Part shown: piece after piece, positions 1-64,000 of the stretch
Layout: every line of letters starts with the position of its first letter
Position numbering within the stretch: the stretch's first letter is position 1
NCBI GenBank assembly: GCA_014802335.1
Contig: JAAVCL010000003.1
Span: forward strand, 41,902-105,901
From: Bacteroides sp.
GTDB lineage: Bacteria > Bacteroidota > Bacteroidia > Bacteroidales > Muribaculaceae
Direction: 5' to 3'
DNA length: 64,000 bases
Notes under the pieces: model-generated
The model's input: the letters and a program-made list of their open reading frames with translations, nothing else
What the model was told of the DNA's origin: nothing
The model's database searches: none
Translations under genes and position numbers: made by a program

Positions 1-115
1 CGGGTAAAAAATTTCTTTCCAATGCACTTCGAGCTCGGGGAGGAATCTGCGGAAATAGCCCGTTTACACCCGGATGCAGCAAAATTCGACCTATATTCGT
101 CGCCCACCTGTCGCC

Positions 116-174
116 ATTACATCATGTCCGCTCCCTACTCGGCCTATTTCATCCTCACTTGACGATTTTACGGA
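116..174. repeat. Left copy of a 59-bp direct repeat (second copy 6367-6425)
   Basis: attacatcatgtc[c/g]gctccctactcggcctatttcatcctcacttgacgattttacgga; one mismatch between copies. Confidence 0.9.
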
Positions 175-296
175 AAGTAAATGACGGTACCTTTGCATAC
201 ATGTTACCTTAATCTTCATTTGGTTATGGATTGTCGACAAGTTGGATCTCCCAAGTCCCTTTCTTTGTCGCACCTTTACGACAAAGAAATATGCCT

Positions 297-1961
297 TTAT
301 TGTTTTCTACGATATTTCTGATTGGGATCATTGGGCTTATCAGGAATAGTACGTTCCAACACTCCCGCTCCCACCAAATCATAGATATACTTTTTTCTGT
401 TATCAAAGTGGTCTGAGACTCCGGCTCGCTGAAGAATCTCTTGTCTATTCCGTGGTATATTACAGAAGTTTCTAATATCCTGCTGTTTCTTTGTTAACTT
501 CAACTTGGTCGTATTTTGAGGAAGTTGGTCGTGAACTGGGTCGGTTTTTGTCAGAGCCGGGTCGGTTTTTGAGTTAGATTGATCGCGAACTGGATCGGTT
601 TTTGTCAGAGCTGGGTCGGTTTTTGAGTTAGGTGGGTCGTTAACTGGGTCGGTTTCTATCAGAGCTGGGTCGGTTTTTGAGTTAGGTTGGTCGTTACCTT
701 GGTCAACTCTGCGAGGAATCGTTATGACAAACTCGTTGGCGGAATGGGTTATTTCCCGTTGATCAATGCCATTTGAGAAAATCGCGTTTGGATCATACTC
801 AAGAGCTCGACGAACTCCACTGCCTGCGCCTGTATAGGGGAGCAGATAGTTGGCATTTGTGAAGAGGAACATATTGCGTGGCATCGATGTGCCATTTTTG
901 ATATCCTCTACAGTCAGTCCATTCGGTAGCGCACCGGGACTATGAATCTCCAAGCGATTGTCAAAAATAAAGATGCGTATAGGAGCCTTGATATTTAGGG
1001 AGCGATGCACTAAAGCGTTTACTGTATATTCTATAAGACTTTCGTATGGAATCTCTAATTGCCCGAGCGAATTAAAATCCTTTTCCACTTGCACTTTGCG
1101 GAGATTGCGGGTAAAGAAGTTCATAATGGTGCGGAACTGATGCAAGAGGTTGCCTTCTATCTCCATATCGTGCATCTTGTCACGAAACTGTATGCCTCCG
1201 ACTGAGTTGCCTAAGAAACTGATGCACTTGGCAGTCATTACAGGAAGCCAACGCTGAGTGTATTTTCCGAAAAGAAGTATGGCTGCTACGGTCAACATTC
1301 CATCCGGACGAATGAACCTCAGATTCTTTAACAATCTTTCGATTGTTGTTCCTGTAATGACAAACTCGGCCATCTGATCAAGTGAATAATCCTTCATATT
1401 CAACTCATCAATATGTTTCCCCTTAAACACAGGTGAGAACCTACTCATCAAATACAGTTTGATAGTGTCGGTATCAAGGTCATCCAACGTAGCACCCGGC
1501 ACAGCAGCTTCATCGGGATCAAAATTCCCACATCCACTCATCATCTCTGCAAGTTCCGAATTGTCGAACACCTTGCGCTTATCAGCACCATTCTTAACCC
1601 ATATCACACCCTTATTATCGTGGTATGGCTTATTCTTGCCTTCTGGAATTGTGGCAATAACGACTGCACCTCCGGTTACTGAGACATTCTCAACTTCAAT
1701 CAAGATATTTGGAATAACATTCTCAGATGCAATATTAGTCAGAAGATTAGTAGTCTCCTGAAGTTCCTTATAAGATAGCGCATTAATCTCACCAGACTTA
1801 TCGTTTATACCTATGATAAGCCTTCCGCCGCGAGAATTGCTGAACGCAACCATCTCGCACCCGATCTCATACTTATCGTCTTTATTGGCCATCCGTTCTT
1901 TGAACTGTACCTGCCCGGCCTCCGCCAAGTCTCTCAATTGAAGTATATCTTGCTCAGTCAT
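297..1961 (-). CDS. AlbA_2/Schlafen-type putative ATP-binding/DNA-binding protein with C-terminal winged-helix-like region
   Basis: N-terminal E-K-R...GRLIIGI...GVIWVKNGADKRKV pattern typical of the AlbA_2 family; TDP-rich linker; C-terminal HTH-like segment. Confidence 0.8.
   Translation of the reverse strand: MTEQDILQLRDLAEAGQVQFKERMANKDDKYEIGCEMVAFSNSRGGRLIIGINDKSGEINALSYKELQETTNLLTNIASENVIPNILIEVENVSVTGGAVVIATIPEGKNKPYHDNKGVIWVKNGADKRKVFDNSELAEMMSGCGNFDPDEAAVPGATLDDLDTDTIKLYLMSRFSPVFKGKHIDELNMKDYSLDQMAEFVITGTTIERLLKNLRFIRPDGMLTVAAILLFGKYTQRWLPVMTAKCISFLGNSVGGIQFRDKMHDMEIEGNLLHQFRTIMNFFTRNLRKVQVEKDFNSLGQLEIPYESLIEYTVNALVHRSLNIKAPIRIFIFDNRLEIHSPGALPNGLTVEDIKNGTSMPRNMFLFTNANYLLPYTGAGSGVRRALEYDPNAIFSNGIDQREITHSANEFVITIPRRVDQGNDQPNSKTDPALIETDPVNDPPNSKTDPALTKTDPVRDQSNSKTDPALTKTDPVHDQLPQNTTKLKLTKKQQDIRNFCNIPRNRQEILQRAGVSDHFDNRKKYIYDLVGAGVLERTIPDKPNDPNQKYRRKQ
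533..694 (-). repeat. 54-bp in-frame tandem repeat (about 3 copies) encoding NSKTDPALxxTDPVxDxx
   Basis: aactggRtcggttt... recurs at about 534, 588 and 642, a 54-bp period. Confidence 0.85.
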
Positions 1962-2075
1962 ATGTAATCTTAAATATTAGAGAACTATACTATTGACATC
2001 CTCCTTTTTATAACAGCTCAAGTATCGTGAGGATTTAGAATTATACTAATTCGTACACAAAGAATACCACGAGTT

Positions 2076-3116
2076 TTAAACTAATTTCATTTTCTCGCAG
2101 TTAGAGATTATTCTATCTAAAATCCTAAGAAAATCACTTGTATCCAAAAAGTAACTTGGATAAGCTTCCTGAAGTTCCTTGATTTTCGATACGGAAACAA
2201 GAACTACTGCATTTTTTGCATCTTGAGAAACACGTTCCAATCTGGAGTAGTCGTTCATAGCAGATGTCTCATCATTATATGGATTTACATTAACCCTTTT
2301 AGTCTTAAAGTTTATATTTAATATATAATATTTGTTGGTATAGTTTTCTTTTATTGCAAAATTATTTGTTACTCGAAGGGCTTTTAGAGTATCACAAAGA
2401 TTATATTTTTTATCAAGGACATATAAAAGTTTCATCAAATCCCGGGTTGTTAGACCTTGATTTGAGTGAACAGGAAGAATATTCCGTTCTTCCTTAATTG
2501 CAAATAAAGAACTTACATATTTGAAAAATTCTAGCCACTCGTCAGCTCCTTGGCTTGATTTAAGGGGAGTTTTAGTAACTAAACCAGCTGTTTCAACCGC
2601 CATCGCCCAAAAATGTTGTAACTTAGTCCGTACCTGAAGTTCTACTCGGAGCCCATTATAGTCATTATTGTCTGAAACAAACTTATAGACAAAATGCACA
2701 CTTCGATATCCACTTTCTTTTGGAAATTCTATATAATTTATGGGCGATTTTTCCAGCATGAATCCTTCAGGTACATTTGCCTGCAAGATTGTGTACAACT
2801 TATCTAAAGTCTTTATATTCGGAAGAACCACGCGAAGACCACCTATATCTTGCATCCCTCCTAATTTCATCTGGGGATTGAGGTCAAGTTTATATATAAT
2901 TGAAGTAAGTCGTTTTAATCTCCGGGATGTAAAGGTTGCATTAATTCGATTGTTATTTATAATTTCATTTATACCAGTTTGGAGTTTATCGAGAACGAAT
3001 AAGTGAAGTGATCGCCAATCATTTATTTTTGCAATGGCGTTTTTAACAATATCATCTTCTCTAGATGAGATAGCAATTTCTCCGGCCTTATCAATTTGAT
3101 GTCTTCCGTATTTCAT
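2076..3116 (-). CDS. RelA/SpoT-domain (alarmone synthetase-like) protein
   Basis: Motifs GLRVV, SGYRSVHFVY and LRVELQVRTKLQHFWAMAVE; no HD hydrolase domain recognised. Confidence 0.8.
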   Translation of the reverse strand: MKYGRHQIDKAGEIAISSREDDIVKNAIAKINDWRSLHLFVLDKLQTGINEIINNNRINATFTSRRLKRLTSIIYKLDLNPQMKLGGMQDIGGLRVVLPNIKTLDKLYTILQANVPEGFMLEKSPINYIEFPKESGYRSVHFVYKFVSDNNDYNGLRVELQVRTKLQHFWAMAVETAGLVTKTPLKSSQGADEWLEFFKYVSSLFAIKEERNILPVHSNQGLTTRDLMKLLYVLDKKYNLCDTLKALRVTNNFAIKENYTNKYYILNINFKTKRVNVNPYNDETSAMNDYSRLERVSQDAKNAVVLVSVSKIKELQEAYPSYFLDTSDFLRILDRIISNCEKMKLV

Positions 3117-3251
3117 TTGTATTTAATTTATGGGTCTGCGACTATGCCGTAGATATTTGAGGGTTTAATTATATAAGATCTTCTTTGCTAAGTAACTTGC
3201 TTTAGCAAATTTTTATCTTTGTATCTGTGATGAGAGACTCAATATAAAATG

Positions 3252-5699
3252 TCATTTTAAAAAGCCATATAGATATATTTTAGGCTCTATTTGTTTTGCT
3301 AATTCTTTTAATTTGTCCCGAAGATTATTGATAAGTTCTGTATAGCGAGTATCGTCACTATCAGATTTCATTTGGACATTACCGTTCTTTAAGGTCTTAG
3401 CTCCTTGAAAATGCATCTTTATATCGTAAAGTGATGCATTCGGGTTTGAATCCTCTTTTGAATGATAGTACCGCCATAGCTCTCGACCTGCATCCATAAC
3501 GGCAGTGGCCTCAGCAGAGAACAAAAGAGGTTGAGAATTATCTTCTGCGACAGAAAATAGCGTAGCGTCCTTCGTTGGTCTTTTTTTGCCCTTTATATAA
3601 TCGTTCAACGCGTGACTTTTGAATGTATCTCTTGCACCAACTTCTTCTTCGGAGAAGGGAATCCAATGATTTGTAGCTTCTTGACAACTTATTGCGTTAT
3701 CAAATATGGCATAAACCAAACAGTCATGATGAAAATTAGGATCATCCTTCCAACTATTTAAGGGGAAAAGATACTGATCTCTATCATTTAACCACGTTTT
3801 ATTAATTACTTTTCGAATGACACTATAAATTGACATCTGAATCACATTATTAATAGTAATAGGAGTGAACAAGCTATATTTTATATCATTCGCGGATAAT
3901 TTATTCGTTATAAATATCTGTGTATTATGTTGAATATCAGTTCCATTCATTCGAAGATATCCTAATATTGAATTATTCTTCTTATCATAAAATTGACGTA
4001 GCCACTCGATTATATATTTATCATCCGCATAGGAACGAATGTTCTTATAACCTATTTTTTTACCTTGTGCATTGAAAACATCAGCCACTATGTGGGAAAA
4101 ATTCTCTTGCTGATTTGAATCCCAAATCATGAATCCAATTGGAAACTGTCCTTTCACATTATCAAAAGTAGAGGCCGGTACCACAAAAATACGTTTAAGT
4201 TTTATATCAAATTGCTTCCTAAATTTGATAAAATTAGAGGCTTGAAGATTTTTTAATGTTGAAAAGTTAGCAATGACTGTGCCAGGAATTTCTTGCTTTA
4301 TTCTGAACAAAAATTGAGCAAATAATTCTCTCGCAGCTGTTCCAATTAATCCTTGGAATCTTTTATACGTTTCAGTCTCTTTTGCAACTCCTGATATATT
4401 CTTACCTGTATTTTTTAGCTGTTTTGCATCTGAATGTTCCTTGTACGGAGGATTAATATAAATAACCAATTTTTTGCGTTTTTCTTCATCTGCGATAATC
4501 TCTCGCAGACCATTTGGAAGTTTATCGAAGGAGTCATTAAGAAAATCAAATTGAAATACATGTGTTGGGAGGAGGTTTGCTCCATTCTTAATACGTTCCT
4601 GCATGACGTCAACATCGGCTTTATCCAAAGTTGAAGCCCAAATCTTATACTTATCCACTAGACCGTTTAGTAGATTACCTGTACCCGCAGCACAGTCCCA
4701 TATATAGTATTCATCTTGCCAATTCTCTCCTAACTCGTCTTCGAGATATAATTGTGATAACTCTACCCATTTTTGAGGTGTGAAATAAGATCCTTTACGT
4801 TCCCTGACATCTTGTGGTACTAGAAGATCGCGACGTTTGATTATATAATCCCAGTACTCTTCCTTAGGAGGACGGTCATAACAATTCCAAAATTGTGTAT
4901 GTGCTTCTTGGTCATCAATGAACTTTGCTTTACTAGAATTGAAAACACCCATTGCCGTCCTATTACGTCCAAGTTCATAATATGTCTCACGAAGAACTAC
5001 ATGGAGCTTATCCTGAATAGTCTTATTTTTAATTGATAGAATATCTGCAAGGAAGAAGTCAGAGTCCAGAACACCTTGTTTTTTTGCTTCATCCCAATTA
5101 ACATCAATGGTTGGTTTAACAGTTTTTAGCCATTTTTGATAGATAACGACAAAGTTATTTTTACTTATACGGATTCGCGATATCTTCTTCTTTCCGATGA
5201 TAAAGTTAGATTTAATGAAACGAGCTAGTTCCTTTTCATCAGATCCATAATCGAAGGAGTACATCGAAATACCGAAAACATTTTCTACCAACTTCAAAAC
5301 TATTTGGAATTCTTTAGTAGAGTGATCAGATGGTGTAACGTTCCAGTTGAAATCGTTGGCATAGAAAACCTCCTGAATTTCAGAATAAGGGATAAAAACA
5401 ATCCGGTCAGCATCGAAAGCTCCGATGAATTTTGGAGGTAAGTAAGATTCAAATGTACGTGCCTTGCCGATAGTAAGAATTAATTGAGCGAATGATTCTT
5501 CAATTGGTTTAGAACCTTTCTTCGCCTCTGCCCATAAAAGAAATTCATTTTCAGAAAGAGATCTCTCATTATTAGGATTAGGGACGGCAACAGAGAAGTC
5601 TATATCACCAAGAATATGCGTGGTGTCATATGCTGAAAACCAATCTTGAGCAATATGATTTTTTAGTTCTTCTTCTCGTATATTATGTGGGTAAGCCAT
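3252..5699 (-). CDS. Type IIG-like restriction-modification protein (N6-adenine methyltransferase with candidate N-terminal PD-(D/E)xK nuclease)
   Basis: Methyltransferase motifs WDCAAGTGNLL and INPPY; N-terminal DIDFSV...FLLWAEAKKG. Confidence 0.8.
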   Translation of the reverse strand: MAYPHNIREEELKNHIAQDWFSAYDTTHILGDIDFSVAVPNPNNERSLSENEFLLWAEAKKGSKPIEESFAQLILTIGKARTFESYLPPKFIGAFDADRIVFIPYSEIQEVFYANDFNWNVTPSDHSTKEFQIVLKLVENVFGISMYSFDYGSDEKELARFIKSNFIIGKKKISRIRISKNNFVVIYQKWLKTVKPTIDVNWDEAKKQGVLDSDFFLADILSIKNKTIQDKLHVVLRETYYELGRNRTAMGVFNSSKAKFIDDQEAHTQFWNCYDRPPKEEYWDYIIKRRDLLVPQDVRERKGSYFTPQKWVELSQLYLEDELGENWQDEYYIWDCAAGTGNLLNGLVDKYKIWASTLDKADVDVMQERIKNGANLLPTHVFQFDFLNDSFDKLPNGLREIIADEEKRKKLVIYINPPYKEHSDAKQLKNTGKNISGVAKETETYKRFQGLIGTAARELFAQFLFRIKQEIPGTVIANFSTLKNLQASNFIKFRKQFDIKLKRIFVVPASTFDNVKGQFPIGFMIWDSNQQENFSHIVADVFNAQGKKIGYKNIRSYADDKYIIEWLRQFYDKKNNSILGYLRMNGTDIQHNTQIFITNKLSANDIKYSLFTPITINNVIQMSIYSVIRKVINKTWLNDRDQYLFPLNSWKDDPNFHHDCLVYAIFDNAISCQEATNHWIPFSEEEVGARDTFKSHALNDYIKGKKRPTKDATLFSVAEDNSQPLLFSAEATAVMDAGRELWRYYHSKEDSNPNASLYDIKMHFQGAKTLKNGNVQMKSDSDDTRYTELINNLRDKLKELAKQIEPKIYLYGFLK

Positions 5700-5701
5700 A
5701 C

Positions 5702-5928
5702 TTAATAGAGGTTATTACCATTGAGTAATTGGGGTGGATGGACATTAAGAATTGATGCAATTTTGACAAGCATTTTAAGAGTGCGTAGTATTGGAGTACC
5801 AGCGAGGGACGGTAGCTTAATTCTTACCTAACTGCTCGGCACGCATTTCCCTTTAAGACTCTTTTAGCTAATGCTACCATTAGCCGATTAATGCGTTCAA
5901 ATTCTATATCTTTTGTTTCTGTTGACAT
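5702..5928 (-). pseudogene. Frameshifted XRE/HTH-type regulator just upstream of the methyltransferase
   Basis: Three-frame reading on the minus strand: MSTETKDIEFERINRLMVALAKRVLKG (frame 1), EMRAEQLGKN (frame 2), RIKLPSLAGTPILRTLKMLVKIASILNVHPPQLLNGNNLY* (frame 3); the last resembles an XRE HTH C-terminus. Confidence 0.55.
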
Positions 5929-6302
5929 GAAACAATTAATTGATGTTATATGTAAAATTACAAAGAAAATTCGGATTAGGCAAGAGACTGAGAACGAAAA
6001 TGATAGCTCTATACAGAGCAAATGTGAGAGTTGTCGGGTGTATCGCTGGATTTTGCTATTATTTGGCTTAGTGAAGGCGGTTCAGGCGGACAAGTGCGCC
6101 GATTGGTTTTGGCGAATGGAAGCCATTATCTCCGCGGAGTAAGGTCTTTTATCGAGCCGTCATCGTCAAGTCGGGTCTCAAACTTCACACCGGCAAATTC
6201 TTCTTGATTCTTGGTAACTGACTCGCTTCTTTCAAACACGGAGATAGCGATTGTCTGACTAATAACCAAGTCGGACTTGGTGATATAACCATATTTTATT
6301 AA

Positions 6303-6339
6303 CTTTATCACCGTGGTAATAATAACCGTGGTGATAAAG
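6303..6339. terminator. Imperfect inverted repeat, candidate terminator
   Basis: ctttatcaccgtggt...accgtggtgataaag; outer 10 bp perfectly complementary. Confidence 0.4.
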
Positions 6340-6366
6340 TATGAAATTCTATAATCGGAGAAAAGA

Positions 6367-6425
6367 ATTACATCATGTCGGCTCCCTACTCGGCCTATTT
6401 CATCCTCACTTGACGATTTTACGGA
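6367..6425. repeat. Right copy of the 59-bp direct repeat; overlaps the 3' end of an LRR gene
   Basis: Alignment with 116-174. Confidence 0.9.
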
Positions 6426-7785
6426 TGCCCTCGGCAGTGCGTGAGATGTAAACGCCGCGTCCAAGACTCTCGAAGCTCTCTCCCACGTATACTCCGCCCA
6501 ATGTATAATAACCGTATACACCCGGCGCATATTCACTTCCCGAACTTGAATCCGCTTCGATCTCATCAATTCCCGTCACTATTTCTATCGGCTTGATGTC
6601 GCTAAATAATCTCCACGGCGCAAAAGTGCGCGCGGCCTCGATACCTTCCGGTTTTACGTAGAGCGTTGCTGATGCATAATCTTCCTCTCTGACGAAGTTG
6701 TAATTTATCAAGAATGGCGGATCATCAGTGTTGTAAATAATTGTTGACAAATTCTGTATATATTCCGGATTCATATCAGGATGCCCGTAGTATGGACCGT
6801 AATAATTAAAACACTTAGGGAAGTTATTCCATAAAAATGTGTAATCTAAATCGAGATATAAATTTGGACGTCTCTCGTATCTGGTTACTTTTTCAGCAAG
6901 GGAGGAACTTTGGTCAAAAAATACGCTTCCTGCTATATGAACTTCGCAAAGGTTCAGCATATTAAAAAAAGGAGAACCGTAAATTTTAGTTCGCTCGGGC
7001 AGAACTATTTTTTCCATTTCGCAATTATTTGCAAATGCACCGTCCATGAGTTCACAGCCTTCTCCAAGAGTAAATTTCTTCATATAGAAATTATTGGCAA
7101 ATGCCTCTTTCTCTATCGTGACATTTGCAGGAATACAAACACTGTCTAACTTCGTAAAGTTGAAAGCATAAGTGCCAATACGTCCCACTGTCGGTGGTAA
7201 ATTAATTTTTTTAATAGGAGAGCCGGTAAACATACTGTATGGTATCTCTGAAAGATAATCGGGCCACTCCACCTCCTCCAAACCGGTCTGAACAAAAATA
7301 TTCGCTCCTATATAACTTATATCATCAGGCAGCTTACTGAAGTCAAATATTTTAAGGTTTGAACAATATCTAAATGCTCCATACCCTATCTTTTTAAGTC
7401 TGTTTGCCCGGATATTTATAATTTCGATTATCGTGTTGTCCATGAAAGCTTCTCCTTCAATAGATGTAACCGAGGGGGGTACGTTAAGAGTTTTTACAAC
7501 CGGGGCTATGTAATCAATAGTTGTGACAGTATATGTGGAGTTGCCTATTTGCACCCTTGGCATGATAGACATTTCTTCTCTTATTTCTGTTTCCTCACGG
7601 GGCAAGCGCACTGATGCTGTCTTCTCCTTTTCCGAGAGGATGGTATAGATGAATCCGTCAATTGATACGCTTTCAGATTCGGTCGGATTGCTTGTGTTGC
7701 CACCAATGCTTTGCAGACTGCCCATACAAGGCAACAGGCAAATTACAATTGCCCTGATAATGTTCCGCATAATCTCTCTTTTCAT
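6406..7785 (-). CDS. BspA-like leucine-rich repeat secreted protein (copy B)
   Basis: Signal peptide; LRR_5-like AFxxCSNLKxFDFSKLP units; C-terminal YYTLGGVYVGESFESLGRGVYISRTAEGIRKIVK. Confidence 0.85.
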   Translation of the reverse strand: MKREIMRNIIRAIVICLLPCMGSLQSIGGNTSNPTESESVSIDGFIYTILSEKEKTASVRLPREETEIREEMSIMPRVQIGNSTYTVTTIDYIAPVVKTLNVPPSVTSIEGEAFMDNTIIEIINIRANRLKKIGYGAFRYCSNLKIFDFSKLPDDISYIGANIFVQTGLEEVEWPDYLSEIPYSMFTGSPIKKINLPPTVGRIGTYAFNFTKLDSVCIPANVTIEKEAFANNFYMKKFTLGEGCELMDGAFANNCEMEKIVLPERTKIYGSPFFNMLNLCEVHIAGSVFFDQSSSLAEKVTRYERRPNLYLDLDYTFLWNNFPKCFNYYGPYYGHPDMNPEYIQNLSTIIYNTDDPPFLINYNFVREEDYASATLYVKPEGIEAARTFAPWRLFSDIKPIEIVTGIDEIEADSSSGSEYAPGVYGYYTLGGVYVGESFESLGRGVYISRTAEGIRKIVK

Positions 7786-7818
7786 ATCTGAATAATAAAG
7801 CAGTTAAAATCGTTTTCG

Positions 7819-10035
7819 TCATTTTATGATTTTACGGATACCGTCAGTAGTGCGGCAGATGTAAACTCCGCGGCTAAGACTATCGAAGTTGTCTCCTACG
7901 TATACTCCGCTGAGGGTATAATAACCGCAACATCCGGATTCCGCACCGGCCTCTTCCGCATAATCCAAGTCTGTATTATCAATCCCAGTCACAATATCTA
8001 ACGGTGCGATATTATGAAAGTTTTTCCAGGGGTTTATAACCCTTGCTCTGTTCAGTCCCTTTGGTTCGACATATAACGTTGCGGTGTCATAATCCTTCTG
8101 ACGCACGATGTCATAGTCTCCGATATATTGAGGAGCATCCGTGTGATATATAACCTTTTTAAGATCTTGCTTCCATACAGGGCTGATAGAAACATGAGGA
8201 TCATAACCGTGATCGGATCCATAATCTTCTTCATATCCAAAATGTGAAGGAAAAGAATAATAACCAAACGGATTATTTCCAAGATAGTATGCCATCTCAT
8301 CATCCCGTGCTAAAAGTTGCGCTCCGTTGTAAAAATGCACATCAGCTGCAAGCTCGAGCTCACTCAGATTCAGCATGTCGAAAAAAGGACAACCATAAAT
8401 CCGGGTGCCGGAAGGCAATACTATTTTTTCAAGATCAGAATTGTAGCTCAGGCAAGTTGAATAAAGCCGGCATCCTTCTCCCAATCTTAGTTCTTTCAAG
8501 TCAAAGTTACATGCAAAGGCTTGTTCCATCAACAAGACATTAGCGGGAATAGAAAGAGTATCAATTTTACACCACGCAAAAGCCGCCGTTGAAACGGTGG
8601 TAAGGGTTGGTGGTAATTTTAAATTTGTAACTGCAGAGTAAAAAAACATTTTCTCAGGTACGACCGGAAGGTGTTCAGGCCATTCAACATCGGTAATGCC
8701 CGATCTGAAGAAAACACGATTCCCTACCTTTTCCGGGTCGGACGGTAGTTTCGAAAAATCGAAAGAACTCAGGGCACTACAGTTCGCAAATGCGTTTTCT
8801 CCAATATATTCCAATCTGTCACATTCGATATTGATTTGCTCTATTGGGGAGAAGTTAAATATTCCGCCCGGAATTATCTTCAGTTCTGCCGGCCAGGTAA
8901 CCTCTTTAAAAGAGGTGTTATAAAAGATTCCGTACCCTAATTTATCGGAATCCGTGGGTAGTTTGGAAAAATCGAAAGAATTCAAGGTAATACACTTCGC
9001 AAATGCGTACTCTCCAATATATTCCAATCTGTCACATTCGATGTTAATTCTCTCTATTGCAGACTCATAAAACGTTTTGGAAGGAATTGTCCTTAGATCT
9101 GCAGGCCAGTTAATCACCCGCATATAGGTTCCACTAAAGATTCCGCCCCCTAATTTATCGGGATCCGAGGGTAGCTTGGAAAAATCGAAAGCTGTCAGTT
9201 CTTTACAGTATGCAAAAGCTTCCTCTCCGACATATTCCAATCTGTCACATTCGATATTGATTTTCTCTATTGGGGTATAGCTAAATATTCCCCTTGGAAT
9301 TATCTTTAGTTCTGCCGGCCAGTTAACCTCTTTAAAAGGGGTTTTATAAAAGATTCCGTACCCTATTTTATCGGGATCCGCGGGTAGTTTGGAAAAATCG
9401 AAAGAACTCAGAGAACTACAGTTAGCAAATGCTTTCTCTCCAACTTCTTCCAATTCGCTGCCTTCTATATTGATTCTCTCTATTGCAGAGTCATAGAACG
9501 TTTTAGGTGGTATTGTCTTTAGTTCTGCAGGCCAGTTAACCTCCTTAATACCGGTTCTACTAAAGATTCCGTCCCCTAATTTATCAGGATTCGTGGGTAG
9601 TTTGGAAAAATCAAAAGAACTCAGAGCACTACAGTAATTAAAAGCTTCCTTTCCGACTTCTTCCAATCTGTCACATTCAAATTCTATATGTCTTAAATCA
9701 AAAAAGGATGCAAATGCACGTTCTTCAATTTATTTTACTGTTGCAGGTACTGTTAAGGATATTTCTCCACTAAAAAATCGGGGTGTGATTTTACGTATTG
9801 TCGTTACCGTGTAGTCAATACCATCTATATTTACTATATCAGGTATTACAAACTCTTGCTTATTACGCGATACATCTTTCATAAGATCTACTGCAACGGT
9901 CCTATCCTCTTCTGAAAGGACTATATACCTAAAATCATCAATCCAGATTTGTACAGCACTTGCAAGCAACCTTACACTCAGTAATAAACAAACAATCATA
10001 CACCGCATTACGACACTGATGGTCTTTCTTTCCAT
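7819..10035 (-). pseudogene. BspA-like LRR protein (copy A) interrupted by one in-frame stop
   Basis: ORFs 9730-10035 and 7819-9666 share a frame; the stop TAA (9730-9732) aligns with TAC (Tyr) of the copy at 13976-15340 (TVPATVKYIEEWAFASFFDL). Confidence 0.8.
8750..9670 (-). repeat. Coding tandem repeat, 213-bp (71-aa) LRR modules
   Basis: CDRLEYxGExAFAxC...FDFSKLPxDPDKLGxGIFxxT modules; ccaatctgtcacattcgat recurs at about 8814, 9027 and 9240. Confidence 0.85.
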
Positions 10036-10188
10036 GGCTTTGGCTTTTTAGGTAGTGGTTATAAATAACGATCAGAGGAAACAAATACGATCAGAGGAAA
10101 CAGACTTCTGTCTCAAAATATCTGTATCTCCCATATTGATCTTATTTAAATTTCAGCACCCACTAATTGTTAAGAATCGTTTCGGCGA

Positions 10189-10196
10189 CAAATATA
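10189..10196 (-). promoter_or_regulatory. Bacteroidetes-type -7 box (TATATTTG) upstream of LRR copy A
   Basis: caaatata on + strand, inside a leader shared with the right-arm copy. Confidence 0.5.
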
Positions 10197-10494
10197 CAAA
10201 ATTATATTTGATTATAGAAATTTTCATAGATATTTGAACCCACAAGAAATGTGAATGACGTAGAGGTATTATTCTTTCGAGTCAAGTATGAGTTTGAAAT
10301 TATTAATAGTATTGAGTTATGAGGTATGTGGATATAATTTTAGATTCGGCACAAGGCGTTATGAGCTTCCATGACAACAGAAGCCGGTTTCTGAAGTTCG
10401 CCTCATAATATATGAGACAACGTACTAAAAAATATCGAACATAATTTTAAAATCAAAAGTTGACGGATAAGGGTGATCCGTCAGAATGAGTGGA

Positions 10495-10502
10495 TAATTT
10501 TG
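10495..10502 (+). promoter_or_regulatory. Possible -7 box (TAATTTTG) preceded by palindrome gacggat-N7-atccgtc (about 10462-10482)
   Basis: TAnnTTTG match upstream of the 10575 ORF; no clear -33 box. Confidence 0.35.
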
Positions 10503-10574
10503 CATCGTCTTAAGAGCATGGCGCGCTATAGGATTCTCTTTAAGATTTTAAGTTTAATCTAAATCAATTAAAAA

Positions 10575-11960
10575 ATGTCCACAATTAAACAAACAGAAGA
10601 CAAAGACAACGTAATTGACGGTTATGATCGTTTTTCGAGTCACCAATATTTAAGTCCCACGCGTGGCGTGTTACCATTGGTAATTTATCCAAATGAGGAA
10701 CAGACCGGTCAACTTACAGATGCTCACTGCTCAATACTTAGATCGTTGGGTTTTAACAGTGTCGTCACAAAAGGGACGGAAGAAGAGCTTTTGGAAAATA
10801 TCTCCATCCTTATAAACAACGGTCTTATGCCAATTCCCACACATGATATATTTAATCCTTCAAACAAGAAGCTTATTGCAGGGTTAACTGACAAACTTTC
10901 CGAGTTGGTTGCAAAATTAGATCGAAAGGAAAAGCTGGGTGGCATTTTCACCGGTTACTGTGGTTCTTTGGAGGATCTTGATGTCTTGAAAGCAATAGTT
11001 TCTGCGATAGACACGGGCCTCGGATGTACTAAATTGCCATCTATTAAAGATGTAACAAGCGTAACGAACCAAAGAACTTTGCAAATTCATTTGATTCCGG
11101 AACAATCATCACGGTTAATATTCAGTATCCCCGATTTAAGTATAAAAGATGCAGAATCTAAATTTTTTGCAGCGAAGACTCAAACATGTGCAGGCCCCGG
11201 TGTATGGTTATCAGATTCGAAAGCTACAACAAAAGATAGCGCAAACGTGGAAAAGACGCGCCTAAAGGAATTTTTTAATAATCTTGAGATTCTTACGGTG
11301 ATGTCAAATTATACCTCACGTCCGATATGGGGAAAAGTAAATGAAGGTTCCTATGCATCCATGTTGCTTGAATCCATGAATGCTCTCGCCTATGGCGCGC
11401 AAGGTCTTTTCTTCACTCAAAGCAGTAACAATGGCTCAAAAGTAAGTTCCGTTCCCAGTACAGCAAATCCATGGTATAAGTTAATTAATCGGATTAAACA
11501 ATTCGAAGGTATATTTCTTAACGGAAAGACAATAGATGTGCGACATCTTCTTGACTCTTCCGTATCCAGTGATTGCTATTTCGCTGAATTTAAGAATACA
11601 ATGGGCCCCTTAATTAGAATATCTCCTGTTAAGGCATCGCCTATTAAGGCCACAACTGATTCGAACCTTACCATATCGCATATCTCTTTAATGCCTATGA
11701 ACTCTATGCTTAATAATGATATTTTCAATGATGAAACATTAGATTTCTTAGTCATTGTCAATAATAGTATAACTGCTACGAGAGCATACCGTTTAGAGTT
11801 GAATCCTTATTATCAAGTATATGAGGTGCAATCGGCTAAGATAACGAATCCGGCAGATCGTAGTAAAAATACTTTGGAAGAGGAGCTTGTGGTTACAACC
11901 AATGGTGTTATAGAGCGGAGAATAGCTCCGGGAGATGTATTGATACTCAGGTGGAAATAA
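10575..11960 (+). CDS. TIM-barrel/glycoside-hydrolase-like protein (paralogue 1), no signal peptide seen
   Basis: NALAYGAQGLFF, FEGIFLNGKTIDVRH and ERRIAPGDVLILRW align with matching segments of the next ORF. Confidence 0.6.
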   Translation: MSTIKQTEDKDNVIDGYDRFSSHQYLSPTRGVLPLVIYPNEEQTGQLTDAHCSILRSLGFNSVVTKGTEEELLENISILINNGLMPIPTHDIFNPSNKKLIAGLTDKLSELVAKLDRKEKLGGIFTGYCGSLEDLDVLKAIVSAIDTGLGCTKLPSIKDVTSVTNQRTLQIHLIPEQSSRLIFSIPDLSIKDAESKFFAAKTQTCAGPGVWLSDSKATTKDSANVEKTRLKEFFNNLEILTVMSNYTSRPIWGKVNEGSYASMLLESMNALAYGAQGLFFTQSSNNGSKVSSVPSTANPWYKLINRIKQFEGIFLNGKTIDVRHLLDSSVSSDCYFAEFKNTMGPLIRISPVKASPIKATTDSNLTISHISLMPMNSMLNNDIFNDETLDFLVIVNNSITATRAYRLELNPYYQVYEVQSAKITNPADRSKNTLEEELVVTTNGVIERRIAPGDVLILRWK

Positions 11961-11968
11961 AAATAAAT

Positions 11969-13735
11969 ATGTATAACAAACTAAAAATTAAAACTATGCT
12001 AAAAGATTCTTTAAAAACGAATAAAGTAGTGGCGGCCAATAGTGACTCGGGAAGCAGCGAGGATTCTACATATAAATATAAGAACCCTACCCCAGGTGAA
12101 ATTCCTATAATTGGCTATTTGGTATCCCATAACAAAAGTTTTGAACTTAAGAATGTAAATCCTCAAGATATAAAAGTTGAGGAAAATTTCACTCCCTACG
12201 TCCCCGACGAACCGGGGAATCCAACTGAATTGGATGATCGGCAGAATGTTCTGAATTTTTCCGCTGCCGGATGTAATCTCGCTTTAAATGGAGTAGTCAC
12301 AAATAAGGACACTAACTATATAGAACTTCAAAAATATGCTTACAACAAATTGGGATTGATTGTGTCTAATATAGGAAAGTTATGTGCAGAACCGGTTGCT
12401 AATAATACCAATAATGAAGGTCCTTTCGAAAGTTTTATAAATGCATTTAAAGCTGATTCTAATATAGAAGATGATAAATATAAAAAGGTTGCAGCTTTTC
12501 TATTATGTGATGAACCTTCTCTGGAGCTATTAGAGGGTAGTGAATATATTAATTCAAATACCCTGTCCTTTTATTACAAACGGCTTGTAGAGAAATGTAC
12601 CCCGGAAGGTTTGGATGCATTAGTGCTTATAAACCTGGTTGCTATTCATGGAAAAAATAGGACTGCAACTGAGTATCAACGTTATCTGGATGCTTACGAG
12701 GTAAATTTTAATCCATTGTTTTATTCTGTTGATGTATATCCGATTCTTCAGTGGAATCCTTTGGTAATTACAGAAAATAGCCTAAGTGGAATGAGCAGCT
12801 CCCTGCGCGCGGGTGAGATTGTGCAAGTGCATGAGCGCTTTTACAGAACGCTGGAAATGGTCTCGGCCCAAGCGCGCAATAATAATAATAAGCCATTTTG
12901 GTATTATCCGCTTGTCGGTGAGCATTTTAATCATAATAGTTTTTATTATCCCGCTCAAAAAGAAGAGTATATGCGGTACTCCATATTCACCGCTTTGGCC
13001 TATGGTGCTAAGGGAGTGGTATTATGGCGTATGCTGGAGAATATAGACGATAGGAAAAATCTATTTCTGGTACATGACCACGCTGATTATAACCCCGAAA
13101 GCTATATGCGTCATCCTATTAATGCTGACCGCACTCGCAGTCCGTTCTGGTATTATGTGAGACGCATAATCAGGGAAATTAAGCGTTATGAGTCTATTTT
13201 CCTTAATTCTAAGGTGGTCGATACCTTTCATACGGGACTTGAGAAAATGGCAGATTATGCTCAATCTATTTATGACCCTTCAACACCAGGTGTACTTCCG
13301 TACGTGAAACATGGCTGGGCGCCGGGGGTAGAAAATCCAATCCCTCCTGAAACTCGCACAGCCGAGGTCTGGGGACTCAGACCGTTGAATTCTGACAGTA
13401 GGACTGTTTTTAAATCGATAGAGAGTCCAGAAGAAGGCTTCGGTGTTCTTGTTTCTCATTTGGAAGATGACAACAATGCAGAAGATCAACAAGAGCAAAA
13501 GAAAAACGCACAATCCCCGGTTAAAAAAAATTATTATATGGTGGTGAATCATGATGCTGCCAATGCCCAAAAGATTCGCATCAATTTCTTGAGCGGATAT
13601 AAGATTAAGGAGCTGACACCTCGCAGTTCAAATAATATCATCATTAATAATGAGATAAACACAACAACCACAAGTAGTATTGAACGACTGTTGGCACCGG
13701 GAGGCTATATTATTTTTCAACAGATAAATGATTAG
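11969..13735 (+). CDS. TIM-barrel/glycoside-hydrolase-like protein (paralogue 2), no signal peptide seen
   Basis: IPIIGYLV..., AAFLLCDEPS, TALAYGAKGVVLWRM, YESIFLNSKVVDTFH, ERLLAPGGYIIFQ; ATG at 11969 preferred to GTG at 11951. Confidence 0.65.
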   Translation: MYNKLKIKTMLKDSLKTNKVVAANSDSGSSEDSTYKYKNPTPGEIPIIGYLVSHNKSFELKNVNPQDIKVEENFTPYVPDEPGNPTELDDRQNVLNFSAAGCNLALNGVVTNKDTNYIELQKYAYNKLGLIVSNIGKLCAEPVANNTNNEGPFESFINAFKADSNIEDDKYKKVAAFLLCDEPSLELLEGSEYINSNTLSFYYKRLVEKCTPEGLDALVLINLVAIHGKNRTATEYQRYLDAYEVNFNPLFYSVDVYPILQWNPLVITENSLSGMSSSLRAGEIVQVHERFYRTLEMVSAQARNNNNKPFWYYPLVGEHFNHNSFYYPAQKEEYMRYSIFTALAYGAKGVVLWRMLENIDDRKNLFLVHDHADYNPESYMRHPINADRTRSPFWYYVRRIIREIKRYESIFLNSKVVDTFHTGLEKMADYAQSIYDPSTPGVLPYVKHGWAPGVENPIPPETRTAEVWGLRPLNSDSRTVFKSIESPEEGFGVLVSHLEDDNNAEDQQEQKKNAQSPVKKNYYMVVNHDAANAQKIRINFLSGYKIKELTPRSSNNIIINNEINTTTTSSIERLLAPGGYIIFQQIND

Positions 13736-13746
13736 AATCCTTTTAA

Positions 13747-13796
13747 AATTCCCGGATTTTAGGAATACGATAAATAATTCCTAAAATCCGGGAATT
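13747..13796. terminator. Perfect 20-bp hairpin after the GH-like gene pair
   Basis: aattcccggattttaggaat / attcctaaaatccgggaatt. Confidence 0.8.
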
Positions 13797-13809
13797 ATAA
13801 TATAATAAT

Positions 13810-13840
13810 TTTGATAAGTACACTTAATTTTGTATATTTG
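13810..13840 (+). promoter_or_regulatory. Bacteroidetes-type promoter TTTG-N19-TATATTTG
   Basis: TTTG 13810-13813, TATATTTG 13833-13840. Confidence 0.7.
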
Positions 13841-13975
13841 TTGCCGAAACGATTCTTAACAATTAGTGGGTGCTGAAATATAAATAAGATCGATATGGGA
13901 GATACAGATATTTTGAGGCAGAAGTCCGTTTCCTCTGAATCATTATTTATAGCCACTACCAAAAAAGCTAAAGCC

Positions 13976-15340
13976 ATGCAAAGAAAGAATATTAGTGTCA
14001 TAATGCGGTGTATGATAGTTAGCTTATTACTGAGTATAGGACTGCTTAATAGTGCTGCGCAAATCTGGATTGACGATTTTAGGTATATAGTCCTTTCAGA
14101 AGAGGATAGGACCGTTGCAGTAGATCTTATGAAAGATGTATCGGGTAATAAGCAAGAGTATGTAATACCTGATATAGTAAATATAGATGGTATTGACTAC
14201 ACGGTAACGACAATACGTAAAATCAAACCCCGAGTTTATAATGGAACAATATCCTTAACAGTACCTGCAACAGTAAAATACATTGAAGAATGGGCATTTG
14301 CATCCTTTTTTGATTTAAGACATATAGAATTTGAATGTGACAGACTGGAAGAAGTTGGAGCGAGTGCATTCTGGGGCTGTGAAAACTTGAGTTCTTTCGA
14401 TTTTTCCAAACTACCATCCGACCCGGAAAAGGTAGGAAATGGAGTTTTCTATAGGTCGGGCATTACCGAAGTTGAATGGCCGGAATATCTTGCGGTTGTA
14501 CCGGAGAAGATGTTTTTTAATTCTGCGGTTACTAAATTAAAATTGCCACCAACTGTTACAACCGTCTCAACGGCGGCTTTTACGTTGTGCAAAATTGATA
14601 CTCTTTCTATTCCCGATAATGTCGTGTTGAGGGAACAGGCTTTTGCATGTAACTTTGATTTGAAAGAACTAAGATTGGGAGAAGGATGCCATTTGTATGC
14701 AACTTGCCTGAGCTACAATTCTGATCTGGAGAAAATAGTGTTGCCTTCAGGCACCCGGATTTATGGTTGTCCTTTTTTCGACATGCTGAATCTCTGTGAG
14801 CTCGAGCTTGCAGCTGATGTGGAATTTTATAACGGAGCACAACTTTTAGCACTGGATAGCGACATGATATATTATGTTAGGGATAATGATTTAGGTGAAT
14901 ATTTATCTCCGGAATTTCACTATAGCAGTAATCCGATTGAACATGGGAGCTTGTATGAAGGTTATGGAAGAGTCTCTCCGAATTGGAAACAATATGTTAA
15001 AAAGGTTATATATCACACGGATGCTCCTCAATATATAGGAGACTATGACATCGTGCGTCAGAAGGATTATGACACCGCAACGCTATATGTCGAACCCAAG
15101 GGACTGAACAGAGCAAGGGTTATAAACCCCTGGAAAAACTTTCATAATATCGCACCGTTAGATATTGTGACCGGGATTGAGAATACAGACTTGGATTCTG
15201 CGGAAGAGGCCGGTGCGGAATTCGGATGTTGCGGTTATTATACCCTCAGCGGAGTATACGTAGGAGACAATTTCGATAGTCTTAGCCGCGGAGTTTACAT
15301 CTCGCGCACTACTGACGGTATCCGTAAAATCATAAAATGA
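13976..15340 (+). CDS. BspA-like LRR secreted protein (copy A', intact)
   Basis: Signal peptide MQRKNISVIMRCMIVSLLLSIGLLNSAAQ; homologous to 7819-10035; start moved from 13895 to 13976. Confidence 0.85.
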   Translation: MQRKNISVIMRCMIVSLLLSIGLLNSAAQIWIDDFRYIVLSEEDRTVAVDLMKDVSGNKQEYVIPDIVNIDGIDYTVTTIRKIKPRVYNGTISLTVPATVKYIEEWAFASFFDLRHIEFECDRLEEVGASAFWGCENLSSFDFSKLPSDPEKVGNGVFYRSGITEVEWPEYLAVVPEKMFFNSAVTKLKLPPTVTTVSTAAFTLCKIDTLSIPDNVVLREQAFACNFDLKELRLGEGCHLYATCLSYNSDLEKIVLPSGTRIYGCPFFDMLNLCELELAADVEFYNGAQLLALDSDMIYYVRDNDLGEYLSPEFHYSSNPIEHGSLYEGYGRVSPNWKQYVKKVIYHTDAPQYIGDYDIVRQKDYDTATLYVEPKGLNRARVINPWKNFHNIAPLDIVTGIENTDLDSAEEAGAEFGCCGYYTLSGVYVGDNFDSLSRGVYISRTTDGIRKIIK

Positions 15341-15361
15341 CGAAAACGACTTTAATCAGAT

Positions 15362-16729
15362 ATGAAAAGAGAGATTATGCGGAACATTATCAGGGCAATT
15401 GTAATTTGCCTGTTGCCTTGTATGGGCAGCCTGCAAAGCATTGGTGCCAACACAAGCAATACGACCGAATCTGAAAGCGTATCAATTGACGGATTCATCT
15501 ATACCATCCTCTCGGAAAAGGAGAAGACAGCATCAGTGCGCTTGCCCTGTGAGGAAACAGAAATAAGAGAAGAAATGTCTATCATGCCAAGGGTGGAAAT
15601 AGGCAACACCACATATACTGTCACAACTATTGATTACATAGCCCCGGTTGTAAAAACTCTTAACGTACCCCCTTCGGTTACATCTATTGAAGGAGAAGCT
15701 TTCATGGACAACACGATAATCGAAATTATAAATATCCGAGCAAACAGACTTAAAAAGATAGGGTATGGAGCATTTGGATATTGTTCAAACCTTAAAACAT
15801 TCGACTTCAGCAAGCTGCCTGATGATATAAGTTATATAGGAGGGCAAGTTTTTATACAGTCCGGTTTGGAGGAAGTGGAGTGGCCCGATGATCTTTCAGA
15901 GATACCAAAATGTATGTTTACCGGCTCTCCAATTAAAAAAATTAATTTACCACCTACGGTGAAACGTATTGGCAAATGTGCTTTCAGCTTTACACAATTA
16001 GACAGTGTAAGTATTCCTGCAAATGTCACGATAGAGGAAGAGGCATTCAGCAATAATTTCTATATGAAGAAATTTACTCTTGGAGAAGGCTGTGAACTCA
16101 AGGACGGTGCATTTGCAGATAATTGTGAAATGGAAAAAATAGTTTTGCCCGAGCGAACTAAAATTTACGGCTCTCCTTTCTACCATGTGCTCAACCTCAG
16201 AGAAGTCCATATTGCGGGGAGCGTATTTTTTGACCAAAATTCCTATCTTACAAAAAGATTAAAGACTTTCCCGTCAAGGCGGTTTCCTGTTTTTCATGAT
16301 AAATATTATGAACACTATTTTCCTGAATGTTTTCATTATAGTCCGTTATACTTTGGCTCCATGGACCCGGAATATAAACAGAATTTGTCTACAATCATAT
16401 ATAACACTGATGAGCCGGCACTTTTGATAAACAATCATTTTATGAGAACGAGTGATTATGATTCGGCGACTCTATACGTAAAACCGGAAGGTGTCGAGAC
16501 CGCGCGCAATTTTGAACCATGGTGTTTATTTAGCGCTATCAAGCCGATAGAAATAGTGACGGGAATTGATGAGATCGAAACGGATTCATGTTCGGGAAGT
16601 GAATATGCGCCGGGTGTATACGGTTATTATACACTGAGCGGAGTATACATGGGAGAGAGCTTCGAAAGTCTTGGACGCGGCGTTTACATCTCACGCACTG
16701 CCGACGGTATCCGTAAAATCATGAAATGA
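15362..16729 (+). CDS. BspA-like LRR secreted protein (copy B')
   Basis: Near-identical N-terminus to the 6406-7785 product, same C-terminal tail. Confidence 0.85.
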   Translation: MKREIMRNIIRAIVICLLPCMGSLQSIGANTSNTTESESVSIDGFIYTILSEKEKTASVRLPCEETEIREEMSIMPRVEIGNTTYTVTTIDYIAPVVKTLNVPPSVTSIEGEAFMDNTIIEIINIRANRLKKIGYGAFGYCSNLKTFDFSKLPDDISYIGGQVFIQSGLEEVEWPDDLSEIPKCMFTGSPIKKINLPPTVKRIGKCAFSFTQLDSVSIPANVTIEEEAFSNNFYMKKFTLGEGCELKDGAFADNCEMEKIVLPERTKIYGSPFYHVLNLREVHIAGSVFFDQNSYLTKRLKTFPSRRFPVFHDKYYEHYFPECFHYSPLYFGSMDPEYKQNLSTIIYNTDEPALLINNHFMRTSDYDSATLYVKPEGVETARNFEPWCLFSAIKPIEIVTGIDEIETDSCSGSEYAPGVYGYYTLSGVYMGESFESLGRGVYISRTADGIRKIMK

Positions 16730-16742
16730 AGTTGACTGAAAA

Positions 16743-16774
16743 TTTGGAGAAAAAAGAAAAAAGTGTTATCTTTG
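16743..16774 (+). promoter_or_regulatory. Promoter TTTG-N20-TATCTTTG for tRNA-Pro
   Basis: TTTG 16743-16746, TATCTTTG 16767-16774. Confidence 0.7.
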
Positions 16775-16790
16775 CAGACGCAAAGAAAAT

Positions 16791-16864
16791 CGGGGTGTAG
16801 CACAGTTGGTTAGCGCGCTACGTTCGGGACGTAGAGGTCGGGCGTTCGAGTCGCCTCACCCCGA
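16791..16864 (+). tRNA. tRNA-Pro (anticodon CGG), CCA not encoded
   Basis: Acceptor cggggtg/caccccg, anticodon stem-loop ctacg-ttCGGga-cgtag, T-loop ttcgagt. Confidence 0.93.
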
Positions 16865-17065
16865 CAGGAAGCCGGAGAGCTGCAAGGTTCCCCGGCTTCT
16901 TAATTTTTATTAACGCTGCCGGCCTAATCCAAAATTTCGAACGCATACCATACAATCCGATAGGAAAAATAATGAAGTCGTTTAAACTTTTTACAACGAC
17001 TTCAAAAGTAAACACATTCTTAAGTTTCAAGAAAAAACTTAAAACCAAATATCGAATATACATAA

Positions 17066-19105
17066 ATGAAAGAATTTAAACGCACACTCATCACCACCGC
17101 ACTCCCCTACGCAAACGGCCCGGTGCATATCGGCCACCTTGCCGGGGTTTATGTTCCGGCTGATATTTATGCACGCTACATGCGTCTTCAAGGCCGTGAG
17201 GTTCTGCTGATTGGCGGCAGCGACGAACATGGTGTGCCTATCACCATAAAGGCACGCAACGAGGGTGTCACTCCGCAGGATATAGTGGATCGTTATCATA
17301 AAATCATCAAGGATTCTTTTGAAGAGTTCGGGATTTCTTTTGATGTTTACGGGCGCACCACTTCCGACACACATCGGCGCGTGGCCTCTGAATTTTTCCG
17401 CAAGCTCTATGATAAAGGTGAGTTTATCGAGAAAACGTCAATGCAACTCTATGACGAGGAAGCAGGCCAATTTCTTGCCGACCGCTATGTTACGGGCACG
17501 TGTCCGCATTGCGGCCGAGAGGGTGCATACGGCGACCAATGCGAAGCGTGCGGCACTTCGTTGAACGCCACCGACCTGATTGATCCGCGTTCCACAATTA
17601 CCGGCTCGATCCCGGTGATGAGAGAAACAAAGCATTATTACCTTCCTCTCGACAAGTGGCAACCCGAGCTTGAAAAATGGATTCTCGAGGATCACAAGGA
17701 GTGGAAGACTAACGTTTACGGCCAATGCAAGTCGTGGCTCGACATGGGGCTGCAGCCTCGCGCCGTGAGCCGAGACCTTGACTGGGGAATACCCGTGCCC
17801 GTTGAGGGCAACGAGGGCAAAGTGCTGTACGTGTGGTTTGACGCCCCTATCGGTTACATCTCAAATACCATCGACCTGGTGGGTGATGATTATACCAAAT
17901 GGTGGAAAGATCCCGAAACCCGCATGCTGCACTTTATCGGTAAAGACAATATCGTGTTCCATTGCATCGTTTTCCCATCCATGCTGATGGCCGACGGCAC
18001 TTATAATCTCCCCGATAATGTGCCGGCCAATGAATTCCTCAATCTTGAGGATGACAAAATTTCAACCTCGCGCAACTGGGCGGTATGGCTGCACGAGTAT
18101 CTGCAGGATTTCCCGGGCAAACAAGACGTGCTGCGCTATGTGCTGACCGCCAATGCCCCCGAAACGAAAGATAATAACTTCACATGGAAAGATTTCCAGG
18201 CGCGTAACAACAGCGAATTGGTGGCGATTCTCGGAAATTTCGTGAATCGTGCAATTGTGCTGACCCATAAATACTTCGATGGCATTGTTCCGGCGCCCGG
18301 AGAACTCACCGAAACAGAAACCACCCTCATCGAGGAAGTAAAGAAGCTGAAAGAGGAGTTGACCGAGGCTCTCGACACATTCCATTTCCGCGAAGCCCTG
18401 CGCCTGGCGATGGATATGGCCCGCGCCGGCAATAAATATCTGCAGGACACCGAACCCTGGAAAGTGGCAAAGACCGACATGCCACGCACGGCCACCATTC
18501 TTAACACTGCAATCCAAATGTGTGCCAACCTTTCGATTGCATTCGAACCGTTCCTGCCATTCATGTCTGCAAAATTAGTCAAGATGCTCGGCGGCGACAA
18601 GATAAGCTGGGATATGCTCGGCTGTTTCGATCTTGTGCCGGCCGGAGCAAAGATTGGCGAGCCGGAGCTACTGTTTGAAAAGATTGAGGATTCGACTGTT
18701 GAGGCACAAGTGCAGAAACTGCTTGACACAAAGAAAGCCAACGAATTGAAGGCATGGAAACCGGAGCCCGTGAAGCCTGACGTGGACTTCGAGACATTCG
18801 AGAAGACTGACATCCGCGTTGGCAAGGTTCTGGAGTGTTCAAAAGTAAAGAAATCGAAGAAACTGCTGCAATTCCTCATTGACGACGGCATGGAGAAGCG
18901 CACCATCCTGAGTGGAATCGCTCTGAGCTATCCCGACCCCTCGGTGTTGGTAGGCAAGGAGATATGCTTCATAGCCAACTTCCCTGTGCGCAAAATGATG
19001 GGAATTGACTCACAAGGTATGATTCTTTCGGCAGTGAATCCTGATGGCACCTTAACTGTTATCTCTCCGTCGGCTCCGGTTGTTCCCGGCGCTCAAGTGG
19101 GATAA
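17066..19105 (+). CDS. metG: Methionyl-tRNA synthetase with C-terminal tRNA-binding domain
   Basis: [36 protein letters not shown] zinc-knuckle; [14 protein letters not shown] (KMSKS-equivalent); EMAP-like C-terminus. Confidence 0.97.
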
Positions 19106-19121
19106 CAACCTGCCCGGAGGG

Positions 19122-22100
19122 TCACTCTCCCTGATAAGTAGCCGCGGTGTGAACAAATTCACCCATATATCGGCGCCCCATACTCAAAATATTGATGCGC
19201 GTGTTGTCGTCGACTCCGATGGCAATGCGCGCACCGTTTTTATCGTGCCACGACTTGCCGCCGAAATGCAGCTTGGGGTTATGGAAGTCACCGTCTATAT
19301 TTATTCCAAAGGGAATTTTAAGTGGCCAGTCGATTACTCCTACGTGATAATATATTTCTCCGTTGAAATTATTGATTCCACCCAACATTAGCTTATATTT
19401 GCTCATCTCGAATTCAAAAGGATAGACTTCAAGGAGATTGTTGCGGATTCCGGCATGGACCGTTATGTCGCGGATGTGAAGGTTATCATCATCGGGGAGC
19501 AAGAGGCGTCGGGTCACCTTCCGGATAAACGGACTCTGATGCACATTCATACCCCACGCCCGCACGTAGGCATCCGCCAAAACGGAAGGTACATTCAGAT
19601 ACATGCTTGGGAAAATCAGCATATCGGTGTTCATCGTAGCCGACAGATTCCCCTTAAAGTTCTTCATTTCGGGCATCATCTCCAGCAAATCATGGAAGTT
19701 CTTGAAGAAATTGACCACATTTACATCTGCCACGTCAACATGCGCACCCATATTCATGTTCTGCATGTCCCGAGTGTCATATTTCAGGTTCATGCCGAGC
19801 CGGCCGAAATCCGAACCTATTCCGAGTGTATCTATGTTCATTCCCCCGTCGGCGAGCTTTATATCTGTGTATAAATTATATAAGTGGAGGTTTATATAAC
19901 GTGTTTGCAATGCGGAAGCCGTGATATGGGCACGAAGATTCCGCGGTATCAACAAGGCAATTGAATCATCGCCTTCGGCCATTTCGCGTTTGTCACCACG
20001 GGCAATGGCCGACTCCGGATGCCGCTGCGTGTATTCGCGCGCGAGTTGATTGATCTGGATTGTGTCTATCGCGGCATTAAGTGAAAGATTTAAAGGTGCC
20101 GGAACCGACGAGTTCAGAAACTGACGCAGATTTCCGACGCCCGCACTGATCTTTCCCTTGGTTCGCCCCGAACTTATCACCAAGCTCCTGAGATTAACCG
20201 AGTCAAGAGAAGCGGTCAAATCGAGTTTGCCTATAGAGGTGGAGGCCGGGTAGCGTTTTGTTCCCATTTTGCCTCCCGATGCTTTCAGGTCGAGTCGGGC
20301 TTGCCACATCGCCAAGAGCTGCTTGAGATTGGGCGGGAGGTTGAGTTGAAGGAATTCCGGGGTGTGACGCACGAATCCTCGCGTACGCGTATCCTCCACC
20401 CAGCGTGAAGGCATGGCAAAAGATTCGGTTTTTACCGGTGTTCTCAACCGGGTGCCGACAAAATCCAAATTCAGGTTTGACAAATCAACGTTAACGCCTG
20501 CGGTTTTCAGAGTCACATCCTTTGTGGTTATCTTCACTTCGACCTCTCTTGCCGCCTTCCCGGTCATCTTTTGGCTGAGTGCGGCAAGAGTCTTTACCCC
20601 GTTCAACTGAAGATTCATGTCTGATTTCTTATCGGTAACCTTTAATTGGCCGGCTGCCAGACTAAGCTTTACCGGAATTTGTGTCAGCAGGACCCCGGTG
20701 CTGAGTGTATCGGAGTAAGCTTCTGTTGTGGAGGCGGTGAAATCCGTAATCGCAAAATCTGACGAGCCTGATTTAATTTCAAGCTTTTCGGATTTAAGTT
20801 GTAAATTGGCCAAAGCTCCATATAATGTCGAGCCGTCGAGTTTGAATTTCACATCGGCATCAAGCCCCAGATTTCCTTTCAGACAGTAGGGCTGTAATTC
20901 AGGGAAATTCTCGGAGAGTACATGCAGATCTGACTCTGCATAAAGTTTTGCTTTTACATCGGGAGTAGACAACAGGTCGGTTACCTTTCCTGAGACATTC
21001 ATGTCCACTCCTTCCCCACTTAACAACATCCGGGGAATCTCAAGGTATGAAGCCTTGGGATCGCGCCCGTTGAAAAATAATGCCGCGTTTAATTCAACAT
21101 TGTTCATCTCATATTTACGGCCATTGGAAAGAGCATAACTAACCCGGCCGCGGGGCACGCGGAAGTCGACTTCAATCGAGGGTAACCATGCCGATGAGAA
21201 TTCGTAAGGCCCCACCAGGCGAGCCGAGGCATCCAGGGCCAGATCGGCATCCAGATGTTCGAGTGCAGGATAAGAACCCGCAGGGAGAAAATCAAGAAGG
21301 TCTTTAAGAGTGAAATCTCTCAGACTGTATGCGAACGATTCCATTGCCGGAGAGGTTCCTATATTCATATTCATGGTCATCTCACCCTTGATATTACCCA
21401 AAGCCACGTGATAATCGTCAGTGGAAATACCAAAGGGATCGAAGCGTAACCCCACATCACCCGACAGACCGATGGGGAAGTAATTTAAAATAGTGAAGTC
21501 GCCACTTTTCAGATTTATAAGACCCTTAAGATCAAGACTATATTTATCATTGTTGCGGCTATGAGCCGAGGGTTGAAGACTAAATTCATTCAGATTAAGC
21601 TTAGCCTCAGTGGATGTTGCCACACTATTGTAGGCAATCCGGCCTGAATGGCCCATGGTAAAGCCGTCGATGTGAAAATAGGGAATTTCTGATTTGCCTC
21701 CGGTAGGTACGATCGTATAATTGTTCAACGAATTGTCCAAAGCCACGAGATTGACATCGAGACTGTCGAGTTCAATGTCTTTCACATATATACGATGCGA
21801 AAGAAGCGGAATAATATTTATACTTCCCTTGAATTTCAGGGCAGAGAGCAACCTGTCGGCATCGGGAGGGAGCTCGTTTTTCAGCTGCGAAGGAATGGAG
21901 TCAAAATTCCGACTTCGTAAAACTATTGTATCAATTTCGACATCAAGATGAGGAAATGATGACCATAACGAGTATTTTACCTCACTTAATTTGAGATCTC
22001 CATTAATTTCCTCAGACACCTCTTTGCTGATCAGTGTTGCGAGACGAGAAGGATTATACCACCAGGTAAGCCCGCAGAGAGTAAGGAAGAAAAGGAGAAT

Positions 22101-22226
22101 CAACGAGAATATCCCTCCGAAAAACCAATACACGAAACGCAACCAGGCAGATTTCTTTTTTTTCGGATTTGGCTGGCTCTCATCGGGGGCAGAGTTTATG
22201 GAATCTTTAATATATGTATCTTTCAT
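19122..22226 (-). CDS. AsmA-like membrane protein
   Basis: N-terminal TM, long beta-rich AsmA-type sequence. Confidence 0.75.
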   Translation of the reverse strand: MKDTYIKDSINSAPDESQPNPKKKKSAWLRFVYWFFGGIFSLILLFFLTLCGLTWWYNPSRLATLISKEVSEEINGDLKLSEVKYSLWSSFPHLDVEIDTIVLRSRNFDSIPSQLKNELPPDADRLLSALKFKGSINIIPLLSHRIYVKDIELDSLDVNLVALDNSLNNYTIVPTGGKSEIPYFHIDGFTMGHSGRIAYNSVATSTEAKLNLNEFSLQPSAHSRNNDKYSLDLKGLINLKSGDFTILNYFPIGLSGDVGLRFDPFGISTDDYHVALGNIKGEMTMNMNIGTSPAMESFAYSLRDFTLKDLLDFLPAGSYPALEHLDADLALDASARLVGPYEFSSAWLPSIEVDFRVPRGRVSYALSNGRKYEMNNVELNAALFFNGRDPKASYLEIPRMLLSGEGVDMNVSGKVTDLLSTPDVKAKLYAESDLHVLSENFPELQPYCLKGNLGLDADVKFKLDGSTLYGALANLQLKSEKLEIKSGSSDFAITDFTASTTEAYSDTLSTGVLLTQIPVKLSLAAGQLKVTDKKSDMNLQLNGVKTLAALSQKMTGKAAREVEVKITTKDVTLKTAGVNVDLSNLNLDFVGTRLRTPVKTESFAMPSRWVEDTRTRGFVRHTPEFLQLNLPPNLKQLLAMWQARLDLKASGGKMGTKRYPASTSIGKLDLTASLDSVNLRSLVISSGRTKGKISAGVGNLRQFLNSSVPAPLNLSLNAAIDTIQINQLAREYTQRHPESAIARGDKREMAEGDDSIALLIPRNLRAHITASALQTRYINLHLYNLYTDIKLADGGMNIDTLGIGSDFGRLGMNLKYDTRDMQNMNMGAHVDVADVNVVNFFKNFHDLLEMMPEMKNFKGNLSATMNTDMLIFPSMYLNVPSVLADAYVRAWGMNVHQSPFIRKVTRRLLLPDDDNLHIRDITVHAGIRNNLLEVYPFEFEMSKYKLMLGGINNFNGEIYYHVGVIDWPLKIPFGINIDGDFHNPKLHFGGKSWHDKNGARIAIGVDDNTRINILSMGRRYMGEFVHTAATYQGE

Positions 22227-22582
22227 AGTGGGATCGATATATAGAATCTACTCCGTGTCGGCCTTCCGCATCGACGCGAAATAAATTTCAAAGCAAATGG
22301 AATGAAAATAATGTCGTTTAATTTTATAACAAAGAAGTGGCCCAAACTTTTAAAAAAAAAACTCTATAAGTGTTTAAATTTATAACCGTCTGGACGGGAG
22401 GCTGCCACAAAGCCCCGGAATATTCAGAGAAGAAGAGTCGAAAGTCTTGGAATGGGAGAAGGCCCATGCTCTAAAAATTAAGAGAGACAAATCGTATGAT
22501 TCATCTCTCTTAATTATGAAGTCGTTTAAACTTTTTAAAACCTAAGAAGTGTTTTGAATTTCTTTTGTGAAAACACCGGAAG

Positions 22583-24943
22583 TTAACTTTTTTTCGAGCG
22601 TGAGGTTCTTTTCTTCGGGGCAGCGTCCTGAGCCTCCATAAGAGCCTTTACTTCTTCCAAGGTCAAAGCCTCCGGGTCGGTTCCCTTTGGTATTTTATAA
22701 TTCACCGCTTTTTTGGCACCCTCTTTTTTATATGCGATATAGGGGCCAAAACGTCCGCGCAGCACTTCCGCACCCGGCAATTCATCGAACGTCTTTATAA
22801 GTCTGTTGGCTTCTTCCGATCGTTTTCGTTCAATCAGTTCCACAGCCTCCTCGATTGTTATGGTCTGTGGCGCCAAATCTTTCGGTATCGACACAAAGAC
22901 ATTGCCATGCTTGATGTAGGGGCCGAACCGACCTATTGCAGCCGTAACGTCAACGTCTTCGTATTCACCTACTTTACGAGGAAGTTCAAACAGCTTAAGG
23001 GCTTCTTCAAGAGTAATTGTCTGCAGACTCTGCCCCTCGTTTAAACTTGCGAAAAGAGGTTTTTCATCGTCCGACACCTCTCCAATCTGAACCACGGGGC
23101 CGAATCGGCCGATTTTTACCGAAACGCGTCGGCCGGTGGCCGGGTCGGTGCCAAGCACTCTTTCTCCAACTTTATGATCCATTTTCATGGAGTCCACACG
23201 TTCGATAAAAGGATGGAAGCCGCCATAGAAATTCTTCAATTCATCTTGCCAGGGAAGGTTTCCTTCAGCAATTTCATCGAATTTCTCTTCCACACGCGCC
23301 GTGAATCCGTAATCGAGAATATCGGGGAAATATTCCGTTAGAAATTCGTTCACAACCATTCCGACATCTGTGGGCACGAGTTTGCCGCGTGTGGCTCCGG
23401 TGCGTTCGGTCTTTGTTGAGTCGGTGATCACATCATTTTCAAGAGTCAGAACTTTATATTCTCTCTCCGTCCCCTCGCTTTCACCGTGTGCTATATAATC
23501 GCGGCTCTGCAGGGTTGAGATTGTGGGAGCGTAGGTGGATGGACGGCCGATTCCGAGTTCCTCCATTTTCCTTACCAATGTTGCCTCCGTATACCTGGCG
23601 GGAGCCTGCGTGAAGCGTTCGGTGGCCACCGCTGAGTTAAGGGTGAGGGTGTCGTCAATTTCCATTTGAGGAAGAAGACCCGTTTCAGACTGACTTTCTT
23701 CAGGTCCGGGCATTTCGGAATCAACATGGGCACCATAGACTTTCATAAAGCCTTCGAAAACGAGGGTTTCGCCTGTTGCACGGAAAATTTCGTCGGCATC
23801 TGAAACGGAAATATCAATATTTGTTTTCTCCAAACGCGCATCAGCCATCTGAGAGGCCACCGCACGTTTCCAGATCAGTTCATATAAACGTTCCTCCTGG
23901 GGAGTTCCCGAGATATGGTTTTTGTTTATGTAGGTTGGCCTGATAGCCTCGTGAGCCTCCTGCGCCCCTTTCGACTGCGTGTGATAATGGCGCTGCTGAA
24001 GATAGTCATTACCATACTTTCCGGTGATTTCAGCGGCAATGTCGCGCAATGCCAGTTCCGAAAGATTCGTGGAGTCGGTTCGCATATATGTTATATGCCC
24101 TTCTTCATAGAGTTTCTGGGCAACCCGCATTGTGGTATTAACCGAAAAACCGAGTTTGCGCCCTGCCTCCTGTTGAAGGGTTGAGGTGGTGAAAGGGGGA
24201 GCCGGCTTTCGCGAAGTGGGCTTCTTTTCGATTTCAGAAACCTTAAAAATTGCTTCGCGACATTTTTCGAGGAATATTTTAACTGCGGCTTCCGTTTCGA
24301 ACCGGCGTGGACATTCGGCCTTCATAACCGCCCCGCCCGGAACTGCAAACAGAGCATTTACGCGATAGAAAGGTGTGGCAACGAAATCCTTAACTTCAAT
24401 TTCTCTTTCGCACACCAAGCGCAGGGCGACACTCTGCACACGTCCGGCCGATAAGGAGGGTTTGATTTTTTTCCATAACACCGGGCTGAGTTCAAACCCG
24501 ACAATACGGTCAAGAACCCGACGCGCCTGCTGGGCATTAACCATATCCACATCTATTGAACGCGGATTGGCAATAGCATTCAGAATTGCCGGTTTTGTTA
24601 TCTCATGGAAAACTATGCGGTGGGTGTTCTCAGGTTTCAGCCCGAGCACCTCGTATAAATGCCATGCAATTGCCTCACCCTCGCGGTCCTCATCACTTGC
24701 AAGCCACACTGTATCTGCCTCCTTGGCGGCACTCTTTAGTTTTTTTACAAGTTCTTTTTTATCAGACGGTATCTCGTATTTCGGAGTGAAATCTCCTTCT
24801 ATATCCACACTCATGCCCCGCTTCTGCAAGTCGCGAATATGACCGAAACTTGACATCACCTTATAATCGGGGCCTAAAAATTTCTCGATGGTCTTGGCCT
24901 TGGCCGGAGACTCGACTATTACTAAGTTTTTCATATATTTCAA
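22583..24943 (-). CDS. topA: DNA topoisomerase I
   Basis: MKNLVIVESPAKAKTIEKFLG; SAGRVQSVALRLVCERE; ITYMRTDSTNLS. Confidence 0.97.
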   Translation of the reverse strand: MKYMKNLVIVESPAKAKTIEKFLGPDYKVMSSFGHIRDLQKRGMSVDIEGDFTPKYEIPSDKKELVKKLKSAAKEADTVWLASDEDREGEAIAWHLYEVLGLKPENTHRIVFHEITKPAILNAIANPRSIDVDMVNAQQARRVLDRIVGFELSPVLWKKIKPSLSAGRVQSVALRLVCEREIEVKDFVATPFYRVNALFAVPGGAVMKAECPRRFETEAAVKIFLEKCREAIFKVSEIEKKPTSRKPAPPFTTSTLQQEAGRKLGFSVNTTMRVAQKLYEEGHITYMRTDSTNLSELALRDIAAEITGKYGNDYLQQRHYHTQSKGAQEAHEAIRPTYINKNHISGTPQEERLYELIWKRAVASQMADARLEKTNIDISVSDADEIFRATGETLVFEGFMKVYGAHVDSEMPGPEESQSETGLLPQMEIDDTLTLNSAVATERFTQAPARYTEATLVRKMEELGIGRPSTYAPTISTLQSRDYIAHGESEGTEREYKVLTLENDVITDSTKTERTGATRGKLVPTDVGMVVNEFLTEYFPDILDYGFTARVEEKFDEIAEGNLPWQDELKNFYGGFHPFIERVDSMKMDHKVGERVLGTDPATGRRVSVKIGRFGPVVQIGEVSDDEKPLFASLNEGQSLQTITLEEALKLFELPRKVGEYEDVDVTAAIGRFGPYIKHGNVFVSIPKDLAPQTITIEEAVELIERKRSEEANRLIKTFDELPGAEVLRGRFGPYIAYKKEGAKKAVNYKIPKGTDPEALTLEEVKALMEAQDAAPKKRTSRSKKS

Positions 24944-25279
24944 ATATGCGTCCGGGCAATCCGCTCCAATTTGTATAAGATTTCATAACAAGGCGGATGT
25001 TCCTCTTTTCTTATTACAACTCCCTTTTTTCACATATTGTTGAGATAGAAGTGGTTTAAACTTTTTACGAAAACCCGATAAGTGTTTAAAATTGTTTAAA
25101 AGTTTTAACAACTTCATATAAAAAGAGTCCGAACGCAAAATTAATCAAATTTTCTTATAGTGTGTGGAGTTTTAGATGATTTTAGATACCCACACATAAA
25201 AATGTGGTTTGGGCATACCCGTAACTTTCACCTGCAAGATTATGCCAATGTGAGCCAAATACTCCGAAAAGAAGTTACT

Positions 25280-26194
25280 TTACAATGATTCCTTGACGAG
25301 TGTTTCTGCCAAAGCATTCATTTCAAGACACAGGCTACGGCTCAGTGAAGTTCCGGCAGGATAACCAAGTGAAAGTATTAATAGTCTGCCTTCCGCACAC
25401 AGATCAAATTCGCGGGCAGCGGGCTTGAACCGTTCAGGGAAGGCTTCATGAGTAATTAGAATTATTCGCGTTTCCATAGAATCGGCTTCTGCCCTAACTG
25501 CTTTTTCTGCCGGCGAGATGAATGGAGAGACGAGAACTCCACCATTTAAGCCTGTATGCCGCCATTTTTCCAGATTATTTTTCCTGATTTCTTCACTATC
25601 TGCCCTATGAATCACCACTTGCTCTTTAAAAGGATTGGATAATAATTGGAAATTTCCGTATGCCGCCAGCACTTTCGTGCCTATTTTTATATTATTTACG
25701 CGAGTGAAAAAGCCGGGATTAGCAAATCTTATTGCAAGGCGATAGGGGTTTTCTCGCAAATACTCATAGATGACATTCAGTTTTCTTGAGGAAGTCAAAA
25801 TTTGGTCATTGAACCCTTTTTCGAAGATGCTTTCAAGCCCTGCTCTTTTATTGATCATAACTTTAAAGGCCGCCAGTTTTCTTCCGAGGATTTCGTCCAT
25901 TTCGGTTTCGACTGAAAGGAGAATATGGAGATGATCGGGCATCAAGGCATATTGAAATATTTTTAAAGCAGGATGGATTGTTGGGATTTCCCTAAGACAA
26001 GCCTTAATAACTGCCCCGAGCGGAGAGGCTTTGAGGTAAGAACGCCCATAAGAACCTTTGGGCAGCCGCCAATCACCGGCAATGCAGCCAAAATTACTCA
26101 CATCTTTCCGCTTTTTGAGAGTGATGAGATATATTTGTCTTTTCCTATAATCGTGCCAAGGCGCTCGATTATTTCCACTCCATGTCTTGCCCAT
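25280..26194 (-). CDS. RAYT-type Y1 (HUH) transposase with C-terminal DprA/SLOG-like extension
   Basis: FQYALMPDHLHILLSV (HUH) and VIYEYLRENPYRLAIR; C-terminal LVSPFISPAEKAVR...FDLCAEGRLLILS. Confidence 0.75.
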   Translation of the reverse strand: MGKTWSGNNRAPWHDYRKRQIYLITLKKRKDVSNFGCIAGDWRLPKGSYGRSYLKASPLGAVIKACLREIPTIHPALKIFQYALMPDHLHILLSVETEMDEILGRKLAAFKVMINKRAGLESIFEKGFNDQILTSSRKLNVIYEYLRENPYRLAIRFANPGFFTRVNNIKIGTKVLAAYGNFQLLSNPFKEQVVIHRADSEEIRKNNLEKWRHTGLNGGVLVSPFISPAEKAVRAEADSMETRIILITHEAFPERFKPAAREFDLCAEGRLLILSLGYPAGTSLSRSLCLEMNALAETLVKESL

Positions 26195-26200
26195 CTTCTT

Positions 26201-26271
26201 GAAACTTGCTGAAACTTGCTGGAACTTGCTGAAACTTGCTGAAACTTGCGCTGGAACTTGCGCTGGAACTT
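26201..26271. repeat. Tandem repeat of gaaacttgct (10 bp, 5 units) then ctggaacttgcg (12 bp)
   Basis: Read directly; ends 6 bp from the transposase start codon. Confidence 0.9.
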
Positions 26272-26324
26272 AGTTCTTAAACAAAAAAAATTTCAACAAT
26301 GCCCTCTTTTACATTTTCTTTAAA

Positions 26325-26409
26325 CTTTTCCCCTTTCCCCTTTTTCTTCTCTTTTTCCCTCTCCCTTCTTCCTCCTTTCCCTCTCCCTCCTTTTCCCTTT
26401 CCCTCTTCT
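26325..26409 (+). other. 85-nt uninterrupted pyrimidine tract
   Basis: Only C/T from 26325 to 26409. Confidence 0.95.
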
Positions 26410-26436
26410 GCCTTTTGCTCAGATTTTTTATCCGCT

Positions 26437-26549
26437 CGGGGCGAGAAAAATGCGTCTATTTTTGTCTGAGCTGCGAGCTTTAGCGAAGCTGGCCCCGGGG
26501 CGAGAAAAAGAGCGTCTATTTTTGTCTGAGCTGCGAGCTTTAGCGAAGC
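26437..26549. repeat. Two tandem copies of a 53/54-bp intergenic repeat
   Basis: cggggcgagaaaaa(t/ga)gcgtctatttttgtctgagctgcgagctttagcgaagc at 26437-26489 and 26496-26549. Confidence 0.9.
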
Positions 26550-26614
26550 GGAGCTGCGAGCCTTGCGAGCTGGGCTGGGGCGGCACGGGCCGGCACGGCC
26601 CGGAGGGGGCCTCC

Positions 26615-28189
26615 TTAATAGGTTTGACCGTAGGAGGCTCGGTCGAGGCTTCGATAGCCTATGGCTTCGGCAATGTGTCGCGTGAGGATGGGGGCATTCA
26701 CCGCCTCCTCGGGGGGCATAAAGGCGGAATAATCAAGGTCGGCAATTGTGCGCGCCACGCGCAAAATGCGGTCGAAGGCTCGTGCCGACATGTTGAGCTT
26801 TGTCATCCGGTCTTTTAATTTTGCCATGCCTGTGGCATCGGGCCATGCGAATTCATGCAGAAGGCGAGAGTTCATCTGCGCGTTACAATGCACTCCGGGG
26901 GTGTCGGCATATCTACGCTGCTGAATTTCACGGGCTTTCATCACCCGTTCTCTGATATCCTTACTGGATTCTGCCGGGGCCGGATTTGCCATGGCATCGA
27001 ACTCTACCGGCTCGATTTCTATCTGCAGATCGATGCGGTCAAGCAGAGGCCCGGAGATACGATTCATGTAGCGCGCCACCTGCCCGGGCATGCAAGTACA
27101 TCGCTTCACGGGATGGCCGTAATAGCCACACGGGCATGGATTCATAGAGGCCACCAGCATAAAACTTGCAGGGTAATCGACCGTGTATTTCGCACGGCTC
27201 ACGGTTATTATGCGGTCTTCGATTGGCTGCCGCAAAACTTCAAGCACCTGGCGCGGGAATTCAGGGAACTCGTCAAGAAAAAGCACACCATTGTGGGCAA
27301 GAGAAATTTCACCGGGCATCGGGGACGCACCTCCTCCCACAAGAGCCACGGGCGACACCGTGTGATGAGGCGTACGGAACGGGCGGCTGGTCATCAGCAT
27401 CGAACCGCGGGTAAGCTTTCCGGCAACCGAGTGAATTTTCGTGGTTTCAAGAGCCTCACCCATTCCCAAAGGAGGGAGAATACCGGGGAGACGCTTGGCC
27501 ATCATTGATTTGCCGGCTCCGGGAGGACCTATCATCAGAATATTATGACCCCCCGCACATGCAACTTCAAATGCCCGTTTCACGTTCTCCTGACCTTTTA
27601 CCTCGGAAAAATCAAGGTCGAAATGAGATGAATTGGCCACAAAAAGTTCCCTTGTATTTATAACGGTGGGTGATAAGGCCGAAGTTCCTTCAAGCACTTC
27701 CTTGGCTTCGGTAAGGTTTCTGACACCAAACACCTCTATGTTATTCACCACAGCCGCCTCGGTGACATTGGCCTCGGGAACAATCAAACGTCTGAAGCCC
27801 ATAGACCGCGCCTTTATAGCAATGGGGAGGATTCCTCTGACCGGCATTACGGAGCCGTCGAGACTCAGTTCGCCGGCAATCATATATTCTCCCAAATTGT
27901 CGCATCTCACCATTTCGCATGCCGACATAAGGCCGAGTGCAATGGGAAGATCGAAAGAAGCTCCCTCTTTCTTCACATCGGCAGGTGCAAGATTAATTGT
28001 GGTACGAAAATGGGGGAAATGAAGACCGCATGATTTCATGGCCGACTGTATGCGTAGATAGCTTTCTTTCACAGCCGTGTCGGCCATACCCACGATATTG
28101 AATTGCGTGCCGTTCTCCACCATAGTCTCTATCGTAACGGGGAAAGCATCAATACCTTGAATTGCAGCGGAATATATTTTGGTTAACAT
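26615..28189 (-). CDS. YifB/ComM family Mg-chelatase-like AAA+ ATPase
   Basis: GPPGAGKSMMAKRLPGILPP; FLDEFPEF; MNPCPCGYYG. Confidence 0.93.
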   Translation of the reverse strand: MLTKIYSAAIQGIDAFPVTIETMVENGTQFNIVGMADTAVKESYLRIQSAMKSCGLHFPHFRTTINLAPADVKKEGASFDLPIALGLMSACEMVRCDNLGEYMIAGELSLDGSVMPVRGILPIAIKARSMGFRRLIVPEANVTEAAVVNNIEVFGVRNLTEAKEVLEGTSALSPTVINTRELFVANSSHFDLDFSEVKGQENVKRAFEVACAGGHNILMIGPPGAGKSMMAKRLPGILPPLGMGEALETTKIHSVAGKLTRGSMLMTSRPFRTPHHTVSPVALVGGGASPMPGEISLAHNGVLFLDEFPEFPRQVLEVLRQPIEDRIITVSRAKYTVDYPASFMLVASMNPCPCGYYGHPVKRCTCMPGQVARYMNRISGPLLDRIDLQIEIEPVEFDAMANPAPAESSKDIRERVMKAREIQQRRYADTPGVHCNAQMNSRLLHEFAWPDATGMAKLKDRMTKLNMSARAFDRILRVARTIADLDYSAFMPPEEAVNAPILTRHIAEAIGYRSLDRASYGQTY

Positions 28190-28228
28190 AAGTAATATCT
28201 ATCTTAAACATCCGATTCATACGCCCGG

Positions 28229-29314
28229 TTAACGGCAGGCCTCTTTCATCGCCTTCACAGCCTCGGCCATATCCGAGCCTTCGTAGAGGGGCTTTCCGTC
28301 ACGCCCCACCACAACTTCCCATGGCAATCTGCGCGCCCCGACACTTACAGCCACGTTATCCGACAGGCCAAGAGGAGTCCACACCGACACAGCACCATTC
28401 AATGAATCGCGCCGACACGTTGACAAGGCATTGAGGGAATCGGCATCAACTATCATATTGACTATTACTCGCCTGGAGGAATCGTTTAATTCACGCGAAA
28501 GTTGGCGGAGCGGGCGGATGCTTTCAGCACGCGAGCCGTCAGAGGGCTTTGAAAAAACAAACATCACCGGGGTGTTCCGGAATTTTACAGTGTCGCAGCC
28601 AGTGAAAATCGATCTTAACACCACCTTATCCGGAAATGCAGAATCCGACTGCATATCTATCAAATCAGCTCGTGATATCAACGAGAGCCATTTTTGGTCG
28701 GCGCCGTCTCCTTTCAACGATTTCAAAAGCTTTTCAAAACCTTTCGGATCTTCGCGACGGTTATAGTAAAGGCCGAGCAATAGCGCCGAAAGCGGATCTT
28801 CAGGCACCTCCTTTATTGTTTTGGCCACGGCATCATTTATGGCTCGCCCGGCAGCAGATGAATCCGAGTCATAATTCATCAGCAGTGTCTTATTGTCAAG
28901 CCGCCAGCGAGTAAGTTTTTCGGTGAGCTTGTTTCCTTCAATTTCCCAATCCAAAGGATTGCCGGAAGCGCCTGTAACCTTGATTTTGTCTCCCCGTTCC
29001 ACGTATGCCACCACCGGGCATGCAGAATGTGATAAAGTGAAGTAGAGCAGCGTGGGCCGATTGGTCACACCGATCATGCTTCCTTTACCTTTTGCAACGG
29101 AAATCATGCTTTCCACAAGCCATCCTTTGGCGGGATCTGAAGCATAATAGACTGAGGAATAGACCTCGTTAACATCTTCAGCAAGCTTGATATCGACACT
29201 GAACTCGTTTTTGGTGCACGCAGCGAGCAAAAAAACAATCAAAAGAGAAAACCATGCAGCTTTTAGATTCGGTAAAAACATAGTAGAAAGATGTTTCAGA
29301 GAGTCTAAAATCAA
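28229..29314 (-). CDS. Putative lipoprotein, thioredoxin-like/DUF4369-type
   Basis: Lipobox LLAAC; LPWEVVVGRDGKPLYEG near C-terminus. Confidence 0.5.
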   Translation of the reverse strand: MILDSLKHLSTMFLPNLKAAWFSLLIVFLLAACTKNEFSVDIKLAEDVNEVYSSVYYASDPAKGWLVESMISVAKGKGSMIGVTNRPTLLYFTLSHSACPVVAYVERGDKIKVTGASGNPLDWEIEGNKLTEKLTRWRLDNKTLLMNYDSDSSAAGRAINDAVAKTIKEVPEDPLSALLLGLYYNRREDPKGFEKLLKSLKGDGADQKWLSLISRADLIDMQSDSAFPDKVVLRSIFTGCDTVKFRNTPVMFVFSKPSDGSRAESIRPLRQLSRELNDSSRRVIVNMIVDADSLNALSTCRRDSLNGAVSVWTPLGLSDNVAVSVGARRLPWEVVVGRDGKPLYEGSDMAEAVKAMKEACR

Positions 29315-30420
29315 ACATATTCCTCGCCGAAACGGGCGGTAACGTCGTTCACAACCTGTCGGATTTTCTGCTCATCGGCAAGCGGATAGATCAGAAGCGC
29401 GTTTCCACGATCGGCCACGATATAATCTTTGAGACCTGCAGCCACGATAATCTTGTCAGCATCGGCAGCAAAAAGAGTTCCTTCACAATCGGAAGCGAGA
29501 ACTTTGCAATTTTGTGTCACGTTTCGGTCTGAGTTCTTCGGAGAAGATTCATAGAGTGCATTCCAGGTTCCCAGATCGCTCCAACCCAAGTCGGCGGTTT
29601 CCACATATACATTATCCGCTTTCTCCATAATGGCATAATCTATGGATATGGAGGGTGCATTAGGAAACGCTTTGTCGATAAAATTCATTTCCTCGGGAGT
29701 GGGATAATCCTTCTCGCCGGCATCAAAGACCGTGGCCGTTTCAGGGTCATACTTTGCGAATGCTTTCAAAATCGAATCAGCACGCCACATAAACATTCCC
29801 GAATTCCAGAAAAACTCACCGGTACTGAGAAAAACCTTAGCCATCTCGACATTCGGTTTTTCAGTAAAGCTCTTGACTTTCAATATGTTCTCAACGTCGG
29901 TTGGCTTTCCTCGCTGAATATAGCCATAGCCTGTATGCGGGGAGTTGGGTTTCAGACCGATTGTGAGCAATCTGTCGCCCCCTTCCACAAACTCCAGGCC
30001 GCGCGCAATGACCTGATGAAACTCACTTTCACGCAGAATCAGGTGATCGGAGGGAAGTGTTACAATTGAGGCCAGGGGGTCGATGGCATAAATATGATGG
30101 GCAGCCCAGCACACACACGGAGCCGTGTTGCGGCGCACCGGCTCGAGAAGAATATTTTCGGGAGGCACATCCGGCAACTGTTCGCGGATTATGTCGTAAT
30201 AAGCACGGTTGGTGACAAGAAGAATTCTTGACGGATCGGTAAGAGGGAGAATCCGGTCGTAGGTGAGCTGCAGCAAACTTCTGCCCGTGCCGAAAAAGTC
30301 GAGAAATTGTTTGGGTTTATCAGTGCGGCTGAAAGGCCAGAAACGAGTTCCCACACCCCCGCACATAATCACACAATAACGATGCTCTTTATTATGATTC
30401 ATAAATTCTTCCTGTTTCAT
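29311..30420 (-). CDS. manC: Mannose-1-phosphate guanylyltransferase
   Basis: VIMCGGVGTRFWPFSRTDKPKQFLDF; FFWNSGMFMW; FTEKP. Confidence 0.93.
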   Translation of the reverse strand: MKQEEFMNHNKEHRYCVIMCGGVGTRFWPFSRTDKPKQFLDFFGTGRSLLQLTYDRILPLTDPSRILLVTNRAYYDIIREQLPDVPPENILLEPVRRNTAPCVCWAAHHIYAIDPLASIVTLPSDHLILRESEFHQVIARGLEFVEGGDRLLTIGLKPNSPHTGYGYIQRGKPTDVENILKVKSFTEKPNVEMAKVFLSTGEFFWNSGMFMWRADSILKAFAKYDPETATVFDAGEKDYPTPEEMNFIDKAFPNAPSISIDYAIMEKADNVYVETADLGWSDLGTWNALYESSPKNSDRNVTQNCKVLASDCEGTLFAADADKIIVAAGLKDYIVADRGNALLIYPLADEQKIRQVVNDVTARFGEEYV

Positions 30421-30423
30421 AGA

Positions 30424-30608
30424 TAAGTAGCTCTTAGAAATTAGTTTATATTGAAGTAACTCTTAGTGGCTATGCTTCTTTTCGGTCTTTTTTGATGGCT
30501 TTAAAATTGTTCATCAGCCGTTTAGCCCCCTAAACTCCTTCTTCTCAATTCCAAATCCATTCCAAAATCCCCGAAAATAAGTCATCGCTAATTTCTAAGA
30601 GCTACTTA
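30424..30608. repeat. 185-bp intergenic element with perfect 21-bp terminal inverted repeats
   Basis: taagtagctcttagaaattag (30424-30444) / ctaatttctaagagctactta (30588-30608). Confidence 0.85.
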
Positions 30609-30672
30609 GCAAATTGTCAGGTTAGCAATAATCAATGTCCCCAATATGCGGCAAACTTCGACAGGCGCGTTA

Positions 30673-32469
30673 TCAGGCCATTCCGGCAGGGAGAGTCTTG
30701 AACTGATGTTTTACACCCTCAACAACGTTGAGCATGTAGTCGCCCAGTTTTTCGGCTTCTCCGATAAGGTCCATAAAGAATATACCTTCCTGATAGTCAT
30801 ATTCTTTATTATTGATATTAAATATGTTGCCGTCGCGAAGTTTGTTTCGGAGATTGTTGATTTCGCGCTCTTTATTATAAGCGGCCACAATGCGTGAATT
30901 TTCGGGAGTCTCGAGTTCTTCAAGAAGCCCGAGCACATTTTTCATGGCTTGACTCACGAGGTCGTACATCTGGTCGACTTCTTTAATCACCTTTTCGTTA
31001 AATTCGACATGAATCTGACCTTTGCGTGTCAGAGTCTTGGCCACGTTGAAACATCCGTCGGCTATTGATTCAATTTCACTGACAATCCGCAACATTCCGG
31101 CCACGCGCATCTTGCCTTCGGGGCTGAGGCGTCCTTCGGCAACGCGATTAAGGAACGTGCCGATTTCCATTTCCATTCTGTCGGAAATCTCCTCATATTT
31201 TTCAACACGGTTGAATGTTTCCTGAAACTCCTCATCATCAGGATTGAGGTGAATCATCTTCTTCGACATGTCGAGCATGCGTTCCACGCGCTGGCCGTAG
31301 ACAAGGATTTCTTTCTGAGCCTGAGTGATGTTGAGCTCGGAAGCCGACATAAGACCACGGCCGATATATTTGAGTTCGAACATCTCCTCATCATCCTTGT
31401 GACGGTTCGGGATAATCCAGCATACGATCTTTACATACACCTTGGTGAACCAGATCATCACCAGCAGGTTTATGGCGTTGAACACCGTGGGATACATGGC
31501 GAGACCGAAGGCAATGCAGCTTTGTGCAAGAGCAGTCATGGCACCGCGCGGATCAATCAGATTCGTTCCTCGCATCCCGGCTTCCTGGGCTGCACTGATA
31601 TCCAGCGGATTCAGACCGTTGCATGCTTGGGTTATGTCGGCAACGAGTTCGGTGAAGGGATGAAAGCAACAAAGCACCACCAACGACCCCAGACAGTTAA
31701 AGAGCACATGGCCCATTGCCGTTCGCTTGGCGGCGATATTTCCACTCAGAGAGGCAAGAACCGGGGTTATGGTGGTTCCTATATTTCCGCCTAAGATTAT
31801 CGCACATCCGAGTTCGAACGATATCCAGCCTTGCGAACACATGATTAGCGTAATCGCAAACGTGGCAGCCGAACTTTGAGCTACCATCGTAAACACGATA
31901 CCCAACGCAAAGAAAATCAGCACGGACCCATAACCAAGGGTGGTATAATCTGTTACGAAACGCAACATTTCGGGGTTTTCCTGAAGGTTGGGCACATACT
32001 TGCTGATAAGGTCGAGACCCATGAACAGGAAGCAGAAACCAACAAGGAATTCACCTAAAGACTTATAGGTGCTTTTCTTCATGAACATCATCGGCACACC
32101 GACGGCCAGAAGCAGAATACTGTAATCTGATATATTGACTTCAAAGGAAAAGGCTGAGATAATCCAGGTGGTTGCCGTGGTGCCGACGTTCGCACCGAAT
32201 ATAACCGCCATTGCCTGCGCAAGACTCATGAGCCCGGCGTTGACGAAGCTGACCACCATTACCGTCGAGGCACTTGAACTCTGAATGAGGGCGGTTATAA
32301 GTATGCCGGTAAGCACTCCCGTAACTCGGTTACGTGTCATTATGCCCAATATGTTGCGAAGCCGGTCGCCCGCAACTTTCTGAAGGCCTTCACTCATCAC
32401 TTTCATGCCATAGAGGAACAGACACACTGCCCCCAGAAGGCTGATAAAATCAATAACCGAATAGTTCAT
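30673..32469 (-). CDS. Na/Pi cotransporter family protein with PhoU-like C-terminus
   Basis: GLQKVAGDRLRNILG...QSSSASTVMVVSFV; GGNIGTTITPVLASL. Confidence 0.9.
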   Translation of the reverse strand: MNYSVIDFISLLGAVCLFLYGMKVMSEGLQKVAGDRLRNILGIMTRNRVTGVLTGILITALIQSSSASTVMVVSFVNAGLMSLAQAMAVIFGANVGTTATTWIISAFSFEVNISDYSILLLAVGVPMMFMKKSTYKSLGEFLVGFCFLFMGLDLISKYVPNLQENPEMLRFVTDYTTLGYGSVLIFFALGIVFTMVAQSSAATFAITLIMCSQGWISFELGCAIILGGNIGTTITPVLASLSGNIAAKRTAMGHVLFNCLGSLVVLCCFHPFTELVADITQACNGLNPLDISAAQEAGMRGTNLIDPRGAMTALAQSCIAFGLAMYPTVFNAINLLVMIWFTKVYVKIVCWIIPNRHKDDEEMFELKYIGRGLMSASELNITQAQKEILVYGQRVERMLDMSKKMIHLNPDDEEFQETFNRVEKYEEISDRMEMEIGTFLNRVAEGRLSPEGKMRVAGMLRIVSEIESIADGCFNVAKTLTRKGQIHVEFNEKVIKEVDQMYDLVSQAMKNVLGLLEELETPENSRIVAAYNKEREINNLRNKLRDGNIFNINNKEYDYQEGIFFMDLIGEAEKLGDYMLNVVEGVKHQFKTLPAGMA

Positions 32470-32534
32470 TACTTATGAAATAAAGGAAGTGTGGCGGCCT
32501 TGAATACCGACTCACCTCGGTTTGTTACTTATTT

Positions 32535-32568
32535 TTTGCAAAGATAGCAATATTTTTGTTTATCTTTG
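32535..32568. promoter_or_regulatory. Palindromic divergent promoter region
   Basis: ttgcaaagata...tatctttgcaa; -7-type boxes on both strands (rc of 32539-32546; 32561-32568). Confidence 0.55.
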
Positions 32569-32611
32569 CAACGGTATCTAAAAATTAAACAACCGAATAT
32601 CGGAAACAGAT

Positions 32612-33226
32612 TTGTTAAAAATGTTGTCTATGGAGACAAGTATTGTTTTTCCTTTCTCAAAAGATAAAAAGGATATTCACAACATGGCGTCTACCCATCC
32701 GTTCAGCACTTTCAATTCTTCGGTGTCGCGTCAACGCGAGATATGGGCGGTTGTCGCGATGGGGCGTAACGGAGAAATCGGTTTCAACGGCGACATGCCG
32801 TGGCATCTGCCGGAGGATCTGAAGCATTTCAAGCAGCTGACTTTAGGCCATCCGGTAATCATGGGGAGGAAAACATGGCTTTCGATTCCCGGGCGACCAT
32901 TGCCGGGACGCCGCAATATAGTGCTTACGCGCATCGGTCTGGAGGCCGACGGGGCGGAATGTGTGGGGTCGCTCAACGAAGCTATCGCTCTTTGCCCCCC
33001 TCCGGAAATTCCTGTAATTATAGGAGGTGGCTCTGTATATGCCGAGGCTCTTGAGTTGATTACACGCCTTTACGTGACAAGAATAGACCGCGACTTTCCG
33101 CAGGCCGACACTTACTTCCCCATCATTAAGGATAACGATTGGACCATGACCGATTGCTCGGAACCTATGATTTCGCGGACAGGACTCACCTATCGTTTTG
33201 AGACGTATGAAAGTAACAATCATTAA
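32612..33226 (+). CDS. folA: Dihydrofolate reductase
   Basis: WAVVAMGRNGEIGFNGDMPWHLPEDLKHFKQLT; VIMGRKTWLSIPGRPLPGRRNIVLTR. Confidence 0.95.
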   Translation: MLKMLSMETSIVFPFSKDKKDIHNMASTHPFSTFNSSVSRQREIWAVVAMGRNGEIGFNGDMPWHLPEDLKHFKQLTLGHPVIMGRKTWLSIPGRPLPGRRNIVLTRIGLEADGAECVGSLNEAIALCPPPEIPVIIGGGSVYAEALELITRLYVTRIDRDFPQADTYFPIIKDNDWTMTDCSEPMISRTGLTYRFETYESNNH

Positions 33227-34475
33227 TAAGTCGGATTCCACGGGAGGAGCAGCCATTGTGTCCCGCCGGCTCACCGAGGCGCTCCGCACAGCCGGAATCG
33301 AGGCCTCGATGCTCGTGGCCGAGAAGCTTTCAGATTTCCCATGGGTGACGCAAGCCGCTTCGCCGAAACGGGAAAAAATTCCCTTTTTAGCCGAAAGATT
33401 GAAAATATTTATCCATAACGGCTTTAATCGAAGTGATCTTTTTAAAGTGGATACAGCTTCCGACGGGCTGCCGCTGTGGAATCATCCCCTGGTGAAAGAG
33501 GCTGACGTCATCTGCCTGAATTGGGTGAATCAGGGTTTCCTGTCGTTGAAAGGAGTGGAACGGATACTGCAGATGGGCAAACCCGTTGTCTGGACCATGC
33601 ACGACATGTGGAACATGACCGGAATCTGTCATCATGCGGGTCATTGTCTGAACTGGGAAAAAGAATGTGGCAACTGCCGTTTTCTGGGTTCCAAGTCATC
33701 TCCCCGCGATATTTCTCATAAAGTCTGGCTGCGAAAACATGCCATTTGCGAGAAAGCCACTTCCTCATCTTCCATAAAATTGCATTTCGTGGCCGTATCG
33801 AACTGGCTTGCTCAATTGGCACGCCGGTCAAGTTTGCTCTCTTCGGCTTCCCTATCTGTCATACCCAACGCCTTCCCTTTACCCCCGGCCCCCTCCGGCC
33901 ACGCCACACACGATAAATTCAGAATCGTAATGGGCGCTGCCCGTCTTGACGACCCAATCAAAGGCCTTCCCATTCTTGTAAAAGCCACTCAGCTCCTCAA
34001 GCAACTTCACACCGATGAAGCCCGACGAATGGAGCTTATCACATTCGGAGCAGTCAGAAATCAGGAGGCGCTCGACGGAATCGGAATCGCTCACCGGCAT
34101 TTAGGAATGTTACACGGCGAATCAAATATCCGCCGCGTGTATCTGGACTCTGACGCCGTGGTGTCGGCTTCTCTGTATGAAACTTTGCCCGGAACTTTAG
34201 TCGAAGGTCTGGCTTACGGTTGCATCCCGGTTTCTTTCAACCGTGGCGGCCAGTCGGATATAGTGACGCACCTCGACACGGGGTACATAGCCGAGTTTGA
34301 CCCTGACATAACTACCGCCGCCTCAAACCTTTGCAACGGTATCTTATGGGCCTTCAACCATGTAAATGAGGATATGAGAATCAGAATGTATAATTCAGCT
34401 CTTAAAAAATTTGACTCTCAGGTTATAGCCGGAGAATATATCAAACTGTTCTCACGCCTCTTGGAACAGGGCTGA
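33207..34475 (+). CDS. GT4-like glycosyltransferase
   Basis: MKVTIINKSDSTGGAAIVSRRL; WTMHDMWNMTGICHHAGHC; SASLYETLPGTLVEGLAYGCIPVSF. Confidence 0.85.
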   Translation: MKVTIINKSDSTGGAAIVSRRLTEALRTAGIEASMLVAEKLSDFPWVTQAASPKREKIPFLAERLKIFIHNGFNRSDLFKVDTASDGLPLWNHPLVKEADVICLNWVNQGFLSLKGVERILQMGKPVVWTMHDMWNMTGICHHAGHCLNWEKECGNCRFLGSKSSPRDISHKVWLRKHAICEKATSSSSIKLHFVAVSNWLAQLARRSSLLSSASLSVIPNAFPLPPAPSGHATHDKFRIVMGAARLDDPIKGLPILVKATQLLKQLHTDEARRMELITFGAVRNQEALDGIGIAHRHLGMLHGESNIRRVYLDSDAVVSASLYETLPGTLVEGLAYGCIPVSFNRGGQSDIVTHLDTGYIAEFDPDITTAASNLCNGILWAFNHVNEDMRIRMYNSALKKFDSQVIAGEYIKLFSRLLEQG

Positions 34476-34698
34476 GAGTGGGGACTGTAAGAAACAAATA
34501 CCCTTGCATTATTTGATTTGGTTTCCACAATTTTAAGCTTATAATTCCGTTATGAATTTGTTTAAACTTCATTTTAAGGAACTGTTCAGAATATATCACG
34601 GAAGTATGGGCTATCTTGCGGGGCGAGTATAAAAAGGACGTATGTCCGAACATAGTCATCGCCTGTTGTTTAGCCAACTCCAGCCTAACAATCAATCA

Positions 34699-37350
34699 AT
34701 GTCAATGATATCAACGAATATAAAATGTGTGCTTGCAGCCGCGCTTCTGAGCCTGTGTGCACCTGCATCTTATGCCCGTTCGGCCGAAAATGCCTCAAAC
34801 CCGGATTGGACAATTCACTCATCATTCTATAATCAGCCACGCCGCATCCTCGACACCCCGTCGCGAGTATATTTTTTCGTTCACACCACCCCTTACGATA
34901 CGCAGTCATATTCACGCTATTATAACAAAGCGGGCGGCTCGATTTTTTATCTCGACAAGAATAATCCCGACAAGGGGATTCAGGACCTTGCCCGCCAAGT
35001 CTCATTCACTGGCTTTGACATGGTGCTTGCCGAGGTAGACCCTCAGACCAACACTCTGGCGGTTGCCTACGAAGATGGAGGCATAGATCTCATTTCTCCC
35101 GCAGGGAAGGTGAATCACCTCAATGCGCTTAAGGAAGCTCCGGATTATTACCTGTCGACAGTAATCGGCCTGGAATTCGAACCGGGTGCCAACACTCTTT
35201 TCGTGTGCACGGCAGGCGGTTTCGTAAGTATCGATACAACCACAGGCGAAATAAAAGTCCTTGCCGATTGGCGCGAACGTGTGTATGACATTGTGAGATG
35301 TGGAGACGGCTATCTGGCAATTATCGATAACAAACTTTATGAATCGAAACCCGGGGCTGATTTAAGCCGCCGTGATTCTTTTGTTGAATTGCGGGGATTG
35401 AACAATAATGTGCCGCTGCGTCTGCTCTCGTTTTCTGACTCCTATGCCGGTTTCGTTTGCCAAAACGGCACTGTCTACCTGCTCAAGAAAAACAACGGTA
35501 GCTGGAGCCGTGAAATGTTATTGGATAGAGCCAATATCGTGAAAAGCAATTCTCAAGTTGTGGTGAATGTGCTGGAGCATAATGTTCAGAAAACAACTAA
35601 AGGTTATATGATATCCTCTCCCGAGGATATATATATGATTTCGATAGATGCAAATTCCGAAAAACCGACGGTGAAAAAATTGGGGGTTCCGGCTAATACC
35701 ACCACTTTCGCGGGCAGTTACAACGGCAACGACTTCTGGTTCTTTACCAAATCGGATAAATTTATAGCAATGAGCCACGACGGCTCCGCCTGGAAAGAGA
35801 GCTCGGAGGCATATTCAGTTTCTGCACCCCACACAGCCAAAGACGTTCATTTCATATATTCACCGACTCATGGATTTCTTGCAATAAATAAAGAAGCGGG
35901 GATGAAAGGAAGCGTTGTCGACCGGGTTATGCCGCTTACCATTGCGTCTTATCGTAACGGCGCATGGACCGATCTGTCTCCCCGAAAAGATGTGCCCTAC
36001 TTTGTGGAAGCCGACCCCTCTCTGCTTAACAGATACCTTAGTGATAGCTATAAATGGTATCCTTTGAATTCAGCCAACGGTGCGGTTATCGACCCGTTAC
36101 ACCCCGATGTGCTGCTTGGCGGCAGCACGTGGGACGGTATAGCCGGAGTCTACCTTGATGATCCGCGGAAGACTCCGCATGTGCACGTTGTGGGCGATTC
36201 TCCAAACCTAAATCTTAACGCCGTCAAGATGTTCCCCACAAGCACATGGGGGCGCTATGCAGGTTTATACATAATGGGTGTGGATGCGGATAACAATATC
36301 TGGGCCACCCGCTCAAACCTTAGAAATGCCGATAACACCGCGAATACCCTTGCCCAAGTTTGGGTTCTCACACCCGATGCTCGTCAGGAAGCTTTCGAGA
36401 ATGACCAACCTTCTCTCTGCGGCCAATGGAAACGTATGGAAGTTGACGGCAATTTCTATACGGAATTCTACGCAATGGGAAAAGTTCTCAAACATCCAAA
36501 AAATAAAAATAAAATCCTTCTCAGCGGGCAGGTTAACAATGGCAAAGGCCGTCCGCTGCGTATCTATAATACCAACGGCACCTTTGACACTTCGGCCGAC
36601 GACACCCTGGTAGACGTGAATTATTTCCGCCGTGATGACGGCAGCAAGGGGTCGGCGCAAAACATCACCGCATATTTTGAAGACCCCTCGACAGGCGAGA
36701 TCTACGTATTCTGCGGAGACGACCTTTTTATCATTGATCTTGACAGCCCGGTGACCAGTAACACCATGGATGCGAAGAGTCTGAGCCTCAAAACCGAGGA
36801 TGGCAATATTTTCGTGCCTTTCTCGATTATCCAGGGATATGACGCGTGTCAGGATGAATATGGACGCCTTTGGGTGGCTACTTCCAAATTCGGTGTCTAT
36901 GGTATAACCGCCGACCGCACCCGCCTCGTGGCTCACTACTGCATGGAAAATTCTCCCCTCCCCTCCAATGCGGTATATGGAGTTGGTTGGAATCCTGAAA
37001 CACAATCTCTGTTTATATCGACAGATGTTGCAATCTGCGAAGTTAAAGTTGACTCTCCCGAATCTTCATCTTCCTCCACTTCAGGAATGGCTCCGTTTGC
37101 CGTTCCACGAAGCGTGACCCCCGACTATACGGGCACCGTGGCGATACACAACGTTCCGAAAGCCACCGCACTTCGCGTGCGCGACACGGATGGTAAAACC
37201 GTAGCACTCATCAACGATGTGAAGGATGGTGTGGCGTTCTGGGATCTTACCGATACAGAGGGCGAAGCCGTGCCAACCGGAACATATACCATTGTAGACG
37301 CCAGCGGCACTCCGGCTTTCGAGTCTATCATTCTCCCGGTGATAAGATAA
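34699..37350 (+). CDS. PorZ-like secreted beta-propeller protein
   Basis: Signal peptide; W-x-H/Y-propeller repeats; FlgD-like C-terminus (TGTYTIVDASG). Confidence 0.6.
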   Translation: MSMISTNIKCVLAAALLSLCAPASYARSAENASNPDWTIHSSFYNQPRRILDTPSRVYFFVHTTPYDTQSYSRYYNKAGGSIFYLDKNNPDKGIQDLARQVSFTGFDMVLAEVDPQTNTLAVAYEDGGIDLISPAGKVNHLNALKEAPDYYLSTVIGLEFEPGANTLFVCTAGGFVSIDTTTGEIKVLADWRERVYDIVRCGDGYLAIIDNKLYESKPGADLSRRDSFVELRGLNNNVPLRLLSFSDSYAGFVCQNGTVYLLKKNNGSWSREMLLDRANIVKSNSQVVVNVLEHNVQKTTKGYMISSPEDIYMISIDANSEKPTVKKLGVPANTTTFAGSYNGNDFWFFTKSDKFIAMSHDGSAWKESSEAYSVSAPHTAKDVHFIYSPTHGFLAINKEAGMKGSVVDRVMPLTIASYRNGAWTDLSPRKDVPYFVEADPSLLNRYLSDSYKWYPLNSANGAVIDPLHPDVLLGGSTWDGIAGVYLDDPRKTPHVHVVGDSPNLNLNAVKMFPTSTWGRYAGLYIMGVDADNNIWATRSNLRNADNTANTLAQVWVLTPDARQEAFENDQPSLCGQWKRMEVDGNFYTEFYAMGKVLKHPKNKNKILLSGQVNNGKGRPLRIYNTNGTFDTSADDTLVDVNYFRRDDGSKGSAQNITAYFEDPSTGEIYVFCGDDLFIIDLDSPVTSNTMDAKSLSLKTEDGNIFVPFSIIQGYDACQDEYGRLWVATSKFGVYGITADRTRLVAHYCMENSPLPSNAVYGVGWNPETQSLFISTDVAICEVKVDSPESSSSSTSGMAPFAVPRSVTPDYTGTVAIHNVPKATALRVRDTDGKTVALINDVKDGVAFWDLTDTEGEAVPTGTYTIVDASGTPAFESIILPVIR

Positions 37351-37375
37351 TCTCAGATTAAACTTATATGTATTA

Positions 37376-37418
37376 TACGCGAATGCGGCGGGTCATCACG
37401 ACTCGCCGCATTCGCGTA
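37376..37418. terminator. Hairpin terminator
   Basis: acgcgaatgcggcg...cgccgcattcgcgt. Confidence 0.75.
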
Positions 37419-37625
37419 TTCCATAATACTTTAACTAACCTAACATCATGAAACAATTCTGTTTACATCTTTATAACAACCCTGCCGCACAGATTGTTTT
37501 GTCTAATCAAAATTTTTCTTCTCTCCCCGCCGGCGCAATGCCGGCACCCCCTCTGCGTGCGTCTGATTTATGGGGGGTCGGTTACCACACAATCCCGCCA
37601 GAATTCAGGCGGCAGCTTAAGATGA

Positions 37626-39332
37626 TTATATTTCCATTATCTTACTGTCGAATGTTTCGGGGTCTATGGCGCGGCGTTTCAGCCGCGATCTATAGGTATA
37701 GACCGTCGAGACTGAACAACGGAGAAAATGTGCTATCTGGTCGGGGTCTGAAATGCCGAGTCGGTAGACAGCAAGAACTCTCAGCTCGGTGTTGAGCTTT
37801 TCGCCCGGTTTTAATTGTATTCTTCCCTCTTCGACGAGCAACATATTTATTTTTTCAACAAACGACGGATATATATTCAACACCGCTTCGTCAAACTTGG
37901 AATAGAACGCTTTTATAGTTTCGTTAACGATTTCGTCGGAATCCAGTTTTTTAAGAATACCCTTCACGTTCCCCTGCAAAGCAAGGTTTCTGAGCGCGGC
38001 GTGATACTTTTCGAGCAAGGAGATATTTAGAGAACTATATTCCATGAACAATCCGGTATATTCTTCGGCAATACGTCCGGATTTTTTCAGGCGGCTGTTT
38101 GAGAATTCAAGAGCAGTGTTGGTTTTTTCAAGAGCCTCGTTAGAGACTTCAAGAGCTGTGTTGGCCTCGCGGAGTCTGTCGGAAATGGATTGCAACTCGT
38201 CGTTTGTCTGCTGAACCCGGTGATTTGCATCCTCAACACTTTTCCACTGGCGGGTGATGTAAGCTACCGCACCAATCACGATGACAAGCAACCCACCTAA
38301 CGCACATAGATAGACCTGGAGTCGTCGTCTCAGTTCCTGTTGCTGACGGTCGTAAGCCTTGTCGATTGCCGGGAAAAGTATATTCAGCTGCGCATCACGC
38401 AGGCGGCTGCCATAGTAATTGGCATCATCCTGACTGACTTTCACATATCTTTTGGCACGTTCAAGATCTCCCTCTTCAAAAACCTGAGTGGCCAGATCGC
38501 GTATCGCCATGTTTTCTTTGGTTGCCCCTCGGATGTCGGAAATAACCGTGATTGCAAGATATTTTTTATAGTTTTGCTTATCGCCGGCGGCATTATAGGC
38601 ATTTGCCAGAATGGATGCAAGAATGGAGTATTGACGGTCGCCCGAACGGTAATTTTTCAACTTTCTTTCGAGCAGGTTGATTGTCTCGTTTATCTTACCT
38701 TCCTTAATATCGCGCGCAGTCACGTTGGTGAGATAATCGAACGAATTCAAATTGCCCATTCTTATCAGCGAATCGGTGTAGAGTTCACGCATTTTCTCAG
38801 CACGTCGACTCGGATCGCCATGTGTAATATACTGAGCTTCATATTGATATAGGGCGCAGTAGACTCCGAACATTTTGAGATATTCCGCAGAATCAAGCCT
38901 TGAGCGGTCAAGTCCGGCCAACAATTCGTGAGCCATGCTGAAAAGTCCGGCATGTGACGCGATATCGGCTCGCGTCAACATGGCATGCGTCAGATCGTCG
39001 GGATTATTATTTTTACGAGCCAGCTGTTCGGCTTCTGTCACATAATACAGAGCCGAATCACTGTTATAGGCTATGTATTCATTGGCAATTGCCTGCAACA
39101 GCGACATGCGCTTGTGAACTTCGGGCGAGCCACCGAGTTCGGTTTTCAGAAGACTGATATTATGCTCGCGTTGATCCATATATTCCTGCGACTTTTCAAT
39201 TTCCGCATCAACTTCTGTATAGAGTTCGTTGAGTTCTTGCGTTCGCTTGAAATTATCGGAACAGCCGGTGATGATTATTCCAGCAAGAATAATCATCACC
39301 GGCTGTAAAATTCCGACTATGAATCTTTTCAT
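37626..39332 (-). CDS. DUF6377-like lipoprotein/TM regulator with TPR-like region and C-terminal HTH
   Basis: Lipobox-like ITGCSDN; TM LGGLLVIVIGAVAYI; LGISDPDQIAHFLRCSVSTVYTYRSRLKRRA. Confidence 0.75.
   Translation of the reverse strand: MKRFIVGILQPVMIILAGIIITGCSDNFKRTQELNELYTEVDAEIEKSQEYMDQREHNISLLKTELGGSPEVHKRMSLLQAIANEYIAYNSDSALYYVTEAEQLARKNNNPDDLTHAMLTRADIASHAGLFSMAHELLAGLDRSRLDSAEYLKMFGVYCALYQYEAQYITHGDPSRRAEKMRELYTDSLIRMGNLNSFDYLTNVTARDIKEGKINETINLLERKLKNYRSGDRQYSILASILANAYNAAGDKQNYKKYLAITVISDIRGATKENMAIRDLATQVFEEGDLERAKRYVKVSQDDANYYGSRLRDAQLNILFPAIDKAYDRQQQELRRRLQVYLCALGGLLVIVIGAVAYITRQWKSVEDANHRVQQTNDELQSISDRLREANTALEVSNEALEKTNTALEFSNSRLKKSGRIAEEYTGLFMEYSSLNISLLEKYHAALRNLALQGNVKGILKKLDSDEIVNETIKAFYSKFDEAVLNIYPSFVEKINMLLVEEGRIQLKPGEKLNTELRVLAVYRLGISDPDQIAHFLRCSVSTVYTYRSRLKRRAIDPETFDSKIMEI
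39261..39306. repeat. Perfect 20-bp inverted repeat, 6-nt loop, within the regulator's 5' coding region
   Basis: acagccggtgatgattattc-cagcaa-gaataatcatcaccggctgt. Confidence 0.95.
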
Positions 39333-39350
39333 TAGTGAGCTTCCAACTTC

Positions 39351-39376
39351 AATGAAGTCGCGGAAACGACTTCATT
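39351..39376 (-). terminator. Hairpin after tyrS
   Basis: aatgaagtcg-cggaaa-cgacttcatt. Confidence 0.6.
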
Positions 39377-39387
39377 AATTGAGATTG

Positions 39388-40680
39388 TTATTCGGCAATC
39401 AGAAGGTAGTGATTTTTCTTACCTTTCTGAATGTGTATATATTTGCCGCCAAGCAGCGCAGAGGCATCCAACGAGCCTGCGGGGTCAGTAAATTTTTCTT
39501 TATTTACACTGAGTGCGCCTGCCTGAATCATCTTTCGTGCTTCTCCCTTCGAAGGGAACACACCTGATTTTACAGCAAGAAGATCAAGCACGGGTATTCC
39601 CTGCTGAAGTTCTTCGCGTGAAATGGTGAATGTCGGCACCCCGTCGAAAATGTCAAGGAGTGTGCGTTCGTCGAGCTGGCGCAGAGCCTCGGCCGCCTTA
39701 TTGCTGAAGAGTATGGCAGAAGCCTCCACGGCAGCTTCATAATCTTTTTCACTATGAACCATTACGGTCAATTCGCGAGCCAGACGCTTTTGCATGGGAC
39801 GCAGCCCGGGGTCGGCTGCGTGCTGAGCTGCAAGCTCCTCGATTTCCTCTTTAGTGAGGAAGGTGAAAATCTTCAGATATTTCTCGGCATCAGCATCCGA
39901 GACATTCAACCAGAATTGATAGAATTTGTAGGGAGATGTACGCTCAGGATCAAGCCATACGTTTCCACTTTCAGTCTTACCGAATTTTCCCCCGTCGGCT
40001 TTGGTTATCAGCGGACAGGTCAGCGCGAAGGCTTCGCCTCCGAGCTTGCGGCGGATAAGTTCTGTGCCTGTGGTGATATTTCCCCATTGATCGGAGCCGC
40101 CAAGCTGCAGACGGCATCCTCTATCCTTATAAAGTGTGTAATAGTCAAAGCCTTGCAGCAACTGATAGGTAAATTCGGTGAAACTCAGACCATCGCGTGC
40201 CTCCCCATTCAGACGCTTCTGCACGGAGTCTTTGGCCATCATATAGTTAACGGTGATATGTTTACCGATTTCGCGTGCGAAATCAAGAAATGTCACATCC
40301 TTGGTCCAATCATAATTATTCACCATTTCGGCCTTGTTGGGAGCATCGCTGTCGAAATCGAGGAATTTGGACAGCTGCTTTTTAATAGCCTCCTGATTGT
40401 GGCGAAGTGTGTTTTCATCGAGCAGGTTGCGCTCTGCCGATTTTCCCGACGGGTCGCCGATCATTCCGGTTGCGCCGCCGATAAGCGCGAGCGGCTTATG
40501 GCCGCAGCGCTGGAAATGACGCAGCATCATAACCCCGCAAAGATGACCGATATGCAGTGAATCGGCCGTTGGGTCTATCCCAAGATATGCGGTGGTCATT
40601 TCTTTCTTTAACTGTTCATCAGTTCCGGGCATCATGGTGTGGACCATTCCACGCCATGTCAGTTCTTCTATAAAATCCAT
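39388..40680 (-). CDS. tyrS: Tyrosyl-tRNA synthetase
   Basis: [33 protein letters not shown]4-like C-terminus. Confidence 0.97.
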
Positions 40681-40698
40681 TCTTATTCAGTTTTTATG

Positions 40699-40723
40699 CT
40701 ACGGGACCTTTCTGGTCCCGTAG
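40699..40723. terminator. 10-bp hairpin between tyrS and the peptidase gene
   Basis: ctacgggacc-tttct-ggtcccgtag then tctttttt. Confidence 0.6.
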
Positions 40724-40729
40724 TCTTTT

Positions 40730-41707
40730 TTATTCTTCATATATAAATCTTGTGACCACACGGCCCACTGCTTCGAGAGTCTTCGGGTCTATGTTCTCAA
40801 GATTATCTGCCATTGTGTGCCAAGTGGGGCAAAATCCATCCGGCCGATAATCAATAATGTCTATTGCCGGAATTCCCTGCTGCAGAAACGGGATATGGTC
40901 ATCATTTACCGCACCCCCGATTGAGGAGGGGAATAAATGAGCCAAGCCTTCGTTGGCTGCCACCCTTCGGAAGCTGTTGTCTAATGACGTGGCGCCACGC
41001 CGCGAGAAATACTCAGCCGGAAAAACGGCATCTTTTCCGCCCACCATATCAAGCAGGATTACCCGTGACGGGACGTAACCCGGCGTGATAGGATTTTCAG
41101 CGAAATAACGCGCTCCGAGCGCCCAGCTTTCGTCATCATCTTCCGTGCCGGAGTCCTCGGCATCAACAAAGAGTATATCTATTCCTTTTCCGGGATTGTT
41201 CTGGCCAAGGATACGGGCGGCCTCAAGCAACACCCCGACACCGCTGGCACCATCGTTGGCACCGTCAATGGGTTTGTTGTGATTGGCCGGATCGGGGTCT
41301 TTATCAGCCCGGGGACGCGTGTCGTAATGAGCAAGGAGCAGCAACCGGTCGCCCATTTCAGGATTGAAGCTTCCCATTATGTTCGTGCTGTGAAGCACAT
41401 TCCCTTGGGCCGCTCCCAAATCTGCTTTCTGAATACTGACCGTTGCGCCATGACGCCTCAGTTCTGATTCGAGCCAACGGGCAGCCTGCTCATGTGCCTC
41501 AGTGTTGGGCACACGCGGACCAAAGGCAACCTGCCTTGCCACGTATGCATAGGCACTGTCGGCGTTGAAGGCCGGAATCGTGACTACTGCTGAATCCATG
41601 GATTCCGGGCGCACCGAAGTGTCGCCGTTTTCTTTCGAAGCCGACCCTTTCGCCCCACAACTCAGCAGAAGCATGGCCCACATCATTATTATCGTTATTA
41701 TTCGCAT
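40730..41707 (-). CDS. M28 family peptidase/glutaminyl cyclase-like lipoprotein
   Basis: LLLLAHYDTRPRAD; NDGASGVGVLLE; DAEDSG. Confidence 0.9.
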   Translation of the reverse strand: MRIITIIMMWAMLLLSCGAKGSASKENGDTSVRPESMDSAVVTIPAFNADSAYAYVARQVAFGPRVPNTEAHEQAARWLESELRRHGATVSIQKADLGAAQGNVLHSTNIMGSFNPEMGDRLLLLAHYDTRPRADKDPDPANHNKPIDGANDGASGVGVLLEAARILGQNNPGKGIDILFVDAEDSGTEDDDESWALGARYFAENPITPGYVPSRVILLDMVGGKDAVFPAEYFSRRGATSLDNSFRRVAANEGLAHLFPSSIGGAVNDDHIPFLQQGIPAIDIIDYRPDGFCPTWHTMADNLENIDPKTLEAVGRVVTRFIYEE

Positions 41708-41711
41708 GTTG

Positions 41712-41743
41712 CAAATTTACTATTTTTTATGCAACCCGTCAAA
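41712..41743 (-). promoter_or_regulatory. Promoter TTTG-N20-TAAATTTG for the M28 peptidase
   Basis: caaattta 41712-41719 and caaa 41740-41743 on + strand. Confidence 0.6.
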
Positions 41744-41786
41744 TTTCAGACGAAATAAGAACCGCTACATAAGCGTTTTATATACA

Positions 41787-44759
41787 ATGAGCAAATTTTC
41801 TAAAATATGGGTTGCACTGACCGGAGTTCTTCTCTGCATCGCCTTGTGGGGATGCGGAACCAAAAAGAACACCCCTGTGTCTCGTCAATGGCAGGCTTTC
41901 AACACGCGTTATAACGTCTATTTCAACGGAAAGAAGCATTATGATGAACAGCTGAAAAGCATGGAGTCGACGTATGAAGATGATTACACCCGCATCACTC
42001 TGATCCACCCCGCCGAAGCCCATGCCGATAACAAACGGCCGAAGCCTAACGGTAATTTCGACCGCACCATTGAAAAGATGCAGAAGGCAATCCAACTACA
42101 CTCCATTAAGAAAAAGCCCGTGAAAAAGGGGTCTTCCGCCAAAGAAAAGGAATTCAGGGCTCGCACGGAGTTCAACCCCTTCCTGCACAATGCCTGGCTC
42201 ACCATGGGCAAATCGCAATACTATAATGGTGATTTCGCCGGGGCTGCCACAACTTTCCTTTACATTTCCAAACATTTCACATGGCTGCCCGAAGTCGTGA
42301 CCGAAGCCCGACTCTGGATGGGTCTATGTTATTGCGCTCTGGATTGGACTTATGAGGCCGAAAACGTGTTGAGGCTCGTTAAAGAAAAAGACTTGGTAAA
42401 TAATAATCTGCGCAACCTCTATTATCTTGCTCAAGGAGATTATTATGTGCGTTCCAACAACTATCAGGAGGCCGTGAAATATCTGGGTCAGGCGGTGAAA
42501 TATGCTCATGGCAGTCAAAAGAACCGCCTTTGGTTTCTGCTTGGCCAACTTTACTCACAACTCGACCGTAAAAAAAGTGCATACGCCGCGTTTAAGAAAG
42601 CCGGCTCAGGAATCGGCACCGATTACCGCACCAAATTCAATGCCCGCATAAAACGTTCGGAAGTTTACGAAGGGAGCAACATAAAGGGAGAAGTAAAGTC
42701 TCTGAAGGCCATGACCCGGTTTGCCCGAAATGCAGAGTTTCAAGATCAGATATATTATGCGATCGGAAACCTGTACATGTCTCGGAAAGATACGGTCAAT
42801 GCATTGGAGAATTATCAACTCGCGGCTGAAAAATCCACTCGTAACGGCATTGATAAGGCTTTGGCTCAACTTGCCCGCGGAAATATATATTTCAATCAGG
42901 GCGAATATGTCAAGGCCCAGCCCTGTTATGCCGAAGCGATCCCCCAGCTTCCCGAAACGTATCCCAACTATAAATTGCTGAAATTGCGCAGCGATGTGCT
43001 TGATGAACTTGCTGTATATGCAGGCAACGTCGAATTGCAGGATTCTTTGCTGACCCTTGCGAAAATGACTCCTGAAGAGCAGCGTGCCGTGGCCGAACGT
43101 CTTGCCAAGGAGCTTATAGAACGTGAAAAACGTGAGGCCGAAGAGGCTCGCCGGGCCGAATACCTTGCCGAACAAGAAGGCAACGGCGCCGACAATATCA
43201 AAAAAGATGAGGGAACTTCGCAAAACTTCATGGCGAATGGCGATAAATCATGGTATTTCTATAATGCCATGACCAAAAACCAAGGAAAAAATGAATTCCA
43301 ACGCCGTTGGGGTGCCCGTAAACTTGAAGACGACTGGAGACGACGCAACAAAACCACTTTCTCTCTCTCCGAACCCGAGGAAGACGAAGATGATAATGAA
43401 AATTCAGAACTCTCCGAAGACAGACCGGATGCTGATGTTCAAAACAGTAATGATAAATCAACTCCCGATGCTTCCGACCCCCATAATCCCGAATATTATC
43501 TTGCGCAGATTCCGAAAACTCCGGAGGAAATTGAAGTGGCCAACGATGTTATAAAAGAGGGTCTTTACAATATGGGTATAATCCTTAAAGACCGTCTTGA
43601 AGATTATCCGGCTGCCCGACGCGAGTTTGAAGAACTGTTGCGCCGATATCCCGACAATGTGTATCGTCTTGATGTGTATTATAATATGTATCTCATGGCG
43701 GTGAGAAGAAACGAAACGGGCGTGGCTGAAACATGGCGTCGTAAGATATTAGAAGATTTTCCTGATTCTCCATACGGAAAGGCTATGGAAGATCCCGCAT
43801 ATTTCGACAACCTGCGCCGCATGAACGAAATTCAGGAAGGCCTCTATGAGCAGGCTTATACCGCCTATCTTGCCGACAATAACGCACAGGTTCACTCTCT
43901 GACGGCCCGGATGGAGAAAGACTATCCACTCTCTGCAATCCTTCCGAAGTTCATTTTCATTGATGCTCTTTCCTATCTGACCGAAGACAATATAGAAAAA
44001 TTTAAGTCGCAGCTCACACTTCTGCTGGATCGTTATCCCGACACAGACATGACCGATGTGGCAGGAGGCATAATGCGCGGCCTGAAAGCCGGGCGCGTGC
44101 CGAAAGCCGGAACTTCAAACTCTCGCGGAATGATTTGGGATATACGGTTGAGCAATGACTCGGTGTCGGCAATGGATGGCCAACCCGCCAATTTCGAACG
44201 AAACCCCGACGCACCGCAATATCTTGTTCTTGCTTTCCCTCGCGACTCTATCAACGCCAACCAGGTGCTGTTTGACGTGGCCAGATTCAACTTCTCTTCA
44301 TTTGTGGTGCGGGATTTTGACCTCGAACCAATGAGTTTCGGCAATGTCGGACTGTTGATCATAAAGGGATTCGCCAACATGAAGCAACTGGAACACTACC
44401 GGGCGGTAATGGCTCAGAAGCAATTCGAACTCCCCGAAGGGGTGAGGCCAATCATGATCAGTAAATCCAACTTTGAACTTCTGCTGCGTGAAGGGCGTTC
44501 TTTTGAAGAGTATTTCCGATTCGAGGAAGACACCCCTCCCGATGACCTTCCCCCTGTGGAAGCCCCCGACGACGAAGAATCAGAGCTATCTGAAGAATCA
44601 GAGATCCCTGAGATTTCTGAAAACTCTGAAAACTCTGAAAACTCCGAAAACTCTGAAAACTCTGAGAATTCTGAAAACTCCGAGAACTTAGAGAACACTG
44701 AGAACCCGGAGCATTCTGAGAACTCAGAAAACTCTGCCTCCCAAGAAGAACCCCAATAA
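41787..44759 (+). CDS. porW: PorW/SprE-like type IX secretion TPR lipoprotein
   Basis: Lipobox ALWGCGTKKNTPVSRQWQAFNTRYNVYFNGKKHYDEQ; TPR region; immediately upstream of porX. Confidence 0.8.
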   Translation: MSKFSKIWVALTGVLLCIALWGCGTKKNTPVSRQWQAFNTRYNVYFNGKKHYDEQLKSMESTYEDDYTRITLIHPAEAHADNKRPKPNGNFDRTIEKMQKAIQLHSIKKKPVKKGSSAKEKEFRARTEFNPFLHNAWLTMGKSQYYNGDFAGAATTFLYISKHFTWLPEVVTEARLWMGLCYCALDWTYEAENVLRLVKEKDLVNNNLRNLYYLAQGDYYVRSNNYQEAVKYLGQAVKYAHGSQKNRLWFLLGQLYSQLDRKKSAYAAFKKAGSGIGTDYRTKFNARIKRSEVYEGSNIKGEVKSLKAMTRFARNAEFQDQIYYAIGNLYMSRKDTVNALENYQLAAEKSTRNGIDKALAQLARGNIYFNQGEYVKAQPCYAEAIPQLPETYPNYKLLKLRSDVLDELAVYAGNVELQDSLLTLAKMTPEEQRAVAERLAKELIEREKREAEEARRAEYLAEQEGNGADNIKKDEGTSQNFMANGDKSWYFYNAMTKNQGKNEFQRRWGARKLEDDWRRRNKTTFSLSEPEEDEDDNENSELSEDRPDADVQNSNDKSTPDASDPHNPEYYLAQIPKTPEEIEVANDVIKEGLYNMGIILKDRLEDYPAARREFEELLRRYPDNVYRLDVYYNMYLMAVRRNETGVAETWRRKILEDFPDSPYGKAMEDPAYFDNLRRMNEIQEGLYEQAYTAYLADNNAQVHSLTARMEKDYPLSAILPKFIFIDALSYLTEDNIEKFKSQLTLLLDRYPDTDMTDVAGGIMRGLKAGRVPKAGTSNSRGMIWDIRLSNDSVSAMDGQPANFERNPDAPQYLVLAFPRDSINANQVLFDVARFNFSSFVVRDFDLEPMSFGNVGLLIIKGFANMKQLEHYRAVMAQKQFELPEGVRPIMISKSNFELLLREGRSFEEYFRFEEDTPPDDLPPVEAPDDEESELSEESEIPEISENSENSENSENSENSENSENSENLENTENPEHSENSENSASQEEPQ
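44610..44740 (+). repeat. 9-bp tandem repeat encoding (Ser-Glu-Asn)n at the end of porW
   Basis: (gaaaactct)n, SENSENSENSENSENSENSENLENTENPEHSENSENS. Confidence 0.9.
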
Positions 44760-44773
44760 ACACCCCACTGCAC

Positions 44774-46312
44774 ATGGATAAAATTCTTTGGGCCGACGAC
44801 GAGATCGATCTCCTCAAGCCCCACATTCTCTTTCTTAAAGCCAAAGGATATGAATTGACCACCGTCTCCAACGGCCGCGACGCACTTGATGCGCTCGACA
44901 AAGACGTTTTCTCTCTCGTGCTCCTTGATGAGAATATGCCCGGCATCTCCGGACTCGAAACTCTCGACCTGATAAATGAACGTCACCCGGATGTGCCCGT
45001 GGTGATGGTCACAAAATCGGAAGAAGAGAATATAATGGACCAGGCCATCGGCAACCGAATTGCCGATTACCTCATTAAACCGGTGAACCCTAATCAGATT
45101 CTGCTTTCTATCAAGAAGAATCTGCACAGTCGCGAAATTGTGAACGAACAGGCCAGCTCTGATTACCAACAGGATTTCACCAAAATTTCGCAACTTATAA
45201 ATATGGCCGGCTCGGTTTCCGACTGGATGGATGTTTACCGACAGCTGGTGAGATGGGAGCTAAAACTTGCTGAAACAGGAAGCGCAATGGAAGAAATGCT
45301 GCTCATGCAAAAGCGTGACGCAAATTCCAATTTCTGCAAATTTGTGAAACGAAATTACGAAGAGTGGGTCACGACCGACAATCACCCTCTGATGAGTAAC
45401 CAAGTGTTCCGACGCAAAGTCTTCCCTCTGCTCGATGACGGCGACAAGGTGTGCTTCTTCCTTATCGATAATTTCCGCCTTGACCAGTGGCGCGTGCTTC
45501 AACCCCTTTTGGCTGAGTATTTTAATGTTACCGAAGACCTTTACACCACTATTCTTCCAACATCAACCCAATATGCGCGCAATGCTATCTTCGCCGGCCT
45601 TATGCCCTACGACATTGCAAATATGTTTCCCAAACTGTGGGTTGAAGAGGATGAAGACGAGGGACTCAATATTCACGAACAGGAACTGATTCAGACCCAA
45701 CTTGACCGATTCCGCAGAAAAGAGAAATTCACTTATACAAAACTCAACGACTCTTCGGCGGGCGAAAAATTTATGCAGCGTCTCAATTCTACTAAAGATA
45801 TTCCGCTGCATGTGGTGGTGCTTAATTTTATTGATATGCTGTCGCATGCCCGAACCGAATCCAAAATGATTCGCGAACTCGCAAACAGTGATGCAGCCTA
45901 TCGCTCAATCACCGAATCCTGGTTCAAACATTCTTCTGCTCTCGACATCTTCCGCCGCCTTTCAGAATTAGGTTATAAAGTGATTCTTACAACCGACCAC
46001 GGCACAATCCGGGTGGACAACCCGATTAAGGTGATCGGTGACAGAAATACCAACACAAATCTTCGTTATAAATGTGGTAAAAACCTGAACTATAATTCAA
46101 AACAGGTTTATGAAATCCATAACCCCAAAAAGTTCGGATTGCCTGCGCCAAATCTTTCAAGCTCTTTTATCTTCGCCCTCAATGAAGATTTCTTCTCTTA
46201 TCCCAACAATTACAATTATTACGTTCAGTATTACACCGGCACATTTCAGCATGGTGGCATCTCGTTGCAGGAAATGCTGGTGCCGCTGGTAACCCTTACT
46301 CCCCGACGCTAA
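44774..46312 (+). CDS. porX: PorX-like response regulator with PglZ domain
   Basis: ILWADDEIDLLKPHILFL receiver; VLLDENMPG; PglZ-like C-terminus. Confidence 0.92.
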   Translation: MDKILWADDEIDLLKPHILFLKAKGYELTTVSNGRDALDALDKDVFSLVLLDENMPGISGLETLDLINERHPDVPVVMVTKSEEENIMDQAIGNRIADYLIKPVNPNQILLSIKKNLHSREIVNEQASSDYQQDFTKISQLINMAGSVSDWMDVYRQLVRWELKLAETGSAMEEMLLMQKRDANSNFCKFVKRNYEEWVTTDNHPLMSNQVFRRKVFPLLDDGDKVCFFLIDNFRLDQWRVLQPLLAEYFNVTEDLYTTILPTSTQYARNAIFAGLMPYDIANMFPKLWVEEDEDEGLNIHEQELIQTQLDRFRRKEKFTYTKLNDSSAGEKFMQRLNSTKDIPLHVVVLNFIDMLSHARTESKMIRELANSDAAYRSITESWFKHSSALDIFRRLSELGYKVILTTDHGTIRVDNPIKVIGDRNTNTNLRYKCGKNLNYNSKQVYEIHNPKKFGLPAPNLSSSFIFALNEDFFSYPNNYNYYVQYYTGTFQHGGISLQEMLVPLVTLTPRR

Positions 46313-46314
46313 GA

Positions 46315-47367
46315 ATGAAAACACTGATTTACTTTCTGATTGGTGCGGTAATTTCATTGTCGGCATTAGAGCGTAAGGCCGAAGAGGGTGATCCGGAGGC
46401 TCTTTACCGCCTGGCCACTCTCTACGAATCAGGATATGACTCCATTCTGCCCGACACGGCCAGGAGCATTTCATTGCTGAGACGGGCCGCCGAACTTGAC
46501 TATGCCCCGGCTCAGAATTACTTAGGGTTTCTTTATGGACGGGGAGAGTTGATGCCGGCCAATAAGGATTCCGCCCGTTATTGGATTGGCCGCGCGGCCG
46601 ACCTCGGAGACTTGAAGGCAGCCAATAATCTTGGATTTATGCTGCTCGAAGAATACAATGACTCCACCGATTCATTGGCGGCTACATACCTGTCGCGTGC
46701 CGCCAACGGCGGTCTGCCGGTGGCAATATCCACGTTGGGTTCGCTTTATGCAGAGGGGCGAGGTGTTCCACGTGACACATTGAAGGCCGTTGAGTTATTT
46801 GAAAAAGCCATTGAAACAGGTTTTAAGGATGCCCAACTCCGTCTTCTCAATCTGAAGGGAAAAGAATGGATGTCGCTGCCCCCAGAACTCCGCTACCAAA
46901 CTGCACTCCGCTACATGAGGCTCGGAAGCCCCCTTATAGCCGTGCAACTCCTCTCGGGATTGGATGATCTTTCTTATCTCAATCCCACCCAAAAGGACGC
47001 GACCTCAAGAACGGAACATCTGGACCGTGAGCAATTGGCCCGCGTTTTCGCACTTCTCGGTCAAGCGTTCTCTCATGGTGCCGGAGTGGGATATGATCAC
47101 GCCAAGGCAAACAAATACTTTGCAACTGCCGCTCTTTTAGGCAACCCGGCTGCCGCGTTTGTATTTGCAGAAACACTCGAAATCTTCCCCGACATTTTGT
47201 CTACATCTCTTTTCAACGACGAGGAGCAAAGCCAACTTGAATCTTTGGGAGCCGACTTTAGTGTGACAGCGCGTGAATTGCGCGATTTTGCAAAAGAACA
47301 GGGCATTACCGATGCCCGGCAGGCTCGCGATGCTTTAATCGGGCACCCGGCCGATGTAAGTCAATAA
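46315..47367 (+). CDS. Sel1-repeat protein
   Basis: AEEGDPEALYRLATLYESG; AADLGDLKAANNLGFML; AANGGLPVAISTLGSLYAEG. Confidence 0.85.
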   Translation: MKTLIYFLIGAVISLSALERKAEEGDPEALYRLATLYESGYDSILPDTARSISLLRRAAELDYAPAQNYLGFLYGRGELMPANKDSARYWIGRAADLGDLKAANNLGFMLLEEYNDSTDSLAATYLSRAANGGLPVAISTLGSLYAEGRGVPRDTLKAVELFEKAIETGFKDAQLRLLNLKGKEWMSLPPELRYQTALRYMRLGSPLIAVQLLSGLDDLSYLNPTQKDATSRTEHLDREQLARVFALLGQAFSHGAGVGYDHAKANKYFATAALLGNPAAAFVFAETLEIFPDILSTSLFNDEEQSQLESLGADFSVTARELRDFAKEQGITDARQARDALIGHPADVSQ

Positions 47368-48054
47368 CCGGGCGGGGGCTCCCCCACTGCGCCGATGACT
47401 CGGATAAGTGGCTCCGTCAGGGCTTAGATAGCCATACGTACATGCCGGATGGATTTTTATATTATCTGCTTTTACTCCTCGCCTCAACAAACGCTCTCGA
47501 TTTATCCCCAGCAAATCCAAATGAGGGCGGCCGCTCGCCCCATTGGGCCATGATACGAAATCTCGAAATCCGGCAGCAATAAAACTTTCAGCCAATTCCG
47601 GCCCCACCTCATAATTATCCTTATGAATACAGGGGCCGATAAATGCATTTATATTTGAAGCCGACACTCCGCGACTTTCAAGCAAATCAAGCGTATTGTC
47701 GATTATTCCCCCCAATGTGCCTTTCCATCCGGCATGGATCGCAGCGATTGCCGAAACATCCTCAGCGTAAAGTAAAACCGGAACGCAATCAGCCGTTACC
47801 ACACCCACACAGAGATCAGGATTAAAACAAACCACTGCATCCGTTTCCTCCAATAACTCGGAACCATCGCTGACAACAGCCACATTCAAAGAATGTGTCT
47901 GCTGAGGAAGTGTAGCCAAAGTCTTGTAAAAGCACCGCATTTTTTCAGCATCTGCTACCTCTCCCACCGGCCACACACACATTCCCTTCACGTCACCCCG
48001 GCGAAACACCGTCTCTTTTCTCCAATTCTCTTCTTTCATAATCACGAAAATCAT
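47335..48054 (-). CDS. pgeF: YfiH/PgeF-like multicopper polyphenol oxidase (laccase domain) family protein
   Basis: VGVVTADCVPVLLY; IAAIHAGWKGTLGGI; FIGPCIHKDNYEVG. Confidence 0.92.
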   Translation of the reverse strand: MIFVIMKEENWRKETVFRRGDVKGMCVWPVGEVADAEKMRCFYKTLATLPQQTHSLNVAVVSDGSELLEETDAVVCFNPDLCVGVVTADCVPVLLYAEDVSAIAAIHAGWKGTLGGIIDNTLDLLESRGVSASNINAFIGPCIHKDNYEVGPELAESFIAAGFRDFVSWPNGASGRPHLDLLGINRERLLRRGVKADNIKIHPACTYGYLSPDGATYPSHRRSGGAPARLLTYIGRVPD

Positions 48055-48078
48055 TTCTACTAAGTAAACGCGTTAGTT

Positions 48079-48142
48079 AGGTATTAGTTAATAGGTATTA
48101 GTTAATAGGTATTAGTTAATAGGTATTAGTTAATAGGTATTA
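48079..48142. repeat. 14-bp tandem repeat, four full copies plus partial
   Basis: (aggtattagttaat)4 aggtatta. Confidence 0.95.
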
Positions 48143-48230
48143 AAGCTAAGAAATTAGTTTATAAAGAATTAAATCGACACAGCCGTACTTCTTTTCAGTC
48201 TTTCGTCAAAAAAATACGAAAAAAATTCGC

Positions 48231-48353
48231 CGTCAAGTGTAGGGACGTGATTCTTCACGTCCGGGGAAATCCCAATACCCCGTATCACGTCCGGGGAAAT
48301 CCCATTACACGGCGTCGTCCCGGACGTGAAGAATCACGTCCCTACACTTGACG
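48231..48353. repeat. BIME/REP-like element: perfect 35-bp inverted repeat, each arm GTAG + palindrome
   Basis: cgtcaagtGTAGggacgtgattcttcacgtccggg (48231-48265) and its exact reverse complement (48319-48353); internal direct repeat tcacgtccggggaaatccca. Confidence 0.9.
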
Positions 48354-48503
48354 CCCCCCATTCGTTTCCGGGGCGAATGTATTGGCACGCCATGGCCCTG
48401 CAAATTCAATTGCTTTTTTCTATTTGCGGTTTTTCTGAGGGATGTGTGAAGAAAGTTTGAATATCTTCTTGGTTATCTGAATGGTAATTATTACTTTTGA
48501 GCT

Positions 48504-49847
48504 ATGAAAACTTTTTTTAATATTATTTCGTTTTTTTTAATCATTTCTTCCATTTTGGGTGTGGCTTTTCCGGCTGGTGCACAAAGTTCGGTGGATGAGC
48601 AGATTCGTAAAGTTGCTGCTTCCGGTAAAGTTATTGATATTGATGGAAAGAGTGAGAGTTTGCAGTCTCCTGATTCAATATACTGGAATCTGGATTCCGT
48701 TCGCAATCGTATTTTGAATTTCTATTACGAGCAGTTTCGCCATTCTCAGGATCCGGATGCTCCATATTTCATGTTCATGAGTAAGGATGCGAGTCTGGCA
48801 ATGGGTATTGGCGGGTGTGTGCGTATGCGTGGTTATTATGACTGGGCCGGGGCAATTCCGGCTTCCGGGTTCGCACCCTATCTGATTCCTATGACTCCCG
48901 ATCCGGCTAATCGCAATGCTTTTGGAACAACCCCGTCGGGTACGAGTCTTTATTTCAGGGTGCTGGGACGCTATAAGCATCTGGGTAATTATCAATTATA
49001 TATAGAAGCTAACTTTAATGGCTACAACGGGCGCGATTTTCATTTGAAAAAGGCTTATGCCATTATTAACGACTGGACCATAGGGTATGCACCCTCTACA
49101 TTTGCCGACCCGGCGGCCACTCCTCCTACGGTGGATGCTCAAGGACCTTCAAATAAAATTTCGCCAACTTCGGTTTTATTGCGTTGGATGCCCGTGGTAA
49201 AAAACAAGTGGGTCTTCGCTCTTTCAGCGGAAACCCCTTCAACCGCCATTGGTGCGGACAACACTTCGACAAAACGTGTAACTGCATGGCTCCCCGACTG
49301 GGCGGCATTCGTGCAGTATCAGTGGGAGCAAGGTCAGCACGTGAGACTTTCGGGAATTGTCAGAACTCTTTCTTATCGCGATCTTCTGTTGAATAAGAAT
49401 TATAATCCGGTTGGCTGGGGAATACAGTTAAGTTCGGTGGCTCATCCGTTTTATGCCTTTACCACCTATGCCAACATTTCCTACGGACATGGAGAAGCAT
49501 CTTTAGGAGGAGATCTTCAGATTGGAAATTACGACCTGGTTCCCGAGCCGGGCATTAGCGGCAAGCTCTATGCTCCGGCCTCATTGGGGTGGTGCGTAGG
49601 TTTGCAATATAACTTCCGGCCAAATCTTTTCATGAGCGCCAGTGCAAGTATGTCGCATTACATGCCAAAATCGGGTGCGGCGCCCGATGAGTACAAAAAC
49701 GGCCTTTTCACAGATATAAACGTATTTTGGAATCTGACTCCGCGCATGCAGGTAGGAGCCGAATTTGATTTGGGGCGGCGTCAGAACATTTCCGGAGAAA
49801 CGCGCTGGGCCCGCAGAATAGGGGCGATGGCCCAGTTCAGTTTCTAA
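48504..49847 (+). CDS. DcaP-like outer-membrane porin
   Basis: Signal peptide, N-terminal helix, beta-barrel pattern, terminal aromatic FSF. Confidence 0.7.
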   Translation: MKTFFNIISFFLIISSILGVAFPAGAQSSVDEQIRKVAASGKVIDIDGKSESLQSPDSIYWNLDSVRNRILNFYYEQFRHSQDPDAPYFMFMSKDASLAMGIGGCVRMRGYYDWAGAIPASGFAPYLIPMTPDPANRNAFGTTPSGTSLYFRVLGRYKHLGNYQLYIEANFNGYNGRDFHLKKAYAIINDWTIGYAPSTFADPAATPPTVDAQGPSNKISPTSVLLRWMPVVKNKWVFALSAETPSTAIGADNTSTKRVTAWLPDWAAFVQYQWEQGQHVRLSGIVRTLSYRDLLLNKNYNPVGWGIQLSSVAHPFYAFTTYANISYGHGEASLGGDLQIGNYDLVPEPGISGKLYAPASLGWCVGLQYNFRPNLFMSASASMSHYMPKSGAAPDEYKNGLFTDINVFWNLTPRMQVGAEFDLGRRQNISGETRWARRIGAMAQFSF

Positions 49848-49870
49848 TCGAGACGCTAATTTTCCATAAT

Positions 49871-49923
49871 ACTTTCATATAAAAAAGGTTAGTGCCGTCG
49901 GCACTAACCTTTTTTATATGAAA
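49871..49923. terminator. Perfect 25-bp hairpin, likely bidirectional terminator
   Basis: ctttcatataaaaaaggttagtgcc-gtc-ggcactaaccttttttatatgaaag. Confidence 0.9.
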
Positions 49924-49951
49924 GGGATGAAGTAGGGAAAGCAAGAAAAAA

Positions 49952-50842
49952 TCAATTCTGAGTGATTTCTTTTGGGAGAATGGGCATCGCTCCGTTTTGT
50001 GTGCAAACAAATGCTGAGGTGTTGACTGCACATCTATGCGCCTCGGCTACACTCTTGCCTTTTAAAATGCTGGCCACAAAGGCTGCGGTGAATGAGTCGC
50101 CGGCTCCTACCGTATCGGCCACCTTTACCACGGGTGTGGGTTGGAACGACACGTTGCCAGGGGTGAAAACGTAGCTGCCGTTTATACCACAGGTAAGAAT
50201 CAGCATCTTGAGATTATACTTGCCGAGAAGAATCCAGCACTTGTCTTGAAGATCAATTCCGGGATAGCCGAACATTCTGCTCACGGTCACCAATTCTTCA
50301 TCGTTAATCTTGAGGATGTTGCACTTCTCCATTGATTCAGTAAGGATTTCTTTGGTATAAAATCCCTGACGCAGATTTACGTCGAAAACAATCAGCGAAT
50401 CCTCTCTTTGCGGCATCGAAGAAAGGAACTTGCGAATAGTCTCTCTCGACACAACATTTCTTTGCGCTAAAGAACCAAAGCAAACGGCACGCGCGTTTTT
50501 GGCTATTGTTTCAAGTTCTTCGGTCCAAGGAATATTATCCCAGGCCACATTTTCCTTAATGTCATACTGAGGCACCCCGGCTTCATCGAGTTCCACCTGA
50601 ACTGTTCCGGTTGCGTAAGGCACGGTGTCGAGTTTATATTTCAGACCTTTTGAGATAAAATTCTCCTTTAATTCGTGGCCTAAAACATCATCGCCAATTG
50701 CAGAGATGGCAATGCCGGGCAGACCGAATTGTGAAACGTGATATGCGAAGTTTGCCGGTGCACCTCCGATTTTCTTTCCTTCAGGAAGGACATCCCAAAG
50801 GGCTTCTCCCATTCCTACGACTACGTCTTTTATATTTTTCAT
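49952..50842 (-). CDS. PfkB family fructokinase
   Basis: GMGEALWDVLPEGKKIGGAPANFAYHV; DTVGAGDSFTAAFVA. Confidence 0.92.
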   Translation of the reverse strand: MKNIKDVVVGMGEALWDVLPEGKKIGGAPANFAYHVSQFGLPGIAISAIGDDVLGHELKENFISKGLKYKLDTVPYATGTVQVELDEAGVPQYDIKENVAWDNIPWTEELETIAKNARAVCFGSLAQRNVVSRETIRKFLSSMPQREDSLIVFDVNLRQGFYTKEILTESMEKCNILKINDEELVTVSRMFGYPGIDLQDKCWILLGKYNLKMLILTCGINGSYVFTPGNVSFQPTPVVKVADTVGAGDSFTAAFVASILKGKSVAEAHRCAVNTSAFVCTQNGAMPILPKEITQN

Positions 50843-50870
50843 ATTATTGAATGTTTTATCTAAGAGTTAC

Positions 50871-52052
50871 TTAACGATGAATAAAGGTTGTGTATAATGC
50901 TAGATAAGCCACGCCTACGGTCATTACGGCTACGGCCCCTGCCACGCCAATGGCTTGTTGAGCAAAGCCCATGCAGAGAGGGAAAACAGTGCCTCCGATA
51001 AGACCCATAATCATAAGGCCTGAGACTTCGTTTTTCTCGCGTGGCTGGCGGTTGAGAGCCTGTGCAAATACAACCGAGAAGATATTAGAGTTGCCGAAGC
51101 CGATGCAGGCAATGGCGGCAAGAACTATAAACTGAGTGGTGCCGAGGAAAAGGCCTAACATTCCCAAAAGCATGCACCCGACGCTGATAGCAAAGAATAC
51201 TTTGGCCGACATTCTGGCAAGAAGATAGGAGCCTAACAGGCAGCCCCCGGTGCGGAAGTAGAAATAGATCTGCGTTCCGATCACCGCTGCGGCTGTGTCC
51301 AAACCGAAGCGCTCCATAAGAATCTGAGGGGCGTAGGTATTTGTGCCCACATCAATACCCACATGACACATGATGCCGACGAAACAGAGGGCAACAAACG
51401 GAATGGAGAGCAGTTTGATACATTCCATAACTCCTGTAACCTTATCGGGAGATTCCTCCTTTATCGGAGTCATACCGAGGAACAGAATGGAAATCAGACA
51501 CATAATGCCGAAAATTGGGAATACGACTCTCCAGCCAAGTCCGAAAGTGGGAAGAACGGCGGCCGCACCCCAAGCCATAAGATAAGGGGCCATGAGTGAG
51601 GCCAACGCCTTTACAAACTGACCGAATGTGAGGGTCGACGCCAGTTTTGAAGGATTGATAAGACCGGAAACCAGAGGATTAAGAGACGTCTGCATCACTG
51701 CATTGCCGATGCCCAGAAGAGAAAAGGCAATCAACATTGTCCAGTATGTATCGTCAAATATCGGAATTATAAGCGATACCAGAGTAAGTATCAGCGAGAA
51801 CAATACGGTTTTTTTACGTCCTATTTTATTCATCAGCATGCCGGTGGGCACTGAGAAAATCAAGAACCAGAAAAACACCAGAGAGGGAATGAAACCAGCT
51901 TGGGAAGCCGAGAGGTTAAGGTCTTCCTTTACAAAGTTTGTGGCAGAACCCACAAGATCGACAAAACCCATAGAGAAGAAACAGAACATCACGGGGATTA
52001 TCTGCATCGCATTTGAACGGGGATTATCCTGTAAAGTCTTGGTTGCTTGCAT
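50871..52052 (-). CDS. MFS sugar transporter (FucP-like)
   Basis: FFSMGFVDLVGSATNFVKEDLNLS; GTNTYAPQILMERFG; multiple TM segments. Confidence 0.9.
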   Translation of the reverse strand: MQATKTLQDNPRSNAMQIIPVMFCFFSMGFVDLVGSATNFVKEDLNLSASQAGFIPSLVFFWFLIFSVPTGMLMNKIGRKKTVLFSLILTLVSLIIPIFDDTYWTMLIAFSLLGIGNAVMQTSLNPLVSGLINPSKLASTLTFGQFVKALASLMAPYLMAWGAAAVLPTFGLGWRVVFPIFGIMCLISILFLGMTPIKEESPDKVTGVMECIKLLSIPFVALCFVGIMCHVGIDVGTNTYAPQILMERFGLDTAAAVIGTQIYFYFRTGGCLLGSYLLARMSAKVFFAISVGCMLLGMLGLFLGTTQFIVLAAIACIGFGNSNIFSVVFAQALNRQPREKNEVSGLMIMGLIGGTVFPLCMGFAQQAIGVAGAVAVMTVGVAYLALYTTFIHR

Positions 52053-52188
52053 ATTATAAATTTATTAAAATTTATTGACTTGTTGTGATTAGCGGGGTGA
52101 GAAGATAGAGGAAGAGAAGAATAATATGAGAGAGAGGAAGAGCGATAAGTTCAGATGAGGCACATCAAGACCGGAAGTTTTTTATCAT

Positions 52189-54021
52189 CTATTTGATAGA
52201 AAATACTTTCAAGTTGTTGAGTTTGGCTTTCCCTTCCGAGGCCGCGATGCTGAGATTAAGATAGGGTTCGTTAGGGAATACAAGATTGGTCATCACAAAG
52301 CGGCCGTCGTTGCCGAAGAGTTCAATGCTGGAACGGTCAACGAAAATACGCAAGGAAATTTTACCATCTTTTTCATGAGTGGGAGCCACGGTTACAGCAG
52401 GGAAGTGAGTGCTGAAATCAGTGATACCCGATTTTGTTCTGTCGAAGCTCATGGTTCTTGAGTTGGAGTCATAGATCATCACCACTTTTTCATCCTTGCT
52501 GTTGGATAGAGTCAGATCAACTTTAGAATTTTTGGATGCTTCGAAAGAAACTTCAATTTCGCATAATCCCTCTGTAGAAGCCGGGAGTGTGAAATTGAGA
52601 GGGGTGGCATTTAAAGTTGCTCTGGAGGCTTCCGCTTCAAGATTGCCACGGAGATTATAAAGTTCGTCAACAGGAGCGCTTGCCAGATATATTTCGCCAT
52701 CAGCATCCTTGAAGAGTTTCATTTCACGAGGAAGAGTATTTGCACTTCTGAATTGAACAGTAGGCACTTCGGCCGCATATTCCCAGTTGCTCATCCAGCC
52801 GATTACCACACGGCGGTTATCGGGGGCATCGCTCCAGCTTACTGTGGCGTAATGGTCTTTACCATAATCCATCCATTTGGTTGGCACGTTGCCCTGTTTG
52901 TCAGTATCGACTTTAAAGGTTTTGCCGTCAAAATCTCCTATGAAATATTGAGTGGCCGAACCGCCGAAAGGACCTCCGGGATTAAGATTACATATCAGCA
53001 CCCATTTTGTCTTGTTGGTTCCGGGAATTGAGAGTTCGAAAAGGTCGGGGCACTCCCACACACCATTCTGCGCGCCGAGACCCTTACCGAAGGCACTTGC
53101 AAGAGTCCATTCCTTCATGTCTTTTGAGGTGAAAATCAGCATTTCATGTTCAAGGGCATGAGCAATGAGAAGATTCCATTCCCCGGTTTTTTCATTAAAG
53201 AACATGTTGGGGTCGCGAGCTTCCGAGTCGAGAGTTAACGTCGGATTCCCGTCGTATTTCTCGAAAGTCTTGCCATTGTCATGGCTCACGGCCAAACTTT
53301 GAACTTGATTTTTGGCCGCCGAAGTATACATGGCCAAGACGGCATCTTCGCCAAATCCGGCGGTGTTGTTCGGGTCGAGGGCACAGCTGCCGCTAAATAT
53401 AGAACCCAATCCATCAGGCTCAATCGCTAAACCCTCCGGAGTCCAATTAAGGAGATCGGTCGAACTGGAGTGTCCCCAAGTCATGTTCTGCCACTTCGAG
53501 CCATAGGGATTATATTGGTAATACAAGTGCCATTTACCATCCTTATAGAACATACCGTTGGGGTCGTTCATCCAGCCCCACTGGGGAGTGTGATGATAAG
53601 CGGGACGAAACTGTTTTTCTGTATTTGCGGAGTCAAATGAATTTGCAACCTCCAATCCTTTCCAGCACACTTCGCCATTTGATTCATGGCGTTCGCTTGG
53701 ATTCTGCGGAAGCACAATGTCGAGCACAACCTTTTTCCCTTTATAAGGTTTCAGGTCAAAGGGAACGGTAAGATCTGTTTTTGATTTGGCCAATCGGGCA
53801 TAAAATGTTTTGACCAATTGATTGTCAACAATAACTTGAATCCTGGCATCATCAACATTGTCTTGAATCGGAAGGAGAAGATAATCTCCATCGCCGGTGA
53901 TGCGCACCAGGGTGTTGTCAACGCCAAGATGTTCGATTTTTACCCCGTCTCCGGCAAAAGCTGCGGTCGACAGAAGGATTGTCAAAGCTGAGTTAATGAG
54001 TAATTTTCTGCAGTCTAACAT
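52189..54021 (-). CDS. GH32 fructan hydrolase, canonical catalytic motifs
   Basis: HHTPQWGWMNDPNGMFY, EARDPNMFF, VWECPDLFE. Confidence 0.96.
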   Translation of the reverse strand: MLDCRKLLINSALTILLSTAAFAGDGVKIEHLGVDNTLVRITGDGDYLLLPIQDNVDDARIQVIVDNQLVKTFYARLAKSKTDLTVPFDLKPYKGKKVVLDIVLPQNPSERHESNGEVCWKGLEVANSFDSANTEKQFRPAYHHTPQWGWMNDPNGMFYKDGKWHLYYQYNPYGSKWQNMTWGHSSSTDLLNWTPEGLAIEPDGLGSIFSGSCALDPNNTAGFGEDAVLAMYTSAAKNQVQSLAVSHDNGKTFEKYDGNPTLTLDSEARDPNMFFNEKTGEWNLLIAHALEHEMLIFTSKDMKEWTLASAFGKGLGAQNGVWECPDLFELSIPGTNKTKWVLICNLNPGGPFGGSATQYFIGDFDGKTFKVDTDKQGNVPTKWMDYGKDHYATVSWSDAPDNRRVVIGWMSNWEYAAEVPTVQFRSANTLPREMKLFKDADGEIYLASAPVDELYNLRGNLEAEASRATLNATPLNFTLPASTEGLCEIEVSFEASKNSKVDLTLSNSKDEKVVMIYDSNSRTMSFDRTKSGITDFSTHFPAVTVAPTHEKDGKISLRIFVDRSSIELFGNDGRFVMTNLVFPNEPYLNLSIAASEGKAKLNNLKVFSIK

Positions 54022-54342
54022 ATCTGGATTTAATTAAATTTTAAGGTAGAAGCATGCCGGAACATTCATGGCTGCCGCCGGGTATGCTTTCGATTGCAAA
54101 GCTACTTAAAAAGAAATGGATGTGTTATAATAAACATGTCAATAAGTATAAAAAATTGAGCATGCGTCATTTTTTTATATTGAATATCAATTTTTAAACA
54201 CTTTTTATGGTTTCGGAAAAAATTTAGACACGTTTAATGCTTCAATATGAAAAAAGTTGCGTCACATATAAAAAATGGTGCAGTGAATGAAAAATTATAC
54301 TCCGCGCAACTTTCATTATACACAGATATTATTAATAAATAA

Positions 54343-54350
54343 TAAATTTG
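54343..54350 (+). promoter_or_regulatory. Candidate -7 box TAAATTTG upstream of susC
   Basis: TAnnTTTG match; no clear -33. Confidence 0.4.
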
Positions 54351-54397
54351 CGGCAGATAATTAACAACTATTAAGCAATAACCAAAAAATCAACAGC

Positions 54398-57300
54398 ATG
54401 AAAAGATCATTCCTTAGTATGCTTCTTCTGTGTCTTATGACAGTGATAGCGTATGCGCAGGATATCACGGTGCATGGAACGGTGATATCGCGTCAGGATG
54501 GAGAACCTTTAATCGGAGCCACCGTGATGTCGGAGGCAACTAAAAAAGGAACGGCCACCGACCTTGACGGAAATTTTGAACTTACCGTTCCGGAGGGTTC
54601 CAAAATTACGGTAACATACGTAGGATACAATTCAACCACACTCGAGGCACGAGCCGAAATGCAAATTTATCTTGATGAAAATGCAGCCGTTCTCAATGAG
54701 GTTGTTGTGGTGGGCTACCAAACAGTTCGTAAAGCCGATTTGACCGGTGCCGTTTCTGTAATGGATATGAAAGAACCCCTTTCAGAGAATTCGGGTAACA
54801 TCATGTCGTCAATGGCCGGCAAACTCCCCGGTGTGAATGTGGTGCCGTCGGCCGAGCCGGGTGCAACAGGTTCTATCCGCGTGCGTGGTATGTCGACGGC
54901 TAATTCTTCGAACGACCCCTTATATATAGTAGATGGTGTTCCGACCGACAACATCAATATAATCAATCCCTCGGATATCGAATCAATGCAGGTTCTGAAG
55001 GATGCTGCGTCGGCTTCAATCTATGGTTCGCGTGCGGCCAATGGCGTTGTGATAATCACCACCAAGCAGGGAAAAGGCGACAGATTGTCGATCAACGTTA
55101 ACTACGCGATTTCAGCACAGACCGTAGGTAAGACCTATAAGCTTCTCAATGCCGAGGAATGGGGCAATGCGTTCTGGACAGCCTCTTCCAATGCCGGAAT
55201 CAATCCGGGTCTCAATGCCGGCGCAGCTGCAATTTACGGCACCGGTTCAACTCCGGTTCTGCAGCAATACATAGCCGGAAATCCCAATTATCCCTCCACA
55301 GACACAAATTGGCAGGATAAGATTTACCGCACCGCATGGACCAACAATCTTACGGCCTCTATCGCCAACAATACAGAAAAGGGTTCCGTTCTTTTCTCTC
55401 TGAATTATATCAACCAGACCGGTAACCTTGAAACTTCATTCTACCGCCGATTTTCCGGCCGTATCAATTCGCGCTATGATTTCAACAAATACATCAGTGT
55501 GGGAGAAAACCTGCTGATCGCGCAATGGAAGAATCAGGGTGCCGATGTGTATGGAGCGCGTGGCATTCCGTCTCTTGCAATTCAGGCTCATCCGGCCCTT
55601 CCGGTCACCGGCCTTGACGGTGAGTGGGCAGTGCCTTTCCAATTGGTGGCCTGCGATAAGGAAAATCCGGTTCAGCTTCTTCAGAATGCTAAAGATAACG
55701 ATCACAATAACTGGCGAATCCTTGGCAATGCATATCTTGAAGTAAAACCTATTCAGGGACTCTCGATTAAAACAAACATCGGTATCGAACACAGTCAGTA
55801 TTTCAATGTTGATCTGGCTCGTCGCATCATGCCCACCGACCACAATTCCGTATCGTCAGCCTACGGAGAGGGAGACACATGGACCTGGACCAATACCGCC
55901 AACTATGTGAAGACCATAGCCGACAAGCACCATATCAATGCCCTTATCGGTACGGAAGCAATCTCATATAACTTCCGCGATCTCACCGGCAGCCGTCAGG
56001 ATTATATGTTTGAGGATACCGACTTTATGCAGGTAGGTGCCGGCGCAGGAACCCAAAACGCGGGTGGCGGACGCTCACAGTGGGGTGTTTTCTCACTCTT
56101 TGCAAAAGCCGACTATAATTTCGACGATCGTTATCTGGCTTCGTTCACCATTCGTCGCGATGAAAATTCACGATTTGCCAAGAAACACCGCGCAGGTGTC
56201 TTCCCGGCTGCTTCGGTGGCATGGCGCCCTTCAGCAGAACCATTCTGGCCACAGAACGATATTGTCAACGATCTGAAGATTCGCTATTCGTGGGGACAGA
56301 ACGGTAACGCCAACATTCCTTCTCTCTATCCCGCTTTCTCAACTTATCGTTACGACACAGGCAATGCCGGATATGACATCACAGGTTCTAACTCTCTTAC
56401 CACTGCCGGTATCGTGATTGCTTCAACCGGTAATCCTGATCTTAAATGGGAAACAACGACTCAGAACAACATCGGTCTCGACATGATGTTGCTGAACGGC
56501 CGACTCAATCTCACCGCCGACTATTATGTCAAGACCACACACGATATGCTCACCATTCCCCCTGCACTTGCAGTGGCAGGTGAAAATGCCGATATCTGGA
56601 TGAATACAGGAAAGATGCGCAACACCGGTTGGGAAGTATCTTTGGGTTATAACAGCCCCACCTACGGCGATTTTTCATGGAACGGTTCGGTGAATATCTC
56701 TCAATACAGAAATAAACTTCTCGAACTCAATTCGCGTCAGGAGTTTGTGGACGGTGCTTACGGTTCACGCCTGATGCCCGGCCAGCCGATGGGTATAATC
56801 TGGGGTTATGTGTGTGACGGAATATTCCAGAATGAAGCAGAAGTGGCGAATCATGCCACTCAGACCGGTGCCGCTCCGGGCCGTCTGGTCTATCGCGACC
56901 TTAACGGTGATGGTGTAATCACGGATGCCGACCGTTGCATAATCGGCAATCCCAATCCCGATCTTGCTCTTGGTCTTAATCTTGCCCTCCGTTACAAAGC
57001 CTTTACTCTCGACATGTTCTTCTCAGGAGAATTCGGTTTCGACATCGTCAACGACATGCGCAACCAGCTTTGCCTGATGAGTTCTTCGAACACTCTTACC
57101 AACCGTGGCCGCGACATTCTTAACGCTTGGACGCCGCAGAACACAAACACGACTATTCCGGCCCTTTCAACCGACAACTCCAATATGGAAGACCGCATTT
57201 CAAGCTGGAATGTTGACAACGGTTCTTATTTCAAGATGAAATACATCAAGCTTTCATATATGCTTCCCGAAAAAGTGGCGCGTGCCATCGGAGGCCAGAG

Positions 57301-57457
57301 CATCGATGTTTACGGACAGGTTGAAAATGTATTTACAGCAACTAAATTCAAAGGTCTTGATCCTGAACTTTTGCCCGGACAATATGGCATACGTGTTGAA
57401 GACGGCGGTTGGATTCGTCCGCGCACATTCACTCTTGGTGTTAACTTATCATTCTAA
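54398..57457 (+). CDS. susC: SusC/RagA TonB-dependent outer-membrane protein
   Basis: GTVISRQDGEPLIGATV; VVGYQTVRKADLTGAVSVM; IRVRGMSTANSSNDPLYIVDGVP. Confidence 0.97.
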   Translation: MKRSFLSMLLLCLMTVIAYAQDITVHGTVISRQDGEPLIGATVMSEATKKGTATDLDGNFELTVPEGSKITVTYVGYNSTTLEARAEMQIYLDENAAVLNEVVVVGYQTVRKADLTGAVSVMDMKEPLSENSGNIMSSMAGKLPGVNVVPSAEPGATGSIRVRGMSTANSSNDPLYIVDGVPTDNINIINPSDIESMQVLKDAASASIYGSRAANGVVIITTKQGKGDRLSINVNYAISAQTVGKTYKLLNAEEWGNAFWTASSNAGINPGLNAGAAAIYGTGSTPVLQQYIAGNPNYPSTDTNWQDKIYRTAWTNNLTASIANNTEKGSVLFSLNYINQTGNLETSFYRRFSGRINSRYDFNKYISVGENLLIAQWKNQGADVYGARGIPSLAIQAHPALPVTGLDGEWAVPFQLVACDKENPVQLLQNAKDNDHNNWRILGNAYLEVKPIQGLSIKTNIGIEHSQYFNVDLARRIMPTDHNSVSSAYGEGDTWTWTNTANYVKTIADKHHINALIGTEAISYNFRDLTGSRQDYMFEDTDFMQVGAGAGTQNAGGGRSQWGVFSLFAKADYNFDDRYLASFTIRRDENSRFAKKHRAGVFPAASVAWRPSAEPFWPQNDIVNDLKIRYSWGQNGNANIPSLYPAFSTYRYDTGNAGYDITGSNSLTTAGIVIASTGNPDLKWETTTQNNIGLDMMLLNGRLNLTADYYVKTTHDMLTIPPALAVAGENADIWMNTGKMRNTGWEVSLGYNSPTYGDFSWNGSVNISQYRNKLLELNSRQEFVDGAYGSRLMPGQPMGIIWGYVCDGIFQNEAEVANHATQTGAAPGRLVYRDLNGDGVITDADRCIIGNPNPDLALGLNLALRYKAFTLDMFFSGEFGFDIVNDMRNQLCLMSSSNTLTNRGRDILNAWTPQNTNTTIPALSTDNSNMEDRISSWNVDNGSYFKMKYIKLSYMLPEKVARAIGGQSIDVYGQVENVFTATKFKGLDPELLPGQYGIRVEDGGWIRPRTFTLGVNLSF

Positions 57458-57475
57458 TCCTTTCAGCTCAAAACA

Positions 57476-59167
57476 ATGAAAACTATAAAATCATATATAA
57501 GAAAATCGATTTATGGCGCTATACTCGGCTCGATGACTTTGGCAACCGTGTCGTGCGACAATATTCTCGATACAAAACCACAGGGCGTTTTCTCGGCCGA
57601 ACAAATCGGCAACGATGAGGCAATCGACCTTATGACAGCAGCCTACGCAACCCTGCTTTGCCATTACTTCGGCAATAACGAGTCTTTTGCCGGTCCGATA
57701 AATAACTGGGTAATCGACCTTCGTTCCGATGATGCCCTGAAAGGTGGCGACGGCATTACAATGGAGGCTTACATGCATCAGCTGGAAATAGGCAACGTGA
57801 TGAACGACTCCCCTATTCTCGACTTCAAATGGCGTAATAACTGCTATTCGGTGGCACGCTGTAACACTGCTATCCGGGCCATTGCCGCCGCTTCAAATCT
57901 AAGCTCGGAAGATCAGCAATCTTTTATTGCCGAGATGAAGACCCTGCGTGCATATTATAACTTTGATATGTACCGTCTGTTTGAGAAATTCCCTTATATA
58001 GATGAGGATGCGAATCCCTCGGAAGTGCGTGCCGACCAATATACCCGCGCCGAAATTGTGGATATGATCAGAAAAGATCTTCGTGATGCCTACGACATTC
58101 TGCCGGCGAAACAGTCTCAGGCGGGTCGTTTCAACAAGTATGTGGCAGCCTCAATTCTTGCAAAAGTTGCCATCTATGAAAGCGACTGGGCCGAGGTGGA
58201 AAAATATGCAGGATTTGTGATTTCCTCAGGTCAGTATGACCTCTATCCAAACTTCCTTGATATGTCAAAGCCGGAAATGAACAACACTTACGAGTCGATA
58301 ATGGCTGTGCAGTTTTCTTCGGCAAATTCTCCCAACCAGTATAACTTCTGCAATTGCCTTAATTGCACATACAACTTCCTGGATGCCGATCACACCACAA
58401 CCGCTTATGGTAACGGTGACGACTTCTACCTTGCATCTCAGGATCTTGTAAATGCCTTCCGCACCGATGCCTCGGGTCTTCCTTATCTTGACGGGACACA
58501 AAATTCGGAAAATATTGACAAGGCCGACTATGCCGGAAATGTCGATCCTCGTCTCGATTTTACATTGGGTCGTATAGGAATGCCGTGGCGCGGTTATGAA
58601 TATACCGAACACTGGTGCCGCAACCTTGCCCTTTACGGTCAGTATTCAGGAAAGAAACCTTATCCGTCACCCGACAGTCCATACGTAGAAACCGGAATTG
58701 TGCCTTGGGGCGCCTCTTCGCTCAACTGTATCCTCATCCGATATGCCGACGTGATGCTGATGAAAGCCGAAGCCCTGATAGAGCAGAACAAACAACTTGA
58801 TGAAGCCCGGAACCTGATCAATCAGGTTAGATCCAAAGCAGCCCGTTCGGTCGACCCCTCATATAGCCCGATAGATATTGACCCCACTAAAGCACATTAT
58901 GCTGTCGGCCAGTATCCTGCTTCGGGGTGGAGTCAGGACTATGCACGCCGTGCGGTGCGTCACGAACGTCGCGTGGAATTGGCAATGGAAGGCCATCGCT
59001 GGTTTGACTTGGTGCGCTGGAACACAGCTGTTGAAACCGTAAATAAATATTATCAGTTTGAATCGCAGTTCCAACCTTACTATTCAGGTGCTCATCTTTC
59101 GGCTTCCGATATTTATTTCCCCGTGCCTTTGAGCCAGATTGAAAACGGTGGTGATTTATACAAGTAA
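57476..59167 (+). CDS. susD: SusD/RagB lipoprotein
   Basis: VSCDNILDTKPQGVFS; RYADVMLMKAEALIEQ; RHERRVELAMEGHRWFDLVRW. Confidence 0.97.
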   Translation: MKTIKSYIRKSIYGAILGSMTLATVSCDNILDTKPQGVFSAEQIGNDEAIDLMTAAYATLLCHYFGNNESFAGPINNWVIDLRSDDALKGGDGITMEAYMHQLEIGNVMNDSPILDFKWRNNCYSVARCNTAIRAIAAASNLSSEDQQSFIAEMKTLRAYYNFDMYRLFEKFPYIDEDANPSEVRADQYTRAEIVDMIRKDLRDAYDILPAKQSQAGRFNKYVAASILAKVAIYESDWAEVEKYAGFVISSGQYDLYPNFLDMSKPEMNNTYESIMAVQFSSANSPNQYNFCNCLNCTYNFLDADHTTTAYGNGDDFYLASQDLVNAFRTDASGLPYLDGTQNSENIDKADYAGNVDPRLDFTLGRIGMPWRGYEYTEHWCRNLALYGQYSGKKPYPSPDSPYVETGIVPWGASSLNCILIRYADVMLMKAEALIEQNKQLDEARNLINQVRSKAARSVDPSYSPIDIDPTKAHYAVGQYPASGWSQDYARRAVRHERRVELAMEGHRWFDLVRWNTAVETVNKYYQFESQFQPYYSGAHLSASDIYFPVPLSQIENGGDLYK

Positions 59168-59201
59168 TTAAACTCTTCTCAATATTTTACCGAATTATCC
59201 A

Positions 59202-60671
59202 ATGAAGACTATTCTTAAATATATTGCAGGTGTCTCAGTGATCTGCTCAATGACACTATCTTCGTGTTCTGAATTTGAACCCGAAGGCTATGAAAACCTT
59301 CCCGATCTCCCCACGGTCAGAGAACTCCGGGCCTCTCAATCGGGTCATACTGTAAATGTAACATGGCAGTTGCCTGTGGCCTCCAATATTACCGATGTTC
59401 TTTTTATCCGCGATGCCAATAACAATGAGGCGATAAGCCTCGGTTCCTCAGCTCAGTCTTATGAAATCAAAGGACAGCAAATGGGTGTCGAGGGTCTCTA
59501 TACTGTAAAGGTATGTTACGATGATAAATATGTGTCGGAAGGTGTATCCACATCCTATACTCTTCCTGTTGAAGAACTTGCCGGGGTTACCAATCTCTCC
59601 ATAACAACCGACAAGCGAAATGTGACTCTTTCATGGAATGCTCCCGTATCAGACGAGATAACCGGCTATCGTATCGTTACAAACGGTGACGAGGCTGCTG
59701 CTATGATTGTGGAAGGTAAAGATATAACTACCGTTACCCTGAATGCACAGCCCATGGAGGTTGATCTCGTATATGACGTTCAAGCCATCTATGACACCTA
59801 TTATTACTCCACAAGTGCATCTGTTTCCACCAAGATTCCTTACATCACTCCAAAAATGGGTTATGTTATGACAGCAAATTCAATTGCCGAGTTGCCCGAT
59901 GATGATGAGCGGGCCGCCGCCTCATGGTTTGTGCAGCAGGAAAATGCAGACCTTGTTGCCGCAGCAGATCTTGCCAACATCACCCCGGATGATTATGCAG
60001 TGCTTTGGATCGAAATTGACCGTGTGGATCTTCCGATGGGTTGGGAAAACCTGCCTTCATCTCTTTCTTCCGATGAAGCGATAACCGCCCTTAAGGAATA
60101 TACGTCAAAAGGTGGTAACCTTTATTTGGCTAACTTCGCAACCCAGCTTACCGTTCCCTTAGGATTTGTTCCTGATAATATGGCTCCCACTGTTTATGGA
60201 AACGGCAATGGAGGCACCGGAAGCGATGTTTGGGTGATCAATCCTTTCCTTGGCGTAATGTTCCAGAATGGTGGAGACCAAGGTTACTACGACCGTTCGG
60301 AACATGCGATATTTAACGGGCTCACACTTGAAGATCCAAACGGATACGGATATCTGACACTGCCTCTTATAGGTCCCGGAATGCGTGAAGATCATAACTG
60401 TCTTTGGGATTGCAATATTTATGGAAAGGGAGCTTACAAAGATGTTATAGCCAATTTCGAAGCCACCACAGGCTCACTTGTGCTCGCAACCTGGGGGCAT
60501 GTGCAAGACCACTGTGTGGCCGGTCTGGTAGAATTCTTCCCGACTACTGTTCACGGTCGTTGCATTGCAAACGGTTTTGCGGCCTACGAATGGAATCAGA
60601 ATTCAGGAGCCAATCCATATCAGAAGAATGTTGAGAAACTAACTTTAAATATTCTTAATTATTTGAAATAA
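59202..60671 (+). CDS. DUF4960-like surface lipoprotein of fructan locus
   Basis: Lipobox LSSCSEFEPEGYENLP, Fn3-like modules; position matches the analogous slot of the B. thetaiotaomicron fructan PUL. Confidence 0.8.
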   Translation: MKTILKYIAGVSVICSMTLSSCSEFEPEGYENLPDLPTVRELRASQSGHTVNVTWQLPVASNITDVLFIRDANNNEAISLGSSAQSYEIKGQQMGVEGLYTVKVCYDDKYVSEGVSTSYTLPVEELAGVTNLSITTDKRNVTLSWNAPVSDEITGYRIVTNGDEAAAMIVEGKDITTVTLNAQPMEVDLVYDVQAIYDTYYYSTSASVSTKIPYITPKMGYVMTANSIAELPDDDERAAASWFVQQENADLVAAADLANITPDDYAVLWIEIDRVDLPMGWENLPSSLSSDEAITALKEYTSKGGNLYLANFATQLTVPLGFVPDNMAPTVYGNGNGGTGSDVWVINPFLGVMFQNGGDQGYYDRSEHAIFNGLTLEDPNGYGYLTLPLIGPGMREDHNCLWDCNIYGKGAYKDVIANFEATTGSLVLATWGHVQDHCVAGLVEFFPTTVHGRCIANGFAAYEWNQNSGANPYQKNVEKLTLNILNYLK

Positions 60672-60740
60672 GAATTATTAGAACAAATAATTAGTTGGAA
60701 CATGAGTTAATTAGTTATTGGGTAAATTAGATTGTAGGAT

Positions 60741-60778
60741 AATCCGCGGGGGCGGCCGTTTTTTCGCTTCCGCGGATT
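60741..60778 (+). terminator. Terminator after the SusCD operon
   Basis: aatccgcgg...ccgcggatt followed by tcttttat. Confidence 0.7.
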
Positions 60779-60853
60779 TCTTTTATCCCTAATGACTATA
60801 ATTTCTAAATTAAATTCCTGTAACTTTTCTATAATTTTACAATACCATAATAA

Positions 60854-63202
60854 ATGAATCATATATCCAACCTAATGCTTTCGATGCTGGTGACAATTCC
60901 GGTATTGAGTGTACAGGCAGATAGAATTACACACCTTCCCATGGAACCCGTTTCTCGCGATTTCGTGAAGGACACCGAGGGGAATCGTAATCTTCTTCTT
61001 GTTTCAAAATTTACACCCGAATCCCCACTGGGAGCAATCGGCAACGCCCTTCGATTTGACGGATACACCACATACGTTCAGGGCAATGTAAATGCAAGCG
61101 AAGAAGAGTTGAAATCACTTTCCGTTTCACTATGGGTTGCCCCTGAAACATACCCGGTGGTCGAACCCGACGTTCCGACTGATAAGAAAATATGTGTGGC
61201 AGGGACTTTCGATGAGGAGAACCGTAAGGGGTGGCGTGTGGCAATTGGCTATACAGGCAAATATGCATTTGAATGTTATTCAGGCGGCTGGAAAGTTACA
61301 GTTAATGCCTCGGATATAATTCCAACTTATGAATGGAGCCACATTGTGGCGGTTGCCGACGGGGAAACCAAGAAAGTTACTCTCTATCGCAATGGAAACA
61401 AAGTGGGCGAGGCCAATTGCATGGCTACAATTGATAATTCCGCAGAGAAACTTACCGTAGGGAAAGCCCCGGAAACAGTGATGAGCGGTCCTTTCACGAT
61501 ACAGATGTTCAACGGCCTGATTGATGAACTTGAAGTCTTCGACTCTGTATTGCCCGAAAGTCAAATAGCAATAACCACCGACAAAGAACCTGATTTATCA
61601 ATCCCCGAGTCAAGATATGCCGAACAGAAATTGCGTCCTCAATTCCACGGGATGCCGGCTACGGGCTGGACAAACGAGTGTCATGGCATGACTTATTCGA
61701 ACGGACAGTACCACCTGTTCTTTCAAAAGAATGCGAATGGCCCATATATGACGCGACTGCATTGGGGACACATCTCATCGCCCGATTTATTAAATTGGAC
61801 TGAGAATAAGGTGGCAATTGCCCCCGGCGACCCATACGATATAAAAGGATGCTGGAGTGGAGCTGTTGTCAAAGATCCATATCTTACCAACGACAAGGTG
61901 GGAGCCATATACACAGCCGTCGATTATGAGAAGGCAACTATCTGCCTGGCCACGGCAGATGATGAAGATATGATAAAGTGGACAAAGGATTCATCCAATC
62001 CGCTGATAAACGGTCGTCCTTCAGGACTGAGCGATGATTTCAGAGACCCTTATTTTTTCAGAAATGGAAATGACGCTTACATAATAGTCGGAACTTCAAA
62101 AGATAATCTTGGGGCTGCCACTCTTCATAAAATGGATCCTGCCACCCGCCGTTTCTCGAATGATGGTAAAATCTTTTTTGCAGCCACTGATGCCCGCACA
62201 CAGGGAACTTTCTGGGAAATGCCCAATCTCACCCCAATGGGTGATGGGAAATGGCTTTTTACAGTCACCCCTTTGGGTATGGCAGATGGTGTGAAATGTC
62301 TGTATTGGGTTGGCACGATTGCCAACGACGGGACATTCAATCCTGTTGTCGGCCCCGGGCAGTTAGAACTTAACTCTCGTGATGGCTTCGGTCTTCTTTC
62401 CCCCACAATTTTTCAGAAAGATGATAAGACAATTGCTCTCGGCATAGTGCCCGACAAACTCCCCGGCTCGGAGAATTATATGCTTGGTTGGGCGCACTGC
62501 TATTCTCTGCCCCGCGAAATTGAATTAGATGACCGGAATAATCTTGTTCAGCGCCCATATTCAAAAGTATCCGACATGTATTCCGGTGGTTTTTCAGCCG
62601 GCGAGCAAACACTTGTAGGTGAACTCCCCCTTGAAGGAATTTCAGGCCGTCAGGTGGAAATCAAAGCTGAATTTAAGGTTGGTGCCGTGCCTTTCGGAAT
62701 CCGCTTTTTCGGCAATGGTAAGATTTATTATAATCCCGCTGCCGGAGAACTTGTGGCCGATTTTAGAGATATTCCCAGAATTATCAATGATTACGGAACC
62801 TACTCCGGCCTATATCGGATGAAACTTCCTGAAGGGGTGCAGCAAGACTCTCTCATGACCATAGATTTATTTATTGACGGTTCGATAATTGATATTTTCA
62901 TAAACGACCGTTATGCACAATCAATACGCCTGTTTGCAAACGACACAGTGCCCGAAGAATACTCATTATATTCTGAAGGACCTGTGACACTTAAGAGTGT
63001 GGAGGCAAACCTTCTCCGCGCTGGAGCAGGCATAGAAGGCATCGATGATGATTCTATGGAGATTAGCAAAAATAAAAGTGGTAACGTCTATGACCTCTCC
63101 GGCAGAATAGTAGGTAACTACCGGAGTGGGTCAAAAATAACAGAAACAATTGATTCCGAAGTCTATATAATTGATGGAAAAAAGGTTATGATAACTCGCT
63201 GA
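60854..63202 (+). CDS. LamG-GH32 protein with non-canonical nucleophile motif
   Basis: N-terminal concanavalin-like domain; PQFHGMPATGWTNECHGMTYSNGQYHLFFQ; FRDPYFF; FWEMPNL. Confidence 0.88.
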   Translation: MNHISNLMLSMLVTIPVLSVQADRITHLPMEPVSRDFVKDTEGNRNLLLVSKFTPESPLGAIGNALRFDGYTTYVQGNVNASEEELKSLSVSLWVAPETYPVVEPDVPTDKKICVAGTFDEENRKGWRVAIGYTGKYAFECYSGGWKVTVNASDIIPTYEWSHIVAVADGETKKVTLYRNGNKVGEANCMATIDNSAEKLTVGKAPETVMSGPFTIQMFNGLIDELEVFDSVLPESQIAITTDKEPDLSIPESRYAEQKLRPQFHGMPATGWTNECHGMTYSNGQYHLFFQKNANGPYMTRLHWGHISSPDLLNWTENKVAIAPGDPYDIKGCWSGAVVKDPYLTNDKVGAIYTAVDYEKATICLATADDEDMIKWTKDSSNPLINGRPSGLSDDFRDPYFFRNGNDAYIIVGTSKDNLGAATLHKMDPATRRFSNDGKIFFAATDARTQGTFWEMPNLTPMGDGKWLFTVTPLGMADGVKCLYWVGTIANDGTFNPVVGPGQLELNSRDGFGLLSPTIFQKDDKTIALGIVPDKLPGSENYMLGWAHCYSLPREIELDDRNNLVQRPYSKVSDMYSGGFSAGEQTLVGELPLEGISGRQVEIKAEFKVGAVPFGIRFFGNGKIYYNPAAGELVADFRDIPRIINDYGTYSGLYRMKLPEGVQQDSLMTIDLFIDGSIIDIFINDRYAQSIRLFANDTVPEEYSLYSEGPVTLKSVEANLLRAGAGIEGIDDDSMEISKNKSGNVYDLSGRIVGNYRSGSKITETIDSEVYIIDGKKVMITR

Positions 63203-63252
63203 TAAAAATTGCCGAATGAGTCAAAAACGGTGCGAACAGCCTTAACAATCAT

Positions 63253-63300
63253 AAAACGCCACGCAATTGGTCAAAATGTATACCAACATCGTGGCGTTTT
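63253..63300. terminator. Hairpin terminator
   Basis: aaaacgccacg...cgtggcgtttt + t tract. Confidence 0.75.
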
Positions 63301-63351
63301 TCTTTTAAATTAATAGATTTTATAGTTGAAAATATGAAAATTAGATAACGA

Positions 63352-63413
63352 AAAAAGTGTCCTCCCATTGGTAAAAAGTGTCCTCCCATTGGTAAAAAGT
63401 GTCCTCCCATTGG
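63352..63413. repeat. 21-bp tandem repeat, three copies (last lacking one base)
   Basis: (aaaaagtgtcctcccattggt)3. Confidence 0.95.
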
Positions 63414-63480
63414 AAGAAGGAATTTAGCGGGCTAAACGACTGATGAACAATTTCAAAGACATCAAAAAATCCGCGACAAA

Positions 63481-63560
63481 TGTAGGGACATGGCGTGCCA
63501 TGTCTGAACGTTGAGGCGGGTAAAGCGACGGTGCTTATCCAGACGTGGCACGTCCCTACA
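63481..63560. repeat. REP/BIME-like element with GTAG + palindrome at each end
   Basis: tGTAGggacatggcgtgccatgtct ... agacgtggcacgtcCCTACa. Confidence 0.7.
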
Positions 63561-63597
63561 CTCGTCCGGTAACGAATAGTCCCCAAAATTTCTTTCC

Positions 63598-63804
63598 TCA
63601 TTGGGTCTCTCTCAGTTCCTCTATCAATTCTTCAAGGATATAATCATCGCTCATAAGTTGCAGACCATATTTCGGGTCTGTCATTTGCTCATATACTTTA
63701 GTACTGTAATAAAGGTCAAGGGCACGCTCAGACGATATTTTCAGTGTATCAGCCAAGAGCATAATTATTCGGCTTTGCTTTCGCCATAGTACATTGTCTC
63801 TCAT
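63598..63804 (-). CDS. DUF3791-like small protein
   Basis: 68 aa, ADTLKISSERALDLYYSTKVYEQMTDPKYGLQLMSDDYILEELIEE. Confidence 0.7.
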   Translation of the reverse strand: MRDNVLWRKQSRIIMLLADTLKISSERALDLYYSTKVYEQMTDPKYGLQLMSDDYILEELIEELRETQ

Positions 63805-63817
63805 ACGTTATAACCCT

Positions 63818-64000
63818 TTATTCCGACACTATCTCCGAATTTTTAAATGTCAAATACCTGTCTATTATCTCTTGATTGAGTATGCAGAGCTGGTGGTTTA
63901 CTTTCTTATAACGCAACTGACCGAGAGCCTGCTCTGCTGTGATAATATCGTTTTCGTAGTCTTCAACAGTGTCAATTACGTTATCGTTTGCCACACCACC
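63818..64000 (-). CDS. C-terminal end of a DUF3990-like protein (truncated by window edge)
   Basis: Translated: GGVANDNVIDTVEDYENDIITAEQALGQLRYKKVNHQLCILNQEIIDRYLTFKNSEIVSE*; 13 bp upstream of DUF3791-like gene. Confidence 0.65.
   Translation of the reverse strand, partial: GGVANDNVIDTVEDYENDIITAEQALGQLRYKKVNHQLCILNQEIIDRYLTFKNSEIVSE

Follow-up and report, generated by a model that had tools for sequence, protein, structure and literature searches.

The window – the whole 64,000-nucleotide stretch of DNA analysed here, on contig C3 of a draft genome that is 83.6% complete – probably contains a 6.2-kb inserted modular defence operon of mobilisable-element origin, in which an XRE regulator gene and its promoter come first, a replaceable core follows, an AlbA_2 gene forms the tail, and the parts would act in layers. 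The core here comprises a gene for a one-chain type IIG/IIL-like R-M enzyme and a CapRel gene. The kinds of protein are already known, and the new part of the finding is the recurrent XRE header, for which a limited search of open PubMed Central text yielded no published description. The features of the locus are as follows.

116-174, no strand assigned: left copy of a 59-bp direct repeat, which doubles as the native 3' end of the gene on the left
297-1961, minus: AlbA_2 / Schlafen-like gene (554 aa; SLFN_AlbA_2, HATPase_c_4 and a C-terminal winged helix)
524-704, minus: in-frame 54-bp tandem repeats (repeat family D1) coding for a Thr/Asp/Pro-rich linker of the AlbA_2 protein
2076-3116, minus: CapRel homologue (346 aa; fused toxSYNTH and pseudo-ZFD)
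3252-5699, minus: putative single-chain type IIG/IIL-like R-M enzyme (815 aa)
5702-5928, minus: XRE header regulator, a pseudogene, aligned with intact XRE genes
5953-5960, minus: altered promoter -7 box TAATTTTA, where 29 of 35 headers have TAnnTTTG
6098-6245, minus: remnant of the gene lying between MobC and XRE in locus L001 (mobilisation-linked, 228 aa)
6367-6425, no strand assigned: right copy of the direct repeat; a BspA-like LRR gene (6406-7785) overlaps it with its 3' end

A preliminary description of the locus had placed AlbA_2, RelA/SpoT and R-M genes together with an HTH relic on the minus strand, with no housekeeping gene among the three, and this arrangement is borne out, with gaps of 114, 135 and 2 bp in order from the AlbA_2 gene to the relic. 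The proposed role in defence also stands, supported by the R-M-like enzyme, the CapRel-type abortive protein, the Schlafen-like protein and the regulator relic. The direct repeat that bounds the block was absent from that description.

Insertion site and mobile-element traces

The block (175-6366) lies between direct repeats that define its point of insertion, a mark of integrated mobile elements. The two copies agree at 58 of 59 positions and are the only two in the genome, a search with a 51-bp core and up to three mismatches giving no others. The neighbour on the left (265 aa, its gene starting before the window) has orthologues that share its C-terminal end HYIISAPYSAY.., and in the left repeat copy the code for this end continues into sequence complementary to the right LRR gene's 3' end. 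The simplest history would be insertion of the 6.2-kb block between two convergent, overlapping genes. No integrase or relaxase is present within the block, and its one trace of a transfer apparatus is the mobilisation-linked gene remnant.

Two other origins were considered and rejected. An integron-like 59-base element does not fit, the repeat being direct, lying outside the block's genes, and being explained by two neighbour gene ends. A viral origin was discarded because viral scans with CapRel and AlbA_2 as single queries gave no relative, and profile scans gave more distant relatives only. A near-perfect 39-bp palindrome (ACTTTATCACC...GGTGATAAAGT) lies within the insertion close to its right end, at 6302-6340, and the BspA-like LRR genes adjoining the insertion site (6406-10035) resemble one another at their 3' ends.

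Predicted proteins of the core and tail

The 815-aa R-M protein has no match in Pfam or PADLOC, in which it differs from the DrdV/MmeI class, and none in NCBIfam above the cut-off. Alignment with 9-15 relatives nonetheless reveals conserved motifs (E/D50...E58-A59-K60...Q72, FTP, DxxxGxGN and NPPY). The first is PD-(D/E)xK-like, with an acidic residue at 50, E58-x-K60 and Q72 kept across 15 relatives in a region where the model is of low confidence, and the others represent motifs X, I and IV of a gamma-class N6-adenine methyltransferase (FTP at 306-308, DxxxGxGN at 335-342 and NPPY at 416-419). The suggestion that a PD-(D/E)xK nuclease and a methyltransferase are fused in one chain is supported by these motifs, and DrdV, MmeI and other type IIG/IIL enzymes combine the same elements. 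The structural model has a pLDDT of only 64 and finds its best PDB matches in DrdV, CamA, MmeI and LlaBIII; its C-terminal region matches TRD-bearing enzymes and may hold a target-recognition domain of its own in place of a separate S subunit; the relatives stand alone. With the low-confidence model counted against it, assignment to the one-chain type IIG/IIL-like enzymes is supported. Relatives are widespread, occurring in 34 of 393 genomes of the order, and those on plasmids are labelled 'hypothetical'. Several are broken by stops or frameshifts (L146, L039 and L129), so the enzyme appears to be lost often, and a fragmented relative (43%) without gene annotation is carried by the mobilisable Helicobacter pylori plasmid pUM157 (L243).

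The 346-aa protein contains a RelA_SpoT domain (Pfam, E 2e-18) and matches the PADLOC candidate PDC-S33 (E 1e-103). Residues 1-337 align to residues 12-370 of 7ztb/9erv in a full-length match (E 6e-30), and structure prediction, proposed earlier as a check, gave an AlphaFold model (pLDDT 78) whose top fold matches are CapRel structures (TM 0.71). The key residues of CapRel SJ46 are R79, R116, Y155, Y352 and Y355 (PMC9712102), to which R66, R95, Y137, Y319 and Y322 correspond in the alignment, such that the ATP-coordinating Arg pair (R66, R95), the G-loop Tyr (Y137) and the autoinhibitory YXXY motif (Y319-P-S-Y322) are all kept. The toxSYNTH domain and the C-terminal pseudo-ZFD antitoxin domain lie in a single ORF. 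The protein thus resembles the CapRel proteins SJ46 and Ebc in full-length domain layout, in these residues and in fold, whereas identity to them is 28-33% and they occur alone in prophage rather than inside an R-M operon. From alignment and model we conclude that it is a CapRel homologue, predicted to form a self-contained fused toxin-antitoxin phage sensor. A stringent-response enzyme was ruled out, since CapRel matches the whole of the protein and SAS/RelA matches only part of it. The closed SJ46 enzyme is freed by binding of a phage capsid protein, and toxSAS of the CapRel kind are described in PMC11782079 as pyrophosphorylating tRNA CCA ends; a protein working in this way would therefore need no partner gene.

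The tail protein matches SLFN_AlbA_2 (5e-22), HATPase_c_4 (4e-13) and Fic-like_C (6e-9) in Pfam. Its domain order is identical to that of the auxiliaries adjoining BREX and BREX-related loci, which join a Schlafen RNase to histidine-kinase-like and wHTH parts (PMC12839542), and a BREX locus in genome G150 contains a 48% relative. Unlike the BREX-linked proteins, however, the subfamily represented here has Gln in place of the second catalytic Glu. The catalytic acid triad of SLFN13 is E205, E210 and D248 (PMC5862951); the equivalent positions read E14, Q19 and D54, so that the full acid triad is absent, and because Gln occupies the second position in all 11 of the 11 aligned subfamily members, RNase activity is doubtful.

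Taken together, these parts would most likely act independently, in layers. The R-M enzyme would methylate the host site and cut unmethylated incoming DNA; CapRel would be kept closed by its C-terminal domain, and binding of a phage protein to that domain would open the enzyme, which would then pyrophosphorylate tRNA 3' ends and stop translation. The AlbA_2 protein, its RNase site lacking one catalytic acid, is probably a nucleic-acid-binding auxiliary or regulator. The XRE protein would normally time or limit expression, and since it is dead here, control would have been lost or taken over.

Decay, selection and exchange of parts

The HTH ORF earlier called degraded is a real XRE relic: compared with the intact XRE genes that occupy the corresponding position in G213, G233 and L001, it has two deletions (1 bp and 5 bp) and a nonsense codon. 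The dead XRE gene and altered promoter box may mean that the operon is silent. It is conceivable, if rather unlikely, that the whole island is dying, with regulator and promoter broken, only a fragment of the mobilisation gene left, and the three genes that are still intact being silent leftovers; the XRE lesions, the changed -7 box and the truncation of the mobilisation-linked gene all fit such a history. Set against it are three long intact ORFs with dN/dS of 0.05-0.08 (R-M versus G233, 0.075; CapRel versus L001, 0.054; AlbA_2 versus G213, 0.065), pairwise values that reflect the other lineage as well. Purifying selection on the three genes, as these ratios suggest, speaks against prolonged neglect even though the regulator is dead.

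Exchange of the core is seen in loci drawn mostly from draft genomes. In G213, two GmrSD genes replace the R-M and CapRel genes, and DNA identity to the window is 78% over the header at 5717-6089, 89% at 6098-6143, and 88% over the AlbA_2 gene at 641-1966. An AlbA_2 relative at 88% lies beside an N6-methylase and a specificity gene (G248), and the L001 order is XRE, type I R-M, CapRel (86% amino acid identity to that of the window) and a truncated AlbA_2. Two further genomes have the R-M enzyme, an AAA ATPase and then AlbA_2, preceded in G031 (two contigs with 76 identical bases in common) by XRE, and in G123 by an XRE fragment at the contig start. The search for neighbourhood conservation recommended in the preliminary description therefore gave a divided outcome, the fixed trio failing to appear and an XRE - R-M - [extra gene] - AlbA_2 layout with swapped parts emerging within Muribaculaceae. 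The genes are thus co-located beyond chance, as an interchangeable chassis rather than a fixed trio, and the earlier interpretation is partly supported. In L001 the same AlbA_2 5' end occurs twice (9051-9248 and 12496-12991); the two copies enclose another AlbA_2 gene and two additional genes, and this looks like a cassette insertion with target duplication.

Plain defence-island clustering, a random gathering by a mobile element with neither frame nor header, is an unlikely account. Defence genes generally cluster, layouts vary, and AlbA_2 genes are common; at about three per genome, chance adjacency is itself unlikely, and clustering would account for part of what is seen. It does not predict that header and tail should be retained at 78-89% DNA identity around unrelated cores, as they are between the window and G213, or that XRE relatives should repeatedly be the first gene, with fixed promoter and operator spacing.

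A cooperative system, as first envisaged, in which CapRel and AlbA_2 back up the R-M enzyme or sense its failure and all three are mutually dependent, is very improbable. In its favour are the tight spacing on one strand and the fact that both CapRels of the family, in which close relatives are rare (2 of 297 genomes), are flanked by an R-M gene on one side and an AlbA_2 gene on the other. Against it, the gaps reach 114-135 bp, the closest AlbA_2 relatives adjoin other R-M types, neither AlbA_2 nor CapRel lies beside R-M relatives in any of about 31 order-level loci within the sequence available (several ending at contig ends), and CapRel has no partner in seven loci from Flavobacteriia/Pedobacter, six on plasmids and about 79 on viral contigs. 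Two 'caprel' matches near order-level R-M relatives are long proteins, consistent with housekeeping RelA/SpoT. With each family solitary elsewhere and the fixed R-M, CapRel and AlbA_2 trio showing no conserved co-occurrence in unrelated genomes, the joint system was rejected because the three are seldom found together beyond a single bacterial family, an outcome that the preliminary description had itself named as refuting it.

The XRE header family

Relatives of the XRE protein were found in 87 of 188 family genomes, using a profile built from five defence-linked XREs, and loci were ranked by similarity to it. Forty loci among the best matches were retrieved and 39 could be judged. A defence or R-M gene lies downstream in 32 of these 39 top-ranked loci (by PADLOC, Pfam and seed profiles), a proportion biased upward because the ranking profile came from defence-linked members, and with some calls resting only on similarity to tested neighbours; three of the others are probable defence loci and four are not. 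The systems headed in this way include R-M of type I, II, IIG, III, GmrSD (type IV) and BcgI-like kinds, as well as Zorya, Gabija, DISARM, BREX type 4, Dnd/Pbe, Olokun, TmtA, HKD-Snf2 and PDC-S31. As a counterexample, one of these four, a close XRE relative, stands alone among purine/pyrimidine biosynthesis genes in the window's own genome (L339; G000:C17, 9901-10122, minus). The same genome carries an intact XRE header before an Eco57I-like type II methyltransferase operon (L319; G000:C22:1-6305), and this XRE could act in trans on other headers.

The sequences upstream of XRE, not all of them independent, have TAnnTTTG close by in 29 of 35 instances (1.2 expected), and 12 of the 35 (0.01 expected) have the palindrome TATGYTNNNNARCATA. 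This gapped motif was missed by simple palindrome counting; it was seen by eye and evaluated post hoc against first-order Markov resamples. Where both elements occur at the usual place, the palindrome is about 43-49 bp before the -7 box. It is absent from the window copy and from the header subgroup to which that copy belongs.

Small regulators heading defence loci have precedents. A type I R-M island headed by RptR, in which DarTG2 is embedded (PMC12255303), likewise begins with a small regulator and contains an abortive module. RptR differs from the regulator found here, occurring mostly in gammaproteobacteria and in association with type I R-M, whereas XRE heads many types of system in Muribaculaceae. 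WYL regulators adjoining defence loci (PMC9122601) are similarly comparable to the small regulator that heads this R-M operon. We propose tentatively, and with slightly less than even confidence, that one Muribaculaceae XRE family heads at least a dozen unrelated defence operons with a shared promoter layout, often with TATGYTNNNNARCATA as a putative operator and often with a Schlafen-like tail, such that cores could be swapped under common control and intact XREs elsewhere in a genome might control several defence operons simultaneously.

The layout suggests that gut Bacteroidales swap defence cores while keeping the regulator and the tail gene. If XRE is indeed a shared controller, then a single protein and a single operator would suffice for direct tests of how anti-phage immunity is regulated across the family, and the header would provide a handle for finding unknown defence genes beside it.
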